NCBI GenBank assembly: GCA_016793095.1
Contig: JAEUJQ010000045.1
Location: 186,001-250,000, forward strand
Source: Myxococcaceae bacterium
GTDB taxonomy: Bacteria; Myxococcota; Myxococcia; Myxococcales; Myxococcaceae
DNA: 64,000 bases
Direction of reading: 5' to 3'
A model generated the notes under the pieces. It made no database searches and was not told where the DNA came from. It saw only the letters and a program-made list of their open reading frames with translations. Below, in pieces: positions 1 through 64,000 of the stretch. The translations under genes and the position numbers were made by a program. Position 1 is the stretch's first letter, and each line of letters begins with the position of its first letter.

Positions 1-1551
1 GTCAGGGAGCGGGATGACAGCGAGGAAGGCGGAGAGATCGGCCACGTCGGTGCGGTCGAGCCCGAGCCCGCCCATCTGGCGCACCATCGTCTGGGAGAAG
101 GCCGGCAGGTCCTTCAGGTCGCCCTCCCAGTGGTACGGCGCGGTGCCGGTGACGCCCCACAACGTCGGGGTGTTCCGGGCCGCGGTGCTGATCCTCGCCT
201 GCGGCAACACCCACGACAGGCCGTCCGCGCGCCCGTCCGGGTGACAGCTGGAGCACGACACGCCGCCGAACTGCGGCTCGGTGACCCGCGGATCCACCGC
301 CGAGAAGAAGAGCCGGCGGCCCCGCTCGACGTCGGGCGGCAAGGGCGACCGCGCGAAGGACACCACGGCCGACTCGGTGAGGCGCCCATCACGGCTCTGG
401 ACGAGCGACACCGTGTAGTCGAGCGCGTTGTGCACCCACGCGTGCTTCAGGTCGCCGGCCACCGCGAGCCCCGTCGGCTTCGCGCCCACCCGCACCACGT
501 CGGCGATGCCCCGCTGCGGATCACGGAAGCTCGAGTTCACCACGCCCGTGGCGCTCACCACCGCGACCGCGTTCGAGTTGTGATCGGCGACGAAGATCCA
601 CTCGCCGCGCCCATCGATCACCAGCGACGAGGGCGCGTCCATGCCGTTGCCGCCGCCCACCAGCTGGCAGCTCTCGTCGAGGTTGGTGGACAGGAGCGCA
701 GGCGGGAAGTCGGCGCGGCGCTCGGTGTCGTCGGCGCGGAACCGGGTCTCGTTCGTCAGGCTGTCGCGCAGCACCCGCGCCGTGCCGGTGTCGATGGTGC
801 TGAGGGCGGGCGCGACCGCGAGCCTCAGCGAGCCGTTCACCCGGCGCTCCACCCCGGTGCGGCTCTGCACGTGCGCGACGAAGGCGCGAGCGCCGTCGGG
901 CGAGAGCACCACGTCCGCCGCCTGCGCCGGCTCGCGCAACGGCGCGGTTCCCCAGACGCACTCCGCTTGAGGCGGCTGCTCGAGCGTCAGCGTCTGGTTG
1001 GCCGGGCCCTCGAGATCGACCACGCGCAGGCTGCCCGACAGGAAGTCGGTCACGTAGAGCTGGCGATCGCCGGCGCCGAGCGCGAGCGCCCAGGGCTGGC
1101 CACCGACCGTGAGCTCCCGCACTGGCGCGAGGGAGGTCGCGTCGAGCACCGACACCGAGCCAGACAGCGAGTTCGCCACGAGGAGGCGCTTCCCATCGGA
1201 CGTGAGCGCCAGCCCCACCGGCTCGGCGCCCACGGTGGCCGTCGCCAGCACCGCCTCGCCTTCGGCCGAGAGCCGCGACACGGTGCGCGCGCCGCGGCTG
1301 GTGACGAAGAGCGCGCCGTCGGGCGCGACGAGCACCCGCTCTGGCTGCCGCGCCACCGCCGTCTGCCGCACCACCCGCCGCGTCGCGGTGTCGATCACCA
1401 CCACCGCGTCGTGGTCCGCGTCGGCCACGAAGAGGAGCGCGTCGTCCTGGCTGATGGCGAGCGAGCCCGAGCTGCGGGGCGTCGAGCGCTCTTCGGCACA
1501 GGCGACGAGGACCACCACGACGAGAGGAAGCAGGCGTGCGCGTCGAGGCAT
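1..1551 (-). CDS. Putative lipoprotein with YVTN-type beta-propeller and a CxxCH haem site (C-terminus cut by window edge)
   Basis: The frame is open from an ATG at 1551 (GGAG 6 bp upstream) to the window edge, so 517 codons are visible and the C-terminus is missing. The N-terminus is a basic then hydrophobic signal ending in a lipobox with Cys18 (LVAC), so export and lipidation are likely. Residues 30-400 contain repeated blades of the form VAD..N.V.V.D, typical of YVTN/NHL-like beta-propellers. At residues 433-437 there is CSSCH, a covalent haem c motif, followed by motifs like those of di-haem peroxidase-type domains. This combination is known for periplasmic or surface electron-transfer proteins; the substrate is unknown. 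It lies alone, upstream of a 207-bp gap. Only one haem site is visible here; a second could lie beyond the edge. Confidence 0.8.
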   Translation of the reverse strand, partial: MPRRARLLPLVVVVLVACAEERSTPRSSGSLAISQDDALLFVADADHDAVVVIDTATRRVVRQTAVARQPERVLVAPDGALFVTSRGARTVSRLSAEGEAVLATATVGAEPVGLALTSDGKRLLVANSLSGSVSVLDATSLAPVRELTVGGQPWALALGAGDRQLYVTDFLSGSLRVVDLEGPANQTLTLEQPPQAECVWGTAPLREPAQAADVVLSPDGARAFVAHVQSRTGVERRVNGSLRLAVAPALSTIDTGTARVLRDSLTNETRFRADDTERRADFPPALLSTNLDESCQLVGGGNGMDAPSSLVIDGRGEWIFVADHNSNAVAVVSATGVVNSSFRDPQRGIADVVRVGAKPTGLAVAGDLKHAWVHNALDYTVSLVQSRDGRLTESAVVSFARSPLPPDVERGRRLFFSAVDPRVTEPQFGGVSCSSCHPDGRADGLSWVLPQARISTAARNTPTLWGVTGTAPYHWEGDLKDLPAFSQTMVRQMGGLGLDRTDVADLSAFLAVIPLPD

Positions 1552-1758
1552 GGGCGGCTCCGGGGTTGGCGGTTCGCGGTGACACAAGCGAAGACCGCGC
1601 CACCGCTTCGTGCATTGACGGAGTGCAAGGCACGAGGTCGACCCGCACGTCGTTCCGCGTGCCTGCGCCGTGCGTCCGGTGCTCGCCGGGTGGTCGTGAT
1701 GCGAAGCGTGCTGCGCACTGTGCGCCGTGCGTGTCACACCGCGCGCGTGCCGCTGAAG

Positions 1759-2373
1759 TTACTGCGCGAAGGACTCAAGGACCGTCCGGAGGGCACGAAA
1801 GCTCGGTGAGACATTGCGCGCAGGCTTCATATGTTCAGCGACCGCCCGTGCTGCCTCGACCTTCCTGAGCCCAGTCGAGAAGTAGCCCGCGCGCTGAAGC
1901 ACTCGCTCGAACGCCTCCCACGTACCGCCCAGAATGCCGTCTGGGTCGCGGAAGCCTCGCTGGGCAGGCACATGCGGGTCGACCCTCGGATAGGCCGTGC
2001 AGACAGCAGACCAGTCGCCGAAGAACCAGGCCTCCAGCTCCTCGACCGCGATGCGGTTGACCACCGTGTACCCATCTCGGCCTGGGCTGCTCTTGGTCTT
2101 CAGACCAGCCGTCAAGGCGATCTGCTCGAGTTCTTCCTTCAGGTCCGCACATGAGTCGTCATCGCGGTCGACAATCACCACGATGCGCGACGTGGCCGGC
2201 AACCACCGCGAGTAGCCGCGTAGGCGATTGGGGAGCTTCTTGAGCAGATCCTGCTTGCTCGTGTGCTCGTGCACCGCCCAGGTTGTCGAGCCAAGAAGCC
2301 CCGGGAGAATGACGGTCAGTGCCGCGGCCATGCTCGGCTCCTCGACGAGGACCTCCACTTGGTCGACACTCAT
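1759..2373 (-). CDS. DUF4276 family Toprim-like protein, partner of the upstream AAA ATPase
   Basis: A 204-residue protein matching the DUF4276 pattern, a family with a Toprim-like fold. Visible acidic motifs are VLVEEPSM (residues 8-15), a hydrophobic strand ending D69-R-D71-D72-D73, and AVEELEAWFFGD (109-120). These would coordinate divalent metal in a nuclease-type active site. Its ATG overlaps the TGA of the ATPase gene by 4 bp, so the two are translationally coupled. ATPase plus Toprim pairs occur in OLD, AbiL and PARIS-type anti-phage systems, and a defence role is inferred from that arrangement only. The exact Toprim subfamily and whether the enzyme cuts DNA or RNA cannot be told from sequence here. 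Confidence 0.8.
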   Translation of the reverse strand: MSVDQVEVLVEEPSMAAALTVILPGLLGSTTWAVHEHTSKQDLLKKLPNRLRGYSRWLPATSRIVVIVDRDDDSCADLKEELEQIALTAGLKTKSSPGRDGYTVVNRIAVEELEAWFFGDWSAVCTAYPRVDPHVPAQRGFRDPDGILGGTWEAFERVLQRAGYFSTGLRKVEAARAVAEHMKPARNVSPSFRALRTVLESFAQ

Positions 2374-3611
2374 GTCCGTGGGGCTCCAGCGCGAACCAGC
2401 GGGTCACCGCCCAGGTGCCCCTCCATCCACAAATCACCGAGCGCCGCTCCCTCGTCCACGAAGTCGACAACTCCACGCTGGTCGGAAGCGCGAACCACCT
2501 TCGTGTGGCCACGCTCGTCGCGATAGAGCACACGAAGTTCGTCAGGACGAACCCCGTTCACGAAGTAGGGAGAATGGGTGGTCACAAGGAACTGCGACCG
2601 CTCAGCAGCGGCCCGGCATTCCTCAGCCAAGCCAGTCAGGAGCCGCGGATGAAGGAAGTTCTCGGGCTCCTCGAGACCAATGAACTGCGGCGGCTTCGGG
2701 TCGAAAAGCACGACGAGGTACGCCAGCATCTTCAGGGTACCGTCGGAGACGAACCGCGCCAGCACTGGCTCCGCGAATGGGGCGTCCTTGATCCTGAGCA
2801 GCAGACGCCCGTCTCGGAGCGGCTCCGAGCTGACCTTCTCGAGCCGTGGAACTCGCTTGGCGAGCGCTGCGAAGATCTGCTTGAGCCGGTCGGGGTGATT
2901 CTCCTGAAGAAACTGCAAGACGTTCGCGAGATTGTCCCCGGTCTTCGACAACCGCTCGTGTGCGCCTGCCAGCGGCACGTCGCGAGTGTCCTCGACTGAA
3001 AGGTAGGAGACGTACCAGTCAGCGATGAAACGCCGAAGTGCAGCTACCCGGGGGTGCTTGGCCAGCTGGCCGAGTGTGCTCACTGCGAGCGCATCAGGCG
3101 AGTTGAGCTCCTCGGGCGTCTTTCGGTCCTTCGGCCCTGGCTGGGGTCCAGAGATCACCCAGCCCTTCCCGTTGTCGAAGCTGAGAATCTTGTAGGGAGC
3201 GCCCGGTTGGTTCTTCGGGACGCGACGCCACTGCAGAGTCTCCTTGCGCACCCGCGGGTGGCCATCGACCTCGTCAATCTCGAGCCGGTAGGTTGCCGGC
3301 TCCTCGGCGGCCTGTTCCCTGTATCGGACCTCGATCACGATCGGACCACTGCTTCCACGCGTACGAAGCTCCGTGAACCGGCCCCGCTTGTCCCATGCCT
3401 TGCGGAGGCCGACTTGAAAGCACTCGGAAAGGAAGTTGAAGACGTCGAAGATGGTCGACTTGCCGCTTCCATTTGGACCGAGCAGGACGGTGAGGGGTGT
3501 GATGTCGCTCAGTTCCACGCGCCGAAGCGCCCTGAAGTTCTCGACCCGCAGGTACTCGATACGCGGAATGGACGGCGCGGCTGTCGTCTGTGACTTCTTC
3601 GGACGCGTCAT
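2370..3611 (-). CDS. AAA_21/OLD-like ABC-type ATPase of a putative defence pair
   Basis: Residues 17-53 carry the typical start of SMC-like AAA ATPases (a strand, FRAL, then Walker A GPNGSGKST at 45-53). A signature-like SDGTLKML lies at 289-296, Walker B FIGLEEPE at 310-317 followed by NFLHP, and the switch histidine in TTHSP at 344-348. All nucleotide-binding elements look intact in 413 residues. I chose the ATG at 3611 because GGAG lies 8 bp upstream; a longer frame upstream has no convincing start and no family similarity. The downstream DUF4276 gene overlaps by 4 bp. In OLD/PARIS-type pairs the ATPase scaffold senses the invader and holds the Toprim effector. That role is inferred, not shown. 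Confidence 0.85.
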   Translation of the reverse strand: MTRPKKSQTTAAPSIPRIEYLRVENFRALRRVELSDITPLTVLLGPNGSGKSTIFDVFNFLSECFQVGLRKAWDKRGRFTELRTRGSSGPIVIEVRYREQAAEEPATYRLEIDEVDGHPRVRKETLQWRRVPKNQPGAPYKILSFDNGKGWVISGPQPGPKDRKTPEELNSPDALAVSTLGQLAKHPRVAALRRFIADWYVSYLSVEDTRDVPLAGAHERLSKTGDNLANVLQFLQENHPDRLKQIFAALAKRVPRLEKVSSEPLRDGRLLLRIKDAPFAEPVLARFVSDGTLKMLAYLVVLFDPKPPQFIGLEEPENFLHPRLLTGLAEECRAAAERSQFLVTTHSPYFVNGVRPDELRVLYRDERGHTKVVRASDQRGVVDFVDEGAALGDLWMEGHLGGDPLVRAGAPRT

Positions 3612-3824
3612 GAGCAGGTCTCCATTCTGAAGTTCGTCTGGGCGCAGAGCAGGGAGCTGAGCGGCGAGCGGATCCACTCCATACCAGCAAGCCCGTTCCC
3701 GGCGCGCTCGAGGATTCTGCGTGCCGCCCGGCATGCCTCGCATCAGCCACGCCCATCGGCTGACGCAACCCGTCACCTCGCCGTCGTTCAAGACGCGCGA
3801 AACCGGTGCTACGCCGCGCCGCGC

Positions 3825-5021
3825 ATGACACCCGCCTTCACCGCCCACCTCCAGGCCCAGCTCGACGACATCAAGGCGCAGGGCCTCTGCAAGTCCGAAC
3901 GGGTGATCACCTCACCCCAGCGCGCGAACATCACCGTGCAGGGCGGCCCCGAGGTCTTGAACTTCTGCGCCAACAACTACCTCGGTCTCGCCGACTCGCC
4001 CGAGCTGATCGCCGCCGCGAAGGAGGGCCTCGATCGCTACGGCTTCGGCATGGCCTCGGTGCGCTTCATCTGCGGCACCCAGAGCGTCCACAAGGAGCTC
4101 GAGGCGAAGCTGACCGCCTTCCTCGGCACCGAAGACACCATCCTCTTCTCCTCCTGCTGGGACGCGAACGGCGGCGTGTTCGAGATCGTCCTCGGCGAGG
4201 AGGACGCGGTGATCTCCGACGCCTTGAACCACGCGTCGATCATCGACGGCATCCGCCTCTGCAAGGCGAAGCGCTACCGCTACGCGAACAACGATCTGAA
4301 CGAGCTGGAGGAGCGCCTCAAGGAAGCGAAGGCCGCCAACGCCCGCTTCACCCTCGTCGTCACCGACGGCGTCTTCTCGATGGACGGCGTGATCGCCAAC
4401 CTGAAGGGCCTCTGCGACCTCGCCGAGCGCTACGGCGCCGCGGTGATGGTGGACGACTCCCACGCGGTCGGCTTCACCGGCGACAAGGGCAAGGGCTCGC
4501 ACGAGCTGCGCGGCGTGATGGGCCGCGTCGACATCATCACCGGCACCCTCGGCAAGGCGCTGGGCGGCGCGTCGGGCGGCTACGTCTCGGCCCGCAAGGA
4601 GATCGTGCAGCTGCTCCGCCAGCGCGCCCGCCCCTACCTCTTCTCGAACACCCTCATGCCGGCGATCGCCCACGCGACGATCAAGTGCCTCGAGCTGCTC
4701 GAGCAGGGCGACGGCCGCCGCAAGCAGCTCAAGGAGAACGCCGCCCACTTCCGCGCCGAGATGACGAAGGCCGGCTTCACGCTCGCCGGCGAAGGCCACC
4801 CCATCATCCCCGTGATGATCGGCGACGCCGCCCTCGCCGCCCGCTTCGCCGACGAGATGCTCAAGGAAGGCATCTACGTCATCGGCTTCAGCTTCCCCGT
4901 CGTTCCCAAAGGCGCCGCCCGCATCCGCACGCAGATGTCGGCCGCCCACACCCGCGCGCAGCTCGATCGCGCCATCGCCGCGTTCATCAAGGTCGGAAAG
5001 GACCTCGGAGTGATCTCATGA
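3825..5021 (+). CDS. kbl: Glycine C-acetyltransferase (2-amino-3-ketobutyrate CoA ligase)
   Basis: PLP-dependent enzyme of the alpha-oxoamine synthase family, 398 residues, the same length class as E. coli Kbl. It cleaves 2-amino-3-oxobutyrate with CoA to glycine and acetyl-CoA, the second step of threonine degradation. The PLP lysine is K244 in TLGKALGG, and the cofactor-binding DDSHAVG lies at 210-216. The stop overlaps the ATG of tdh by 4 bp (ATGA), so the two pathway enzymes are coupled in reverse reaction order, as in E. coli. The promoter should lie in the 213-bp divergent gap shared with the ATPase gene; I see no clear consensus there. Confidence 0.97.
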
Positions 5022-6046
5022 AGGCCCTCGTCAAAGCGAAGAAGGAACCCGGGCTCTGGCTCGAAGAGCTGCCTGTGCCGAAGTGCGGCCCCAACGACGT
5101 GCTGATCAAGGTGCGCCAGACGGGCATCTGCGGCACCGACATTCACATTTACAACTGGGACGAGTGGAGCCAGCGCACGATCCCCGTCCCCATGGGCATC
5201 GGCCACGAGTTCATGGGCGAGGTCGCCGAGATCGGCAGCGAGGTGACGGGCTTCAAGGTGGGCGAGCGCGTCTCGGCCGAGGGGCACATCACCTGCGGGC
5301 ACTGCCGCAACTGCCGCGCCGGCAAGCGCCACCTCTGCCGCAACACCATCGGCCTCGGCGTCAACCGCCAGGGCTCGTTCGCCGAGTTCGTCACCATTCC
5401 GGCGTTCAACGTCTTCAAGCTGCCCAACGAGATCCCCGATCACATCGCGGCCTTCTTCGACCCGCTCGGCAACGCTGTGCACACCGCGCTCTCGTTCGAG
5501 CTCGTCGGAGAGGACGTGCTGATCACCGGCGCCGGCCCCATCGGCGTCATGGCCGTGCCCATCGCGAAGCACATCGGCGCGCGCCACGTGGTGATCACCG
5601 ACGTGAACGACTACCGCCTCGAGCTGGCGAAGAAGCTGGGCGCCACCCGCGCGGTGAACGTCGCGAAGGAGTCGCTCGACGACGTGATGAAGTCGCTGGG
5701 CATGACCGAGGGCTTCGACGTCGGCCTCGAGATGAGCGGCAACGGCGCCGCCTTCAAGCAGATGTTCAAGGCGATGAACCACGGCGGGCGCGTGGCGATC
5801 CTCGGCATCCCCGCGACCGAGATCGCCATCGACTGGAGCCAGGTCATCTTCAAGGGCCTGCATCTCAAGGGCATCTACGGCCGGGAGATGTTCGAGACCT
5901 GGTACAAGATGACCGCGATGATCCAGAGCGGGCTCGACATCTCGCAGGTCGTCACCCACCGCTTCCCGATCGCCGACTTCAAGCAGGCCTTCGAGGTGAT
6001 GCGCACCGGCCAGAGCGGCAAGGTCGTGCTGGACTGGACGAAGTGA
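5018..6046 (+). CDS. tdh: L-threonine 3-dehydrogenase
   Basis: Zinc-dependent medium-chain dehydrogenase that oxidises L-threonine to 2-amino-3-oxobutyrate with NAD+, feeding Kbl. At 342 residues it matches the family. Catalytic zinc ligands C38, H63 and E64 and the structural zinc cysteines C93, C96, C99 and C107 are all present. The Rossmann glycine motif GAGPIG lies near residue 170. The start at 5018 is set by the ATGA overlap with kbl and by the family N-terminus MKALVK. The deoxynucleoside kinase follows after one base. Confidence 0.97.
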
Positions 6047-6047
6047 G

Positions 6048-6791
6048 ATGAGCGCGAAGCGGAAGTTCCAGGCCGTGCCCGCGCCGTCAACCGTCGAGAC
6101 GTCGGAGATCGCCGCCGCCTCGGCCGCCGCCACGAAGAAGGCGCCGAAGCCGGCGAAGCGCACCGCGAAGAAGCTCTTCGTCGCCATGGCCGGCAACATC
6201 GGCGCTGGCAAGACGACCGCCGCGAAGATGGTGAGCCAGAAGTTCGGCTTCGAGCTCTTCGACGAGCCCGTCATCGACAACCGCTTCCTCAAGGACTACT
6301 ACGCAGACATGAAGCGCTGGAGCTTCACGCTCCAGCTCGAGTTCCTGATCCGCCGCGTCGAGCACCACGAGCTGATCCACCGCGTGCCGAAGAGCTGCAT
6401 CCAGGATCGCACGCTGTACGAGGACCCCGAGATCTTCGCGAAGTACCTGCACGGCCTCGGCTTCATGACCGACGCCGAGCTCGAGCTGTACTTCGAGTAC
6501 TTCCAGCGCACCTCGAAGACCATCGCCCACCCCGACAAGGTGATCTGCTTCGACGTGCCCAACGTGCAGGTGCTGCTCGATCGCATCAAGAAGCGCGGCC
6601 GCGAGGAGGAGAAGGGCATTCAGAGCCAGTTCCTGCGCGGCCTCTCGGGCTACTACGCGACGTTCCCCATGGTGCTGCAGGGCAAGTACGGCATCGACGT
6701 GCTGACGTTCGACGTGACGACCCTCGACATCCGCACCGGGAGGGGCCGCGAGCAGTTCCTCGACTCGGTGTCCGACTTCCTCTTGAAGTAG
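6048..6791 (+). CDS. Deoxynucleoside kinase (dAK/dGK/dCK family) with Lys/Ala-rich N-terminal tail
   Basis: Salvage kinase that would phosphorylate deoxynucleosides using NTP. The P-loop GNIGAGKTT is at 49-57, the family DRS-like motif is QDRT at 119-122, and an arginine-rich lid (KKRGREEEKG) lies near 185. Family members usually begin a few residues before the P-loop; here about 42 extra residues rich in Ala, Lys and Pro precede it. The ATG lies one base after the tdh stop, so translation coupling supports this start. The link to threonine catabolism is positional only. Substrate preference cannot be assigned. Confidence 0.88.
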   Translation: MSAKRKFQAVPAPSTVETSEIAAASAAATKKAPKPAKRTAKKLFVAMAGNIGAGKTTAAKMVSQKFGFELFDEPVIDNRFLKDYYADMKRWSFTLQLEFLIRRVEHHELIHRVPKSCIQDRTLYEDPEIFAKYLHGLGFMTDAELELYFEYFQRTSKTIAHPDKVICFDVPNVQVLLDRIKKRGREEEKGIQSQFLRGLSGYYATFPMVLQGKYGIDVLTFDVTTLDIRTGRGREQFLDSVSDFLLK

Positions 6792-6797
6792 CGCTGG

Positions 6798-7205
6798 CTA
6801 GGTTGCCTTCTTCAACGGCGCTGGACGCCTGGCATGGAAGACGGTCAACCGCTCGTCGAGCCACTCGAGGGCGCGGCCCTCATCCTTGAACGCCTCGTTG
6901 TTGTCGTTGCCCGACAGCCGCATCACCATGTTCGCGGTCATGCGCATGAGGGCGGAGTCGATCAGCAGGGCCACCGGCACCGGGTTCGCGGGATCCGGCC
7001 GCACCGAGCCCAACACCTTCTTCACGTCTGCGCCGACGCCCGTCACGTTGCCCAGCACCAGATGCCCATGCCACTCGTAGCGCCCCCCGGGGGTGATGCT
7101 CGAGTGATAGCGGCGCGCCTCCTCGACCGTCACCTCACCCTTGAAGACCGCGCGAAGAACGGCGTGGCCTGACTGTGTAAACGTCTCGCTCGTCTCGATG
7201 GGCAT
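6798..7205 (-). CDS. Hypothetical protein, possibly SpoIIAA/STAS-like
   Basis: A 135-residue soluble protein with no signal peptide. I chose the ATG at 7205 (MPIETSETF); an in-frame start further upstream would add a basic, low-complexity leader with no visible function. The middle contains HGHLVLGNVTG and a hydrophobic strand VALLIDSAL, and the C-terminus ends in F.DE..ALEWL, which recalls the last helix of SpoIIAA-like STAS proteins often found in myxobacteria. I do not recognise it firmly. It converges on the kinase gene with a 6-bp gap. Confidence 0.6.
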   Translation of the reverse strand: MPIETSETFTQSGHAVLRAVFKGEVTVEEARRYHSSITPGGRYEWHGHLVLGNVTGVGADVKKVLGSVRPDPANPVPVALLIDSALMRMTANMVMRLSGNDNNEAFKDEGRALEWLDERLTVFHARRPAPLKKAT

Positions 7206-7287
7206 TCTCGTGCCACTGTACGCCCGGCGACTGAGGGCCGGAAAGTGCCCGGGTGGACGTCGCAGTGCGCTCCGGTGCGACAGCGAC

Positions 7288-8406
7288 TCACTCTGCAACG
7301 GCGAGCTCGAGCGCCGCATCGCTCGGGCGGTGTGCGCTGAAGCGCGTCGTCACTCGACCGGGCGCAGGCACGAGCGTGCTCAGCACCTCGAAGCAGGTCA
7401 GCGGAGCCAGCCGCACCCCCGGGTTGGCCAGCACTGTCTGGTCGTGGTGGTTGGAGGGCAGAACGACCTCGGAGGCGCCCTTCGCAAGCCCCGGTGGTTG
7501 AACCGCACAGCCGCCGGCGCAGACAGCCTGCGTGGTGCCGCGCCCCAGCCGGGTGCAGGTCGGAAAGCCACACTGGCTGCCGACGTGGTGATCGGCGCAC
7601 CAGGACGTCGGGAGAGTCCACGGCCCGACGGGCGCCCCCTGCTCGTAGCGGCCCGCCATCAGCGTGGTGTCCTCGCCGACGCCGACGAAGAACTGCCCGT
7701 GCCGCAGGCCGCGGTCCATCATCGCGCGCAGCTCGGCGACGCGACCGTCGGCCAGGGTCCGTCGCACGACGAGCTCGCGATCCACCAGGCCATCGACGCA
7801 GTCGAGCTTCACGAGCGCCCCCCACTCCCGCACCTGACCGAGCCCGTGGACGAACTCCGTCTCGTGCTGGTCGGCCCCGTCCCGGAAACGCCAGACGCCA
7901 TCGAGCTGTCCGGCGTCGTCGAAGCGGCCTGTCAGCCGGGGCCCTGCGTCCGGGCCGGGGCCAAGCCGGTACTCTCCGACGAGGCACGGCTGCGACCGGG
8001 GACATGAGGCGAGCAGCTCGAGGTGTTCGGCCCAGCCCGCGTACGAGTTGAGCGCGTCGCTGACGATCCGTCCGTCGGCGCTGGTCCACCGCTCGACGGC
8101 TTCGACGCAGCCGGTGGACGTGAGGCTGATGGCGTGAACGGCGGTCACGGCGTCGCGGGAGCGGCATTCCCGCTGCACACTGCCGTTCGGGAACTGCTGC
8201 TCCCAGGCTTCCTCACCAGGGCGACACCCTGGAGGTTGTCTGAGCTCATGCGCGAGCGGTTGGCCCGTCAGGCAGAGCGTTCCACGTGGCCGGTCCCAGG
8301 CGCTGAACCGGTCGACCCGCGCGATCGGCCGCACCACGCCGCTACAGCCGAGGACGAGCAGCGCTGCGACGTGGGCGGGGCGCACGCGCCGCACTGTGCG
8401 ACTCAC
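7288..8406 (-). CDS. Cys-rich lipoprotein with MORN-like repeats
   Basis: 372 residues from a GTG start, with hydrophobic segment AALLVLGCSG and lipobox Cys at about residue 21. Several segments (for example G.WRF.DG near 170 and G.Y..G.PVG.W near 255) resemble MORN-variant repeats that form short beta hairpins. About 16 cysteines are spread through the mature part, suggesting disulphides in the periplasm or at the surface. Nothing shows an enzymatic site. Both flanking genes are on the same strand but with gaps of 82 and 19 bp, so linkage is loose. The start is uncertain: alternative GTG codons lie at residues 5 and 8. Confidence 0.65.
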   Translation of the reverse strand: MSRTVRRVRPAHVAALLVLGCSGVVRPIARVDRFSAWDRPRGTLCLTGQPLAHELRQPPGCRPGEEAWEQQFPNGSVQRECRSRDAVTAVHAISLTSTGCVEAVERWTSADGRIVSDALNSYAGWAEHLELLASCPRSQPCLVGEYRLGPGPDAGPRLTGRFDDAGQLDGVWRFRDGADQHETEFVHGLGQVREWGALVKLDCVDGLVDRELVVRRTLADGRVAELRAMMDRGLRHGQFFVGVGEDTTLMAGRYEQGAPVGPWTLPTSWCADHHVGSQCGFPTCTRLGRGTTQAVCAGGCAVQPPGLAKGASEVVLPSNHHDQTVLANPGVRLAPLTCFEVLSTLVPAPGRVTTRFSAHRPSDAALELAVAE

Positions 8407-8425
8407 GAGCCCGCGCTGTAAAGGC

Positions 8426-9433
8426 TCAGCCCCGGTCCAGTCGCGGCAGCAGGTACCCGAGCGAGCGCTCGAAGCGGTAGTTCACGCCCATGTGCCCGTC
8501 CTCGAACTCCTCGTGCACGTGCTCGACGCCGCCGGCGCGGAACTCGTCCGCCAGCAGGCGCGCGCCCCACCGCAGGTTGAACTCATCGCGGGTGCCACAG
8601 TCGAGGAAGATCGTCTTGAGCTTCTTGTAGACGTCGAGGTGCTTGGGCGTGAACCGGACGGGATCGTGCACGAGCCACCGGTTCCACACGTCGACGCGGA
8701 GCCGGCCCGTCTGCAGATCGATCGGCAGCTCGAGGCCCAACGGCTCGCCCTTCTTCGGCGAGTACGCGGCCGCCATGCACAGCATGTTGATGACGACGTG
8801 ATCCTCGCCCTTCATCTTGGTGGCGAGCGAGCGGTTGATGAAGTCGCGGTACCAGTTCTCGACGCCACCCGCCTTGAGCAACGGCCCCGCGGCCTGCGGC
8901 AGCTCGTGCAGGTAGCAGTACTCGAAGCCCGCGTCGCCCGAGTGCACGCCGATGTGCGCGAACAGGTCGGGGTGGAAGCGGCTGATCACGAGGGCGCCGT
9001 AGCCGCCCGAAGACTTGCCGACGAGCGCCCGCGCCGCGCCTCTCTGAACCGTGCGGAAGGTGCGATCGACGAAGGTGACGAGGTCGCGCGCCACGTAGTC
9101 GCGGTAGCGGCCGATGCCCTCGCTGTTGATCCACTGGCTCCCGCCGAGCGACGTCCACCCATCGACGAACACGCCGATGCAGGGCGGCGCGCCCTGGGCG
9201 ATCAGCGCGTCGAGGCGCTCGGGCACGGTGCGCGTGAAGGGCGAGGTGTTGAGCCACTGCACACCCGTGCCGGTGAAGCCATGCAGGAAGTAGACGACCG
9301 GGTAGCGCGCCTCGGGGCTCTCGGCATACCCCGGCGGCAGGTACACGGGGATCGTGCGCGTCGAGGGATCGTTGAGCGGGTTGCCCTCGAGGGAGCCGGC
9401 GAAGACCTGGAAGAGCTGAATCGAACCCTTCAT
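8426..9433 (-). CDS. Putative esterase (alpha/beta hydrolase, esterase D-like)
   Basis: 335 residues with the PF00756-type layout: strand PVVYFLHGFTG (about 45-55), nucleophile elbow GKSSGG with Ser141 at 139-144, an acidic residue in DCGTRDEF near 280, and the C-terminal histidine in EDGHMG near 310. It likely hydrolyses a short acyl or S-formyl ester; the substrate is unknown. No signal peptide is visible, so it is probably cytoplasmic. The ATG overlaps the stop of the glycosylase gene by one base (TGATG), indicating translational coupling. An upstream in-frame extension is only read-through of the glycosylase gene. Confidence 0.85.
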   Translation of the reverse strand: MKGSIQLFQVFAGSLEGNPLNDPSTRTIPVYLPPGYAESPEARYPVVYFLHGFTGTGVQWLNTSPFTRTVPERLDALIAQGAPPCIGVFVDGWTSLGGSQWINSEGIGRYRDYVARDLVTFVDRTFRTVQRGAARALVGKSSGGYGALVISRFHPDLFAHIGVHSGDAGFEYCYLHELPQAAGPLLKAGGVENWYRDFINRSLATKMKGEDHVVINMLCMAAAYSPKKGEPLGLELPIDLQTGRLRVDVWNRWLVHDPVRFTPKHLDVYKKLKTIFLDCGTRDEFNLRWGARLLADEFRAGGVEHVHEEFEDGHMGVNYRFERSLGYLLPRLDRG

Positions 9434-10224
9434 CACTGCTGTCCCTTCTTGCTGTCGGGCGTGCGCCCGAAGCGCTTCATCACCTCCTGCAGGTCGAGCC
9501 AGGCGAGGCGCTTCTCGTCGGGCTGCCGCAGCAGGTACGCGGGGTGGAACGTGGGCATCAACGGAATGCCCTGGTACTGCCGCCACTGGCCACGCAGGCG
9601 CGTGATCGCGGTCTGATCGCGCAGCAGCGTCTGCGCGGCGAACTTGCCGAGCGCCACGATCACCTTCGGCTGAATCGACGCGAGCTGCGCCTTGAGGAAC
9701 GGCTCGCAGGCCTCGATCTCATCGGGCTCGGGGTTGCGGTTGTTCGGCGGGCGGCACTTCACGACGTTGCAGATGTACACGTCGTCGCGGGTGAACTTCA
9801 TCGCCTCGATCATCTTCGTGAGGAGCTGCCCTGCCTTGCCGACGAAAGGCACGCCCTGCTTGTCCTCTTCTTCGCCCGGGCCCTCCCCGACGAAGACCAG
9901 CTCGGCGCGCGGGTTGCCGGTGCCGAAGACGAGCGTGCTGCGCCCCTTGCAGAGCTTGCACCGCTGGCAGTCGCCGAGCTCGCGTCGGATCTCGTCGAGC
10001 GGGCGCCGGGCGATCACCTCCACGGCCGACCCGGGAGGAGGTCGGGCGACCGCTGGTTCGGGGGGCTGCGCCTTCGGGGCGGCGATTGGAGGCGGCGCCT
10101 TGCCGACCGGCGCGCTCGGCTTCTGGGCGCCCCGCTCAGCGAGGATGGAGCGCGACCCATCGGCCTCCTGCCACGCCAGGTGTCGCCTCAGCTCGAGGGC
10201 CAGCTCTCTCAACTCGTCCGACAT
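9433..10224 (-). CDS. Uracil-DNA glycosylase, family 4 (iron-sulphur type)
   Basis: Removes uracil from DNA at the start of base-excision repair. Residues 1-75 form a variable Pro/Ala-rich leader and the catalytic domain follows. The likely 4Fe-4S ligands are C86 and C89 (CQRC) with C157 and C173; C92 and C152 are additional cysteines. The active-site motif GEGPGEEED is at 113-121 and the C-terminal HPAYLL motif near 236. The family resembles the N-terminal part of SPO1-type DNA polymerases, but here the protein is free-standing. It is the first gene of the pair with the esterase. Confidence 0.93.
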   Translation of the reverse strand: MSDELRELALELRRHLAWQEADGSRSILAERGAQKPSAPVGKAPPPIAAPKAQPPEPAVARPPPGSAVEVIARRPLDEIRRELGDCQRCKLCKGRSTLVFGTGNPRAELVFVGEGPGEEEDKQGVPFVGKAGQLLTKMIEAMKFTRDDVYICNVVKCRPPNNRNPEPDEIEACEPFLKAQLASIQPKVIVALGKFAAQTLLRDQTAITRLRGQWRQYQGIPLMPTFHPAYLLRQPDEKRLAWLDLQEVMKRFGRTPDSKKGQQ

Positions 10225-10302
10225 CGGTGCGACCGTATCTCACGCCCGGTCGAATTATTCACCGTCTGCGTCGAGGCGACGTCTCCGTCTCGTGGTCGAG
10301 GG

Positions 10303-11514
10303 TCACGCCAGGCGGCTGGTGATCAGCCCCCAGATCGCCTTCGCGACGTCGCGCTTGCTGCCGTCCGCGCGCAGCACTTCGCCCGAGCCGTCGAACACCA
10401 GGACCTGATTCGTGTCGGCGCCGAACCCGGCGCCCCGCTGTGACACGTCGTTCGCGACGATGAGATCGAGGCGCTTCTTCGCCAGCTTCTCCTTCGCGTA
10501 GGTGCCGACGTCGTGGGTCTCGGCGGCGAAGCCGACCAGCAGCGGGCGCTTCGGGTTCGCGTGCACCTTCGCCGACGCGGTGGCCAGCACGTCGGGCGTG
10601 CGCACCAGCGTGATGGTCTCCGGGCCGTCGCCCTTCTTCGTCTTCACCGGGCTCACCTGCTGGGCCTTCCAGTCGCTGACCGCGGCGGCGGCGACGAAGA
10701 CGTCCGCGGCCTCGACGCGAGGCATCACCGCCGCGAGCAGCTCCTCCGCCGTGCCGACCCGCACGAGCTCGAGGCCCCGCGGGGTGGGCCCCTCGACCGG
10801 GCCGAGCACCACCGTCACCGCAGCGCCCAGGGCCCGGGCCACCTCGGCCATGGCCAGGCCCATCTTCCCGGTGGACGGGTTGGAGAGGAACCGCACGGGA
10901 TCGAGGAACTCCCGCGTCGGCCCGGCCGTCACCAGCACCCTGCGCCCCGCCAGCGGCCCGCTCACGGCCAGGGAGCTCGCCGCCGCGACGAGATCCTTCA
11001 GCTCGGCCAGCCGCCCCATGCCGACGTCACCATCGGCGAGCAGGCCAGCGACAGGGCCGACGACGCGGTACCTCGGTTGGGCCAGCAGGGCAGCCAGGTT
11101 TGTCTGCGTCTCGGCGTGATCCCACATCGCCGTGTTCATCGCGGGCGCGAGCAGCACCGGGCCCCTGAACGCGAGCAGCGCCGTCGTCACCGCGTCGTTC
11201 CCCAGGCCCGCCTTCACGCGAGCCAGCAGATCGGCGGTCGCCGGCGCGAGGATGAAGAGGTCGGCCCACTTCGCGAGCTCCAGATGGCCGTAGTGGTGCT
11301 CCTGCGCTGCGTCGAAGGTGTCAGTGAAGACGGGGTGGCCAGACAGGGCCTGCAGCGTGAGCGGCGTGACGAACTCGCAGGCGCCCTTCGTCATGGCGAC
11401 GCGGACATCGGCGCCGGCGCGCTGCAGCTCGCGAACGAGGTCGCACGCCTTGTAGGCCGCGATGCCGCCGCCGATGGCGACCGCGATGTTCCGGCCGAGG
11501 AGGGGCTCCGTCAT
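10303..11514 (-). CDS. coaBC: Bifunctional phosphopantothenoylcysteine decarboxylase / phosphopantothenate-cysteine ligase
   Basis: 403 residues, two domains. CoaC flavoprotein (about 1-180) shows GGGIAAYKA, the FMN/substrate histidine region and APAMNTAMW near 122-130. CoaB (about 188-403) begins RRVLVTAGPTREFLDPVR and has FLSNPSTGKMG. Together they add cysteine to 4'-phosphopantothenate and decarboxylate the product in coenzyme A synthesis. Odd point: the loop that in E. coli reads ACGD with the reductive Cys158 reads ADGD here (11021-11040), so the cysteine is replaced by Asp. This is discussed as a finding. The gene stands 78 bp from the glycosylase start. Confidence 0.95.
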   Translation of the reverse strand: MTEPLLGRNIAVAIGGGIAAYKACDLVRELQRAGADVRVAMTKGACEFVTPLTLQALSGHPVFTDTFDAAQEHHYGHLELAKWADLFILAPATADLLARVKAGLGNDAVTTALLAFRGPVLLAPAMNTAMWDHAETQTNLAALLAQPRYRVVGPVAGLLADGDVGMGRLAELKDLVAAASSLAVSGPLAGRRVLVTAGPTREFLDPVRFLSNPSTGKMGLAMAEVARALGAAVTVVLGPVEGPTPRGLELVRVGTAEELLAAVMPRVEAADVFVAAAAVSDWKAQQVSPVKTKKGDGPETITLVRTPDVLATASAKVHANPKRPLLVGFAAETHDVGTYAKEKLAKKRLDLIVANDVSQRGAGFGADTNQVLVFDGSGEVLRADGSKRDVAKAIWGLITSRLA

Positions 11515-11553
11515 GGCCGAGGGACTACTGCATCCGCCCAGCGCGGAAAACGC

Positions 11554-14500
11554 CTACTCTTCGATCTCGCGGTTCACCTCATTCTCGTGCAGCACCTGGA
11601 GGTAGCGCTCGACGACCGGCCGCGCGGACTCGATCGCCTCCGGGACGCGGGGCAGCGTGGCGGAGTGGCGCATGCCGACCGAGTCACCGACCCCTGACAG
11701 GCTCGGCGAACGCACCGTGAGTGCGCCGGGAGTTCCCCGCGAGAGCGTCACCTGGCTGCTGACGGTCTCGGACCCGTAGAGTGCGTGCACCTGGTAGCTG
11801 CCGCACGGCAAGCCACGCCCGACGAAGGCCGGCCCGTCGAGCCCGAGCGTCACTGTGCCCGGTGGCGTTCCGATGGTCTCGAACAGGACCGTCTCGTCGG
11901 GCACCCACGACGACGTGGCGGGCACCAGGTAGACGTTGCCCGGGAGCGGTACGCCCCGAACGGTGAGCTCGCACGCGTCGTCGGGAACGCCCAGATCGAC
12001 GCGCAGCTCCTTGCCGCTGACGGCGACCGCGAGCGAGGCGCGTGAGGCTCGCGTTCCGAAGAACCAGTTCCCCGGCGCCAGGGAGAGCGAGAACCGCCCC
12101 TGCTCGTCCGTGTCTACCCGCAGCTCCTCCTCGCCCGGGCCGCGGACGACGACGGAGGTGACGATCGGGCGCCCGCCGCTCCCTCGCACCTCGCCGCTGA
12201 CGCGGGTGGCCGACACCAGCACCACCTCTGCGCTCCCCTTCGCGGCCGGGACCGTCACCACAGCCCCGAGGTCGCCATGCCTCGCCTCGATGGTCACCTC
12301 GGCGGCGCCGCTCAGCAGCTCGGCCTCGAAGCGGCCGCTGGCGTCGGTGAGCACCTCGCCGAGCACGAACTCCCTCGAGGTCACCCGCACCGACGGCATC
12401 GGCTGCCGCGTCTCGTCGATCACCTGGCCAACGAAGGGTGGCGACCGCCTGAGCACGACGTCGCCCACGTCCTTGCGTCCACCGACGGTCACCCGCACCT
12501 CGATGATGGGATCCGTGAAGGAGGAGATCAGGAGCACGCCCTGCGCGTCGGCGTGAGCCTCGAAGCGCCCGTCGCTGGCCTCGACGTCGATCGCGTTCAC
12601 CATGAAGGTCGTCACGGGTGCGCCGCCCTCGTCCACGACCCTGCCCGACACCTGCTGTCCCCTGAGCGCCTTGACGGTGATCGGCGGGCCGCCGACCCTG
12701 ACGGCCGATGGGGAGAGCGCGACGAAGTCGCTGCTCTCGAGGGCGAGCTCGACCGTCGCGCCCGGCTCGAGCCCCTGCAGCTCGAAGTGCCCGTCTTCGC
12801 CAGTCTCCGCGAGTCGCTGGGCGTCTCCCTTCACGCTGATCACCGTCCACGCCAGCGGCGCTCCATCGGGGTCCCGCAGCGTGCCCACCACCTTCCCGGC
12901 CGCGCGCAACCTCACGGTCAGCCGGGCGACCTCGCCGCTGCGAACCACCAGCTCACCCTGCCAGCGGAGGAACTGCTCGCCGTTCATCCCGTCGTCCACC
13001 TCGACCCGGTACTCTCCCGGCACCAGCGACTCGAAGAGCAGCGTGCCCTCCGGGGTCGTCTCGCCAAAGTCGGGCTCGGGGCTCTCGGCGCTCGCCAGCA
13101 TCACCCGCGCAGCGTCCGCGGGCCGGCCGTCCGGTGCATAGACGAGCACGTCGGCTCGACCGAGCGGCTCGAGCTTCAGCACCACGTCGGGGCCCGGCAC
13201 CTGCGCCACCGCGCGCGCCACCTCGCCGTCGAGGCCCAGCGCTTCGACGCGCCACGAGCCCTCGTCGTCGACGTGCAGTTGGAAGGTCCCGTCGGGCCCC
13301 GTGACCGCGCCCCCGGGATCGTTCGGCAGATCGGACTGGACCTGAACGGACACCTCTGCGACCGGCTGCCCCGTCGCGTCCACCACCTTCCCGCGCAGCG
13401 ACGGCGCCTCGGCGAGCACCACCTCGAGATCCGTGTCGCCCGGGCGGACGTCGAGTGACTGCGCGCGCGTCTTGAAGCGGGGCGCGAGCACCTGGAGCAC
13501 GGCCGGGCCTTCTCCGATCGGGCCAAGCTCGAGCCGTTGGCCCTCCTCCATCGCCGAGGCGCTCACGGTCGCGGCTGGCGCGGAGAGGGTGGCCGAGGCG
13601 TCTGGCACCGGGTTCCCGTCCTTGTCGATGACGGTGAGGAGCAGCCGGGCGGCCCGCTTCACCTGGAGCGCGATCACCAGGCGCTGGCCCTCCTCCAGGT
13701 TGCCGTCACCTGAGCCGAGGAAGCCAGGATCGACGACGTTGACCGACACGAAGCCAGCCCGCTCGTCCTCGAACACCGCGCGGCCATCGCGCAGGCGCTC
13801 GACGCGCTCGTGGACCTTCGCCAGCTTCACCTCGAACGCGCCCAGTGAGGCGGCGGCTGTCACCTCGACGGTGCCGGGCCGCGACATCATGACCGGGAGG
13901 TCGGGGCCTGCTTGCTCGAGGTTCGCGGACACCGGGAAGAACCCCTCGGCCTCGATGATGGCCCAGCGCGCGCCACCCGCGCCGAGGCTCAGCTCACCTG
14001 CCGACCCTGAGCGCTCGACCGTCACCACGCCCGTCGAGACATCGACGATCGTCGCGCGCGCGCCGGAGATCGGAGTGCCTGCCAGATCGAAGACGTTCGC
14101 CGTGGTTGGCCGAACCGCCTCGATCGGCGCGTCTTCGATGACGATCTCTTCGCGGACGTAGCTCTCCACGAAGGCGACAGCCGGCCGGCCGGGAGGCTCG
14201 AGCACCATGACGGGCGAGGTTGGCCATGCGCGCTCTGGGAACTCGACGACCCCCTCGGCGTTGCTGACCCCCTCCGCGACCACCTCGGCAGCGAACTGTC
14301 CCTCGCGCAGACGCGCGGCGGTGTCGGCCAGGTGCCGCAGATCGTCGCACTCGAGCGGCGAGTGGGATCCTGGCTTCCCTCCCTGCAGCAGCGCCGAGCG
14401 CAGCACCCTGACCTTCACGTCCGGCATGGGCTTGCCCGTCGACGCCAGCACGATCCGCAGCAGCCGGGCGCGTGGCGGGGTGAGCACCGGCTCCTCGGGG

Positions 14501-14676
14501 GCAGGCTCGTCGCTCTGCCAGAACCACTTCGACCTCCGGGGACCCTCGCTCTCGCTTCGGGTCGCGTCGTCCCCTTCGCCCGTGGGAGCGCCCGGGGTGA
14601 GCGCCTTGAAGACGCCAAGGCCGATCGCGACGATCAGCAGCACCACGGCGACGACCGATGGCAGCGCGCGCCTCAT
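11554..14676 (-). CDS. Giant carboxypeptidase-regulatory-like repeat protein (downstream paralogue)
   Basis: 1040 residues. The ATG at 14676 begins a short basic stretch and a membrane helix (VVAVVLLIVAIGLGVF, about 8-23), so the protein is membrane anchored with the rest outside the cytoplasm. The body repeats the pattern G.V.D..G.PV......V....D..G.F....L..G.Y.V, typical of carboxypeptidase-regulatory-like/SdrD B-like beta-sandwiches; I can count around eight to ten such units. No catalytic site is seen. The start overlaps the stop of the upstream paralogue by 4 bp. A structural or adhesive surface role is plausible but unproven. Upstream in-frame sequence belongs to the overlapping neighbour. 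Confidence 0.85.
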   Translation of the reverse strand: MRRALPSVVAVVLLIVAIGLGVFKALTPGAPTGEGDDATRSESEGPRRSKWFWQSDEPAPEEPVLTPPRARLLRIVLASTGKPMPDVKVRVLRSALLQGGKPGSHSPLECDDLRHLADTAARLREGQFAAEVVAEGVSNAEGVVEFPERAWPTSPVMVLEPPGRPAVAFVESYVREEIVIEDAPIEAVRPTTANVFDLAGTPISGARATIVDVSTGVVTVERSGSAGELSLGAGGARWAIIEAEGFFPVSANLEQAGPDLPVMMSRPGTVEVTAAASLGAFEVKLAKVHERVERLRDGRAVFEDERAGFVSVNVVDPGFLGSGDGNLEEGQRLVIALQVKRAARLLLTVIDKDGNPVPDASATLSAPAATVSASAMEEGQRLELGPIGEGPAVLQVLAPRFKTRAQSLDVRPGDTDLEVVLAEAPSLRGKVVDATGQPVAEVSVQVQSDLPNDPGGAVTGPDGTFQLHVDDEGSWRVEALGLDGEVARAVAQVPGPDVVLKLEPLGRADVLVYAPDGRPADAARVMLASAESPEPDFGETTPEGTLLFESLVPGEYRVEVDDGMNGEQFLRWQGELVVRSGEVARLTVRLRAAGKVVGTLRDPDGAPLAWTVISVKGDAQRLAETGEDGHFELQGLEPGATVELALESSDFVALSPSAVRVGGPPITVKALRGQQVSGRVVDEGGAPVTTFMVNAIDVEASDGRFEAHADAQGVLLISSFTDPIIEVRVTVGGRKDVGDVVLRRSPPFVGQVIDETRQPMPSVRVTSREFVLGEVLTDASGRFEAELLSGAAEVTIEARHGDLGAVVTVPAAKGSAEVVLVSATRVSGEVRGSGGRPIVTSVVVRGPGEEELRVDTDEQGRFSLSLAPGNWFFGTRASRASLAVAVSGKELRVDLGVPDDACELTVRGVPLPGNVYLVPATSSWVPDETVLFETIGTPPGTVTLGLDGPAFVGRGLPCGSYQVHALYGSETVSSQVTLSRGTPGALTVRSPSLSGVGDSVGMRHSATLPRVPEAIESARPVVERYLQVLHENEVNREIEE

Positions 14677-17639
14677 CGCACCAGGCTCACTTCCCCTTGC
14701 GCGGGCACGTCGATGGGGAGCAGCACCGGCCCCCCTTCGGTGGACGCGTGGAAGCTGGCCCACACCAGCGTGTAGCGGCCGGGCGGCACCCCGGTGAGCG
14801 TGACCCGTTCGGTGAGGGGCTGGTACACGAGCTGCGCCCAGCTCGAGCGAACGAGCTCCATGGGCGGGTTGCCGACCCCACGGAGCTCCCCCCGCACCAG
14901 CCACAGCGCGGTGCCCGGCTCGGGGCGGACACGCACCGTCACCTTCCCGGTCCCGGGCGCGGGGCCGAAGTCGAGGCGCGTGGGGCCGCTCACGTCGATG
15001 ATCGTCGCCGGCGGATCAGTGGACACCGAGCGGGCCTGCGGTGAGGCCACGACGAAGCGATAGGAGCCCGGCGCGACCTCGAGCGAGTAGTGGCCCTCCG
15101 CGTCAGTCACGACCGAGACCGGCTCGCTCCGATCCGAGTGCACGCCCGAGAGCTCGACGCCAGGCGCGGGGATCCCCTCGGCCAGCCACACGGTGCCGCT
15201 CACCATCACGCCCTTGCGGAGCACGAGCTCGAGGCCCTGCACCGCGTCGCCCACCACCACCCGCGTCGCCGTGCGTCGGCCCTTCTTCGCCACCAGATGA
15301 AACTCGTGCTGGTACGGCGGCTTCGAGAGGCTGAAGCGCCCTTCCGGGTTCGTCATCACCGACTGCTCACAGGTGTCGCACGAGACGACCGCGTCGGCGA
15401 CCGGCCCGCCAGAGTCGTCGCGCACCACGCCGGTGACCTGCGCCGTGCGCCTCAGATCGAAGTCGCCCAGATCGGGCGTGCGCGGTCGATCGGTGATGAG
15501 CGGCTCGAAGCCGGCCGACTCGATGGTGAGGATCACCCGGTCGTCACTGGACGGAAGGGGCAGCTCGAAGGTGCCGTCGCTGGACGAGATCTCGTGCCCG
15601 TCCACGCGGAACCGCTTGAGCGGCGCACCCGCGCCCAGCACGCGACCTCGGAAGAGCAGCTGACGCTCCACCGTCACCTTCACCGGCGGACCTCCGGCGG
15701 TCGCCGACACCCGGCCCACCTGATCGAAGCCGCGCTGCGAGACCCGCACTCCGTACACGGCGTTCGGACGAAGGGGACCCAGCGAGAAGTTCCCTGCGCC
15801 GTCGGTGACGGCGGGCTCGGTGCCGCGCGGCTGAACGGCGACGGAGACTCCGGCGACCGGCGTCCCCAGCGTGTCCACCACCTGCCCCGTGACGTTGGCG
15901 CCCGGCTTCAGCTCGGCGTTCACGCGCAGCAGCTGCCCGTCGTCCACCTTCACGCTCAGCCGCTCGGAGGGAAGGAAGTCGGGGTGCGTCGCCACCACGG
16001 TGTAGGCGTTGGGCGGCATGCCCCGCATCAGCACGACGCCGTCGGCGCCTGAGACCCGGTCGCTGCGGAAGTTGCCGTCCGAGGTGAACATCACCACGCT
16101 GGCGCCCTCGATCCGCCGGCCGCCATGCATCACGGTGATCTCGCAGCCGGCGCGGGGCTCGAGCTGCAGCTCGACGTCTTCTCTCGGCGCGCTCACCTTG
16201 AGCTCTCCGCCGCCCCAGTCCGAGTGGTGTGCCTGCAGCGTGTAGAGGCCGGGCGACGGCACGGTGGCGCGGAACCGGCCGTCCGGGCCGCTGATCGCCG
16301 ACTCGCCCAGCGGCGAGATCAACACCGACACGCCCGGCGCCACCCGCCCGTATTCGTCGATCACCTTCCCCGCGATGAGCGTGCCCCGCGTCAGGGTGAC
16401 GTCGAGCTTCGACTCGCCGGCCGTCACGCGCGCCGGGGCGGTGGCCTGCGTGAAGCCGTCAGCCTGCGCCCGCACCAGGTAGTCCCCGGTCGCGACCGGC
16501 CCCAGCACGGCCAGCTCACCTGTCTGCAGCCTGCGCTTGGTGATGGGCTCGCCGTTCGTGGTGAGCAGCTCGACGCTCGGCTCCGGCACGGGCTGTTCCT
16601 GCTCGTCGAGGACGGTGATCGCGAGTCGTCCACCCTTCTCGAGCACCAGGGTGATCTGCGTGGTCGCCGTCGTGAGCGTCACCGCCTGAGGCGCGGCCGA
16701 GAGCTCGCCCGCGACCGCTGACGCCATCAGCGTTCCAGGTGAGAGGCTCGTGGTGATCGCGAGGCCGTCTTTCGCGGGGAGCTCCTTCGTCACGTGATCG
16801 CCGGTGAGCCGCACCACGCCGGCGATGGGCTTCTTGTCGGACGTCACCAGCCGGACCTCGAGCGTGCGCGGCTTCGCGAGCGTGAGGACGACCGGCTCGG
16901 GCCCCGCTTGCACCTCGGCGCGGAAGCCGGGCAGGAACCCCTCGGCCGCTGCGTGAACGTAGAAGGGTCCTTCGCCGAGCGAGTCGAACGAGAACCGGCC
17001 CTCGGCGTCGGCCTGGGTGCTGACGAACTCCGCCAACCGGCGTGAGATCGCCCGGACCGTGCCCGTGATTGGCTGACCGGCCTCGTCGCGCAGCCGGCCC
17101 GACAGGCTCCGCTGAGCCGGAAGGAAGAGCTGAACGGGGTCGCCCGGCGCGGCGCGCTCCTTCACTCCGAGCCCATGCCCTGCCGCCTTCCCCCAGACCG
17201 TGAACGAGATGCCCACGAGCCGCTCGAAGCGGAAGCGGCCCTCCGCATCGGTGGTGGTGGTGGCCGCCGCGCGCAGCTCACCCTGGTGCGCGTCCACGAG
17301 CTGGCCCACGGTGGTGGCGGTCTCCTGCGACCGGCACGACAACAGCAGCTCATTGCAGTGGCTGCAGTGGACCGAGGTCAGGCTCTGCTGCTCGGTCGAC
17401 GCCAGCATCACCGTTGCGCCCGCGATCGGCGCGCCGTCTGGACCGCGCACCGTCCCGCCGAGCGTGAGGCCCTGATCGTTCGACGCCCTCACCTCGACGG
17501 GCTTGAACTCCAGCGCGGGCGTGACCGGCCGGGCTTCCACCAGCGCAGGCGCATCGGCGGGCGGTGGGCGCGACACCCACAGGGCCACGGCGACCGCCGC
17601 GAGCACGAGCCCTGCGAATGCGATGAGGACGCGGCGCAT
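14673..17639 (-). CDS. Giant carboxypeptidase-regulatory-like repeat protein (upstream paralogue)
   Basis: 988 residues with an N-terminal hydrophobic segment (VLIAFAGLVLAAVAVALWV, about 4-22). Most of the mature part consists of beta-sandwich repeats of the carboxypeptidase-regulatory type, recognisable from G.V.DE.G.....V.V........S..DG.F....P.PG.Y. Two CxxC-like pairs stand out: CSHC near residue 92 and CDTC near 753, which could bind metal or form disulphides. There is no visible enzyme motif. It is the first gene of a two-gene unit with a 4-bp overlap to a paralogue of nearly equal size. Confidence 0.85.
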   Translation of the reverse strand: MRRVLIAFAGLVLAAVAVALWVSRPPPADAPALVEARPVTPALEFKPVEVRASNDQGLTLGGTVRGPDGAPIAGATVMLASTEQQSLTSVHCSHCNELLLSCRSQETATTVGQLVDAHQGELRAAATTTTDAEGRFRFERLVGISFTVWGKAAGHGLGVKERAAPGDPVQLFLPAQRSLSGRLRDEAGQPITGTVRAISRRLAEFVSTQADAEGRFSFDSLGEGPFYVHAAAEGFLPGFRAEVQAGPEPVVLTLAKPRTLEVRLVTSDKKPIAGVVRLTGDHVTKELPAKDGLAITTSLSPGTLMASAVAGELSAAPQAVTLTTATTQITLVLEKGGRLAITVLDEQEQPVPEPSVELLTTNGEPITKRRLQTGELAVLGPVATGDYLVRAQADGFTQATAPARVTAGESKLDVTLTRGTLIAGKVIDEYGRVAPGVSVLISPLGESAISGPDGRFRATVPSPGLYTLQAHHSDWGGGELKVSAPREDVELQLEPRAGCEITVMHGGRRIEGASVVMFTSDGNFRSDRVSGADGVVLMRGMPPNAYTVVATHPDFLPSERLSVKVDDGQLLRVNAELKPGANVTGQVVDTLGTPVAGVSVAVQPRGTEPAVTDGAGNFSLGPLRPNAVYGVRVSQRGFDQVGRVSATAGGPPVKVTVERQLLFRGRVLGAGAPLKRFRVDGHEISSSDGTFELPLPSSDDRVILTIESAGFEPLITDRPRTPDLGDFDLRRTAQVTGVVRDDSGGPVADAVVSCDTCEQSVMTNPEGRFSLSKPPYQHEFHLVAKKGRRTATRVVVGDAVQGLELVLRKGVMVSGTVWLAEGIPAPGVELSGVHSDRSEPVSVVTDAEGHYSLEVAPGSYRFVVASPQARSVSTDPPATIIDVSGPTRLDFGPAPGTGKVTVRVRPEPGTALWLVRGELRGVGNPPMELVRSSWAQLVYQPLTERVTLTGVPPGRYTLVWASFHASTEGGPVLLPIDVPAQGEVSLVR

Positions 17640-17720
17640 GGGGGAGACAGGAGCCTACTGCACTGGATCCGTTAACCGTCTGGACCGTGCAGACACCCTG
17701 TCCCTTCCGGTGGTTCCGCG

Positions 17721-19049
17721 TCAGAAGTCGTAGCGGATCATCGCCATGCCCCCGAACATCTTCGCGGCGTAGGTGTACGAGGGCAGGACGTCGAACGACG
17801 GCTTGGTGGCCTCGCGGCCGAGGATGAAGGCCATCTGAGCCGCGACATCGATCTGGATCGGGTGCTCGAAGACCTCGAGCGGATCAGGGAAGTTGAAGCC
17901 GATGCCGGTCGCGAGGCCGATCGCGTTCCCGTCGAGCAGGTTGCTGCCCGTGACGTTCTGGAGCGGCACCGGCGTGGGCCGGTACGACCCTCCCAGCCGC
18001 GCCGCGAAGCGCTCCGAGACGCGGTACTCGCCACCAAGCCTGAAGCCGAGCGTGTTGACGAAGCCCGGAGGGGTCGCCGGTGAGTTGAGATCGAGGGCCT
18101 TGTCGATGCCCAGCGCGGCCAGGGTGGGGCCGGCGAGATCGACGTTGAGGGAGACATACGGAGACGGCGCGCTGCTCCAGTGCTGGTACTCGCCGTCGAG
18201 CGAGACGGTGAGCTGCTCGGTGATGTCCCACGCGGCGCCGAACGAGACCTGGTGCGGCGACCAGTGCGAGATGGCGTTGACGGACAGGTTGAGGTTGCCG
18301 ATGCCCTCGAGCTCGACGATCGCCGGGATCGTCACCGGGAGCATGATCTCCCAGCGGTACGTGGCGCCGAAGCGCAGCTGCTTGAGCGGCGTGACCGAGA
18401 TGCCGAAGGTGGGCGCCAGCCGTGTGGTGAGCGCCGCGTCGAGCTCCTTCACCTTCACGTTCCGCGAGAAGAGATCGACGTTCGCCAGCGCGCCACCGCC
18501 TCCGCCTACCCGCCCCTGGAGGGTCGCCAGCACCGACACGCCAGGCCCGACGCTGAGCCAGTCGGTGATCTTGATGCCGGCGCCCACGTGCAGGACGAAG
18601 CGCTCGATGTTGCCGTTGTAGCGGTACCAGTACGGGCGCGTGGCGTCTGGAGCGTTCACGCGTACGAACGCGCTCGTCGGCAGGTAGAGCCCCAGCCCGA
18701 TCGCCAGGCGGTTCTTCACCTTGCCGGCGATGGGGAAGACGAAGCCGGTCGTGGTGCCGACGTTGTCAGGCGGCTGGCATTGCGAGCAGTCGATCGGCTT
18801 GGCGAGATCCTTCGAGCTGATCTCCGGGATCACGCGGTGGAACTGAAAGGAGAAGCCGAAGTTGAGGTCCTTCCGGCGGATGAGGAGCGCCGGGTTGTAG
18901 AAGACCGCGGTGAAGTCGTTGGCCTCGGCGGTCATCGCGCCGCCCATCGCCGCCGCGCGCGGGCCGTAGCCATAGAGCGGGAGCACGTCTGCGAGCGCAG
19001 ACGCCGAAACGACACACGCCACCAGCGCGACGCGCGCGGACCGGCTCAT
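17721..19049 (-). CDS. FadL/TodX (OMPP1) family outer-membrane transport protein
   Basis: 442 residues with a cleavable signal (ALVACVVSASALA). The mature N-terminus contains the FadL hallmark G..AAAMGGAMTAEANDFTA..YNPA, which forms the plug region, and the rest alternates as amphipathic beta strands ending in IRYDF with a terminal aromatic. The family imports hydrophobic compounds such as fatty acids or aromatics across the outer membrane. A CSQC pair lies near residue 88. I chose the ATG at 19049; it lies 8 bp after the phosphatase stop, so co-transcription is likely. The ligand is unknown. Confidence 0.9.
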   Translation of the reverse strand: MSRSARVALVACVVSASALADVLPLYGYGPRAAAMGGAMTAEANDFTAVFYNPALLIRRKDLNFGFSFQFHRVIPEISSKDLAKPIDCSQCQPPDNVGTTTGFVFPIAGKVKNRLAIGLGLYLPTSAFVRVNAPDATRPYWYRYNGNIERFVLHVGAGIKITDWLSVGPGVSVLATLQGRVGGGGGALANVDLFSRNVKVKELDAALTTRLAPTFGISVTPLKQLRFGATYRWEIMLPVTIPAIVELEGIGNLNLSVNAISHWSPHQVSFGAAWDITEQLTVSLDGEYQHWSSAPSPYVSLNVDLAGPTLAALGIDKALDLNSPATPPGFVNTLGFRLGGEYRVSERFAARLGGSYRPTPVPLQNVTGSNLLDGNAIGLATGIGFNFPDPLEVFEHPIQIDVAAQMAFILGREATKPSFDVLPSYTYAAKMFGGMAMIRYDF

Positions 19050-19057
19050 GCGACCTC

Positions 19058-20329
19058 TCAGTCTTCGGCGAACGGATTGACCGCCTGGGCCGCGGCGAGC
19101 TCCTGCCGCGCCTCCGACAGCTCGGAGTTCGTCTCGCGCAGCCGGTCGGACAGCACCTGCACGAAGCTCCACAGGAGCTTCACCGCGAGGATCGACTCCT
19201 TCTTCATCAGCGCCATCAGATCGGGCCGGGAGATCACCATCACCCGCGTCGGCTCGTGGGCCCGCACGGTGGCCGAGCGCGGCGCGTTGTCGATGAGGCC
19301 CATCTCGCCGAAGTGGCCACCAGCGCGCAGCTCGGCGATCTCCACCCCGCCCTTCTCCACGCCGACCCGCCCGCGGATCACCACGAAGAGCTCTTCGCCC
19401 GGCTGCCCCTCGGTGACGATCTCACGCCCGCCGGGGAACGTGCGCGTCGACGCGATGGACAGCACCGCCGTCTGCTCCTTGTAGGTGAGGTGCCTGAAGA
19501 GGGGGATCTTCTTCAGCGCGTCCATGCGCGACTGCGCCTCGACGACCTCTTCCTGCGCGCTCTCGGCGTCGCCCTTCACCCCGACCACGACCGTGGTGAT
19601 GTTGTCCTTGCCGCCACGCTCATTGGCTAGGGCGACGAAGCGCTCGGGTTGCTCGGTGAGCGGCGTCGCGGCGACCAGGCCCGACACCTCTTCGTCGCTC
19701 AGGTAGCCATGCAGGCCGTCGGAGCAGAGGACGAAGGTGTCGCCGGGCACCAGATCGACGATGAGGGTGTCGACCTGGACCGACTCCTGGATGCCGACCG
19801 CGCGGGTGATGACGTTGCGGTACTGGCTGGTGGCCGCCTGATCCTTGGTGATGGTGCCGGCCTTGAGCTGCGCGGCGATCAGCGTGTGATCTTCGGTGAG
19901 GCGGTGACACTGGCCGTTGCGCACCAGGTAGACGCGGCTGTCGCCGACGTGGCCGATGACGCCCTTCGAGCCCGAGACGACCAGGCACACGAAGGTCGTG
20001 CCCATGCCGCGCTTCGTGGTGTCGGTGGTGGCCGTCTTGTAGATGTCGGCGCAGGCGCGCTGGACGGCGACCTCGACCAGCGACGCCGCTGCGGCCCGGC
20101 TCGTCTGCGTCGGATCGCGCGCGAGGTCCTTCAGGATCCCCTTGTTCGCGGCCAGGTGCTGCCTGACGACCTCGACAGAGCGCGCGCTGGCCACTTCACC
20201 GGCGGCGTGGCCACCCATGCCGTCCGCGACGATGTAGAGCCCGCCCGCCGGGTCCACCAGCATCGCGTCTTCGTTGTGTTGACGCTTTCGGCCGACGTCC
20301 GTCTTGCCGTGCGCTTCGGTGCTGATCAC
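19058..20329 (-). CDS. PP2C-type Ser/Thr phosphatase fused to a cyclic-nucleotide-binding domain
   Basis: 423 residues from a GTG start with AGGGGA 8 bp upstream. Residues 1-250 are a PP2C phosphatase with metal-binding motifs DGMGGHAAGE (37-46), GDSR, CSDGL and GGKDNIT. Residues 275-395 form a cNMP-binding domain with the phosphate-binding cassette FGEMGLIDNAPRSATV, keeping the Glu and Arg that contact cyclic nucleotide. The C-terminal 25 residues look helical. It would dephosphorylate Ser/Thr kinase targets under control of a cyclic nucleotide. No transmembrane segment is present. The domain order is unusual and noted as a finding. Confidence 0.92.
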   Translation of the reverse strand: MISTEAHGKTDVGRKRQHNEDAMLVDPAGGLYIVADGMGGHAAGEVASARSVEVVRQHLAANKGILKDLARDPTQTSRAAAASLVEVAVQRACADIYKTATTDTTKRGMGTTFVCLVVSGSKGVIGHVGDSRVYLVRNGQCHRLTEDHTLIAAQLKAGTITKDQAATSQYRNVITRAVGIQESVQVDTLIVDLVPGDTFVLCSDGLHGYLSDEEVSGLVAATPLTEQPERFVALANERGGKDNITTVVVGVKGDAESAQEEVVEAQSRMDALKKIPLFRHLTYKEQTAVLSIASTRTFPGGREIVTEGQPGEELFVVIRGRVGVEKGGVEIAELRAGGHFGEMGLIDNAPRSATVRAHEPTRVMVISRPDLMALMKKESILAVKLLWSFVQVLSDRLRETNSELSEARQELAAAQAVNPFAED

Positions 20330-20426
20330 GAAGGGGGTCCCCTGAAGAGAAGGCCTGCGACTGTAGAAGCGCGGGTGCGGCCAGACAAGGCGAAAGCCTG
20401 CAACCTGTCGTGCACACCCGCTCCGA

Positions 20427-21599
20427 TCACTTCACCTCGGACACGTCCCACCGGATGGTGCTCATCAGGCCCTTCGCCCGCTTCTTCACATCGGCGTCGA
20501 GGAAGGCGATGGCTTCTGGCAGCTTGTCCATGAGGCGGAACGGCTTGCGCTTGCTCACCTTGAGCTGGAACAGCGCGTGGGTGAGCCACGGGAAGACCGC
20601 CGTGACGTCGGTGTGGCAGTACATCGAGCCGGTCTCCACCGCCTCGACCGAGACCTTGCCCCACGTGTGGCCCTCACCTGCCGGGCAGCTCGAGAGCGCG
20701 CCGTTGTCCACCGGATCCACGCAGAACTGCACGTCGATGTCGAAGCCGTGCGTGGGCACCGAGAGGATCTGATCGAGCAGCGGCTCGCCCTGCAGGGTGT
20801 AGTTCTTCGGAACGCCGCCGCCGAGGATCCAGATGGCGAGCTTCTGGTCGAAGTGGTGCCGGCAGTAGTGCTGCATCGCGGCCATCGAGTAGACGTCGTC
20901 GTTGATGTCGAGCTCGAAGCGGAACTGGTCGCCCAGCAGCTTCTTGAGCTTCACCACGTTCAGGAAGATCGAGCCGTCCTGCACCGCGCCGGACCAGATC
21001 GGCACCGCGCGCCGGTAGCAGGTGGAGAGGAAGGACGGCTGATCGACCCCCAGCTCCTGCTCGATGGCGTTGAGGTGCTTGCCGAGCAGGAAGTGGAACT
21101 CGGGCGTCGTCATCTTCCGCTGGAAGTCGGGGCCCGTCATGATCGCCGAGAAGAGCCGATCGGTGTCGAGCAGCGCCTCCTCCCAGAAGCCGAGATCGTA
21201 GATGCGGATGATGCGCGCGAGGCGGAGCTGCAGATCGCCAGCGTTCGGGTTCACCTCGCGGATCTGGTGGCGGATGATGCGGTGCGCGTCGTGGTACAGG
21301 TTCGCGCCCGTCGTCGTCACCGCGCTGATGACGCCCGCCTCGACCAGCGGAATCAAACAGCTCTGGTGCAGGCCCGCCGGCGTCATCGCGCCTGAGAGCG
21401 TGAGGAACACCGCGGCGTTCTCTTCGAGCGACCGCTTCATCAGCTCGAAGGCGATGCGCTCCTGGCGGCCGACATAGGCTCCGAACGCGTGGTCGAGCAG
21501 GTCGAGCGCGGTCTCCTTGCCGGTGATCGGACGGGGGTTCACCTTGCGGGCCCCGTCGTAGGCTTTTCGAAGCTTGTGCTGGTGGGTCTTGGTAGCCAT
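20427..21599 (-). CDS. Deoxyhypusine synthase family protein
   Basis: 390 residues, clearly of the eukaryotic/archaeal deoxyhypusine synthase family. GAN-LYHDAH (98-106), the glycine-rich WILGGGVPKNY (257-267) and the catalytic-lysine motif HTWGK (K315) are visible. In eukaryotes this lysine carries the aminobutyl group from spermidine to eIF5A. Bacteria lack hypusinated eIF5A, and bacterial members have been shown or proposed to make homospermidine or act on other amines. The true substrate here is unknown. It is divergent from the lipoprotein gene at 21651 with 51 bp between starts. The ATG at 21599 was preferred to a longer upstream frame. Confidence 0.9.
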   Translation of the reverse strand: MATKTHQHKLRKAYDGARKVNPRPITGKETALDLLDHAFGAYVGRQERIAFELMKRSLEENAAVFLTLSGAMTPAGLHQSCLIPLVEAGVISAVTTTGANLYHDAHRIIRHQIREVNPNAGDLQLRLARIIRIYDLGFWEEALLDTDRLFSAIMTGPDFQRKMTTPEFHFLLGKHLNAIEQELGVDQPSFLSTCYRRAVPIWSGAVQDGSIFLNVVKLKKLLGDQFRFELDINDDVYSMAAMQHYCRHHFDQKLAIWILGGGVPKNYTLQGEPLLDQILSVPTHGFDIDVQFCVDPVDNGALSSCPAGEGHTWGKVSVEAVETGSMYCHTDVTAVFPWLTHALFQLKVSKRKPFRLMDKLPEAIAFLDADVKKRAKGLMSTIRWDVSEVK

Positions 21600-21650
21600 G
21601 GGCGCGGCGGGTATACACACAACCCTCTGGCCGATTCATTGGAGTTTTTC

Positions 21651-23717
21651 GTGCGAATGACCCGACTCTCTCTCCTCGTCGTGACCGCCCTCGTCAGCGT
21701 TGGTGGCTGCCGGTGCCCCGGGGACATGACGACCATCAGCCGTCCTGACCTGCGCACGATCGACTCGGCCGGCGCGACCCTCGCCGCGCTCGACTTCACG
21801 GCGTGCCCCACGCTCGACGAGAACATGCCGCCGCGGCCGGTGCGCGACGTGTTCCCTGACGTGGAGCCAGTGAAGCTGACCAACGGCGGCAAGGCTTCGG
21901 CGAAGGCGAAGTTCATCTTCGGCGGCGCGAACGCCGACGCGTTCAAGCTGCGCGTGGCCGGCGGGGACGGCGGTGCGTTCACGGTCGTGCAGACGCCCTT
22001 CGAGCTCGACATCGGCGTGCAGGAGGAGATCGCCTTCGAGGTCGCGTTCTCTCCGACGAAGAAGGGCGCGCACTCCGCGACGCTCACCGTTGACGACCAG
22101 GTGGCAGAGACGACGATGGATCCGGTGATCTCGCTGATCGGCTCGGGCCTCGACCTGCCCTCGCAGCCGACCCTTGAGACGGGCGTCGAGCAGGAAGACG
22201 GCGGCTTCTCGGTCTGCGAGCAGGGGGCGATCTTCACCGACTGCGAGCTGAGCTACCCGAAGATCCAGTTCGAGACGACGGTGACGCGGAAGATCCGCAT
22301 CAAGAACAAGGGCTGCCCGGCTTTGAAGGTGACTGCCATCAAGGTGGGCATCGACACCGCGGGCACCGAGTCGCCCGACTTCCGGCTCATCTCGCCAGCC
22401 TCGCCATCCGCGGCCGCGCCGCTCTCGCTCAACAAGGCCGACGGCACCGACACCCTCGAGGCCATCGTCGAGTTCAAGCCCACCGACACCGGCCCGGGCA
22501 ACGAGGTGAAGAGCGGCTTCGTGATCGTCGACTCGAACGATCCGGTGAACATGTCGCCCATCGCGGCGCCTGGGGTGCTGAACCTGCGCGGCGAGGGCCT
22601 GCGCCCTGCCCTCTCGGCGACGCCCAGCGCCTGTGACTTCTCGCGCCCGTCCGATCTCTGCGGCAACAACCCGAAGGTCATGAACCGCGCGCGCTTCACC
22701 GTACGCAACGACGGGAACGATCGCGTGCGGATTAGCGAGGTGAAGTTCAAGTCGTCGGGCAACGCAGCTGGGGGGCAGAACGGGCGCTTCACGCTCATGA
22801 TGAGCCCCCTCAACCAGGAGGTCATGCCGGGTGGCTCCATCGTCGTGGAGGTCATTCACCAGGATCAGCCGCTCTACGTGATCGACGAGCTGCAGATGAA
22901 GAGCGTGTTCGTGAACGGCAACATCCCCTCGGGTGACGTCTCGTTCGCGCTGTTTGGCGGTCGTCAGCCGTGCCTCGACACGGTCGATGAGGTGAACTTC
23001 AACAACCCGCAGACGCCGATGTCGGCGCAGTCGTTCTTCATCCACAACCGGCGCAGGCTGGCGGACGGCGGGACGGACAACTCCCAGTGCGGCGATCTGA
23101 TCATCAACCAGATCGGCATCGAGCAGAACCAGTTCTTCACCATCATCGACCCGAAGATCGCGCCGAACACCCGCATCGCGGCCGGCGCGTCGGCCGAGAC
23201 GGCGATTCAGTACAACCGGCCGCCGTCGGGAGGCATGCAGGTCGGCAAGCTGAAGATCCTGTCGAACGACCCGTTCTTCGGTCCCCCAGCAGGCACGAAG
23301 GAGATCAACATCATCTCGTCCGCGCCCTTCGATCCGCCTCCGACGGGCATCTTGAAGGGGTGCATCCCGGCGCAGCTCATCAACGATCCCAACTGCCAGT
23401 TCGGCATGGAGTCGCAGATGACGGTTCAGCTCTCGATGATCACCCAGACCCCGAAGACGCTCACGGTCTCTGGCTTCGACAGCACCGACTTCGACGGCAT
23501 GATGATGGGTAAGCCGACCGAGTACCGGTTCCAGCTCCTCGCGCCCTTCCCGCAGGGAGCCACCGCTTCGAGCATCGCCCCCAACATGCGTGGGATGGCG
23601 AACAAGGCCGTCCTGACCCTCCCAGGCCCCGGCCTCTACCGCGTCAGCATGACCGTCTGGGACAGCCGTGGGCAGCAGGGCCAGCCGGTGTCGCTCAACA
23701 TCAACGTCGTTCCGTAG
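21651..23717 (+). CDS. Large lipoprotein with ASH/choice-of-anchor-type immunoglobulin-like repeats
   Basis: 688 residues. GTG at 21651 is favoured because GGAG sits 6 bp upstream; the ATG two codons later would have 12-bp spacing. The signal peptide ends at lipobox Cys (SVGGC, about residue 19 from the GTG). The body contains several repeats with V.....G......A.F..G, LDI..........V.F.P...G....L.. and VDSNDP-like endings, typical of the ASPM/SPD-2/Hydin beta-sandwich family. Cysteines are sparse and paired. It is likely exposed on the outer membrane. Function unknown; no catalytic residues are visible. Confidence 0.8.
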   Translation: MRMTRLSLLVVTALVSVGGCRCPGDMTTISRPDLRTIDSAGATLAALDFTACPTLDENMPPRPVRDVFPDVEPVKLTNGGKASAKAKFIFGGANADAFKLRVAGGDGGAFTVVQTPFELDIGVQEEIAFEVAFSPTKKGAHSATLTVDDQVAETTMDPVISLIGSGLDLPSQPTLETGVEQEDGGFSVCEQGAIFTDCELSYPKIQFETTVTRKIRIKNKGCPALKVTAIKVGIDTAGTESPDFRLISPASPSAAAPLSLNKADGTDTLEAIVEFKPTDTGPGNEVKSGFVIVDSNDPVNMSPIAAPGVLNLRGEGLRPALSATPSACDFSRPSDLCGNNPKVMNRARFTVRNDGNDRVRISEVKFKSSGNAAGGQNGRFTLMMSPLNQEVMPGGSIVVEVIHQDQPLYVIDELQMKSVFVNGNIPSGDVSFALFGGRQPCLDTVDEVNFNNPQTPMSAQSFFIHNRRRLADGGTDNSQCGDLIINQIGIEQNQFFTIIDPKIAPNTRIAAGASAETAIQYNRPPSGGMQVGKLKILSNDPFFGPPAGTKEINIISSAPFDPPPTGILKGCIPAQLINDPNCQFGMESQMTVQLSMITQTPKTLTVSGFDSTDFDGMMMGKPTEYRFQLLAPFPQGATASSIAPNMRGMANKAVLTLPGPGLYRVSMTVWDSRGQQGQPVSLNINVVP

Positions 23718-23767
23718 TCGAGCGGCTGGCGTTCAGGCGCTCGCGGGCGAGACGCTCGCGAGCAGAC

Positions 23768-24844
23768 TCAACCGAACACGTCGGACGGAGCCTTCGCTGC
23801 GACCAGCCGCGCGCCGATGCGGCGGAGCTCCGCGGGAGTCGCACGCTTGAGCCTGCTCGCGGCCCCTCGAGGCAGGCGACCGAACCGGACGACGATCTGG
23901 GCGCGAAGCAGATCGCGGAGCGCCGCCTCGTACCCCTCCTCGCGTCCCTCCTCACGCCCTTCCTTCCTCCCGATCCGCCTGCCCTCGTCCCGGCCTTTCT
24001 CCCGACCCTCCGCTCGCCCTTCTTCGCGGCCTGCACGGCGGGCCTCGGCGCGCTCCTCTTTGAGGCCGGCGAACGCGATGTCCTCGACCGTGACGGTGCG
24101 TCGGTCGGGGCCCATCCAGAACAGCTTCTTGATCCTCTTCCGCTGCGCCTCGGTCATCTACATCATCGCCCTGCGGCGGTCATGGGGAGCCCGGTGCTGC
24201 AGCTGGTACACCACCTCGGACCACCGCGGCGCCTCGCCAATCACCCGCGCCGGGTCTGAAGACGACGCCAGCAACCAGAGCGCAGGCGCGTGAAGTCAGG
24301 CCCGGGCCTCGCCTGCAGCGCGTCGGTGGTCGCGGTCGCGAGGTCGTCGATGACGAACGGAAAGCTGGGGGTGAGGGGGCGAACGCGTCGGCCTGGTCGG
24401 CGTCGAGCTCGAGCACCTCGGCGAACGAGGTGGGGCCACGCCAACCACCGGGCACGTTCGACAGCACCATCGGCAGCAGCATGGGGAGGCGGGTGCGCGT
24501 GGGCTCGTGGCCCAGCACGCTGAGCCAGAGGTTCGTCATGTAGCGCAGCAGCCGCCACGGCATCAGCGGGTCGCTCGTGCGCTGGTGCTCGAGCAGCACG
24601 TAGAGGAACGCCGGGCGGCCGTGCTGCGCGACCCTGAAGGCGGCGTCTCTCGCTGGCCGCAAGCGACTCGTCGACGAAGCGGGTGTGGAGCATGTCGACG
24701 CGCTGGAAGTCGAGCGAGGCGACGATGGCCGGCGGGAGCAGCACCTCGGCCTCGGCCTTGAGCGCCTCGGGCCGGTCGAAGGCCGACCGGAACAGGCCGT
24801 CATGGTGTGACTGGTACTTCGTTCCGCCGCCGCCGCCGTGTCAT
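23768..24844 (-). pseudogene. Decayed Rpn/transposase_31 (YhgA-like) nuclease gene
   Basis: The original ATG is probably at 24844, because a strong GGAGGGAGGGGAC lies directly upstream. The coding sequence is scattered over all three minus-strand frames: SHHDGLFRSAFDRP (near 24800) in one, YVLLEHQRTSDPLMPWRLL (near 24570) in a second, a return to the first near 24370, and LWLLASSSDPARV (near 24260) in a third. Shifts map near 24825-24840 (a CGG run), 24646-24650, 24366-24377 and 24280-24286, and a TAG stands at 24158-24160. The last 129 codons (23768-24157) are intact and carry the charged EGR-rich linker and C-terminal helix typical of this family. Rpn proteins are PD-(D/E)XK nucleases; this copy is very likely inactive. 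Confidence 0.85.
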
Positions 24845-24976
24845 GTCCCCTCCCTCCAGCGGGAGCCAACAGCACGAACGATGCTGCGGCCGCCCGCGCA
24901 CATTCCCAGGCGGTTGCGCGTCCACGCGGGTGGAGTGGAGCGTCCACGTCGTCCCGCTCTCAGCGCGCGAGAAGCC

Positions 24977-25444
24977 TCAGCTACCGGGGGGCCGCTTCGC
25001 CTTCAGCACCGGCGACTCATGGCGCAGGCTGCGCATCGCGAGCCGATCGAGGCGGGTCGTGCGATAGACCTCGAGCATGCGCTCCTGGCCGGTGCGCCAC
25101 ACGCCATACATGGTGCAGGCCCCCGTGAAGGCGCACCCGTCATGATCGGCCGCGGTGCAGACGTTGACGTTGACCGGGCCCTCGAGCGCTTCGATGACCT
25201 CGAGGAAGGTGATCGTCGAAGCCGCTCGTGCGAGCGCGTAGCCGCCGTGCGCGCCGCGGGTCGAGCGCACCAGCTTCGCCTTCACGAGCGTCTTGAGGAT
25301 CTTGGCGAGGAAGTCACCGGGGATGTCCATCTTCCGGCCGATCTCGCGGAACGACGTCGTCATGCCGTCGGGCAACGAGGCCAGGAAGACCATCGCGCGG
25401 GTCCCGTACTCCATCTTCCTCGAGATCTGGAACGCGCGAGCCAT
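24977..25444 (-). CDS. Rrf2 family transcriptional regulator, likely iron-sulphur binding
   Basis: 155 residues. The N-terminal winged helix shows Y..RA..FLAS (about 13-23), recognition-helix region DIPGDFLAKILKTL and the wing RGAHGGYALAR. Three cysteines are arranged C-x7-C-x5-C (CTAADHDGCAFTGAC, near residues 96-110), close to the three-Cys Fe-S ligand set of IscR/NsrR, whose first gap is usually shorter. It may sense iron-sulphur status, nitric oxide or redox. The ATG at 25444 has GGGGA at good spacing; a GTG 18 bp upstream has none. No target operator is visible, and the divergent neighbour is a PHP phosphoesterase. Confidence 0.9.
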   Translation of the reverse strand: MARAFQISRKMEYGTRAMVFLASLPDGMTTSFREIGRKMDIPGDFLAKILKTLVKAKLVRSTRGAHGGYALARAASTITFLEVIEALEGPVNVNVCTAADHDGCAFTGACTMYGVWRTGQERMLEVYRTTRLDRLAMRSLRHESPVLKAKRPPGS

Positions 25445-25505
25445 CGGCACGTCCCCTACCACAGTGTGGGTGGTGTCTGCGTCCGACCACCGCTAAACAC
25501 CAGTC

Positions 25506-26324
25506 GTGATCATCGACCTGCACTCGCACACGACCGCGAGCGATGGACAGCACGCACCGGCGGAGCAGATCGCGATGGCCGCAAAGGCAGGTATTGGCGT
25601 GCTCGCCGTGACCGATCACGACACCGTCTCCGGCCTGGACGCCTGTGAGGAGGCGGCCCGCGCGCACGGCATGCGGCTCGTGCCCGGCATCGAGATCTCG
25701 GTGCACTTCGGGGGACGCGAGGTGCACATCCTCGGGCACTTCGTCGATCGCGCAGTGCCGAAGCTGGGCTCGTTCGACGTCGAGCTGAAGGCGTTCCGCG
25801 AGAGGCGCATGGGGTTGATGGTGGAGAAGCTGGCATCGCTGGGCTTCCCGGTGACGCTCGCCGACGTGAAAGCGCTCGCCGGCAACGCGCACCTCGCGCG
25901 GCCGCACCTCGCGCGGTGGCTGGTCGAGCACGGGTACTGCACCTCGACGCAGGAGGCCTTCACCCGCTTTCTCGGCGACGGCAAGCCAGCGGCCGTCGCG
26001 CGCTTCGACGTCACTCCGGACCAGGCGATCGAGCTCATCCACCTCGCGCACGGCACCGCCACCCTCGCGCACCCCGGCCCGACCCGGATCAACCACTGGG
26101 AGCTCGAGCAGCTCAAACAACGCGGGCTGGACGGCATCGAGGTGCACCACTCGGATCACCCGCCGAGTCAGCGGGAGCAGCTGCTCGCCTGGGCGAAGGA
26201 GTTCGATCTCGTCCCCACGGCTGGCAGCGATTTCCACGGGCTGAAGGTCGCGCCTGATCGGCGCTTCGGCAGCGTCACGATGGACCCGGCCGAGCTCGAG
26301 CGGCTCGAGCGGCGCCGACGTTGA
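25506..26324 (+). CDS. PHP-domain phosphoesterase (RNase AM / nucleoside-bisphosphate phosphatase-like)
   Basis: 272 residues from a GTG start. All PHP metal motifs are visible: DLHSHTTASDG (4-14), TDHDT (near 38), PGIEIS (near 60), a conserved TLAHPG (near 180), HHSDH (near 215) and GSDFHG (near 242). The domain arrangement matches the YciV/TrpH family, which hydrolyses 3',5'-nucleoside bisphosphates and trims RNA 5' ends. The final residues are Arg-rich. It is divergent from the Rrf2 gene with a 61-bp gap. Confidence 0.9.
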   Translation: MIIDLHSHTTASDGQHAPAEQIAMAAKAGIGVLAVTDHDTVSGLDACEEAARAHGMRLVPGIEISVHFGGREVHILGHFVDRAVPKLGSFDVELKAFRERRMGLMVEKLASLGFPVTLADVKALAGNAHLARPHLARWLVEHGYCTSTQEAFTRFLGDGKPAAVARFDVTPDQAIELIHLAHGTATLAHPGPTRINHWELEQLKQRGLDGIEVHHSDHPPSQREQLLAWAKEFDLVPTAGSDFHGLKVAPDRRFGSVTMDPAELERLERRRR

Positions 26325-26429
26325 CGCTGCCACACCGCCCACCTGATTCGATCTCCGTCGCCTCGCGACCGGCATTCAAGCAACTGCGCCCGCCGCGGCT
26401 CGACGGCGTCGAATCACGTGGGCTCGGTG

Positions 26430-27335
26430 CTAGGCCGCCGCGCGCTGAAGCGGCCTCACCTGCCGGGTGACACGCTCCCCCTTCCTCCAGACCGTGAGCT
26501 CGACCGTCCACGCAGGCTCGAGCGCGAGCAGGCGCTGCAGATCGTCCACCGTGCTGACGCGAGCCCCGCCGAGCGCGACGACGAGATCGTCGGGCGCCAC
26601 GCCTGCGGTGGCTGCCGGCGAGCTGCTCCCGGTCTCGACCACCCGGACGCCGCGCGCCTGGCCAACACGCTCGGCGAGCTCGGGCTTGAGCGTCTCGTTG
26701 CGCGCCGAGATGCCGAGGAAACGCCGACGCACCTCGCCGTGTCGAAGCAGCAGGCCCGCGACCCAGGTCGCCGTCGCCGAGGGCACCGCGAAGCCGATGC
26801 CCTGCGCGAACGGGAGCATCGCGGTGTTGACGCCGACGACCTGCCCCCGCACCGAGAGGAGCGGGCCGCCGGAGTTGCCAGGGTTGATCGCCGCGTCGGT
26901 CTGGATGAGGCCGTCGAGCGAGGCGCCGTCACGCCCCGGCAGGCGTCGCTCGAGCGCGCTCACCACCCCGAACGACACGCTGCGCTCGAACCCGAACGGG
27001 TGTCCGAGCGCGATCACCACCTGCCCGACCTTCACGGCGGCCGCATCGGCGAGCGACAGCACGGGCAGCTGCTGGCGCGAGGTCTTCACCACCGCGAGAT
27101 CGGTCGGCGCGTCGCGGCCCACCACCTCGCCTTCGCTCCACTCGCCGTCGGAGAACCGCACCCGGACACGCCCGTTCGACAGCCGCACCACGTGCTCGTT
27201 CGTGAGCACGGAGCCGTCTTCGCGCAGCCCCAGGCCGGTGCCGTTGCCGCGTCGATGCTCGAGCGCAACCACGCCAGGCGCGGCCCGGGTGACGAGCGCC
27301 TCGAGCTCGCTCGAGAACAACTCGAGTGGGTTCAT
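26430..27335 (-). CDS. HtrA-type S1C serine protease with PDZ domain (intact triad)
   Basis: 301 residues. The trypsin-like domain keeps the full catalytic triad: H48 (TNEHVV), D79 (PTDLAVV) and S155 (GNSGGP). A PDZ domain follows (about 200-290) with the carboxylate-binding loop near FLGI. There is no signal peptide or membrane helix at the N-terminus, unlike DegP/DegS, so a cytoplasmic location is possible. Its ATG is 3 bp after the stop of a paralogue whose catalytic His is changed, making a tandem of active and inactive partners. Confidence 0.9.
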   Translation of the reverse strand: MNPLELFSSELEALVTRAAPGVVALEHRRGNGTGLGLREDGSVLTNEHVVRLSNGRVRVRFSDGEWSEGEVVGRDAPTDLAVVKTSRQQLPVLSLADAAAVKVGQVVIALGHPFGFERSVSFGVVSALERRLPGRDGASLDGLIQTDAAINPGNSGGPLLSVRGQVVGVNTAMLPFAQGIGFAVPSATATWVAGLLLRHGEVRRRFLGISARNETLKPELAERVGQARGVRVVETGSSSPAATAGVAPDDLVVALGGARVSTVDDLQRLLALEPAWTVELTVWRKGERVTRQVRPLQRAAA

Positions 27336-27338
27336 GGT

Positions 27339-28226
27339 TCAGGGCCTCGCGCCGAGCGTCACCTGCATCTGCTCGACCTTGCCCTGTCGCCAGATCGTGG
27401 CAGGCACCTGCTCACCCACGTGATCGGCGCGGAGGTACGAGGTGAGATCGTCGAGCGTCTTCACCGACGCGTCGCCGAGGTGCAGCAGCGTGTCCCCATA
27501 GCGGATGCCGGCCTTGTCGGCTGGGCCGTCCTTCTCGACCTGCATCACGATGAGGCCAACCTCTTCACCGGTGGACTGGTGCACGTCCTCGGGGAGGCGG
27601 ACGGGCTGCATCTGCAGGCCCAGGTAGCTGCGGCGAACGCGCCCGTGCAGCTCGAGCTGCCCGACGATCCGCTGCACGGTCGAGCTCGGGACCGTGAGGC
27701 TCGCGCCCTTGAGCAGACCCGTGCTCGTGAGGCCCAGCACGCGCCCGTCCACGGACACCAGCGGCCCGCCCGAGAAGCCCGGGTGGTGGGCAGCGTCCGC
27801 CTCCAGGTAGCGATCGACGGTTCCCCCGCTCATCGTCTTCCAGGGGCTCCTCCCGACCGCGCTCAGGATGCCGCTCGTCGCGCGCACCGTCTGGCCGGGC
27901 CGCGCGAGCTTGAGCACCAGCTGACCGACCTTGAGCTGCGAGGTGTCGCTCAACTGCACAGCGGGCAACTCGGCCTCGGTCTCGAGGAGGGCGAGATCAG
28001 TCGTCAGATCGCGGCCCTTCACCTTCGCGCGGTGCTCGACGCCCTCGAGGCCGACCATCACCTCGTCACGGAAGAGGCCGCGCGCGACGGTGATGACGCG
28101 GTTGGATGAAACGACGAGGCCGCTGGTCGGGTGGCGGCGGCCTCCTTCGACGCGCACCACGCTTCGACCAACGGCCTCAACCACGGAGGACAGCGCTTCG
28201 GACAGCTCGTTTGCTGGAACCGGCAT
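27339..28226 (-). CDS. HtrA-like pseudoprotease with PDZ domain (catalytic His replaced by Arg)
   Basis: 295 residues, paralogous along its whole length to the protease downstream. Aligning RVITVARGL with SVLTNEHVV puts Arg49 at the catalytic His position. The Asp (D77, TTDLAL) and Ser (S152, GFSGGP) remain. The PDZ domain at about 195-285 appears complete. Without the His a normal serine-protease mechanism is not expected, so it could act as a chaperone, peptide sensor or regulator of its partner. No signal peptide is visible. It is the first gene of the pair, from an ATG at 28226. Confidence 0.88.
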   Translation of the reverse strand: MPVPANELSEALSSVVEAVGRSVVRVEGGRRHPTSGLVVSSNRVITVARGLFRDEVMVGLEGVEHRAKVKGRDLTTDLALLETEAELPAVQLSDTSQLKVGQLVLKLARPGQTVRATSGILSAVGRSPWKTMSGGTVDRYLEADAAHHPGFSGGPLVSVDGRVLGLTSTGLLKGASLTVPSSTVQRIVGQLELHGRVRRSYLGLQMQPVRLPEDVHQSTGEEVGLIVMQVEKDGPADKAGIRYGDTLLHLGDASVKTLDDLTSYLRADHVGEQVPATIWRQGKVEQMQVTLGARP

Positions 28227-28338
28227 TCGTTTCCTCGGGAACAGCGGGGGAGACAGCTCCCGAGAAGCTACGCATGAACGCCGATCTGCAAACCCGCCGA
28301 ACAGTCAGAAACAGGCCAAACGGCGAGGACTTACGACC

Positions 28339-28965
28339 TCACAGATTGATGAGGCCGCGGCGCGCGGCGCGAACCACCGCCTCGACCCGCTTCTGCGCGT
28401 CCATCTTCTGGAGGATCGAGTTCACGTGGAACTTCGCCGTGTGCTCGCTGATGGAGAGCTTCGCGGCGATCTGCTTGTTCGACAGGCCCTCGGCCAGCAG
28501 CACCAACACCTCGTGCTCGCGAGGCGTGAGGTTGTCGTCGATGGAGCGCGCTCCCGGCTCGACTGCGGACTGGGCGGTGCTGGCGTTCAACCAGCCCGGC
28601 TCGGTGACCGTGAGGCCCTTCTGGACGGCGGCGATGGCCACCTCGAGCTTGGCGGCTGACGAGTTCCGGGGAATGACGGCCTGCGCGCCTGCGGCGAGGG
28701 CGTCGGCGACGTGCTCCTTCTCTGCGAGCGCGAGCAACGGCCGCTTGAGCTGCAGGTTCTTCATCTCGGCGAGCGCCTTCGGAGGATCGCGCGTGACGTC
28801 GACGACAATAACGTCAGCCTGCGCCACCCGCGCGGCGATCTCGAGGTTGCTCTCGACCGGACTCAGGATGAACCGATCGGTCTGTTCGGCCAGGGACTCA
28901 ACGAGGCTGTGGTCGGCCTGAACCACGACTCGCAACGGCATGATCTGGGGAGGAAGTCCGCGCAT
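28339..28965 (-). CDS. LuxR/NarL-type response regulator with atypical receiver
   Basis: 208 residues. The N-terminal half has the receiver fold with the phosphoacceptor candidate D56 in VIVVDVT, but the acidic pair usual after strand 1 is replaced by QAD and the conserved Lys region reads IPRNSS. The C-terminal LuxR helix-turn-helix (about 143-190) is standard: LTPREHEVL, GLSNKQIAA, SEHTAKFHV. Start chosen at 28965, where GGAG lies 5 bp upstream; a second Met nine codons in has no ribosome site. It may be controlled by something other than a histidine kinase. The crtY gene is divergent, 244 bp away. Confidence 0.87.
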   Translation of the reverse strand: MRGLPPQIMPLRVVVQADHSLVESLAEQTDRFILSPVESNLEIAARVAQADVIVVDVTRDPPKALAEMKNLQLKRPLLALAEKEHVADALAAGAQAVIPRNSSAAKLEVAIAAVQKGLTVTEPGWLNASTAQSAVEPGARSIDDNLTPREHEVLVLLAEGLSNKQIAAKLSISEHTAKFHVNSILQKMDAQKRVEAVVRAARRGLINL

Positions 28966-29039
28966 GATGTCTCCACGAGTAACGCACCCTGCCTCATCGG
29001 CAAGGACCGCCGCCGCCGCCGCTCCTGACCCTCGACCCG

Positions 29040-29056
29040 TCACCTTCGACAGGTGA
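29040..29056. promoter_or_regulatory. Inverted repeat upstream of the lycopene cyclase gene
   Basis: A perfect 6-bp inverted repeat TCACCT-TCGAC-AGGTGA lies in the 244-bp divergent gap between the LuxR-type regulator and the lycopene cyclase. Its size suits a dimeric repressor or activator site. No regulator is assigned, and a chance occurrence cannot be excluded. Confidence 0.3.
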
Positions 29057-29209
29057 AATGCCCGGCCCTCAGGTTTGGTTTCGCGTCGCGCGGCAGGCTT
29101 CACACTTCTTCAACCCGTCGCAGGGTGGTCTTGTTCCCTGACGCGGGCCTTCTCAAGCGGCTGATACTTCTCGTGGAGATTCTCGGGCGTGCTGCTTACA
29201 GAGGGGCGC

Positions 29210-30334
29210 GTGCTGGACCTCATCCTGGTGGGCGGCGGGCTCGCGAACGGACTGATGGCGTGGAGGCTCCTCCAGCGCCGGCCAGATCTCGCCTTCGTGT
29301 TGCTCGAGGCTGGCCCGACGATCGGCGGCAACCACACCTGGAGCTTCCACGGCACCGACGTGACGAAGGCCCAGCTCGAGTGGCTGTGGGTGCTGGCCTC
29401 GAAGTCATGGCCCTCGCACGACGTGATCTTCGGCACCGGCGCGCGCCGCATCGGCGGCGGCTATCACTCGATCCGCAGCGAGGACTTCCACTGGAAGCTG
29501 GCGGAGCGGCTGGGCGAACGGCTGCGGGTGAAGACGAAGGTCGTCGCCCAGACGGCGTCGAGCGTGACGCTCTCGTCCGGCGAGACGCTGGAGGCGAAGG
29601 CGGTGATCGACGGCCGCGGCTTCTCGAGCGCGCCAGCGTGGCCGTGCGGCTACCAGAAGTTCCTGGGGCTCGACGTCGAGCTCACCGAACCGCACGGGCT
29701 CGAGGTGCCGCTGTTGATGGACGGGCGAGTCGATCAGCACGGCGCCTTCCGGTTCCTCTACCTGCTGCCGTGGGACGAGCGCCGGGTGCTGGTCGAAGAC
29801 ACCTCGTACGCAGACGACGCGAGCCTCGACCTGCCGGTGCTGCGCGCGCGCATTCGCGAGTACCTCGCCGAGCGCAAGCTGGTGGTGAAGACGGTGCTGC
29901 GCGAAGAGAGCGCGGCGCTCCCGATCCCCCTGCGCGGCGAGGCGCCCCGGCTCGAGGCGCCGACCATCGGCGTGGCGGCGGGCCTCTTCCACGCGACGAC
30001 GGGCTACTCGTTGCCGTTCGCGGCCTCGATGGCCGACGCGCTCGCGTCGCGCAGCTCGTTCGAGGCGCCGGCGCTCACGACCTGGCTGCAGGGCGAGATC
30101 GACGCCCACTGGTCGGGGCAGGGCTTCTTCCGGCTGCTCAATCGCATGCTCTTCAAGGGCGCCGAGCCCGAGCAGCGGGTGCGGATCTTCGAGTCGTTCT
30201 ACCGCCACGACGAGGCGCTGATCGGCAGGTTCTACGCGGGTGCGCTCACGAGGTGGGACGTGCTCAAGGTGCTCGCGCGCGGAGCCCCCACGGTGCCGGG
30301 GCCCCGGGCGGTGCGGGCCGCGCTGGGAAGCTGA
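29210..30334 (+). CDS. crtY: Lycopene beta-cyclase (CrtY type)
   Basis: 374 residues from GTG at 29210 (GAGG 5 bp upstream); a GTG 21 bp earlier is possible. The N-terminal dinucleotide motif DLILVGGGLANGL is followed by the family hallmark GGNHTWSFH (near 40-48) and a later GYSLPFA. It forms beta-ionone rings on lycopene to give carotenoids. This is the single-polypeptide CrtY form rather than the two small heterodimeric cyclase subunits known from Myxococcus. No other carotenoid gene is nearby, so it is an isolated pathway gene. It converges on the peroxidase gene with 4 bp between stops. Confidence 0.93.
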   Translation: MLDLILVGGGLANGLMAWRLLQRRPDLAFVLLEAGPTIGGNHTWSFHGTDVTKAQLEWLWVLASKSWPSHDVIFGTGARRIGGGYHSIRSEDFHWKLAERLGERLRVKTKVVAQTASSVTLSSGETLEAKAVIDGRGFSSAPAWPCGYQKFLGLDVELTEPHGLEVPLLMDGRVDQHGAFRFLYLLPWDERRVLVEDTSYADDASLDLPVLRARIREYLAERKLVVKTVLREESAALPIPLRGEAPRLEAPTIGVAAGLFHATTGYSLPFAASMADALASRSSFEAPALTTWLQGEIDAHWSGQGFFRLLNRMLFKGAEPEQRVRIFESFYRHDEALIGRFYAGALTRWDVLKVLARGAPTVPGPRAVRAALGS

Positions 30335-30338
30335 CGCG

Positions 30339-31373
30339 TCAGGTTGGATCGGGCTTCGGCGTGTCCTTGCCCGAAGGCAACGGGTCGGGCGCGGTGACGT
30401 TCTTCGGCAGCTCGCCGGTCAGCGCCTTGAGGAAGGTGATCACCGACGAGACCTCCTCCGGGGTCAGATCCTTCCCCAGCTGGTAGCGGCCCATGAAGCG
30501 CACGACCTCGTCGAGGGTCTTCAGCGAGCCGTCATGCAGGTACGGCGCGGTCTTCTCGACGTTGCGCAGCGACGGCACACGGAAGCGGTTGCGGTCGTCC
30601 TCGCGCTTCGTGACCTCGAAGCGCCCCGGATCCGCCATGAACTCGGGCGGCACCTTCGCGGCGAAGCCGAGCGCCTGGTACATGCCGCCGCCGACGCCCT
30701 CTCCCTTGTGGCACACCATGCAGCCGAGGCTCATGAAGGTGAGCAGGCCCTGGCGCTCCTCTTCACTGAGCGCCTTCTCGTTGCCCTTGAGGTAGGCGTC
30801 GAAGCGGCTCGGCGTCACGAGGGTGCGCTCGAAGGCGGCGATCGCGAGTGTGATGGTCTCGAAGGTGATCGGCTCCTTCGCGTCAGGGAAGGCCTTCGCG
30901 AACAGCGGCGAGTAGCCGGGGATCGACCGGATCACCTTCTCGACCGCGGCCGCGTCGGGCATCGCCATCTCCACGGGATTGAGGATGGGCCCCTTCGCCT
31001 GCTCCTCGAGGCTGGCGGCGCGCCCGTCCCAGAAGAGGCCGACGTGCGCGCCGGCGTTGTAGGCGCTGGGCGAATTTCGTCGGCCCAGCTGCCCCTTGTG
31101 CCCGGGGCTCTTCGGCAGCCCATCGACGCCAAAGCGCTGCAGATCGTGACAGGTGGCGCACGAGAGGGTCTGACCCTTCGAGAGCCGGCGCTCGAAGAAC
31201 AGCAGGCGACCCAGCTCGACCTTCGCCTGCGTCACCGGGTTCTCGGGCGACTCGTACTTCGCGGGCAGCGGCTTGAAGATCATCATCGCCGCTTCGTGCA
31301 TGCTGGGAGACTCGGCGAACGAAGCTCCCGCGAGCCCCACCACCGCGACCGCAATCCGTCGGCTGATTCGCAT
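30339..31373 (-). CDS. Di-haem cytochrome c peroxidase (MauG/CcpA-like)
   Basis: 344 residues with a signal peptide (IAVAVVGLAGASFA). Two c-haem sites are visible: CATCH at 72-76 and CMVCH at 218-222. Family landmarks include ELGRLLFFERRLS, RRNSPSAYN, FWDGRAASLEEQA and VPSLRN. It would reduce peroxide in the periplasm with electrons from a small cytochrome; the next gene encodes one. ATG at 31373 is preferred over the GTG one codon upstream because GGAGG is 7 bp before it. Confidence 0.92.
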   Translation of the reverse strand: MRISRRIAVAVVGLAGASFAESPSMHEAAMMIFKPLPAKYESPENPVTQAKVELGRLLFFERRLSKGQTLSCATCHDLQRFGVDGLPKSPGHKGQLGRRNSPSAYNAGAHVGLFWDGRAASLEEQAKGPILNPVEMAMPDAAAVEKVIRSIPGYSPLFAKAFPDAKEPITFETITLAIAAFERTLVTPSRFDAYLKGNEKALSEEERQGLLTFMSLGCMVCHKGEGVGGGMYQALGFAAKVPPEFMADPGRFEVTKREDDRNRFRVPSLRNVEKTAPYLHDGSLKTLDEVVRFMGRYQLGKDLTPEEVSSVITFLKALTGELPKNVTAPDPLPSGKDTPKPDPT

Positions 31374-31407
31374 CACGCGCCCTCCTCTGCCACGTGGAAA
31401 GTCATGC

Positions 31408-31872
31408 TCACCGCTTTGGCTTTGGCGCTGGCTTGAAGCGCAACACGTGGCTGGCGAGGTCCCTCACGTCCGGGTCGGTGAGCGTGCCGCCCCACGACAC
31501 CATCAGCGGCGACTTGCCGTGCGTGGGACCGCCGTCACGGATCACCTGGTAGACCCACTCGGGCGTGAGCCGGTCGGCGTTCTTCGCGTCGGTGAAGTTG
31601 GTCGGGCGCGGATCGAGCTTCGCGGCGACGGCGGCAGTGCCGTCTCCTTTGCCCTTCGGGCCGTGGCAGCTCGCGCACAGCTGGTCGAACTTCTTCTTCC
31701 CCTTCTTCGGATCGCCGTTGAGCACGAACGGCACGCCCGCGTCGACGGGAGCCGCAGGGGCAGCGCCGGCATCGGTCGCTGGAGGCGCGAGCTGAGCACC
31801 CGCGTCGGCCGGCGGCGCGGCGAACGCAGGCGCGGTGAGGACCAGGGCGAAGGACACCAGACGCGTCTTCAT
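31408..31872 (-). CDS. Class I cytochrome c
   Basis: 154 residues. A signal peptide (VSFALVLTAPAFA) is followed by a Pro/Ala-rich linker (20-50) with repeated DAG, then a c-type domain with CASCHGPKGKGDG (C66, C69, H70) and a probable axial Met in SPLMVSW near 125. The linker may tether the haem domain away from the membrane. Located 34 bp upstream of the di-haem peroxidase on the same strand, it is the likely electron donor. Confidence 0.88.
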   Translation of the reverse strand: MKTRLVSFALVLTAPAFAAPPADAGAQLAPPATDAGAAPAAPVDAGVPFVLNGDPKKGKKKFDQLCASCHGPKGKGDGTAAVAAKLDPRPTNFTDAKNADRLTPEWVYQVIRDGGPTHGKSPLMVSWGGTLTDPDVRDLASHVLRFKPAPKPKR

Positions 31873-31964
31873 GGAAGCTCCAGGCGGGGCGAGGAGCGCC
31901 CGCGCGGAGCCGATTTACTTCACCGCCCCTGCCTCGCACACAGGAGCGAACGAGCAGTGTCAGC

Positions 31965-33140
31965 TCAACCTGACGCCTCCGCCTGCCCGATGAGCGCCTC
32001 GTGCAGGCCCTTCGTCAGCGCCTTCGCCTGTGCGCGCGAGGTGACGACGGTGAGCTGCAGGGCCGAGCTGGCCATCGCGACGACCGGCGCTGCCAGGGCA
32101 TGCGCGACCGTCAGCGCCTTGCGCAGCACGAGGGCGTCGGCGTGCAGGCCGGTGCCGACGCAGGTGACGGTGCCGAGATCGTCGAGCACGGTGACGCCGG
32201 CGGGCAGCTTCTGGCGCAGCGCCTCGGGGCCGTGCACGTCCTGGAGCGGCACCAGCACGAGCGTGCGACCGCTCGCGTCGAAGGACACGCTGCGGGGCTT
32301 TACCTGGTTCGCGTCGAGCAGCTCGAGCAGCGCGTCGGGTGGGCCCTGCACGCAGAACGCCCACACGTCGGCCTCGCAGGTGACGCCGCGCACGCGGCCC
32401 TTCTCTCCCGGCGTGGGCTGAATGCGCGTGCCGGTGCCGGCGGCGTGCGTGGACTTCGCGTGAATGACGATGCCGTGCTCGCGCGCGAACTCGACGGCCT
32501 GCGCGTTGAGCACCTTCGCGCCGGCGGTGGCGAGCTCCTGCATCTCTTCGGGTGAGATCGCGTCGAGCTTCTTCGCGCTCGGCACCACGCGGGGATCGGC
32601 CGAGAACACGCCGTCGACGTCGGAGTAGATCTCGCAGTCGGCGTGGAGCGCCGCCGCCAGCGCCACGGCCGAGGTGTCGGAGCCGCCGCGGCCCAGCGTC
32701 GTCACTTCCTTCCCGCGCGAGACGCCCTGGTAGCCGGCGACGATCACCACCTTGCCCTGCCCCAGCGCCTCCTCGAGCCGCGCGGGCCTCACCTCGACGA
32801 TGCGCGCCTGGCTGTGCGTGTCGTCCGTGATGATGCCGGACTGGCTGCCGGTGAAGCTGATCGCCGGAACGCCGAGCTCGTGCAGCGCCATCGACATGAG
32901 CGCCATCGAGATGCGCTCGCCGCAGGTCAGCAGCATGTCGAGCTCGCGCCGCGGCGGATCGGGGCTGATCTGCTTCGCCAGCGCGAGCAGCTCGTCCGTC
33001 GTGTCGCCCATCGCCGACACCACCACCACCAGCTGCCAGCCCTCGTCGCGGCGCGCCTTCACCCGCTCGGCCACCTTGCGGATCTTCTCGACGCTGCTGA
33101 CCGACGAACCACCGAACTTCTGGACGACGATGCGGGCCAT
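31965..33140 (-). CDS. lysC: Aspartate kinase
   Basis: 391 residues. The kinase domain begins [11 protein letters not shown] and has [22 protein letters not shown] and the C-terminal pair of ACT domains (about 270-391) that bind Lys or Thr for feedback control. It phosphorylates aspartate at the start of Lys, Met, Thr and diaminopimelate synthesis. The ATG at 33140 has GGAGG upstream. A promoter-like pair is described separately. The gene is monofunctional, without a homoserine dehydrogenase fusion. Confidence 0.96.
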
Positions 33141-33170
33141 GTGGCCTCCGTGACACGCGAGGGCGCGACC

Positions 33171-33199
33171 GCTGTACCGCAGTGCACCGGGCTCGCCAA
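33171..33199 (-). promoter_or_regulatory. Putative sigma-70-type promoter for lysC
   Basis: On the minus strand TTGGCG (33199-33194) and TACAGC (33176-33171) are separated by 17 bp. The -10 element ends about 30 bp before the lysC ATG. Consensus match is moderate and rests on pattern only. Confidence 0.45.
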
Positions 33200-33247
33200 C
33201 GCGCACGACGGGAATACGAGCGGACGCAAAGCTGTTCGACGCTGTCT

Positions 33248-33262
33248 TTGGCGGCTCGCCAA
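33248..33262. promoter_or_regulatory. Inverted repeat between the lysC and gld-type operons
   Basis: TTGGCG-GCT-CGCCAA is a perfect 6-bp inverted repeat with a 3-bp centre. Its right part, GGCTCGCCAAC (33253-33263), recurs exactly at 33190-33200, overlapping the putative lysC -35. It lies about 28 bp upstream of the operon -35. An operator shared by both divergent units is possible. Confidence 0.35.
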
Positions 33263-33289
33263 CCTTTCAAAATCACTCGACTATTCCGA

Positions 33290-33317
33290 TTGACTTGGAG
33301 GGCCTCGTCCCTACAGT
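33290..33317 (+). promoter_or_regulatory. Putative sigma-70-type promoter of the gld-type ABC operon
   Basis: TTGACT (33290-33295) and TACAGT (33312-33317) with a 16-bp spacer; the -10 ends 38 bp before the ATG of the ATPase gene. This is the clearest housekeeping-type promoter in the window. Confidence 0.55.
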
Positions 33318-33355
33318 GCGCGCGCTTTGAAGCAGGCCCCTGGAGGTCCCTCCGC

Positions 33356-34072
33356 ATGGCGATGATCGAGGTCGAGCGCCTCACGAAGAAGTACCGCGAG
33401 CGGGTCGCGATCGACGCGCTCACGTTCCAGATCCAGGAAGGGAAGATCGTCGGCTTCCTGGGCCCGAACGGCGCGGGCAAGTCGACGACGATGAAGATCC
33501 TCACGGGCTTCATGCCAGCGACCGAGGGCAAGGCGCGGGTGGCGGGCTTCGACGTGTTCGAGAAGCCGCTCGAGGCGAAGCGGCAGATCGGCTACCTGCC
33601 CGAGACGCCGCCGCTGTACCCCGAGTTGACGGTGAGGGGCTTCCTCAAGTTCGTCGCCGAATTGAAGGGCGTGCCGCGCGGCCAGGTGAAGAGCGAGATC
33701 GACCGCGTCGCGAAGGGCACCGGCATCACCAGCGAGCTCGATCGGCTGAACTCCGCGCTCTCGAAGGGCTACCGGCAGCGCGTGGGCATCGCGCAGGCGC
33801 TCATCGGCAACCCGAAGCTCCTCATCCTCGACGAGCCGACCGAAGGCCTCGACCCGCGTCAGCGCGCCGAGGTGCTGCAGCTCATCAAGGGGCTCGCCGG
33901 CCAGCACACCGTCGTGCTCTCGACGCACATCCTCGCGGAGGTGAAGACCATCTGCGAGCAGGTGCTCATCATCCACCGCGGGAAGATCGTGGCCGACGAG
34001 TCGATGGCCAACCTCACCGGCGGCAGAGAGAACGGCCTCGAAGAGAAGTTCATCCAGCTCACCGCCACCTGA
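33356..34072 (+). CDS. ABC transporter ATPase (GldA-like)
   Basis: 238 residues with Walker A GPNGAGKST (36-44), signature LSKGYRQR, Walker B LLILDEPTEGLDP and switch STH. The layout matches the ATPases paired with GldF/GldG-type proteins. ATG at 33356 follows TGGAGG; a longer upstream frame has no support. It is the first gene of a four-gene operon with gaps of 12, 4 and 16 bp. In Bacteroidetes the homologous complex is needed for gliding; in Proteobacteria and Myxococcota homologues exist without proven substrate. Confidence 0.93.
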   Translation: MAMIEVERLTKKYRERVAIDALTFQIQEGKIVGFLGPNGAGKSTTMKILTGFMPATEGKARVAGFDVFEKPLEAKRQIGYLPETPPLYPELTVRGFLKFVAELKGVPRGQVKSEIDRVAKGTGITSELDRLNSALSKGYRQRVGIAQALIGNPKLLILDEPTEGLDPRQRAEVLQLIKGLAGQHTVVLSTHILAEVKTICEQVLIIHRGKIVADESMANLTGGRENGLEEKFIQLTAT

Positions 34073-34084
34073 TCGGGACTCCTC

Positions 34085-34912
34085 ATGCGAAACATCCTCG
34101 CGATCGCGAAGAAGGAGATGACGGTCTACCTGACCACCCCCTGGGCGTGGATCGTCTTCACCTTCGTCAGCTTCGTCTCGTCGTTCTTCTTCATCGGCCT
34201 GCTGGTGCAGTTCAAGCAGGCGCACGAGCAGATCCGCCTCATGCAGGGAGGGTGGGAACAGGTCGGGGCCGAGGCCCAGTTCCTGCGCAACCTCACGGAC
34301 GGCGTGGTGATGCCGCTCTACTCCACGATGCTCGTCGTGCTGCTCTTCGTGGTGCCGTTCCTCTCCGCGCGGCTGTTCGCCGAGGAGCGTCGCCAGAAGA
34401 CGTTCGAGCTCTTGATGACGGCGCCGGTCACCAGCACCGAGATCGTGCTCGGGAAGTACCTCGGCGGGCTCGTCATCATCGGCGCGACGGTCAGCGTGAC
34501 GCTCGTCTACCCGCTGGTCCTGGCGATGTTCGGCTCCTCGTTCTCGGCCACGACGTCAGAGAAGACCGCAACGCTGGAGTGGGTGACGGTGTTGCTCGGC
34601 TTCGGGGCCCTGGTGCTCTTCGGCGCCACCGTGCTGGCGATCGGCAGCTTCGTCTCGTCGCTGACCGAGTCCGTCATCGTCGCGGGCCTCATCACCTTCG
34701 CCGTCTGCCTGGTGTGGATGATCGTGAAGATCGTCGCGCCGAACGCCGACGAGCCGTGGCGCAGCGTGCTCGATCACCTCGCCTTCGACGTGCAGCTGCG
34801 CAACCCGATGCGAGGCGTCTTCGAGCTGAAGCCGCTGGTCTTCTTCTCGAGCGTGATCGCGACCTTCCTGGTGTTGACGCACCGGTCGGTCGAGTCACGG
34901 CGGTGGGTGTGA
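34085..34912 (+). CDS. ABC-2 type permease (GldF-like)
   Basis: 275 residues with about six membrane helices (for example near 18-40, 80-96, 125-145, 160-190, 200-220, 245-262). An EERRQKTFELLMTAPV segment near 100-116 is the coupling region typical of ABC-2 permeases. It would form the membrane channel for the ATPase encoded upstream. The substrate is unknown. Confidence 0.9.
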   Translation: MRNILAIAKKEMTVYLTTPWAWIVFTFVSFVSSFFFIGLLVQFKQAHEQIRLMQGGWEQVGAEAQFLRNLTDGVVMPLYSTMLVVLLFVVPFLSARLFAEERRQKTFELLMTAPVTSTEIVLGKYLGGLVIIGATVSVTLVYPLVLAMFGSSFSATTSEKTATLEWVTVLLGFGALVLFGATVLAIGSFVSSLTESVIVAGLITFAVCLVWMIVKIVAPNADEPWRSVLDHLAFDVQLRNPMRGVFELKPLVFFSSVIATFLVLTHRSVESRRWV

Positions 34913-34916
34913 CGCC

Positions 34917-36491
34917 ATGCTGAAGACCCTCGGAAAAGTCGGTGGCGGCGTCGGCCTGCTCCTCACCCTCACCTCCTTCGTCACGCTCTTCGTCACCTCG
35001 GGCTCGATGATCGCCTTCGGGGTGAAGCTGGGCCTCGGCGTCGCGCTGCTCGCCCTCTGGGCGGTGACGAACTCGGACAAGATCTCGCTCTGGGCGCGCT
35101 CGGTCTTCTTCTTCGGCTCGTCGGCGGCGATCGGCGCGGTCTTCCTCGCGCTCATGGTCGCGGCCAACTTCATCGTCGCCCGCCGCAACCAGACGTGGGA
35201 CCTGACGAGCAAGAAGCTCTACTCCCTGTCCCAACAGACGCGCGACACGCTCAAGGACCTCAAGGAGCCGATCAACATCATCGTCTTCTCGACGGGAGAG
35301 CTCCCCGAGAGCCTCGACGATCTCTTCAAGCGGTTCGCGGCCGAGACCGAGAAGCTGACCTGGGAGCGCAAGGATCCGCGCAAGACGCCGGCGCTGGTCG
35401 CGAAGTACAAGATCCGCGAGCAGCAGTTCGCGGCGATCCTCGTGCGCAAGCCCGGCCAGAGTGACGAGAGCTCGACCGCCGCCAACCTGCCGAGGCTGGC
35501 CGACGCCGCCGAAGGCGAGCAGGAGCTGACCAACGCCCTCATCCGCCTCCAGACGGTCGGCGAACAGAAGGTCTACTTCCTCGAGGGTCACGGGGAGATC
35601 CCGCTCGAGCTCGAAGAGGGGGCGATGCCGCAGGCTCCTCAGCCGTCTCTGGCGAAGGTGAAGACCGCGTTCATGAACGAGGGTTACGTCTGCGAGTCGC
35701 TCAACCTCGCGAAGGACAACGCGATCCCCCAGGACGCGAAGGTGCTCGTCAGCGCCGGCGCGAAGTCCGCCTACACCGAGGGCGAGAAGCGCCTCATCGA
35801 GCAGTTCCTCGAAGAGGGCGGCCGCTTCCTCTACTTCGCCGAAGCCGGCTACGAGCCCAGCCTCGATCCCGTGCTCGCGAAGTACGGCCTGCAGATCGAC
35901 AACGGCGTCATCGCCGACCCGCGCGTCGATCCCGACCAGCCGTACCTGATCGTCGCTCCCTTCTACGGCGATCACGTCACGGTGGCCCCGCTCAAGGCGG
36001 GCAAGCTCAACCTCCTCTTCTTCTCGGCGCGGGCCATCACCGTGCTGCGCGAGGGCACGCTCCAGGGCGTCACGGCGCTCAACACCGTGCTCACCACGCC
36101 GGAGGCCTGGCTCGAGACGAAGCCTGATGAAGACCCGAAGCTCGACCCGGGCGAGAAGGCCGGCCAGCTGGGCGTCGTCGCGGTCTCGACCCGCGACTCC
36201 ACCGCTGCCAACAAGCGCTCCGAGCAGACGCGGATCGTCGCCTTCGGTGATTCGCAGGTGCTGCTGGATCTGTTCGCCCTCGAGGGCGATCGCAACCTCG
36301 TCCTGAACGCGATGGGCTGGCTGTCGAACCAGCCGAAGAAGCTCACCATTCGCCCGCCCGATCGCGACATCTCGTCGCTGCAGGTGGACGGCGCGATGCT
36401 GAGCAACATCCGCCTGGTGGTGATGGACGTGCTGCCGATGCTGCTGATCGGCGTCGGCCTCACGGTGTGGCTGACGCGGCGCTCGCGCTGA
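34917..36491 (+). CDS. GldG-like ABC auxiliary protein
   Basis: 524 residues. Two or three N-terminal membrane helices (about 8-50 and 60-90), then a large periplasmic region starting NQTWDLTSKKLYSLS, the usual start of the GldG/ABC_transp_aux domain, and a C-terminal helix (about 495-515) followed by TRRSR. The domain contains YFLEGHGE and a strand-rich fold related to the GATase-like part of this family. It starts 4 bp after the permease stop. Confidence 0.9.
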   Translation: MLKTLGKVGGGVGLLLTLTSFVTLFVTSGSMIAFGVKLGLGVALLALWAVTNSDKISLWARSVFFFGSSAAIGAVFLALMVAANFIVARRNQTWDLTSKKLYSLSQQTRDTLKDLKEPINIIVFSTGELPESLDDLFKRFAAETEKLTWERKDPRKTPALVAKYKIREQQFAAILVRKPGQSDESSTAANLPRLADAAEGEQELTNALIRLQTVGEQKVYFLEGHGEIPLELEEGAMPQAPQPSLAKVKTAFMNEGYVCESLNLAKDNAIPQDAKVLVSAGAKSAYTEGEKRLIEQFLEEGGRFLYFAEAGYEPSLDPVLAKYGLQIDNGVIADPRVDPDQPYLIVAPFYGDHVTVAPLKAGKLNLLFFSARAITVLREGTLQGVTALNTVLTTPEAWLETKPDEDPKLDPGEKAGQLGVVAVSTRDSTAANKRSEQTRIVAFGDSQVLLDLFALEGDRNLVLNAMGWLSNQPKKLTIRPPDRDISSLQVDGAMLSNIRLVVMDVLPMLLIGVGLTVWLTRRSR

Positions 36492-36507
36492 GGGCCGGGA
36501 GGGTCCG

Positions 36508-37983
36508 ATGAACCAGATGCAGAAGACGCTCGCGACGCTGGTCGGCCTGCTCGTGCTCGCGGGCGGCGTCGGGCTGTATGCGTGGAAGAGCGTGTACGAG
36601 ACCGATGAGAAGGCCGCGCGCAAGAAGGCCGACGAGGAGCGGCTCTTCCTCACCGGCACGAGCGGCGACCGCGCGAAGGACGCAGGCGCTGCGACGGTGG
36701 AGTTCCGCCGCCTGGTCGTCACCACGAAGGGCGAGACGACGGTGCTCGAGCGCGAGCCGGGCGCGGCGTGGCGCATCACCTCTCCGGTGAAGGCGAAGGT
36801 GGACGCGCTCGTCATCGACGGCCTGGTGAGCCAGCTCCAGAGCGCGCGCTTCAAGACGACGCTCGAAGGCGAGGCGACGGACGCCGAGCTCGGGACGTAC
36901 GGCCTCGACGCTCCTGCCTTCAGCGTCGAAGCCGAGGCGGAGGTCGAAGGCGAGCTGCGAAAGACGAAGCTCGAGGGCGGCATCGAGAACCCGTTCGACG
37001 GGACGATCTACATGCGGCGCGACGGCAGCCGGCAGGTGCACATGGCCGAGGGCGGCGTGCGCTGGTCGCTCGCCAAGACGACCTTCGATCTGCGCGAGAA
37101 GGACATCCTCGCGTTCGACGAGACGAAGCTGAGGCGGTTCGCCCTCAAGTCCAGGATCAACGACTGGGAGCTCGAGCGCGGCGACGACAAGCTCTGGCGC
37201 CTCACCCGCCCGGAGGCCACCCTCGCCGACACCGTCACCGTCACGGCCGTGCTGGGCGGCATTCGCGGTGAACGGGCGACGGGCTTCCCGTTCGAGCCCA
37301 CCGAGGAGCGGCTCGCGGCGCTGGGCTTCGGCCATCCCCTGGCGACGGCCGTCTTCACCTTCGACACCGGCGACGTGAAGGTGAAGCTGGCGACGCCCTC
37401 GCCCGACGCCGGAGACGCGCTCTACGCGCTCAAGGAAGACGCCGATGGCCGCGTGCTGGCGCAGGTGAACCCGTCGGCGCGGGTGGCGTTCGATCGCAAC
37501 GCCATCGAGCTGCGCGATCGCTCGCTCATCCCCTTCTCGAAGCAGCTCGTCACGAAGATCGTCATCCAGGTCCCTGGCAGTCCCGAGCTCACCGTCGAGC
37601 GGGACTCACCTGACGCCAGCCTCGAGGCCTGGCGCGTGACGTCGCCCCGGTCTGGCCCGGCGAAGGCCTATAAGGTGGCCACCATGTTGTGGACGCTCTC
37701 GGCCATCAAGGCCGGCTCGGTCGTCGTGGAGAAGCCCGACGGGAAGGTGCTCGAGACCTACAGCCTCGACTCGAAGCAGGGCCGCGTCATCCGCTTGTTC
37801 GGCCAAGCCTCCGAGCTCGCGACCCTCACCCTCGGCAAGGAGCTCGTGGGAAAACCCGGGAGCTCGTACGCGGTGGGCGCGCGCAAGGCGATCGTCGAGA
37901 TCGACAGCTCACGCTTCAACGAGCTGCCGTGGACGCCCGAGGACGTGCTCGAGCTCCCGGCTCAGGACGCCGGGACGCCCTGA
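36508..37983 (+). CDS. DUF4340 domain protein of the gld-type operon
   Basis: 491 residues with an N-terminal membrane helix (about 8-25) and a long extracytoplasmic part made of repeated beta-rich DUF4340 units, recognisable from WRITSP, LV..L..A and L..YGL motifs. DUF4340 proteins commonly follow GldG homologues and probably contact them in the periplasm. The mature part is rich in Glu, Lys and Asp. The stop codon abuts that of the M48 gene on the other strand (TGA/TCA at 37981-37986). Confidence 0.88.
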   Translation: MNQMQKTLATLVGLLVLAGGVGLYAWKSVYETDEKAARKKADEERLFLTGTSGDRAKDAGAATVEFRRLVVTTKGETTVLEREPGAAWRITSPVKAKVDALVIDGLVSQLQSARFKTTLEGEATDAELGTYGLDAPAFSVEAEAEVEGELRKTKLEGGIENPFDGTIYMRRDGSRQVHMAEGGVRWSLAKTTFDLREKDILAFDETKLRRFALKSRINDWELERGDDKLWRLTRPEATLADTVTVTAVLGGIRGERATGFPFEPTEERLAALGFGHPLATAVFTFDTGDVKVKLATPSPDAGDALYALKEDADGRVLAQVNPSARVAFDRNAIELRDRSLIPFSKQLVTKIVIQVPGSPELTVERDSPDASLEAWRVTSPRSGPAKAYKVATMLWTLSAIKAGSVVVEKPDGKVLETYSLDSKQGRVIRLFGQASELATLTLGKELVGKPGSSYAVGARKAIVEIDSSRFNELPWTPEDVLELPAQDAGTP

Positions 37984-38790
37984 TCACTGCTTCGGGATCT
38001 TCGCCTGAATCGCCTTGAGCGAGGCGACGCCCTGCTCCGTGCTCTGGTAGCCGTTCGCGGCGATCAGCGCGGTGATCTTCTCGATCCGCTCGGTGTTCGA
38101 CGGGTGCGTCGAGAGGAAGGTGAGGAACTGCGGCAGCTCGCCTTTGGCCTTCAGCTTCTCGAAGAAGGTCGCGAGCCCGCGCGGATCGTAGCCGGCCCCG
38201 TTCGCGTACTTCGCGCCGTACTGGTCGGCCTCGAGCTCCATGTCACGGCCGTAGGCCATGATGCTGCCCTTGCCGAGCAGCCCCGCCGCGAGCAGCGCCA
38301 CGTCGCTCGGATCCTTGCCCAGCGCCATCGCCGCCACCGTCTCGAGGCCCTTCGCCGCGACGAGCTGCCGCGCCGAGTGCCGCGCGACGACGTGCGCGAG
38401 CTCATGCCCCACCACGCCCACCACCTCGGCCTCGGTGTCGGCCGCGAGCAGCAGCCCGGTGTAGATGTAGATGCGCCCGCCGGGCGTCGCGAAGGCGTTG
38501 ACCGTCTTCGGATCGTCGATCACGAAGTACTGCCACTTCACGCCAGGGCGATCCTTGTCCGCCTGCGGCGTCAGCTTCTGCACCAGGCCGCTGACGTAGA
38601 AGCCCACGTCGGGCACGTCGAGGAACTTCGTGTTCTCCTTCTTCAGCTCCTCGTGCACCTGGAAGCCGAGATCCGTCTCCTGCTGATCGGTGATCAGCGT
38701 GGCGGCGACGATCTGCTCCGTCTGCGAGCGCTGCATCATCGAGCAGGCGGTGAAGGACAGCACAGCGGCGGCAAGGACGAGGTGGCGCAT
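37984..38790 (-). CDS. M48 family metalloprotease lipoprotein (BepA/LoiP-like)
   Basis: 268 residues. Signal with lipobox Cys16 (SFTAC). The zinc motif HELAH is at 129-133, with the third ligand in E185-L-E-A-D (ELEADQYG) and the typical NAFATPGG near 98. These periplasmic proteases act in outer-membrane protein quality control. ATG at 38790 gives the lipoprotein signal; upstream in-frame sequence is rejected. Divergent from the sigma/caspase operon with 188 bp between. Confidence 0.93.
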   Translation of the reverse strand: MRHLVLAAAVLSFTACSMMQRSQTEQIVAATLITDQQETDLGFQVHEELKKENTKFLDVPDVGFYVSGLVQKLTPQADKDRPGVKWQYFVIDDPKTVNAFATPGGRIYIYTGLLLAADTEAEVVGVVGHELAHVVARHSARQLVAAKGLETVAAMALGKDPSDVALLAAGLLGKGSIMAYGRDMELEADQYGAKYANGAGYDPRGLATFFEKLKAKGELPQFLTFLSTHPSNTERIEKITALIAANGYQSTEQGVASLKAIQAKIPKQ

Positions 38791-38978
38791 GGTGGTCGGT
38801 CTCCTGGAGGGATGGATCGCGCACCGAATAGTCGGTGGCGCCAGCGGGCGCACCCGCAAAAAGCCGACACAAGTCGGCGAAGTCACGAGGCTTTCCGGCG
38901 CTTTCCGTTTTCGGGGTCGGCTGTGTCCATTCCTGCGAACCCGGGCACTCCGGGCACACACAACCTGAGAGGACGATC

Positions 38979-39935
38979 ATGAAGCGAGTGATGGTGGCGG
39001 CAGTCGCGGCGGTGGCGATGGCGATGACGGGCTGTGGCATGGACAAGGGCGAGCCGTTCCGCCAGGGCTTCCCCCACAGCGACACCGTGAAGCTCAACCT
39101 GCCGGGGAACAAGGCGGCCCTGACCGGCGAGGGCCAGCGCCGCGACGGGCTCGAGGGGCAGACGTCGGACTTCTACAAGCTGACGCGCGGCGTGACGGCG
39201 ACCGTGAATGGCGCGGGCGGCGCGGTGCTCCTGCTGGTCGAGAAGATCACCGACTACCCGCCCACCAGCGTGAACCAGAACGTCGCCGTGTGGGGTCCGC
39301 ACACCGACGCGCTCTCGCCGAACACCTACAAGTTCACCGTGACGAAGGTGGCCGAGAACCAGTTCGACTACCTGCTCGAGGCGAAGGGGAAGACGGAGGC
39401 TGACTCGGCGTTCCGCGTCATCCTCTCGGGTTCGCACGTCTCGACGGGCAGGAACCTGGGCAGCGGCACCTTCCTCGTGGACTGGGATCGCGCGCAGACG
39501 CTCCCTGAGCACGACAAGAACGTGGGCACCGCGTCGTACACCTACTCGCGCCAGACGGCGGGCGCCGACGTCTCGGTCGATGCGCTGTTCCAGAAGGTGC
39601 GTGACGAAGAGACGAACCAGCTCGTGGACGTGAACTACAAGTACCGCGAGCAGCCCGGCAACGGCGGGGCGTTCGAGTTCCGCATGAACAAGAACTGGAT
39701 CCCTGGACCCGGCGTCGAGGTGCTCACCGTGAAGAGCCGCTGGCAGCAGGCTGGCGCCGGACGCAGCGACGCGCGCGCCACCGGCGGCGATCTGCCCGGG
39801 CCGGCCACCGCCTCGGAGTGCTGGGACTCGGGGTTCGCTTCGCGCTTCCTCAACGCCTCCTGGCTCACGCCCCAGACGGGGAACTACGGCGCCGAGAGCG
39901 TGTGCGCGTTCCCCACGGCCGAGTACGCGCCGTAA
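38979..39935 (+). CDS. Lipoprotein A of the sigma/caspase operon
   Basis: 318 residues with lipobox Cys19 (MAMTGC). The ATG has GAGAGGA upstream. The mature protein is beta-rich with no recognised domain. Its C-terminal region matches lipoprotein B at 42892-43830: both have SRW...GAG..., then ECWD..F...F....W and a final S.C, giving one probable disulphide. The stop is 10 bp before the sigma factor gene, so it is probably the first gene of a five-gene operon. Role unknown; it may sit on the outer membrane as sensor, substrate or partner of the caspase-barrel protein. Confidence 0.78.
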   Translation: MKRVMVAAVAAVAMAMTGCGMDKGEPFRQGFPHSDTVKLNLPGNKAALTGEGQRRDGLEGQTSDFYKLTRGVTATVNGAGGAVLLLVEKITDYPPTSVNQNVAVWGPHTDALSPNTYKFTVTKVAENQFDYLLEAKGKTEADSAFRVILSGSHVSTGRNLGSGTFLVDWDRAQTLPEHDKNVGTASYTYSRQTAGADVSVDALFQKVRDEETNQLVDVNYKYREQPGNGGAFEFRMNKNWIPGPGVEVLTVKSRWQQAGAGRSDARATGGDLPGPATASECWDSGFASRFLNASWLTPQTGNYGAESVCAFPTAEYAP

Positions 39936-39944
39936 CATCGGCCC

Positions 39945-40490
39945 ATGGTCCGCCCGGCCCTCGAGGTCATCGACGGTGGCAGGAGCGCCGGGCGGGCGTG
40001 GCTCAAGCAGCTGTACTCGACGTACGGCGGCGCCGTGTTCCAGCGGTGCCGCTTCCTGCTCAAGGACCCGACGGCAGCCGAGGACGCCATGCAGGACGTG
40101 TTCGCCAGGGCGATGTTGAACGAGGGCAGCTTCCGCGGCGAGGCGTCGCCGCTGACGTGGTTGACGAAGATCGCCACCAATCACTGCCTCAACCTGCTGC
40201 GCGAGAAGCGCGCGGCGTGGCACGACCAGTACGAGTCGATGGAGCGGGTGAAGGGTGAGGCCCACGGCGGTCCTGGCAGCCTCGAGGCCCGTGATCTCGT
40301 GCGCCGAACCCTCAGCCGCTTCGACCTCGAGACCCAGTCGGCCGTCATTCACTACTGGGTGGACGATCTGACGCTGGACGAGGTGGCTGCCCTGCTGGGC
40401 CGCTCGGTGCCGACGATTCGCAAGCGCCTGAACACCTTCGCCGAGGCGACTGGCCAGGCGATGCGCGACGGCGATGGAGGCCTGCCGTGA
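39945..40490 (+). CDS. ECF-type RNA polymerase sigma factor
   Basis: 181 residues. Region 2 spans about 20-90 (LYSTYGGAVFQRC, AEDAMQDVFARAM, SPLTWLTKIATN-HCLN). Region 4 spans about 120-170 (LETQSAVIHYW, TLDEVAALLGRSVPTIRKRL) with a helix-turn-helix. No region 1 or 3 is seen, as expected for ECF sigma factors. The stop overlaps the GTG of a zinc-motif anti-sigma gene by 4 bp, giving the usual sigma/anti-sigma couple. It probably activates its own operon. Confidence 0.93.
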   Translation: MVRPALEVIDGGRSAGRAWLKQLYSTYGGAVFQRCRFLLKDPTAAEDAMQDVFARAMLNEGSFRGEASPLTWLTKIATNHCLNLLREKRAAWHDQYESMERVKGEAHGGPGSLEARDLVRRTLSRFDLETQSAVIHYWVDDLTLDEVAALLGRSVPTIRKRLNTFAEATGQAMRDGDGGLP

Positions 40491-41254
40491 GCGCGACCGC
40501 GTTGAAACACCCCGGCTCGTTGACGCTGCGCCGCCTGCACGCGGGTGAGGCGGTCGGTGACGAGGTGACGCTCCACGTCGCGGCCTGCGAGGCGTGCAGC
40601 GCGACCCTGGCGTCCTTTTCGTCGGAGCAGCAGGCCTTCGAGCAGCAGATCTCGTTCGATCGGTTCGCGGCAGGCGTGGAGCGGGCAGCACGCGAGGCGT
40701 CGAGGCCTCCTCCGCAGCGACGCTGGCTGCAGCCGATGCTCGCGCTCGCCGCCGGGCTCGTGGTGATCGCAGGCGCGCAGCTCGTGCTCTCTCGAGTCGA
40801 GCCCGGGTCGGGCAACCGGCTCAAGGGCGGTGCTGCGGTGCAGGTGGTGGTGGCCGGGCGCGGACCACAGCGGGACGCTTCGGAGAAGCCGCACGTCGCC
40901 GAGGCGCTGGCGGCCGGAGAGCGGGTTCGCATCGGCCTCACGCCCGACCCCTGGAAGTACGCCATCGTCGTCAGCATCGACGACGCGGGCGAGATCACCC
41001 CCATCTACGTGGACAACGGCCACAGCCTCGCGGTCGGCGCCTCGAAGGACACCGTCTGGCTGCCCGAGAGCCTCGAGTTCACCGGCGCCGGCCTCGAGCA
41101 CGTGGTGATCGTGCTGTCGTCTTCGCCGCTCAGCCTCGACCAGCTCGCCAGCGCGCTGCGGCTGGCCTTCGACGACGCCCGCGGCGATCTGCTGAAGCTT
41201 GGAAGTCTTCCGTTGCCAGGCCAGCAGTTTCACCGCACCTTCCTCAAGCCGTGA
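40487..41254 (+). CDS. Membrane anti-sigma factor with ZAS motif and periplasmic DUF4384-like domain
   Basis: 255 residues from a GTG in a GTGA overlap with the sigma gene. The cytoplasmic part contains H-x3-C-x2-C (HVAACEAC, about 30-37), the zinc-binding anti-sigma signature. One membrane helix lies at about 83-101 (LALAAGLVVIAGAQLVL). The outer part, from about 120, has GERVRIGL, YAIVVSIDDAGEITPIY and a strand-rich end that resembles DUF4384. It would hold the sigma factor inactive and respond to a periplasmic signal. The next gene, a caspase, also starts in a GTGA overlap. Confidence 0.85.
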   Translation: MSATALKHPGSLTLRRLHAGEAVGDEVTLHVAACEACSATLASFSSEQQAFEQQISFDRFAAGVERAAREASRPPPQRRWLQPMLALAAGLVVIAGAQLVLSRVEPGSGNRLKGGAAVQVVVAGRGPQRDASEKPHVAEALAAGERVRIGLTPDPWKYAIVVSIDDAGEITPIYVDNGHSLAVGASKDTVWLPESLEFTGAGLEHVVIVLSSSPLSLDQLASALRLAFDDARGDLLKLGSLPLPGQQFHRTFLKP

Positions 41255-42888
41255 GCCCCGCCCTGCCAGCGTCGTGGAGCCTCCGCCTCGCGCTGGCGTG
41301 GCTCGCGACGTTCGCGCTTCAGGCACAGACGGCGCCCGCGCCTTCGGGCCCCCAGCGCCGCTTCGCGCTGATCATCGGCAACGATCAGGGCGGCGAAGGC
41401 ACCCGCCCGCTCCTGTACGCCGCCGACGACGCGCGGCGGATGCACGAGGTGCTGCTCCGCCTCGGGGGCACCACGCCAGACGACGCGATGCTGCTGATCA
41501 ACGACTCGTCCGACGACGTGCTGACCGCGCTCGCCGAGGTCGAGCGACGGATCCGCGATGCACGTCAGCGTGGGGAGCGCACCACGCTCTTCTTCTACTA
41601 CTCGGGCCACGCGAAGGACGGCGCGCTGCGGCTGGGCTCGACGAAGCTGCCGATGGAGTCCGTGAAGGCGAGGCTTGCCCAGGGGCCCGCCGACATGCGC
41701 GTCGCGGTGTTCGACGCCTGCCGCTCTGGCGCGCTGACGCGCACCAAGGGCGTACGAAAGGCGCCGGCCTTCGAGGTGGAGACGGACGCGACGCGGGCCG
41801 CGAAGGGCCTCGTGATCCTCACGTCGAGCGCGTCGGACGAAGACTCGCAGGAGTCGGACGCGATCGGCGCGAGCTACTTCTCGTACCACCTCGTCAGCGG
41901 CCTCCTCGGGAGCGCAGATCAGAGCGGCGACGGGCGCGTCAGCCTGGCCGAGGCCTACGCCTATGCGTACGAGCGCACCGTCGCGGCCACCGCCGACAGC
42001 GCCGCCGGGCCGCAGCACCCGACGTTCAGCTTCGATCTCGCGGGCAACGGCGATCTCGTGCTGACCGACGTGGTGCAGCGCCGGGAGGGCCTGCGGATCC
42101 CCGTCGAGGCGCCCGCAGGCACGTACTTCCTCATCGATCGACGCGGCGTCGTCGTGGCGGAGATCACCAAGAGCGAGGCTGAGCGCACGATCGCGCTCGC
42201 GCCGGGCACGTACACCGTCAAGCGTCGGCTCCCCGATCGCCTCCGCGTCGGCGAGGTGAAGATCGTCGACGGGCAGCTCTCGACGCTCGACGAGGCGCAG
42301 CTGAAGAACGCCAGGTTCTCGGACGACCCCGTGAAGGGCACGGGGTTGAGCACCGTGTACGCGCGTCACTGGAGCATCTCGGCCACCGGCCAGTACCAGG
42401 CGATCTTCGACGCCCCGACGACGCGGGGAGGCATCTTCCCGTCCGCGCCGCTCGTCGGCGGCGAGGCGACGGTGCACAACTTCTTCGGCCGCGGCTTCGC
42501 CTGGAGCTTCGACGGCCAGTACGGCTGGTCCACCGGCGCCGTCGCGAGCGCGCGCCTCGGCACGCCCGCCACCTACCGCTACTCGTTGATCACCGTCGGC
42601 ACTTCGCTCCTCTACGAGTGGAACCAGGAGGGCAGCTGGGTGCCGTTCGCCGGCGCGCGCCTCAACCTGAGCCTGATGAGCCGCGAGTTCGACGACGCGC
42701 TCTTCCCACGGCAGGGCTTCACCACCATGAGCCCCGGCGTCGTGCTGGGGCTCAAGTACCGCATCGGGCGGAGCTTCGGCCTCGTCGCGCGCGGCCGCGT
42801 TCACTACCTCCTCTACAACGTGGACGAGACGAAGAACCTCGGGTTCGCCGAGGTCGGACTGCTCGTGAGCTACGAGTTCAGGGACTGA
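41251..42888 (+). CDS. Secreted caspase-like protease (C14) fused to a C-terminal outer-membrane beta-barrel
   Basis: 545 residues from GTG at 41251. A signal peptide (about 10-25) is followed by a C14 caspase fold (36-270) with catalytic H120 (YYSGH) and C157 (FDACRSG). An EF-hand-like loop D223-Q-S-G-D-G-R-V-S-L-A-E234 lies in its end region, a motif often seen in bacterial caspases. Residues 280-345 form a small beta domain with EAPAGTYFL and APGTYTV, like a PEGA/carboxypeptidase-regulatory unit. Residues 366-545 alternate as amphipathic strands of an OmpA-like barrel ending YEFRD. So the protease would face the periplasm or surface. The combination with a sigma/anti-sigma pair is the most notable feature of the window. 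Confidence 0.87.
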   Translation: MSPALPASWSLRLALAWLATFALQAQTAPAPSGPQRRFALIIGNDQGGEGTRPLLYAADDARRMHEVLLRLGGTTPDDAMLLINDSSDDVLTALAEVERRIRDARQRGERTTLFFYYSGHAKDGALRLGSTKLPMESVKARLAQGPADMRVAVFDACRSGALTRTKGVRKAPAFEVETDATRAAKGLVILTSSASDEDSQESDAIGASYFSYHLVSGLLGSADQSGDGRVSLAEAYAYAYERTVAATADSAAGPQHPTFSFDLAGNGDLVLTDVVQRREGLRIPVEAPAGTYFLIDRRGVVVAEITKSEAERTIALAPGTYTVKRRLPDRLRVGEVKIVDGQLSTLDEAQLKNARFSDDPVKGTGLSTVYARHWSISATGQYQAIFDAPTTRGGIFPSAPLVGGEATVHNFFGRGFAWSFDGQYGWSTGAVASARLGTPATYRYSLITVGTSLLYEWNQEGSWVPFAGARLNLSLMSREFDDALFPRQGFTTMSPGVVLGLKYRIGRSFGLVARGRVHYLLYNVDETKNLGFAEVGLLVSYEFRD

Positions 42889-42891
42889 GCC

Positions 42892-43830
42892 ATGAGATCC
42901 TCCACCCTCCTCAGCGTGCTCCTCTTCACCGCCTGCGGCGGCACCTGGTCGAACCGCGATCTCGAGTTCGCCGCGGCCCTGCCCTCGCGCGCCGAGCTGT
43001 CGTCGAAGCTGCCGACGTCGGCGAGCAGCGCGCAGCCGCTCACCCGCCGAGACGGCCTCAACGCGGGCGACCCGTCACAGGCGTACGCCGACACGAAGAA
43101 GGCCGTCACGGACTTCAACGGGCTGCTCGACTTCTTCCTCGGCGTCGTCGACTCGGTGCGGTCGGTCTCGCCGACCAGCCGCTCGGGAGACTCGCGCACG
43201 TGGGGTCCGTTCGCGGCGAAAGACGCTCCCGGCTTCCAGTTCCAGGTGACGATCGCGCTCGTGTCGAGCGACCCGCAGGAGACGTTCGGCTGGAAGCTGC
43301 AGGCGCGCAAGCTGGGGGAGCAGGCGTGGCTCGACGTCGTGCGCGGCACCTTCCAGGCCTCGGCGGAGACGGTGCGCAAGGGCATGGGGCAGATCGAGGT
43401 GCCGGTGAAGGAGTTCCGCGATCAGCTCAAGATCGATCCCGCCTTCGCGCAGCTCGACTCGATCGTGATCGGCTACGTCACCAACGCGAACCCGAAGCTG
43501 TCCACGATGACGTTCACCTTCGCGGCGGGCAACCCGGGCGGCTTCTCGTCAGCGGGCTACGCGTCGCGACAGGCGGACGACGGCTCGGGCGCGATGGGGT
43601 TCTCGCTCAAGACCCTCGACCCGAACACCTCGCGGCTCGACATCGTCAGCAGGTGGCGCACGACCGGCGCGGGCGTCGCGATCGCGACCGTCGCCGAGGG
43701 CAACTACCGCGGGGCGACCCGCATCGAGTGCTGGGACACCTCGTTCAAGGTCGTCTTCTTCAAGGAGACCTGGCCCGGCGGTCAGGAGTCCGGCGTCCAG
43801 TCGGCGTGCGTGTCGATCGAGGGGCTCTGA
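42892..43830 (+). CDS. Lipoprotein B of the sigma/caspase operon
   Basis: 312 residues with lipobox Cys15 (LLFTACGG). It starts 3 bp after the caspase stop. The mature protein shares the ECWD...S.C ending and the SRW...GAG motif with lipoprotein A, and both have a WGP segment near residue 100, so the two are paralogues. No known domain is recognised. It converges on the PAP2 gene with one base between stops. Confidence 0.78.
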   Translation: MRSSTLLSVLLFTACGGTWSNRDLEFAAALPSRAELSSKLPTSASSAQPLTRRDGLNAGDPSQAYADTKKAVTDFNGLLDFFLGVVDSVRSVSPTSRSGDSRTWGPFAAKDAPGFQFQVTIALVSSDPQETFGWKLQARKLGEQAWLDVVRGTFQASAETVRKGMGQIEVPVKEFRDQLKIDPAFAQLDSIVIGYVTNANPKLSTMTFTFAAGNPGGFSSAGYASRQADDGSGAMGFSLKTLDPNTSRLDIVSRWRTTGAGVAIATVAEGNYRGATRIECWDTSFKVVFFKETWPGGQESGVQSACVSIEGL

Positions 43831-43831
43831 G

Positions 43832-45019
43832 TCACGCGAGTCGAGCGGGCGGCGCGCCGGCGTCGTGAGAGAGCCGCGGCGCGAGCTTCACCATCGCCAG
43901 CGCGAGCGTGAGGCCAGCGAGGACATCGACGACGTAGTGGTAGCGCAGGTACACGCACGCGAACGGCATCGACACGACCACCGGCGACACCCACCAGAAC
44001 AGCCGCCGCACGTGGCGCCAGGCGATCCACCCGAGCAGCACGGTGCAGCACGTGTGCATGCTGGGGAAACAGTCGTACGTGATGCGCGTCGCGTCCATCA
44101 TCGCCTCCTTGACCGAGGCGAGCAGGTAGAGCTCGAGCGAGACGTCGAAGGTGCGCGCCAGCACCGGCCCCTTCACCGGCACCAGCGAGTACGAGACGTA
44201 GCCGAGGAGCAGCGCGGCGCCGAGGGCGAAGGACGACTCCCGCAGGGCTGCGCGGCCGGCGACCATCAGCACGCCTCCCAGGACCAGCGGGAACAGCACG
44301 GCGTAGAACGAGTACGTGAAGGCGAGCCACTCGGAGAGCGGCCGGTTGATCAGCACCTCGAGCAGCTCGAGCGGGTCATGCCCGCCGAAGAGCGCGCGGT
44401 CGGCGGCGGCCATCGCGGCGTCCCGGTCGTCGCCCAGCTTGCCGCCCACGACCGCGTCCATCCACGCGTAGGCCGAGAGGATGAACAAGAGCGGGGCCCA
44501 GTCGCGCAGCGCGTGCAGCAGATCGGCGACGTTCCGCGCCAGGAACCGGCGCCAACCGAAGGAGCCCTCGCGCTTGAGCTCGAGGCCGGCGGCGAGCCAC
44601 AGCAGGCCCCCGGGCAGGCCGATGCCCACCACGCGGAGGAACAAGGTGGCGACCATCGGGATGACCTGCGCGGTCCGCGCCCTCGACAGCTCCGCCCAGA
44701 CGTTCGGCGCCGAGAGCACCACCACGCCCGCGACGACGAGCGGAAGAAAGGCGAGCGCTGACGACGCCCGGTGGAGGCGCTGGGCGTGCTCGGCGCCGGG
44801 CGGCCAGGGCAGGCGCAGGAGCTCGTGGCTGAGCGAGATCGCCGCTACCAGCCCCAGCGCGAAGAAGACCGACACGGTGCGCAGGCCGGCGAGCTGCCGG
44901 TACTCGAGGAACACCTCAGGGCCGACCCGGATCAGCACGAAGGCGATGAACGCGAGCACCGCCCACTCGATCGGCCGCAGGACCTTGAGCACTGCCCTCA
45001 GGTCTACACGAGTTTCCAT
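43832..45019 (-). CDS. PAP2 superfamily membrane phosphatase / inositolphosphotransferase-like
   Basis: 395 residues with around ten membrane helices. The PAP2-like motifs are in the C-terminal part: KGPVLAR (near 300), CFPSMHT with the catalytic histidine (near 335) and YLRYHYVVDVLAG (near 370) with the second histidine and Asp. This fits PAP2_3 proteins that transfer or remove phosphate groups from lipids or inositol. The N-terminal helices are extra. ATG at 45019 is 37 bp from the divergent gene at 45057; upstream in-frame sequence is rejected. Confidence 0.85.
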   Translation of the reverse strand: METRVDLRAVLKVLRPIEWAVLAFIAFVLIRVGPEVFLEYRQLAGLRTVSVFFALGLVAAISLSHELLRLPWPPGAEHAQRLHRASSALAFLPLVVAGVVVLSAPNVWAELSRARTAQVIPMVATLFLRVVGIGLPGGLLWLAAGLELKREGSFGWRRFLARNVADLLHALRDWAPLLFILSAYAWMDAVVGGKLGDDRDAAMAAADRALFGGHDPLELLEVLINRPLSEWLAFTYSFYAVLFPLVLGGVLMVAGRAALRESSFALGAALLLGYVSYSLVPVKGPVLARTFDVSLELYLLASVKEAMMDATRITYDCFPSMHTCCTVLLGWIAWRHVRRLFWWVSPVVVSMPFACVYLRYHYVVDVLAGLTLALAMVKLAPRLSHDAGAPPARLA

Positions 45020-45056
45020 CGACGACGCGCGCCAGACGGTGTTCGCTCTCGGCCGC

Positions 45057-47522
45057 ATGCGGCGCCTGGGCTTCTTCATGTTCGTCCTCTCGGGCGCGGC
45101 GGGGCTCGTCTTCGAGGTGGCGCTGCAGCGCTCGTTGACCCGCGCCTTTGGAGTCTCGGCGCTCGCCACCTCGACGGTGCTGGCCGCGTGGATGGCCGGG
45201 CTCGCGCTGGGGGCGCTGCTGTTCGGGCGGCTGGCCGATCGCACGCCCTCGCCGCTCAAGCTCTACGCGTACCTCGAGATCGGCATCGCCGTCTGCGCGG
45301 CGGCGATGCCCTTCATCGTGCCGATGGCGATCGAGGGCTTCGCGTCGCTGGCGCGCGGCCGCACGCTCGACGATCCCCTCGTGCGCGTCGGGCTGTTCGT
45401 GATGGCCTTCGGGATCACCCTGGCGCCCACGCTCCTGATGGGCGGCACCCTGCCTCCCGTCGCGCGGGCGCTGGCTACGAAGGGCGGGCTCGCGAACGGC
45501 GACGGGGAGATCGCCCGGCTGTACACGGCGAACGTGCTGGGCGCGGCGATCGGTGCGGGCCTGGGCTCCTACGTCTTCCTGCCGGGCATCGGCCTGTCGG
45601 CGTCGATGTGGCTCGGCGCCGTCTTCAACGTCGCAGCCGCCGTGCTCGGCTTCTGGCTGGCCGGTCGGGTGCCAGCGCCGCCGGAACGACCGCTGGACGA
45701 GAAGAGCGCTGCGCGCGCGCCCTGGACGCTCCTCGGCCTCAGCGCCTGGAGCGGCCTCGCCACCTTCGTCGCGGAGGTGACGTGGTTCCACCTGCTCGGC
45801 GCGGTGATCGGCACCAGCGCCTACGCCTTCGGCTTGATGCTCGCGCTGTTCCTGGTGGCGCTGACGGTCGGCTCTGCCTGGGTCGCGCGGCAACCGGAAG
45901 AGAAGGTGAAGCCAGCGCTGCTTGGCTCCGTGCAGGCCGCGATCGCGCTCTCGATGGTGTTGACGCTGCCGCTCTGGGACAAGTCGAGCGCGCTCTTCGT
46001 GGTGGCCGGCAACTTCGTCACCAGCTTCGCGGGCCGCGAGCTGGTCCGCGCGCTGGTGGCGGCGCAGCTGATCGTCGTGCCAGCGGCCATCCTCGGCGCG
46101 GTGTACCCGCTCACGCTCCGGCTCGGCGCGCGCACGGGCAGCGTGGGGCAGGCCATCGGCGGGCTCGCGGCGGCCAACACGGCGGGCGCCATCTCGGGCT
46201 CGCTGCTCACCGGCTACGTGCTGCTCCCGGCGCTCGGCTCGCGCGGCACGCTCTTCGTCGTGGTGGGCGGCTGCGTCGGCCTCGCGGTGCTGCTCGCCGA
46301 CCGACGGGCGAAGCTGCTCGCGGCGGCGGCGGCGGGGATCGCGCTGCTCCTCCCTGCCTGGAACCTGGCCTCGCTCGCGTCGGGGGCGAACGTCTATTTC
46401 ACCGAGACGCCGTACTACCACTCGAAGGTGGAGTGGGCGCGCGAGTCGGTGAGCTCGGGCATCACCAGCGTGGTCCGGCACCCGAAGTCCCAGAAGGTCA
46501 CGCTGCTCACCAACGGCAAGTTCCAGGGCAACGAGAGCGGCGAGGTTCAGGCGCAGCGGGCCTACGCCCAGGTGCCGCTGCTCGCGATCCGGAACTTCGA
46601 TCGCGCGCTGCTGATCGGCGTCGGCACCGGCTGCTCGCTGGGCACCCTGGCGGCGCACCCCTTCAAGTCGATCGACGCGGTCGAGCTGTCCGACGACATC
46701 CTGCAGGCGGCGAAGACCTGGTTCGGCTCGGTGAACGAGGGAGTGCTCGAGGGGCACCCGAAGGTGACGGTCCACGTCGCCGACGGCCGCAACTTCCTGC
46801 TGCTCTCGGAGCGCCAGTACGACTTCATCACGCTGCAGCTCTCGAGCATCTGGTTCGCGGGCACGGCCGATCTCTACAACCGCGACTTCTACGCGCTGCT
46901 CAAGCGACGGCTCGCGCCCGGCGGGGTCGTGCAGCAGTGGGTGCAGCTGCATCACATGACGCGGCGCGATCTCGCGGTGATCATCGCCACCCTCAAGGCC
47001 GAGTTCCCCCACGCGCTGCTCTTCTTCCGCGGCAACCAGGGGCTCCTGCTGGCGTCGCTGGAGCCCTTCACCTTCGACGCGAAGGAGATCGCGCAGCGGA
47101 GCGCGAGGCTCAAGGGCACGCCGGCCACCCGCGGACTGCCCGCCGACGAGATCCTCGTGCTGACGGGGAACGTGCTCCTCGACGAGGCCGGCCTCGAGCG
47201 CTTCGTCGACGAAGAGGCGAAGGCCTGGGGCCGCCCACGGGAGCAGCTCATCTCGTCGGACGACAACCTGTACCTCGAGTTCTCGACCCCGCGCGCGAAC
47301 GCAGACGAGTCCCTGCTTCAGGAAGCGCTGGTCGATTCGCTGGGTGCGCTGCGCGCGAACGACGTGATCGTCTCCGGCCTCGAGACGGACAGCGAGCGGC
47401 TCTACGCGCGGCTGGCCTTCCTCATCGGGCGGGGCGCGCTCGACGAAGCAAGGGCCCTCGTGCCCGCGTCACCTGCGCCTGAGCTGCTGCCCCTCGTCGA
47501 GTGGATCGGCGCTCAGCCGTGA
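45057..47522 (+). CDS. Fused MFS-like / spermidine-synthase-like membrane protein
   Basis: 821 residues. The first 450 or so residues form about ten to twelve membrane helices (FFMFVLSGAAGLVFEV, then LMGGTLP and YTANVLGAAIGAGLGS). A soluble AdoMet-binding domain follows, with motif I LIGVGTGCSLG, acidic VELSDD and a DGRNFLL loop that resembles spermidine synthases. Such fusions are common in Proteobacteria; their substrate is uncertain, and polyamine synthesis is not proven. The ATG at 45057 has a weak ribosome site. A longer upstream frame is antisense to the PAP2 gene and is rejected. Confidence 0.85.
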   Translation: MRRLGFFMFVLSGAAGLVFEVALQRSLTRAFGVSALATSTVLAAWMAGLALGALLFGRLADRTPSPLKLYAYLEIGIAVCAAAMPFIVPMAIEGFASLARGRTLDDPLVRVGLFVMAFGITLAPTLLMGGTLPPVARALATKGGLANGDGEIARLYTANVLGAAIGAGLGSYVFLPGIGLSASMWLGAVFNVAAAVLGFWLAGRVPAPPERPLDEKSAARAPWTLLGLSAWSGLATFVAEVTWFHLLGAVIGTSAYAFGLMLALFLVALTVGSAWVARQPEEKVKPALLGSVQAAIALSMVLTLPLWDKSSALFVVAGNFVTSFAGRELVRALVAAQLIVVPAAILGAVYPLTLRLGARTGSVGQAIGGLAAANTAGAISGSLLTGYVLLPALGSRGTLFVVVGGCVGLAVLLADRRAKLLAAAAAGIALLLPAWNLASLASGANVYFTETPYYHSKVEWARESVSSGITSVVRHPKSQKVTLLTNGKFQGNESGEVQAQRAYAQVPLLAIRNFDRALLIGVGTGCSLGTLAAHPFKSIDAVELSDDILQAAKTWFGSVNEGVLEGHPKVTVHVADGRNFLLLSERQYDFITLQLSSIWFAGTADLYNRDFYALLKRRLAPGGVVQQWVQLHHMTRRDLAVIIATLKAEFPHALLFFRGNQGLLLASLEPFTFDAKEIAQRSARLKGTPATRGLPADEILVLTGNVLLDEAGLERFVDEEAKAWGRPREQLISSDDNLYLEFSTPRANADESLLQEALVDSLGALRANDVIVSGLETDSERLYARLAFLIGRGALDEARALVPASPAPELLPLVEWIGAQP

Positions 47523-47664
47523 TCCATCGAGCAGCAGCAACCGCAAACGGGCGACAGGTGTGGGCACAAGCGCACAACGCACGGCGAATCGGTGACGATG
47601 GGATGGAGCGGGTGACGGCGCCGCGCGCTAATCTCCCGCTTCTCTCTGCGGGTGTGGGGCGCAC

Positions 47665-50600
47665 GTGAGCGGCCGCTATCAGTACATCAGGAAGCTGGCG
47701 ACCGGCGGCATGGCCGAGATCCACCTCGCGAAGACCGTGGGCCCAGGCGGGTTCGAGAAGCGCCTCGTCGTGAAGCGCATTCTGCCGCACCTGGCCGAGC
47801 GCCCCGAGTTCCTGCAGATGTTCTTCGCCGAGGCGCGGATCGCCGCGCAGCTCGCGCACCCGAACATCGTGCAGATCTTCGACTTCGGCGAAGAGGACGG
47901 GTCGCACCTCATCGCGATGGAGTACGTGGACGGGCTCAACCTGCGGACGCTGGCTGGCTGGGCGAAGGCGACTGCGCCCATGTCGTGCGCGGTCGCGGCG
48001 CGCATCATCTCGCAGGCCTGTGAGGGGCTCGCGTACGCGCACGAGTTCGTCAACCCGGACACAGGCCAGGCGCTCAACCTGGTCCACCGTGACGTCAGCG
48101 CGGACAACATCATGGTGTCCCGCACCGGGGCGGTGAAGGTTCTCGACTTCGGCATCGCGCGCGTCGAAGGCGACGAGCTGGCTGCCGATCAGCGGAAGGG
48201 CAAGGTCGCGTACATGCCCCCCGAGCAGCTTCGTGGGGACGAGCTGGACCTGCGCGTCGACGTCTTCGCGCTCGGGGTGGTGCTCTACCTGTTGCTGGCC
48301 GGCGAGCGGCCCTGGGAACGCACGACCGAGCTGGCCCTGATCAGAGCCGTGCTCCAGGAGCCGCCGTCGCCGCTGCGCGACCTGCGGCCGGACGTGCCGA
48401 TCGAGCTGGAGAAGATCGTGATGCGCGCGCTCAGCAGAGCCCGCGACGAGCGCCATCGGAGCTGCCGGGAGCTGCAGGCCGCCCTCGAGGTCTTCATCAG
48501 CCAGTCGGGTGAGACGATCACCCCGACCACCCTCGGCGTCTTCGTCACGCGCGCGCTCGCGGCTGGCGCCGGCAGTGGGCAGCCGCCAGGTCCGAGCGTG
48601 GTTGCGCAAGCGACGCCCCAGCCAGCCTCGCGCCCGTCACCTCAGCACCTCGCGGTGACCACGCCTGGCGTCATGACGCCGCTCCTCAAGGAGTTCGCCC
48701 GGACCGTCGCGGGCGCCCCGTCACCTGCCCTCCTCGCGCGCCTCCGTGCGGAAGCGGCGGAAGAGGACGGAGGCGATCTCGGGCCGGAGCCGACGACGAA
48801 TCGCATGCCGAGCCCGCTGTGGGGGCCCGCGCGAGACCTGCTCCAGGAACAGGCGACCGTGGTGATCGCGCCGCGACCGAGCCCGGGGCGGCCGCCACCC
48901 CGTGCTTCGGATCCACACGACGAGGTCGTCACCGAGCAGGACCGGCCGGCTGCGACCCGATCCGGTGACGCCGCGCCGCCCGGTGGACCGCACGCGCGCG
49001 CTGGCGAGGCGGCGACGCTGAGGATGTCGGCGGTGAAGGCGCTCACGGCAGGCGCGGGAGATGCGGCCCACACGCTCAAGGTGCCCACCGCACACCTGTT
49101 TGCGCCGCCCCCGGATCGATCTGCCGACGCGGCGGCAGACGACTTCTTCCAGGCGGCCCCGGCGGCAGCGCCGTTCGCGATCGCGCCATCACCGCCGAAG
49201 GGCGCGACCAGTGGCCCGCCGCCACCTCAGGATGCGTCGTTTGCGCCGCCGCCGGCCGGGCCGGAAGCCCCCGCGCCTGGGCTGTTCGCGCCGCCACCGC
49301 CACCGAGGCACGCGACGGGAGGTTCCCCGCCGGCGCCGCTGCCCGACGCCGAGCTGTTCGCGGCACCGCCTCCGCGAGGCGACGCCGCCGCGCCTGACCT
49401 GTTCGCGCCGCCACCGCCACCGAAGCGCGCGACGGGAGGGTTCCCACCGGCGCCTCCGCTCGAGACGACGATGGGCCCCGGCGCACCCGCGGCTGAGCTC
49501 TTCGCGCCACCGCCGCCACCGAGACACAAGACCGGAGGCTTCCCACCGGCACCGCTCGAGCCGCCGCCGGGCCCCGGCGCACCCACGACCGAGCTCTTCG
49601 CGCCACCGCCGCCACCGAAGCACACGACCGGAGGCTTCCCACCAGCACCGCTCGAGCCGCCGCCGAGCCCCGGCGCACCCACGGCCGAGCTCTTCGCGCC
49701 ACCGCCGCCACCGAAGCACACGACCGGAGGCTTCCCACCAGCGCCCGCGGCTGAGCTTTTCGCGCCACCCCCGCCACCGAAGCGCGCGACGGGAGGTTTC
49801 CCACCGGCGCCTCCGCTCGAGACGACGACGGGCCCCGGCGCACCCGAGGCCGAGCTGTTCGCCCCACCGCCGCGGTCGTCGCCGCGCCCCGCCGCCTCGC
49901 CGCTCCCGTCGTCAGTCGCCCCGCCCGCTGGCGCGGACTTGTTCACGCCGCCTCCGCCCTCGGCGAAGCGACCCTCGGGGGCGTTCCCCGCGGCTCCCCC
50001 CGAACCCCGCTCCTCCGCGCCTGGCCCGCGCGCCTCATCCCCTTCCGGCCTGCGCCCCCAGGCGCCGGTGGCGGTGCGAGGCTTCGAGGCCGCCCAGGTG
50101 CTCGCCCACCGGCCGGCCCGCGGCCTCCCGCCTGCCGTGCTCGCCGCGCTGCGCGGCACCGCCGCGGCAGACCGCGCGCACCAGCTGATGCGACGCTTCC
50201 CGCTGATCGCCGCGCGGCTGATCGAGGTGGATCCTGCGCTCACGGCGCCCATCGAGCACCTGGGCGGCGCGATGCTCGACGCCCTGTTGCTCGCCGACGA
50301 GCACCAGCTGCTCCTCCGGCTGATCGAGCGGACGAAGAGCGGCCACTTCGCCGGGTGGCTCCGCGACGAGCTGTTGAGCCCCGTGCGAATGCTCGCGCTC
50401 ACCGATCGGCTCCGGCTCGGAGCGCCTGCCGACGCCGAGTCCCTGCACGGGTGGCTCTGCGCCCTCGGCCCCGCCGCGATCCCCCAACTGGTCGCCGTCA
50501 TCGACGCGCTGGAGCCCGGGCTGCCGCAGGACGTGCTGTGCCGCGCCCTCGCCGTGCTCGTCTCGAGCGACCCCTCGCTGGTCGCGGGCCGCCTCGACGA

Positions 50601-52305
50601 GACCCCGGCCCGGAACGCCGCGGCCATGGCCTTCGTGCTCGAGGCCACCGGCTCGAGCGAGCGCTCGAAGCTGTTCAGCCGCATCTACGCGCGGCGCGAC
50701 GTCCGCCTCACGGTCCAGGTGATGTCCGGGCGCGCACGGGTGAAGAGCGCCGAGACGCTCGGGCAGCTCGCGACGGCCCTCGCCGATCGCACGCCCGAGG
50801 TCCGGCTCCACGCGCTCAAGCTCATCGCCGAGCTCGACAACCCCGCCGGCGGGCGCTTGCTCTTCGATCGGACCGAGGACGCGTCGTTCGAGAAGCTGCC
50901 TGACGACGAGCGCGCGGCGACGTGGAGCGCCCTCGCGCAGATCCGCGACCCGCAGACCTTCAGCCGGTTGAGCGAGGTGCTGGGCGAGAAGACGACGCTG
51001 CTCGGGCGGAAGCAGTCGATCGCGAAGAAGCTGGCGATCATCGACGGCCTGCGGAGCTCGGCCCTCGAAGAGGCGCAGGCGCTCCTGGTGCGCGCGGCGG
51101 AGGATCGCAGCCAACCCGACGAGGTGCTCAACGCCGCGTCCCGGGCGCTGCTCGAGCGGCGCCCGTCAGGCCTTCGCTCGGTGGCCGACGAGAACGCGTG
51201 GCTGCGGCGGCTGGCCTGCCTCGATCTGTGCAGCCTCGTGCGCGCGGCGAGCGTGGTCGATCTCACCGGAGGCCAGCTCGACCCCGCGCTGAGCCGGCTG
51301 CGTGACGTGCTCCGTCGGCTCGTCGCCCAGAGCGGTCGGTTCGAGCTCGTGGTGGGTGGCGAAGGCCTGCTGCTGGGCGGGGCGAGCGTGCCGCTGCAGC
51401 TGGGCACGATGAACGTCGCGCCTCAGGTGACTCGCTGGCTGTCGGAGCGTGACCTGCAGAGCGTGACGCTCGAAGGGCCGGTACCGGTCGCCGAGCTCCG
51501 CGCCTTCCTGCTGCAGCTGTGCGATCCCGACGGCACGGTGGAGTCCGCGCCGCACATCCGGTGCACCACGTTCTCGGGCAGGGCGGTCGGGCCCCACGCG
51601 AACCAGCTCGTCAGCGGCGACCAGGGCGCGAAGGCCGCGGAGCTCTATCGGGCCGCCATCGACTTCCTCGTGGCGCAACGCCGGGCGTTCTTCGCGGGCG
51701 TGCTGCCGGACGTGCTGGGGGCGGACGAGCTGCTTCGCCACCTGGCGCGCACCTGGGCATCCAGTGACACCCGGCTGCTCTCAGTCATCGCCGATCCCGC
51801 GGGCGACGACGCCTTCGCTGTCCACGCCGTCAACACGGCGTGCATCGGCATGGCCTTCGCCAACGATCTCCAGCTCGGGCTCGGCGCCCTGCGCGAGATC
51901 GCCGAGGTCTCGCTCTTCTGGACCCTCGCCGAGACGGGCCTGTCGCCGCAGCGGCAGGCGACGCCAGGCGCCGCGATGCACGAGGACGTGCGCCTGCGGC
52001 TGGCCACGCTGTTCCTTTCGCAGGAGAAGGGCCGCCGGGCGATCGCCTCGGCCGTCGCGACCATCGACGCTGGCCTCGACGCGCCACCTCAGGGGCAGCG
52101 CGGCGCCGGTCACGTCGCCACCATCATCGCGCTCGCAGAGGCGTTCGATGCGCTCGCCCTCGGGGCCCGGCTGGGGCACCTCGCCGCGCTGGGGCAACTG
52201 CAGACGGCCTGGGCGCACCGCTTCAACCCGGAGCTCCTCGGTCTCTTCGTGGCGTGGGCCACCGAGCAGTGCGGCAGCCGCCCGCCTCCGACGCTCACCG
52301 GCTGA
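47665..52305 (+). CDS. Giant Ser/Thr protein kinase with Pro-rich repeats and a degenerate HD-GYP-like C-terminus
   Basis: 1546 residues from GTG at 47665. The N-terminal kinase domain (about 5-285) keeps Lys37 (VVKRIL), HRDVSADN (D143, N148) and DFG (D161), so it should be active. Residues 320-800 are a low-complexity Pro/Ala linker with an array of 32-residue repeats. Residues 805-1200 look helical, HEAT-like. A later segment HAVNTACIGMAFANDLQLG (near 1387) resembles the start of HD-GYP domains, but the metal-binding HD is replaced (VSLFWT). No membrane helix is seen. It probably integrates several signals in the cytoplasm. Confidence 0.9.
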   Translation: MSGRYQYIRKLATGGMAEIHLAKTVGPGGFEKRLVVKRILPHLAERPEFLQMFFAEARIAAQLAHPNIVQIFDFGEEDGSHLIAMEYVDGLNLRTLAGWAKATAPMSCAVAARIISQACEGLAYAHEFVNPDTGQALNLVHRDVSADNIMVSRTGAVKVLDFGIARVEGDELAADQRKGKVAYMPPEQLRGDELDLRVDVFALGVVLYLLLAGERPWERTTELALIRAVLQEPPSPLRDLRPDVPIELEKIVMRALSRARDERHRSCRELQAALEVFISQSGETITPTTLGVFVTRALAAGAGSGQPPGPSVVAQATPQPASRPSPQHLAVTTPGVMTPLLKEFARTVAGAPSPALLARLRAEAAEEDGGDLGPEPTTNRMPSPLWGPARDLLQEQATVVIAPRPSPGRPPPRASDPHDEVVTEQDRPAATRSGDAAPPGGPHARAGEAATLRMSAVKALTAGAGDAAHTLKVPTAHLFAPPPDRSADAAADDFFQAAPAAAPFAIAPSPPKGATSGPPPPQDASFAPPPAGPEAPAPGLFAPPPPPRHATGGSPPAPLPDAELFAAPPPRGDAAAPDLFAPPPPPKRATGGFPPAPPLETTMGPGAPAAELFAPPPPPRHKTGGFPPAPLEPPPGPGAPTTELFAPPPPPKHTTGGFPPAPLEPPPSPGAPTAELFAPPPPPKHTTGGFPPAPAAELFAPPPPPKRATGGFPPAPPLETTTGPGAPEAELFAPPPRSSPRPAASPLPSSVAPPAGADLFTPPPPSAKRPSGAFPAAPPEPRSSAPGPRASSPSGLRPQAPVAVRGFEAAQVLAHRPARGLPPAVLAALRGTAAADRAHQLMRRFPLIAARLIEVDPALTAPIEHLGGAMLDALLLADEHQLLLRLIERTKSGHFAGWLRDELLSPVRMLALTDRLRLGAPADAESLHGWLCALGPAAIPQLVAVIDALEPGLPQDVLCRALAVLVSSDPSLVAGRLDETPARNAAAMAFVLEATGSSERSKLFSRIYARRDVRLTVQVMSGRARVKSAETLGQLATALADRTPEVRLHALKLIAELDNPAGGRLLFDRTEDASFEKLPDDERAATWSALAQIRDPQTFSRLSEVLGEKTTLLGRKQSIAKKLAIIDGLRSSALEEAQALLVRAAEDRSQPDEVLNAASRALLERRPSGLRSVADENAWLRRLACLDLCSLVRAASVVDLTGGQLDPALSRLRDVLRRLVAQSGRFELVVGGEGLLLGGASVPLQLGTMNVAPQVTRWLSERDLQSVTLEGPVPVAELRAFLLQLCDPDGTVESAPHIRCTTFSGRAVGPHANQLVSGDQGAKAAELYRAAIDFLVAQRRAFFAGVLPDVLGADELLRHLARTWASSDTRLLSVIADPAGDDAFAVHAVNTACIGMAFANDLQLGLGALREIAEVSLFWTLAETGLSPQRQATPGAAMHEDVRLRLATLFLSQEKGRRAIASAVATIDAGLDAPPQGQRGAGHVATIIALAEAFDALALGARLGHLAALGQLQTAWAHRFNPELLGLFVAWATEQCGSRPPPTLTG
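49281..49866 (+). repeat. Coding tandem repeat in the kinase linker (96-bp unit)
   Basis: The motif ELFAPPPPP...TGGFPPAP recurs about seven times. Clean 96-bp units start at 49495, 49591 and 49687 (GAGCTC TTCGCG), with 66- and 99-bp variants after them. Unit length is a multiple of three, so copy number can change without frameshift. Confidence 0.85.
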
Positions 52306-52317
52306 GCGACCCTTCCT

Positions 52318-53964
<1,647 letters not shown>

Positions 53965-53973
53965 GGGGCGTGC

Positions 53974-53981
53974 GGTATACC
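53974..53981. promoter_or_regulatory. Palindromic -10-like element GGTATACC between ffh and tRNA-Leu
   Basis: GGTATACC reads the same on both strands and gives TATACC in each direction. It ends 6 bp before the tRNA on the plus strand and about 9 bp before the ffh ATG on the minus strand, the right distance for both starts. No good -35 is seen for either side. Confidence 0.45.
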
Positions 53982-53987
53982 CACATG

Positions 53988-54075
53988 GCACGAGTGGCGA
54001 AACTGGTAGACGCAGCGGACTTAAAATCCGCAGGTCCTTTGGTGGACCGTATGGGTTCGAGCCCCATCTCGTGCA
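53988..54075 (+). tRNA. tRNA-Leu (anticodon UAA)
   Basis: Acceptor arms GCACGAG (53988-53994) and CTCGTGC (54068-54074) pair, with discriminator A at 54075. The anticodon stem GCGGA/TCCGC encloses CTTAAAA, placing TAA at 54022-54024. A long variable arm GGTCC...GGACC marks a class II tRNA, and the T arm ATGGG-TTCGAGC-CCCAT is standard. CCA is not encoded. It decodes UUA, a rare codon in this GC-rich DNA. Confidence 0.96.
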
Positions 54076-54119
54076 CTCCGGCGTGGGTGCGGACGACCCC
54101 GGCAGCGCCCGGTGACCCG

Positions 54120-54143
54120 GCGCAGAATCGACTCATTTTGCGC
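54120..54143 (+). terminator. Hairpin 45 bp after tRNA-Leu, possible terminator
   Basis: GCGCAGAAT / ATTTTGCGC form a 9-bp stem (one G-T pair) with a 6-base loop. There is no T-run after it, so intrinsic termination is uncertain; RNA processing is an alternative. Confidence 0.3.
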
Positions 54144-54170
54144 GCTGGAACCGGTGGTTAGCGTTGACTC

Positions 54171-55304
54171 GTGGGCACCCGACACCTCGCGACGTTCCGG
54201 TTCTCTCAGCCGTCCCCTCCGCCACGGGCGACGGCCACGCTGCCGCGCGCGGTGCTGCCCCTCGAGCTGACGAGCGATCGGCCGGTGGCGCGGTTCGCCG
54301 ACGTCGAGGCCTTCGCCACCCTCTGGGCGCACGCGGTGACCGACGGCGCGCTCAGGCTCGACGTCCCGCTGCCCAGGCACCTCGGGCCGCGCTGCGAGGC
54401 GGTGGTGATGATCGGAGACGACCGGTTCCCCGCGCAGGAGCTGGTGGTGCTCGACGACTCGCGACAGGTGGTCGAGCTGCTGCTGTCGCCGGCCGTCCGC
54501 AGCTGCATCTCGCGCCACGGCCACGAGTGTCGGGAGGGCCGCCGCGCGCCGCACCCCACGGGCGTCGAACGGGGCGCCGACCGCTACGAGACCGCCCTCG
54601 AGGTGCGCTTCTCGGAGCTGCCGCACCTCGTCGAGAGCTACGTCACCGACATCTCGAACAGCGGGCTCTTCATCGCCTGCGAGCCCCAGCCCCCGCTGCA
54701 GGCCCACACGACCGTCCGGCTGACCTTGCCAGCAGGCCAGACGGTGGAGGTCCCCGTCGAGGTCGTCCGCCGCGTCACGACGGGCGATCGGCGCGGCGTG
54801 GGCGTGCGCTTCGACGCCAGCGCTGGAGGCCTCGCGCCCCTCGAGGCGCTGCTGGCGCACTACGGGGCCCGCCGCCCGAGGGTGCTCGTGGTGGACGACG
54901 AGCCGATCTGGCGGTCCACGCTCGTGCAGGTGCTCAAGTCGCTCAACGCCGACGTCATCCTCGCGGCTGACGGCCACGAGGGGCTGATGAAGCTCACCGA
55001 CCTGCTGTTCGAGATCGACCTGGTGATCCTCGATCTGCACATGCCCAACCTCGATGGGCGGGGGCTGCTCCGTCGCGTGCGCAAGCAGGGGAACGAGCTG
55101 GGGCTGCGCATGTTCCTCTTCTCGGGCGCCGGCCCCGACGAGCTCGAGGCGGTGGCCGACGAGCACCTCGCCAACGCGATCCTCTCGAAGCTCGACCCTC
55201 TGGAGGAGCTGGTGGAGCGGCTGCGCGTCGAGCTCGGGAAGCCGCCCGTCGATCTCCGCACGCCGGTGCCCTTCACCGATCCGGCGGCGTCGCCGGGCCG
55301 ATGA
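54171..55304 (+). CDS. PilZ domain fused to a response-regulator receiver
   Basis: 377 residues from GTG at 54171. The PilZ-type region (about 135-225) contains RYETALEVRF and DISNSGLFIACE, the usual (D/N)xSxxG c-di-GMP-binding motif, with Arg residues before it. The receiver follows (about 240-360) with VLVVDDEPIWR, phosphoacceptor Asp in VILDLHMPNLDG and the Lys in LSKLDPLE. This PilZ-receiver order is common in myxobacteria and links c-di-GMP to phosphorylation signals. The first 130 residues have no assigned domain. Its end overlaps the tail of the convergent DUF2079 gene by 32 bp. Confidence 0.88.
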   Translation: MGTRHLATFRFSQPSPPPRATATLPRAVLPLELTSDRPVARFADVEAFATLWAHAVTDGALRLDVPLPRHLGPRCEAVVMIGDDRFPAQELVVLDDSRQVVELLLSPAVRSCISRHGHECREGRRAPHPTGVERGADRYETALEVRFSELPHLVESYVTDISNSGLFIACEPQPPLQAHTTVRLTLPAGQTVEVPVEVVRRVTTGDRRGVGVRFDASAGGLAPLEALLAHYGARRPRVLVVDDEPIWRSTLVQVLKSLNADVILAADGHEGLMKLTDLLFEIDLVILDLHMPNLDGRGLLRRVRKQGNELGLRMFLFSGAGPDELEAVADEHLANAILSKLDPLEELVERLRVELGKPPVDLRTPVPFTDPAASPGR

Positions 55305-56820
55305 GCACGAACCCACCCTCGAGCTCGCGCGACGGGTACTGCGCCCGCCACCCGCGCACGGCCTCGTCGAACGTCGTCGGGTCGTGCGGTTCGGGCTGCA
55401 GACCGGGGTGGACGAGGGTGATCGCGCCGGGCCGGTGGGCGCAGGAGAGGTCGGACAGCGGGCGGAGGCGCGCCGAGTAGCCGAGGTGCGGGAAGAGGAC
55501 TGTCTGCGCGCAGACGATCGGCGCCACCTTCGCCTCCTGCCAGGCGGCCTCGAGCTGCCGGTGCCTCTCGAGTGAGACGGGAACGGCGCGGGGGTAGCCG
55601 CCGTGCACCAGCGGGAAGACGCTCAGCGCCCCCAGGACGAGCCCTTCGAGCCAGCGCGCGTGCACCGACGAGCGCCACACCGCCCACACGTCGAGCACTC
55701 CGAAGATCGCGAAGGCCAGCAGCGGCAGCGGGTAGTAGCCCTCGAGGTTGCGCATCATCGGGTAGTTCGCCGCGCCGAGGAGCAGCACGGTCGGCAGCAG
55801 GCCTCCCACCGCGCGGATCGACCGGAGCGGCAGCAACGCGAGCGGCAGGAAGAAGGCCCACCAGCGAGAGGTGGCGAGCTTCAGGAAGAGCTGGCCCGGG
55901 TGCGTCAGCATGCCCATCACCACCGACCGTGGGGTGGAGCCGAAGTCACTCCAGAAGTGCCAGTACTCCGGCTGCACCCGCCCCGTCAGCCGCGCCTGCA
56001 GAAACCCCACGTACAGCGCCAGCCAGAGCAGAGAGACCGCCGAGACCGCGAGCGCCTGCCGCCAGCGCCACCGCTCGACGACGGTCGCCGCGAGGACGAA
56101 GCCGAGCACGAAGAGCACCGCGTCCTCTTTGGTGCAGAGCAGCGCGACGAGCGACAACCCGACGATCTCGGGGTTCCGCTCGATCCACCCGACGAGGAAC
56201 CACAGCGTCAGGAGCGGGAGGAGGAGCTCGGGCCGGAAGCCGCCGTGCAGCGTCCTGCCCATCCAGGGGTTGCCGACCCACCAGAGCACCGCGGCGAGCT
56301 CGAGGGCCCCGTGCGAGCCCTGGCAGGCGAGCCGCACCAGCCGGCGCAACGGGAAGATCCCCATCCACACCACGAGCGGGGCGCTGAGCGCGAGCCACAG
56401 CGGCGAGTGCCAGAGCTCGTGCAGGGGCACCCAGAGCAGCAGGATGAAGCTCGAGTGCACGCCGAAGTGGTTCACGTCGTAGATGGGCGAGTAGCCGAGC
56501 CTGCCGCGGTGGGTGCTCTCGAGCATCCAGTCGAAGATGCTGAAGTCGACGCCGTTCACGCGGAACGCGAAGAACCACGTGAGCCCCACCACCTCGAGCC
56601 AGATCAGGCTCGCGACGAGGAGCAGCCGCCACGCCCGCGGGTCGAGCCCCAGCCCGAAGTCCGGCACGCGCCGCCACCAGGCCACCGCGAGGAGCGCCGC
56701 GATCACGATCTGCGGGTGCCGGAAGGACACAACGTCGCCCACGAACGGGCCGAGCAGCGCGACCAGCATCGCCACCGCCGCCACCACCGCGAGCCTCGAA
56801 GGTGCCAGCCACCGGTCCAC
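55273..56820 (-). CDS. DUF2079 family polytopic membrane protein
   Basis: 515 residues with around ten to twelve membrane helices. The signature DFSIFDWMLESTHRG, then SPIYDVNHFGVHSSFILLLWVPLH and GGFRPE, matches DUF2079 proteins, which resemble lipid-linked-sugar glycosyltransferases of the GT-C type. Start uncertain: GTG at 56820 (MDRWLAP) is taken because the longer frame upstream is antisense to glutaredoxin. Its stop region overlaps the PilZ-receiver gene. Confidence 0.8.
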   Translation of the reverse strand: MDRWLAPSRLAVVAAVAMLVALLGPFVGDVVSFRHPQIVIAALLAVAWWRRVPDFGLGLDPRAWRLLLVASLIWLEVVGLTWFFAFRVNGVDFSIFDWMLESTHRGRLGYSPIYDVNHFGVHSSFILLLWVPLHELWHSPLWLALSAPLVVWMGIFPLRRLVRLACQGSHGALELAAVLWWVGNPWMGRTLHGGFRPELLLPLLTLWFLVGWIERNPEIVGLSLVALLCTKEDAVLFVLGFVLAATVVERWRWRQALAVSAVSLLWLALYVGFLQARLTGRVQPEYWHFWSDFGSTPRSVVMGMLTHPGQLFLKLATSRWWAFFLPLALLPLRSIRAVGGLLPTVLLLGAANYPMMRNLEGYYPLPLLAFAIFGVLDVWAVWRSSVHARWLEGLVLGALSVFPLVHGGYPRAVPVSLERHRQLEAAWQEAKVAPIVCAQTVLFPHLGYSARLRPLSDLSCAHRPGAITLVHPGLQPEPHDPTTFDEAVRGWRAQYPSRELEGGFVLIGPATPPDR

Positions 56821-56907
56821 GACCCGCTCGTCACCGAAAACCACCGGAAGGGCAAGCGGTTCCCGGCGACCGATGCGCCCGCCGCCTGTCCGCGTTACAC
56901 CGGCGCC

Positions 56908-57165
56908 ATGAAGGACATCGTCATCTACACCACCGACTATTGCCCCTGGTGCCGCCAGGCCGAGCGCTTCTTCACCGAGCACCAGCTCCCGTTCGAGAAC
57001 ATCGACGTCACCGGAAAAGACGAGCTCCGCACCAGGCTCGTCGAGCTCAGCGGCGGGCGGAAGACCGTGCCCCAGATCTTCATCGGGGGCACCCCGATCG
57101 GGGGCTATTCGGACCTGATCGCCCTCCATCAGAAGGGCGAGCTGATGCCCCTGATCCAGGGGTAG
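56908..57165 (+). CDS. grxC: Glutaredoxin 3
   Basis: 85 residues with the dithiol active site C12-P-W-C15, the cis-Pro segment KTVPQIFI (52-59) and GGYSDL near 65. It reduces disulphides and mixed glutathione bonds in the cytoplasm. ATG at 56908 gives the exact family length. It is divergent from the DUF2079 gene. Confidence 0.95.
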   Translation: MKDIVIYTTDYCPWCRQAERFFTEHQLPFENIDVTGKDELRTRLVELSGGRKTVPQIFIGGTPIGGYSDLIALHQKGELMPLIQG

Positions 57166-57195
57166 GCCTCGTTCCCACCGCCCGAACGGTCGAAC

Positions 57196-57207
57196 TCAAG
57201 CGCTTGA
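57196..57207. promoter_or_regulatory. 12-bp palindrome in the gap upstream of a lipoprotein gene
   Basis: TCAAGCGCTTGA is a perfect palindrome 31 bp after grxC, in the 249-bp gap 57166-57414. No gene is supported in this gap. It may be an operator or chance. Confidence 0.25.
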
Positions 57208-57414
57208 TTGCACAGGCGTTTCGGCGTCGCACAGTTGTCACACAGGCAGCCTTGTGGACCCACCGATCATCCATGTTACTCAGTCTGTGAGTGCCGGCCC
57301 GTTCGCCGTCCTCCCGACACAAGAATCGTGGTGCCGCGAGGCCCCGAGGGCGTGATCGAGAGAGGAAAGCCGAACAGGCCGGCACTCGGTTTTTCCGGTC
57401 GGGAGGGATCGGCG

Positions 57415-58395
57415 ATGCGAGCGGTGCTGACGGCGGGTCTGCTGCTGTGCGGGTGCTCTGGACTGACGCGCGCGGTGAAGCCGCCCCCTCAGCCGCTCCA
57501 GCTCACCACGGTGTTCGTCTACCCCGTCACGCTCAACGGCATGCCGCCCAGCCCGCCGCGGGTGTTCGAGCTCTCGGTCCGCGCCCTCAATCGGGCCGTG
57601 CAGGAGGGCGGCGACACGCTCGCCTTCTACGGCCCCACCGAGTTCAAGGTGCTCAAGCCCGAAGTGGACAGCGCGTGGGTCGCGACCGACGCGATCCCGC
57701 TGCTGGTCGGGTCGGGCTCGCGGCCTGATCAAGGTGCGGCGCTGCGGCTGGTGGTGGAGCGCCGGATCGCGAGCTCGTCAACGCAGACCGAGTCTGCGAA
57801 GGGGCAGACGAGAGGCGCCTCGTCGAACGAAGAGACCACCTGGCTGGTGCGGGGCGAGCTGCTGCACCCGTCCAGCGTCACCACGCTGATCGAGGTCTCG
57901 GGGCAGGTGACCGTCGATCCCTTCGCGACGCCGCCGCCCGAGGCCGAGTGGGACCCCGCACCTCAGCTCACCGCGCTGATCGAGCGCATCGTCACCGAGG
58001 CGACGCGGCACGCCGTCTCCCACGCCGCGAACCGCACCTCCGCGCCGCGAACGACGGCGCTCTTCGCCCCGACGCCCGCCACCGCCGAGTGGTTTCCGCA
58101 GGGCGCGAGCGACGCCGAGGGCGATGCGCTGCAGCGCGAGATCCAGCTGCAAAACAAGGCTCGCCTGCTCGCCCCGGGCGCGACCGAGGCTCAGGCCGCC
58201 ACGCTGGCCCGGGCCGTCGCAGGGACAGCCGTGCTCGAGGGCGACGGCAAGCTGCAGCCGGGAGACGTGGTGCTCAAGGTGGATCAGCTCCCCGCCCTGC
58301 CCCACGTCCTCGCGCGAGTGCGGTTCAAGGGAGCCCCCGCCGAGCTGGAAGTGAAGCGGGCAACGGGCGCCACCGAGGCCGTCGTCTGGCCATGA
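57415..58395 (+). CDS. Lipoprotein with C-terminal PDZ-like segment
   Basis: 326 residues. ATG at 57415 follows GGGAGGG. Lipobox Cys is at about residue 14 (LLLCGC). The mature part has LQLTTVFVYPVTLNG and a long beta/alpha region without known domain. The last 60 residues read LQPGDVVLKVDQLPALPHV..., resembling the core of a PDZ domain. It converges (9-bp gap) on a trypsin-like protease that itself lacks a PDZ domain. A functional link is speculative. Confidence 0.72.
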   Translation: MRAVLTAGLLLCGCSGLTRAVKPPPQPLQLTTVFVYPVTLNGMPPSPPRVFELSVRALNRAVQEGGDTLAFYGPTEFKVLKPEVDSAWVATDAIPLLVGSGSRPDQGAALRLVVERRIASSSTQTESAKGQTRGASSNEETTWLVRGELLHPSSVTTLIEVSGQVTVDPFATPPPEAEWDPAPQLTALIERIVTEATRHAVSHAANRTSAPRTTALFAPTPATAEWFPQGASDAEGDALQREIQLQNKARLLAPGATEAQAATLARAVAGTAVLEGDGKLQPGDVVLKVDQLPALPHVLARVRFKGAPAELEVKRATGATEAVVWP

Positions 58396-58404
58396 GCGCC
58401 GCCG

Positions 58405-59358
58405 TCAGTTCAGGAGCGTTCCCTTGCCGGCGTTGGGCGCCGACGCGAGGCCCAGGCGCGTGCGCATGTACTTCTCGATCACGCTGAGCAGCCCGTCGAA
58501 GGCGTCCCGGAGCGCCCACGCGCGGTGATCGGCATCCGTGAGCCCCTTCGCTCGGGCCAGGCCGTCTCGGAGGGCCGTCTGCACGCCGGGGCAGTCGGTG
58601 CGGGCGTCGATCAACTGGCGGGCGACCTGCTGGTACACCTTGAAGCACTTCTCAGCGTCGCCCTCGTTGTAGGCAGGGGCGCCCTGCTCAATCGCGCCGG
58701 CGATGGCGCGGGTGGTGGCCTCGAGGCCAGCCATGTTCGAGCCCTCGAGCAGGGAGAGGGGGTGCTGAGGGATCTGCCGCGCCGGTCCCCGCCGGCGGGT
58801 GAGGGCCGACAACGGGAGCTGCTGGTTGAGCGGCATCAGCGGCTCGATGTGCTTCCACGGGATGCCCAGCGCGATGATGCCCTCGTCGCTCTCGGCCATG
58901 GTGACGATGCCGAGCACGGAGCCGTCACGTGCGACGAGGGGGCCGCCTGAGGCGTCAGGGGGAATCTCGCCGTGCAGCGTGTAGACGGCGACGCCCGGCG
59001 CGATGAGCTGGGTCGTGCCGAGGGTGCCTTCGACCCACCGCACCCGGTCCTCACGCGGCACCAGCCCGAAGAGGAAGACACCCTGCCCGTCTTCAGCGAG
59101 CCGGACTCCAGCCGGGCGAACGGGCGCGGCGTCGAGCAGGCCCACGTCGAGCACGGCGAGATCCCGCTTGATGTCGAGCGCGCAGACGGCCTGAACCGGC
59201 AGGCGACGCCCATCTGCCAGGTGGGCAGTGATCGACTTCTCGTTCGCGACCACGTGGAAGTTGGTGACGATGCGCCCGTTCGGGCCGACGAAGCCAAGGC
59301 CGTAGGCCCGCTCGAGCTCGAGCACCACGATCGCCAAGGCTGAGTCGAGCGGGATCAC
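58405..59358 (-). CDS. Trypsin-like (S1C) serine protease with helical C-terminal domain
   Basis: 317 residues from GTG at 59358. The protease domain (1-180) has triad residues H35 (TNFHVV), D66 (KRDLAV) and S137 (DASGGP). The C-terminal 130 residues are helical, not PDZ, with two cysteines (CFKVY and CPGV near 245-260). No signal peptide is visible. This is the third HtrA-related protein in the window, but its domain plan differs from the tandem at 26430-28226. Its start is 72 bp from the Nudix gene. Confidence 0.83.
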   Translation of the reverse strand: MIPLDSALAIVVLELERAYGLGFVGPNGRIVTNFHVVANEKSITAHLADGRRLPVQAVCALDIKRDLAVLDVGLLDAAPVRPAGVRLAEDGQGVFLFGLVPREDRVRWVEGTLGTTQLIAPGVAVYTLHGEIPPDASGGPLVARDGSVLGIVTMAESDEGIIALGIPWKHIEPLMPLNQQLPLSALTRRRGPARQIPQHPLSLLEGSNMAGLEATTRAIAGAIEQGAPAYNEGDAEKCFKVYQQVARQLIDARTDCPGVQTALRDGLARAKGLTDADHRAWALRDAFDGLLSVIEKYMRTRLGLASAPNAGKGTLLN

Positions 59359-59430
59359 CGAACCACCCCGTTCACGCGCTCACCCATGTCCCACTCCACG
59401 CACCGGCCGGCCCCGTGCGATACCAGCAGC

Positions 59431-59988
59431 ATGCCCGAACCGCGTCCCTGGAACCTGCTGCGAACCAGAGCTGAACGAGACTTTCGCATCTTCGTCGCCC
59501 GCACGCTCGACGTCACCGACCCCCGAACGGGGACGGAGTATGTCCGCACGATCCTCAACTGCCCGGACTGGGTCAATGTGGTGGCCGTCACCACCGATCA
59601 GCGCGTCATCCTGGTGCGTCAGTTCCGCTTTGGCACCTGGTCGAACACCCTGGAGATCCCCGGTGGCATCGTTGACCCACACGAGACCGATCCGGCGATG
59701 ACTGCGCGGCGAGAGCTCGAGGAGGAGACGGGCTTCGTCCCCGGCACCCTCGAGCTGCTGGGCGTGTCCCGTCCGAACCCCGCGATCCAGACGAACCGCC
59801 TGCACAGCTACCTCGCGCGCGACTGCCGCAAGGTGCACGATGGCCACCCCGAGGGCAGCGAAGACCTCGAGCTCGTGCTCGCGCCGAAGAGCGAGCTTCC
59901 CGGGCTGGTGCGCTCCGGGCAGATCTCACACTCGCTTGTGCTGGCGGCGCTGCTCTACGACAGCCTGGGGCCGAAGGCCGTGAGCTGA
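59431..59988 (+). CDS. Nudix hydrolase (ADP-ribose pyrophosphatase-like)
   Basis: 185 residues. The Nudix box appears as GGIVDPHETDP-AMTARRELEEETG, complete with the RE..EE metal-binding helix, near residues 79-101. FRFGTWSNTLEIPGG before it is typical of ADP-ribose and related dinucleotide hydrolases. Start uncertain: ATG at 59431 (MPEPRPW) fits family N-termini; ATG at 59386 would add 15 residues. No strong ribosome site is present for either. Confidence 0.88.
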   Translation: MPEPRPWNLLRTRAERDFRIFVARTLDVTDPRTGTEYVRTILNCPDWVNVVAVTTDQRVILVRQFRFGTWSNTLEIPGGIVDPHETDPAMTARRELEEETGFVPGTLELLGVSRPNPAIQTNRLHSYLARDCRKVHDGHPEGSEDLELVLAPKSELPGLVRSGQISHSLVLAALLYDSLGPKAVS

Positions 59989-60005
59989 GCGCCGTCTGAG
60001 GGCCG

Positions 60006-60947
60006 TCAGGGGCGGCGGAAGAGCTTCACCGTGCCCACGTCGGTCGCGGCCACCCAGACCCCATCGGGGCTGACGGCGACCGCCGGCTGCTGCTGGACAG
60101 GGAAGGTCGCGATCAATTGGGCCTTCGCCACGTCCCACACGCGCACGGCCTTGTCGTTCGACGACGTCACGAGCCACCGGCCATCGGGGCTCAGGGCGGC
60201 CTGGAAGATCTCCGCGGAGACCCGCAGCTCTGGCGCGGTCGCGGTGGGCCTGGGGCCAGCCAGGGTGCCGGTGGGCTTGCCGGCCTTGCGATCCCAGACG
60301 AGCACGTCGGGATCCTTGGGGCTCCAGGAGAGCACCACCGAGCCGTCGCGCGAGGCGATCACCGAGCCAAGCCGGTTCTCGGTGGCGAGATCCTTCCTGG
60401 GCTTGCCTGTCTTGAGGTCGAGCAGCTTGAGGTGGTGATCGTCGGTGACGACGAGGGCCTCCTTGCCGTCAGCGAGCAGGGCGATCGAGTTGGCCCGGAG
60501 CTCGACCAGCTTCTTGCCGCCCTTCACCTCGTAGATCGCGCCGTTGCCGTTGAAGCCCGTCACTGCGAGTCGCGAGCCGGCGGCGTCGAAGGCCACCTGC
60601 GAGATCGAGTCAGGGTGCAGCCAGGTGGACACCACGGCGTTGGAGGAGAGCTCGACCACCCGCACCTCGAGCGAGGAGTCACCGATCGCGAGGCGCTTGC
60701 CGTCGGCCGAGAACGCGAGCGCGAACGGCTGCTGTTTCGCGTCGGGGATGGTGGCGATCACCGCGCCGGTGTCGAGGCTCCACAGCCTCACCGTCTTGTC
60801 GCGGCTGCCAGAGGCGAGCGTCTTGCCGTCAGGGCTGAAGGCGACCGAGATCACGGCGTCGGTGTGCCCACGCAGGACGGCGGGGCTGCCGGGGACGAGG
60901 GGCTCGACGGGGAGCGCGCTCAGGGCGAGGGCGACCAGCACCATCAT
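60006..60947 (-). CDS. WD40 repeat protein
   Basis: 313 residues with signal-like N-terminus (MMVLVALALSALP). About six WD40 blades are visible: LRGHTDAVISVAFSPDGKTLASGSRD with TVRLW, then IFQAALSPDGRWLV with AVRVWD near the C-terminus. A beta-propeller for protein binding, probably exported. ATG at 60947 has GGAGG 5 bp upstream and overlaps the moaC stop by 4 bp. Confidence 0.85.
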   Translation of the reverse strand: MMVLVALALSALPVEPLVPGSPAVLRGHTDAVISVAFSPDGKTLASGSRDKTVRLWSLDTGAVIATIPDAKQQPFALAFSADGKRLAIGDSSLEVRVVELSSNAVVSTWLHPDSISQVAFDAAGSRLAVTGFNGNGAIYEVKGGKKLVELRANSIALLADGKEALVVTDDHHLKLLDLKTGKPRKDLATENRLGSVIASRDGSVVLSWSPKDPDVLVWDRKAGKPTGTLAGPRPTATAPELRVSAEIFQAALSPDGRWLVTSSNDKAVRVWDVAKAQLIATFPVQQQPAVAVSPDGVWVAATDVGTVKLFRRP

Positions 60948-61417
60948 GACTTCCTCCGGGACTTGAGCCTCGCCTGGCCGACCTCCGTGCGCGTCCACAC
61001 GCCGGTGCGGCCGCCGCTCTTGTGCTCGAGCTGAACGGACTCGATGATCATCCCGCGGTCGATGGACTTGAGCATGTCGTACACGGTGAGGGCCGCGGCC
61101 GAGACGGCGGTGAGGGCCTCCATCTCGACGCCGGTGCGGTCCACCGTCTTCACGGTGACCTTGATGTCGACGCCAACGGAGCCGGCCGAGAGATCGACCT
61201 CGACCCCCGACAAAGCGATGGGGTGACACAGGGGCACGAGGTCCGGGGTTCGCTTGGCGCCCATGATGGCAGCGACGCGGGCCGCGGCGAGCACGTCACC
61301 CTTCTCGACCGTCCGCTCCCGGATCGCCGCCAGGGCCGCGCTGGACATCCGCACGCGCCCCTTCGCCACGGCGACCCGCTCCGTCTTCGCCTTTGCCCCG
61401 ACGTCGACCATCTTCAT
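60944..61417 (-). CDS. moaC: Cyclic pyranopterin monophosphate synthase
   Basis: 157 residues with MVDVGAKAKTERVAVA at the start, PLCHPI (substrate-binding region, near 62-67), VKTVDRTGVEMEALTAV and ALTVYDMLKSID. Together with MoaA it converts GTP to cyclic pyranopterin for molybdenum cofactor. No other moa or moe gene is in the window. It overlaps a WD40 gene by 4 bp, an odd pairing. Confidence 0.95.
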   Translation of the reverse strand: MKMVDVGAKAKTERVAVAKGRVRMSSAALAAIRERTVEKGDVLAAARVAAIMGAKRTPDLVPLCHPIALSGVEVDLSAGSVGVDIKVTVKTVDRTGVEMEALTAVSAAALTVYDMLKSIDRGMIIESVQLEHKSGGRTGVWTRTEVGQARLKSRRKS

Positions 61418-61481
61418 GGACCGCTCCTGTGCGCCACCAACGCTGCGACCCTGATAGCAAGTCCCGACGGGGACAGGCCGG

Positions 61482-61513
61482 AAAGAAAAAAGCCCGGTGT
61501 CTCCACCGGGCTT
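61482..61513 (-). terminator. Rho-independent terminator of cspA
   Basis: On the minus strand AAGCCCGGTG (61513-61504) pairs perfectly with CACCGGGCTT (61499-61490) around a 4-base loop, followed by a T-rich tract (TTTTTCTTTC). It stands 26 bp after the cspA stop. Confidence 0.9.
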
Positions 61514-61539
61514 CTCCCCCTGTTTCTCGCTGACGAGAC

Positions 61540-61743
61540 TCAGGCCGCGCGAACGTTCTGCGCCTGCAGGCCCTTGGGCCCGCGGGTCACCTCGAACTCC
61601 ACCTTCTGCCCCTCCTGGAGGGTCCGGAATCCGTCCATCTGGATTGCGGTGTGGTGGCAGAACACGTCTTCACCACCGCCGTCCTGGGTGATGAAGCCGA
61701 AGCCCTTCGCGTCGTTGAACCACTTGACAGTACCAGTCGCCAT
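61540..61743 (-). CDS. Cold-shock protein (CspA family)
   Basis: 67 residues. RNP1 KGFGFI (13-18) and RNP2 VFCHHTAI (27-34, His and Cys in place of the usual Val/Phe) mark a single cold-shock domain that binds single-stranded nucleic acid. C-terminal [10 protein letters not shown] is standard. A 5' leader with hairpins and a strong terminator flank it, so it is a monocistronic unit. Confidence 0.95.
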
Positions 61744-61755
61744 CGTTCGTCTCGT

Positions 61756-61791
61756 CTTTCAGTACGGTGAAAGTCCCCCCACTGCGGTGGG
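61756..61791 (-). promoter_or_regulatory. Paired hairpins in the cspA leader
   Basis: CTTTCA/TGAAAG (61756-61773, 6-base loop) and CCCAC/GTGGG (61778-61791, 4-base loop) lie 13-48 bp upstream of the cspA ATG. Leader structures that change with temperature regulate some csp genes. A role here is inference. Confidence 0.35.
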
Positions 61792-61868
61792 ACGACGCGG
61801 GTCTACAGAAACCCCAGCGCCCGCGTCTAGGGCCCTCCCCTCGCTTTTCCGTGTTCTTCTGACGGGTG

Positions 61869-63791
61869 TCACCAACCGCAGCGCTGGCCCTTGTTCTGCT
61901 CGGCGAGCCAGGTCTGCAGGGGGGCGAAGTACTCGACGAGGGCTGACGCGTCCATCTGGCGCTGGCCGGTGAGGGCCTCGAGGGCATCGGGCCAGGGCTT
62001 CGAGGCGCCCATCGACAGCATGGCCTTCAGCTTCGCGCCGGCGGCCTTGTTCCCGTAGATGCTGCAGGTGTGCAGGGGGCCCTGGTGACCGGCGGCCTGG
62101 CACATCGCGCGGTGGAACTGGAACTGGAGGATGCGGGCGAGGAAGTAGCGCATGTACGGCACGTTCGCGGGGATGTGGTACTTCGCGCCGGGATCGAAGA
62201 AGGCCTCGTCGCGAGGCCCGCCCGCCGGGGCGATGCCCTGGTACTTGAGGCGCAGCGCCCACCAGTGCTCGTTGTACTTCGAGGGCGGCACCTTTCCGCT
62301 GAACACGTCCCACCGCCACTGATCGATCATGCGGCCGAACGGCAGGAAGGCGACCTTCTCGAGCGCGTCCTTCATCTGTACGTTGACGAGGCCCTTGTCG
62401 TCCTTCGGCAGGGTGGTGATCAGGCCCAGCTCCTTCAGGTACTGGGGCGTGATCGACAGCGTGAGCGCGTCACCGATCGCCTCGTGGAAGCCGTCGTTGG
62501 CGCCCTGCTGGAAGAGCACGGGCAGCCGGTAGTACTGCATGAAGTAGTAGTTGTGGCCCAGCTCGTGGTGGACGGTGATGAGATCCTCCTCGTCGAGCTT
62601 GATGCACATCTTGATGCGCAGATCGTTCGAGTAGGTCACGTCCCAGGCGCTGGCGTGGCAGACGACGTCGCGGTCGCGGGGCTTGATGAACTGGCTCTTT
62701 TCCCAGAACGACGCCGGCAGCGGGTCGAAGCCGAGCGAGGTGAAGAACTTCTCGCCGATCCGGACGAGCCCCTTCTCGTCGAGCTTCTTCGCCTTCGCGA
62801 GCTTCTGCAGCCCGGCGGTGACGTCGAGGCTCGGCTGGCCGGCATAGGGCTCGACGAGCGGGTAGACGTTGGTCCACTCCTGCGCCCACATGTTCCCGAG
62901 CAGGTGCGCGGGCAGCGGCCCCTCGGCGGACACCTTGTCGGCGCCGTACTTCTTCGAGAGCTTCGCCCGCACGTAGCAGTGGAGCTGATCGTAGAGGGGC
63001 TTCACCTGCGTCCAGAGGCGATCGGTCTCGGCCTCGAACTCGGCCGGGCTCATGTCGTAGGCGCTGCGCCACAGCTCGCCGAGCTCCCTGGCGCCGATCT
63101 CCTTCGCCCCCTCGTTGGAGAGCTCGACGAGGCGCGTGTACAGCGGGCGCATCTCCTTCGAGGTCTCGTGCCAGCCGCGCCAGGCCTCGAGCTGCTCGTC
63201 CCAGGTCGGCGGCTTCTTCTCGGAGACGGCGGCGAGCACCTTCGAGAGCTGGCCGAGGTCACGGCACTTCTTCTTGTCGGCCTCGGCGTCCTTGCCGGGC
63301 ACGTGCCCCTCACCGCACCACTTGCCCTTGCCGTACAGGCCCTCGAGCTTCGCGGCGGTGGTGGCCAGCTCGGTGCGCTTGTCGGCCTCGGACGGCGCCG
63401 GGAGAGACTGGGAGACCCTGAGCAGGAGGAGCAGGCGCTCGGTCTCAGGATCGAGCTTGACGCCGCCGTAGAGGAGCGAGCGCTTCACGGCCTGGGTGGT
63501 GAAGGCCATCGTGTCTTCGTTCATCGCCGCCGCGTTCCGCTCGGTGTCGTCGGTGATGTAGGTGCCCTTGATCCACTCGGCGGTCGAGCTGCGCACCCAC
63601 AGCCGCTTGAGATCCGTGTCGAGGCTCGCGGCGAACGCCTTCGCCTCCGCGGCCTTCTTCTCGTCGATCTTCCGATCGTCCTTCTTGACCGGCGCAGGAG
63701 CCGGCGGCGGGGGACGGTTCGCAGGTGGGGGCATGTTGCCGACCACCAGCGCGCAGGACAGGGAGAGGGCGTGGATCATGGGCGGCCGCAT
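61869..63791 (-). CDS. M2 family (angiotensin-converting-enzyme-like) zinc peptidase
   Basis: 640 residues, with an N-terminal export signal (IHALSLSCALVVG) and Pro-rich linker. The zinc motif is HHELGH near residue 415, with the downstream Glu in ANDGFHEAIGD. Other M2 landmarks include GNMWAQEW, YHIPANVPYMRYF and FQFHRAMCQ. It would act as a dipeptidyl carboxypeptidase outside the cytoplasm. ATG at 63791 is chosen over an upstream GTG and a later ATG at 63779. Confidence 0.93.
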   Translation of the reverse strand: MRPPMIHALSLSCALVVGNMPPPANRPPPPAPAPVKKDDRKIDEKKAAEAKAFAASLDTDLKRLWVRSSTAEWIKGTYITDDTERNAAAMNEDTMAFTTQAVKRSLLYGGVKLDPETERLLLLLRVSQSLPAPSEADKRTELATTAAKLEGLYGKGKWCGEGHVPGKDAEADKKKCRDLGQLSKVLAAVSEKKPPTWDEQLEAWRGWHETSKEMRPLYTRLVELSNEGAKEIGARELGELWRSAYDMSPAEFEAETDRLWTQVKPLYDQLHCYVRAKLSKKYGADKVSAEGPLPAHLLGNMWAQEWTNVYPLVEPYAGQPSLDVTAGLQKLAKAKKLDEKGLVRIGEKFFTSLGFDPLPASFWEKSQFIKPRDRDVVCHASAWDVTYSNDLRIKMCIKLDEEDLITVHHELGHNYYFMQYYRLPVLFQQGANDGFHEAIGDALTLSITPQYLKELGLITTLPKDDKGLVNVQMKDALEKVAFLPFGRMIDQWRWDVFSGKVPPSKYNEHWWALRLKYQGIAPAGGPRDEAFFDPGAKYHIPANVPYMRYFLARILQFQFHRAMCQAAGHQGPLHTCSIYGNKAAGAKLKAMLSMGASKPWPDALEALTGQRQMDASALVEYFAPLQTWLAEQNKGQRCGW

Positions 63792-63828
63792 AGTCGGGCC
63801 CCCAACGCGAGTCACGGGGAAGCGCGAC

Positions 63829-64000
63829 TCAGGGCGCGGTGGGCAGGTTGTCGAGCGCCACCGTCTGATCCACCTGGGCGTCCGAGCCGACCTCGAGCGT
63901 GAGCACCCGCACCGTGCCGTCCTCTTCCTTGAGCTCGAACGAGAAGGCGCCTGCGGGGACCACCGTCTCGAGCGGGGTCTTGCCGATCGGCTTGCCCATG
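63829..64000 (-). CDS. C-terminal end of a PEGA-domain protein (cut by window edge)
   Basis: Only the last 57 codons are inside the window. GKPIGKTPLE followed by VVPAGAFSFEL is the PEGA beta-sandwich signature; the tail ends DNLPTAP. The rest lies beyond 64000, so it could be a kinase, TonB-like or other protein. An in-frame ATG at 63999 is probably internal. Confidence 0.7.
   Translation of the reverse strand, partial: MGKPIGKTPLETVVPAGAFSFELKEEDGTVRVLTLEVGSDAQVDQTVALDNLPTAP

Follow-up and report, generated by a model that had tools for sequence, protein, structure and literature searches.

Within the window, the 64,000-nucleotide stretch analysed here, we confirmed five open reading frames at positions 38979-43830, all on the + strand, which encode in order a lipoprotein (LipA), an ECF sigma factor, a membrane anti-sigma factor, a caspase with a C-terminal barrel (caspase-barrel) and a second lipoprotein (LipB). 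Their positions are those of the first-pass annotation, which had read these five same-strand genes as one operon. The intergenic gaps in gene order are 9, -4, -4 and 3 nt; the two overlaps and the 3 nt gap had been given correctly, whereas the gap given as 10 bp measures 9 nt. The anti-sigma and caspase genes, both with a GTG start, meet in a GTGA overlap. The operon is flanked by a divergent M48 peptidase gene upstream and by a convergent PAP2 gene downstream. The features described below are collected in Table 1.

Table 1. Features of the five-gene locus, with positions in the window.
Feature	Position	Strand	Basis or remark
Predicted ECF-type promoter TTTCCGTTTTCGGGGTCGGCTGTGTC	38902..38927	+	Core TTTC-N18-TGTC; 51 nt before LipA start
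LipA, lipoprotein, 318 aa	38979..39935	+	ORF, lipobox MTGC; accessory paralogue of LipB
ECF sigma factor, 181 aa	39945..40490	+	Pfam Sigma70_r2 4.5e-14; NCBIfam sigma70-ECF 6.8e-19, above cut-off
Membrane anti-sigma, 255 aa	40487..41254	+	HxxxCxxC, TM, DUF4384-like domain; sequence and hydropathy
Juxtamembrane R-L-K-G motif, anti-sigma aa 111-114	40817..40828	+	Alignment of 78 anti-sigmas
Caspase-barrel, 545 aa	41251..42888	+	Pfam Peptidase_C14 8.8e-12; N-terminal hydrophobic signal segment
Caspase domain, aa 32-276	41344..42078	+	Dyad H120/C157; S1-pocket D60, S118, D155
C-terminal outer-membrane barrel (predicted), aa 373-543	42367..42879	+	Eight strands in AlphaFold model; Foldseek to OmpA
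LipB, lipoprotein, 312 aa	42892..43830	+	ORF; obligate partner of caspase-barrel by co-occurrence

Homologues of the five genes are also co-located in related genomes, as the first reading of the locus would lead one to expect, and the order LipA-sigma-anti-sigma-caspase-LipB recurs in nearly all Myxococcaceae genera. When 96 family genomes were searched at full length, 82 proved to hold a relative of the caspase-barrel, though four of the 82 only as partial or interrupted copies; in the remaining 78 the best match lies at 52-84% identity (own genome excluded). The 80 loci obtained from a contig scan with named records include Corallococcus, Myxococcus, Pyxidicoccus, Archangium, Hyalangium, Citreicoccus and Anaeromyxobacter. 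Neighbouring genes were mapped at about 45 of the caspase-barrel loci, where the sigma and anti-sigma genes usually overlap by 4 nt, the anti-sigma and caspase genes often do so, and flanking genes are shared by close relatives only. Since the order is kept across genera at 40-55% protein identity while the flanking genes have changed, the operon is preserved far beyond chance. A four-gene form in which LipA is absent occurs in Anaeromyxobacter and in distant freshwater MAGs, about 20 of which, at 32-38% identity, have the other four genes (sigma, anti-sigma, caspase-barrel, LipB) arranged as in the window; in most of these distant freshwater relatives the anti-sigma has no zinc motif but keeps its TM segment. 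By these counts the module is near-core and vertically conserved over the family, and gene order, -4 overlaps and the co-loss described below support the view that the five genes form one functional unit.

The His/Cys dyad of the caspase had been placed at H120 and C157; both positions were right and are invariant in 56 relatives, as are D60, S118 and D155. An AlphaFold model built on 56 aligned relatives (mean pLDDT 88.5) shows, besides the caspase domain and a small beta domain, exactly eight long strands at the C-terminus. Residues 36-277 aligned with Arabidopsis metacaspase-4 in VIA-align (Z 21.3 over 209 residues), and a PDB sequence search with the caspase returned metacaspases only. The S1 residues D60, S118 and D155 align with the Asp, Ser and Asp of metacaspases. 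Metacaspases cleave after Arg or Lys, and the acidic S1 pocket would predict the same specificity for the window protein. Fold, dyad and acidic S1 residues are thus common to this caspase and to metacaspases and bacterial orthocaspases (C14), from which it differs in being predicted to be exported, in its fusion to a barrel and in being encoded in an ECF sigma/anti-sigma operon.

The C-terminal strands span residues 373-385, 399-409, 416-431, 440-456, 463-480, 488-504, 509-523 and 527-543 of the AlphaFold model. Foldseek matched this part to the OmpA TM domain with an E value of 1.1e-9, and TM-scores by target length to OmpA and NspA were 0.73-0.77, at 11-19% identity. The model, with its eight strands and OmpA match, bears out the barrel that had been anticipated at this end of the protein. 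An aromatic residue lies within the last four positions in 69 of 74 full-length relatives, and 71 of 80 relatives have a hydrophobic segment at the N-terminus. Together, model and sequences support a caspase that is secreted and anchored in the outer membrane by its barrel, which shares its eight strands with the OmpA TM domain and NspA and bears a caspase instead of a peptidoglycan-binding domain. Both ends of an eight-stranded barrel lie in the periplasm and, given the even strand number, the N-terminal caspase domain should face that compartment.

A signal peptide combined with a C-terminal barrel, in a predatory lineage, could also belong to a caspase displayed on the surface or released in autotransporter-like fashion, which would act on an external protein or on prey. 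Promoter sites found before secreted proteins such as pectinacetylesterases (see below) would be compatible with such a role. We consider it quite improbable, however, as the modelled barrel has only eight strands, the shape of OmpA and NspA and no passenger pore, whereas autotransporter barrels have 12 strands.

The sigma factor consists of Sigma-70 regions 2 and 4 only; its region 4 match falls below the Pfam cut-off, and the protein passes the NCBIfam ECF model. The anti-sigma carries an N-terminal HxxxCxxC motif (H30, C34, C37), one TM segment at about 84-102 and a periplasmic DUF4384-like domain at about 141-214. It had been described as a ZAS anti-sigma with DUF4384. The zinc motif stands as described; the match of the window protein to DUF4384 (PF14326) is weak and below the cut-off (E 0.0061, 17.1 bits against 27), which orthologous anti-sigmas of four other genera pass. 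The juxtamembrane motif is well conserved among the aligned anti-sigmas, with K113 in 78 of 78, G114 in 77 and R111 in 71.

Upstream of LipA we found the predicted promoter TTTCCGTTTTCGGGGTCGGCTGTGTC. In the 8.8 Mb assembly of its own genome, the pattern TTTCnGTTT-N12-GTGTC occurs at this site and at one other. Of 50 upstream regions, 37 contained TTTCnGTT-N13-GTGTC, which no Markov shuffle did. TTTC-N18-KGTC occurred in 43 of 50 LipA-led and 15 of 20 distant sigma-led upstream regions (expected about 0.2 and 0.1), with spacings of 14-17 and 19-23 in those regions at or near background. A dedicated promoter at the own operon, a trait of ECF sigma factors, is therefore present in the sequence as this conserved TTTC-N18-KGTC. 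Over 92 genomes the strict motif gave 90 matches against 3 for a reversed control, 64 of them at the operon and 26 elsewhere. Several of the latter precede the genes of predicted lipoproteins or secreted proteins by 1-45 nt. Two targets recur, each in four genomes: a member of the pectinacetylesterase family, for which the own genome is one of the four, and a CxxCH-containing secreted protein. When one mismatch was allowed in the own genome, a single weak site was gained along with one control match, and this search was left unused. Because the long form of the motif occurs once or a few times per genome, and mostly at the operon, it points to autoregulation of a small regulon. Control of the operon by its sigma factor, already proposed in the first-pass annotation, is very likely in view of this conserved promoter, as is transcription of a small set of envelope genes that differs between lineages; some of the extra sites could belong to a related or paralogous ECF sigma that uses a similar promoter.

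That the first and last genes encode paralogous lipoproteins agrees with tblastn, which gave 22-29% identity across relatives. The family is characterized by a lipobox, WG(P), two glycines and two C-terminal cysteines; in 66 sequences the lipobox Cys, P31, WG, G152, G166 and two Cys are invariant, and none of these 66 members matched a Pfam-A family. The AlphaFold model of LipB (pLDDT 92.3) contains a helix and an antiparallel sheet of about 14 strands. Foldseek found no match to it at E <= 0.001, and a PDB sequence search returned nothing convincing. OspA, the best VIA hit, was rejected as a fold relative, since its score (Z 8.9 over 159 residues, 5.8 A) is near the common level.

The symmetry of the two lipoproteins extends to their paralogy but not to a need for both. 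LipA comes first in the operon in most Myxococcaceae, is absent from one genus and several genomes, and is probably a duplicated variant, lineage-restricted and sometimes lost. LipB and the caspase-barrel were both present in 78 of 92 genomes and both absent in 14, with no discordant case, contig-edge fragments being taken as present; the p-value attached to this association takes no account of kinship among the genomes. Judged by this co-occurrence only, LipB is most likely a dedicated partner of the caspase-barrel, as adaptor or substrate.

Self-recognition had also been suggested for this locus. In such a circuit, or in one for programmed death, the caspase and two lipoproteins would discriminate kin or kill the cell, in line with the caspase homology, the social habit of myxobacteria and the occurrence of caspases in bacterial conflict systems (PMC7159879, PMC8195603). 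The suggestion found no support in our data. LipA and LipB are not hypervariable, their mean identity within Corallococcus being 80-82% against 84% for the anti-sigma, and no toxin or immunity partner was found at the locus. The near-core, vertical conservation is unlike that of mobile conflict systems, and a periplasmic location would be unsuited to cytoplasmic killing. We therefore judge this explanation highly improbable. As a known anti-phage defence system the locus was also rejected, PADLOC giving a generic caspase model only (E 1e-6).

The module has been lost or altered in several ways. One MAG (G018) has lost LipA, sigma and anti-sigma and keeps the caspase, with its dyad intact, and LipB, which different genes adjoin; no sigma orthologue is left in this genome, where the best match has 35% identity. 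Four genomes of the genus Myxococcus retain 62 residues of LipA, the C-terminal part of sigma and almost nothing of caspase and LipB, but an intact anti-sigma; LipA, sigma, caspase and LipB have decayed together in this subclade. Its sister genome has a caspase gene interrupted by an insertion resembling an IS66-type element. Second copies in two Archangium-group genomes combine an intact caspase-barrel with an anti-sigma of 79-99 aa that has neither TM segment nor periplasmic domain.

We propose, with a probability of about 0.6, that the operon is an ECF envelope-response module which amplifies itself and has as its output an outer-membrane-tethered, periplasm-facing caspase working with LipB. 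The sigma factor would be held by the membrane anti-sigma for as long as no signal is perceived on the periplasmic side. Once freed, the sigma factor would transcribe its own operon from TTTC-N18-KGTC and also, depending on the genus, the genes of a few other secreted proteins, two steps that the sequences strongly support. The operon would then yield LipA, LipB and the exported caspase, which according to the model would insert into the outer membrane through its eight-stranded C-terminal barrel. Caspase and LipB would be the effector pair, and sigma and anti-sigma the switch of that pair. This arrangement is favoured because caspase and LipB outlive the sigma pair in one lineage (G018), because the second-copy anti-sigmas lack the periplasmic domain that would have to be cut, and because LipB accompanies the caspase-barrel without exception. 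Against it, the retention of caspase and LipB without sigma was seen in one MAG.

A wider association of caspases with such switches also bears on this proposal. The own genome has seven C14 genes above the Pfam cut-off; beyond the window, sigma and anti-sigma genes precede three more caspase genes, and a sigma gene lies near two further ones. A caspase gene adjoins 25 of the best 30 DUF4384 loci from 59 family genomes, in almost every case together with a sigma gene; some of these 25 are orthologues of the window operon. DUF4384 is also found in single polypeptides with a caspase motif and with a papain-like protease. From these neighbours and fusions, the link of DUF4384 anti-sigmas to cysteine proteases is a general one. 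Paralogous triplets of sigma, anti-sigma and caspase that have no recognised LipB-like gene are common, which counts against caspase and LipB as the effector pair: the caspase may be linked more generally to the anti-sigma than to LipB.

Since sigma, anti-sigma and caspase form the constant core of the paralogous modules, we took seriously a second explanation, in which the caspase would be the site-1 protease of its own anti-sigma and cut it next to the outer face of the inner membrane, after Lys113 or Arg111. The barrel and LipA/LipB would sense at the outer membrane and render the caspase active, and a site-2 protease would free the sigma factor, as in DegS-RseA or in FecA/FecR cell-surface signalling with a protease replacing the signalling domain. 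The basic specificity predicted from the S1 pocket, the conserved R-x-K-G, the fitting topology and the fusions of DUF4384 to proteases all agree with this. However, K-G is also kept in three DUF4384 loci in which the anti-sigma adjoins an unrelated secreted protein and has no caspase neighbour. We therefore rejected R-x-K-G as a proven cleavage site; the motif does not decide the matter, and K-G may be simply structural. Cleavage of the anti-sigma also fits poorly with the two Archangium-group second copies, with G018 and with the intact anti-sigma of genomes that lost the caspase, and a caspase tethered in the outer membrane would need to extend as far as the inner one. This explanation is possible but, in our view, doubtful. 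A little more doubtful is its fullest form, in which LipA, LipB and the barrel act as envelope sensors, the anti-sigma stem is cut by the caspase at R-x-K-G and the freed sigma factor amplifies the response, the triplet having been duplicated several times per myxobacterial genome for different signals.

Compared with known systems, the module shares with RpoE-RseA (with DegS) Sigma-70 regions 2 and 4, an N-terminal HxxxCxxC, one TM segment, a periplasmic domain and, very likely, an autoregulated operon, but has a DUF4384-like periplasmic domain, a caspase instead of DegS/PDZ and a TTTC-type -35 instead of GGAAC. FecI-FecR-FecA (PMC11637429, PMC7186176) likewise encodes together a sigma factor, an anti-sigma and a barrel with an N-terminal periplasmic domain; in the window, the barrel is eight-stranded and OmpA-like, unlike the 22-strand barrel with plug of a TonB-dependent receptor, and the N-terminal domain is an intact protease. 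Caspase genes lie near an ECF sigma gene in EACC1/EACC2-caspase systems (PMC8195603), and ECF54 has proteolytic enzymes in its neighbourhood, CHAT proteases among them (PMC8999054). EACC1/EACC2 systems carry EACC domains and TPR/TRADD-N partners, whereas the window operon has secretion, a barrel, an anti-sigma and lipoproteins, and its caspase scored 64.5 bits with the NCBIfam EACC1-caspase model NF047832, below the cut-off of 140. The proteases of the EACC2 and ECF54 cases are neither exported, nor barrel-anchored, nor paired with an anti-sigma and lipoproteins. We found no description of the module or of the caspase-barrel architecture in the open-access literature searched. The separate parts are of known kinds, and what appears to be new is the linkage of a caspase-barrel, an ECF switch and lipoproteins, which may have escaped notice because the module is lost from part of the Myxococcus genus.

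Bacterial caspases are mostly cytoplasmic orthocaspases or conflict-system effectors with unclear roles. The module offers testable pieces, namely one operon, one promoter, two catalytic residues and one partner lipoprotein, and it brings to light a family of lipoproteins that Pfam does not contain, as well as a broader theme of sigma/anti-sigma/caspase modules among Myxococcota. If our proposal is true, bacterial caspases would gain an ordinary physiological job, in envelope signalling or in outer-membrane proteolysis.

The predicted ECF-type promoter motif that precedes the operon has only one other perfect match in its own genome (locus L222), lying 13 nt upstream of a gene for a pectinacetylesterase-family protein that is predicted to be a lipoprotein. 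Members of this family are found again downstream of the motif at L230, L233 and L236, each in a further genome. In four genomes from three genera (L225, L234, L237 and L238), what lies downstream of the promoter motif is a secreted protein that contains CxxCH, a haem c-like motif, and matches PSCyt3 weakly. As for the operon itself, it has an upstream region in common with the M48 family peptidase gene in close relatives and in G018, a family genome that retains only the caspase and LipB of the module, but this shared region is not kept family-wide.

Coordinates of the features discussed
Feature	Location	Orientation	Pfam E-value
M48 family peptidase gene	window 37984-38784	divergent from operon	9.5e-35
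Second perfect promoter match (L222)	G000:C55:69270-69295
Caspase gene split by an insertion (L089)	about 4685-7090

In four Myxococcus-genus genomes (L253, L254, L255 and L256) the module is decayed: LipA is 62 aa long, the sigma factor is reduced to its C-terminal part, and the caspase and LipB are almost lost, although the anti-sigma ORF is intact and the promoter is retained. An insertion splits the caspase gene in one genome of this genus; its 508 aa ORF resembles, as judged by eye, an IS66-type transposase.

Two Archangium-group genomes carry second copies of the caspase-barrel gene (L087 and L100), partnered by a soluble-looking anti-sigma of 79-99 aa and without the lipoproteins.

Four records (L138, L168, L173 and L177) bear apparently mistaken titles. 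Among them, the record titled 'Comamonas sp. KCTC 72670' is a contig from Myxococcaceae, and the freshwater form of the operon, which lacks LipA, occurs on MAG contigs titled 'Klebsiella pneumoniae' and 'Bifidobacterium breve'.

At L274, L280 and L283, the sigma factor and a DUF4384 anti-sigma are followed by a non-caspase secreted protein ending in ...IDFYxVRFFNGIWSERMQPGLNDLD...; these loci are a variant module with a different effector. Elsewhere, DUF4384 forms fusions, with a papain-like protease at L275 and with a protein bearing a caspase motif at L300, which suggests that DUF4384 is a domain associated with cysteine proteases.
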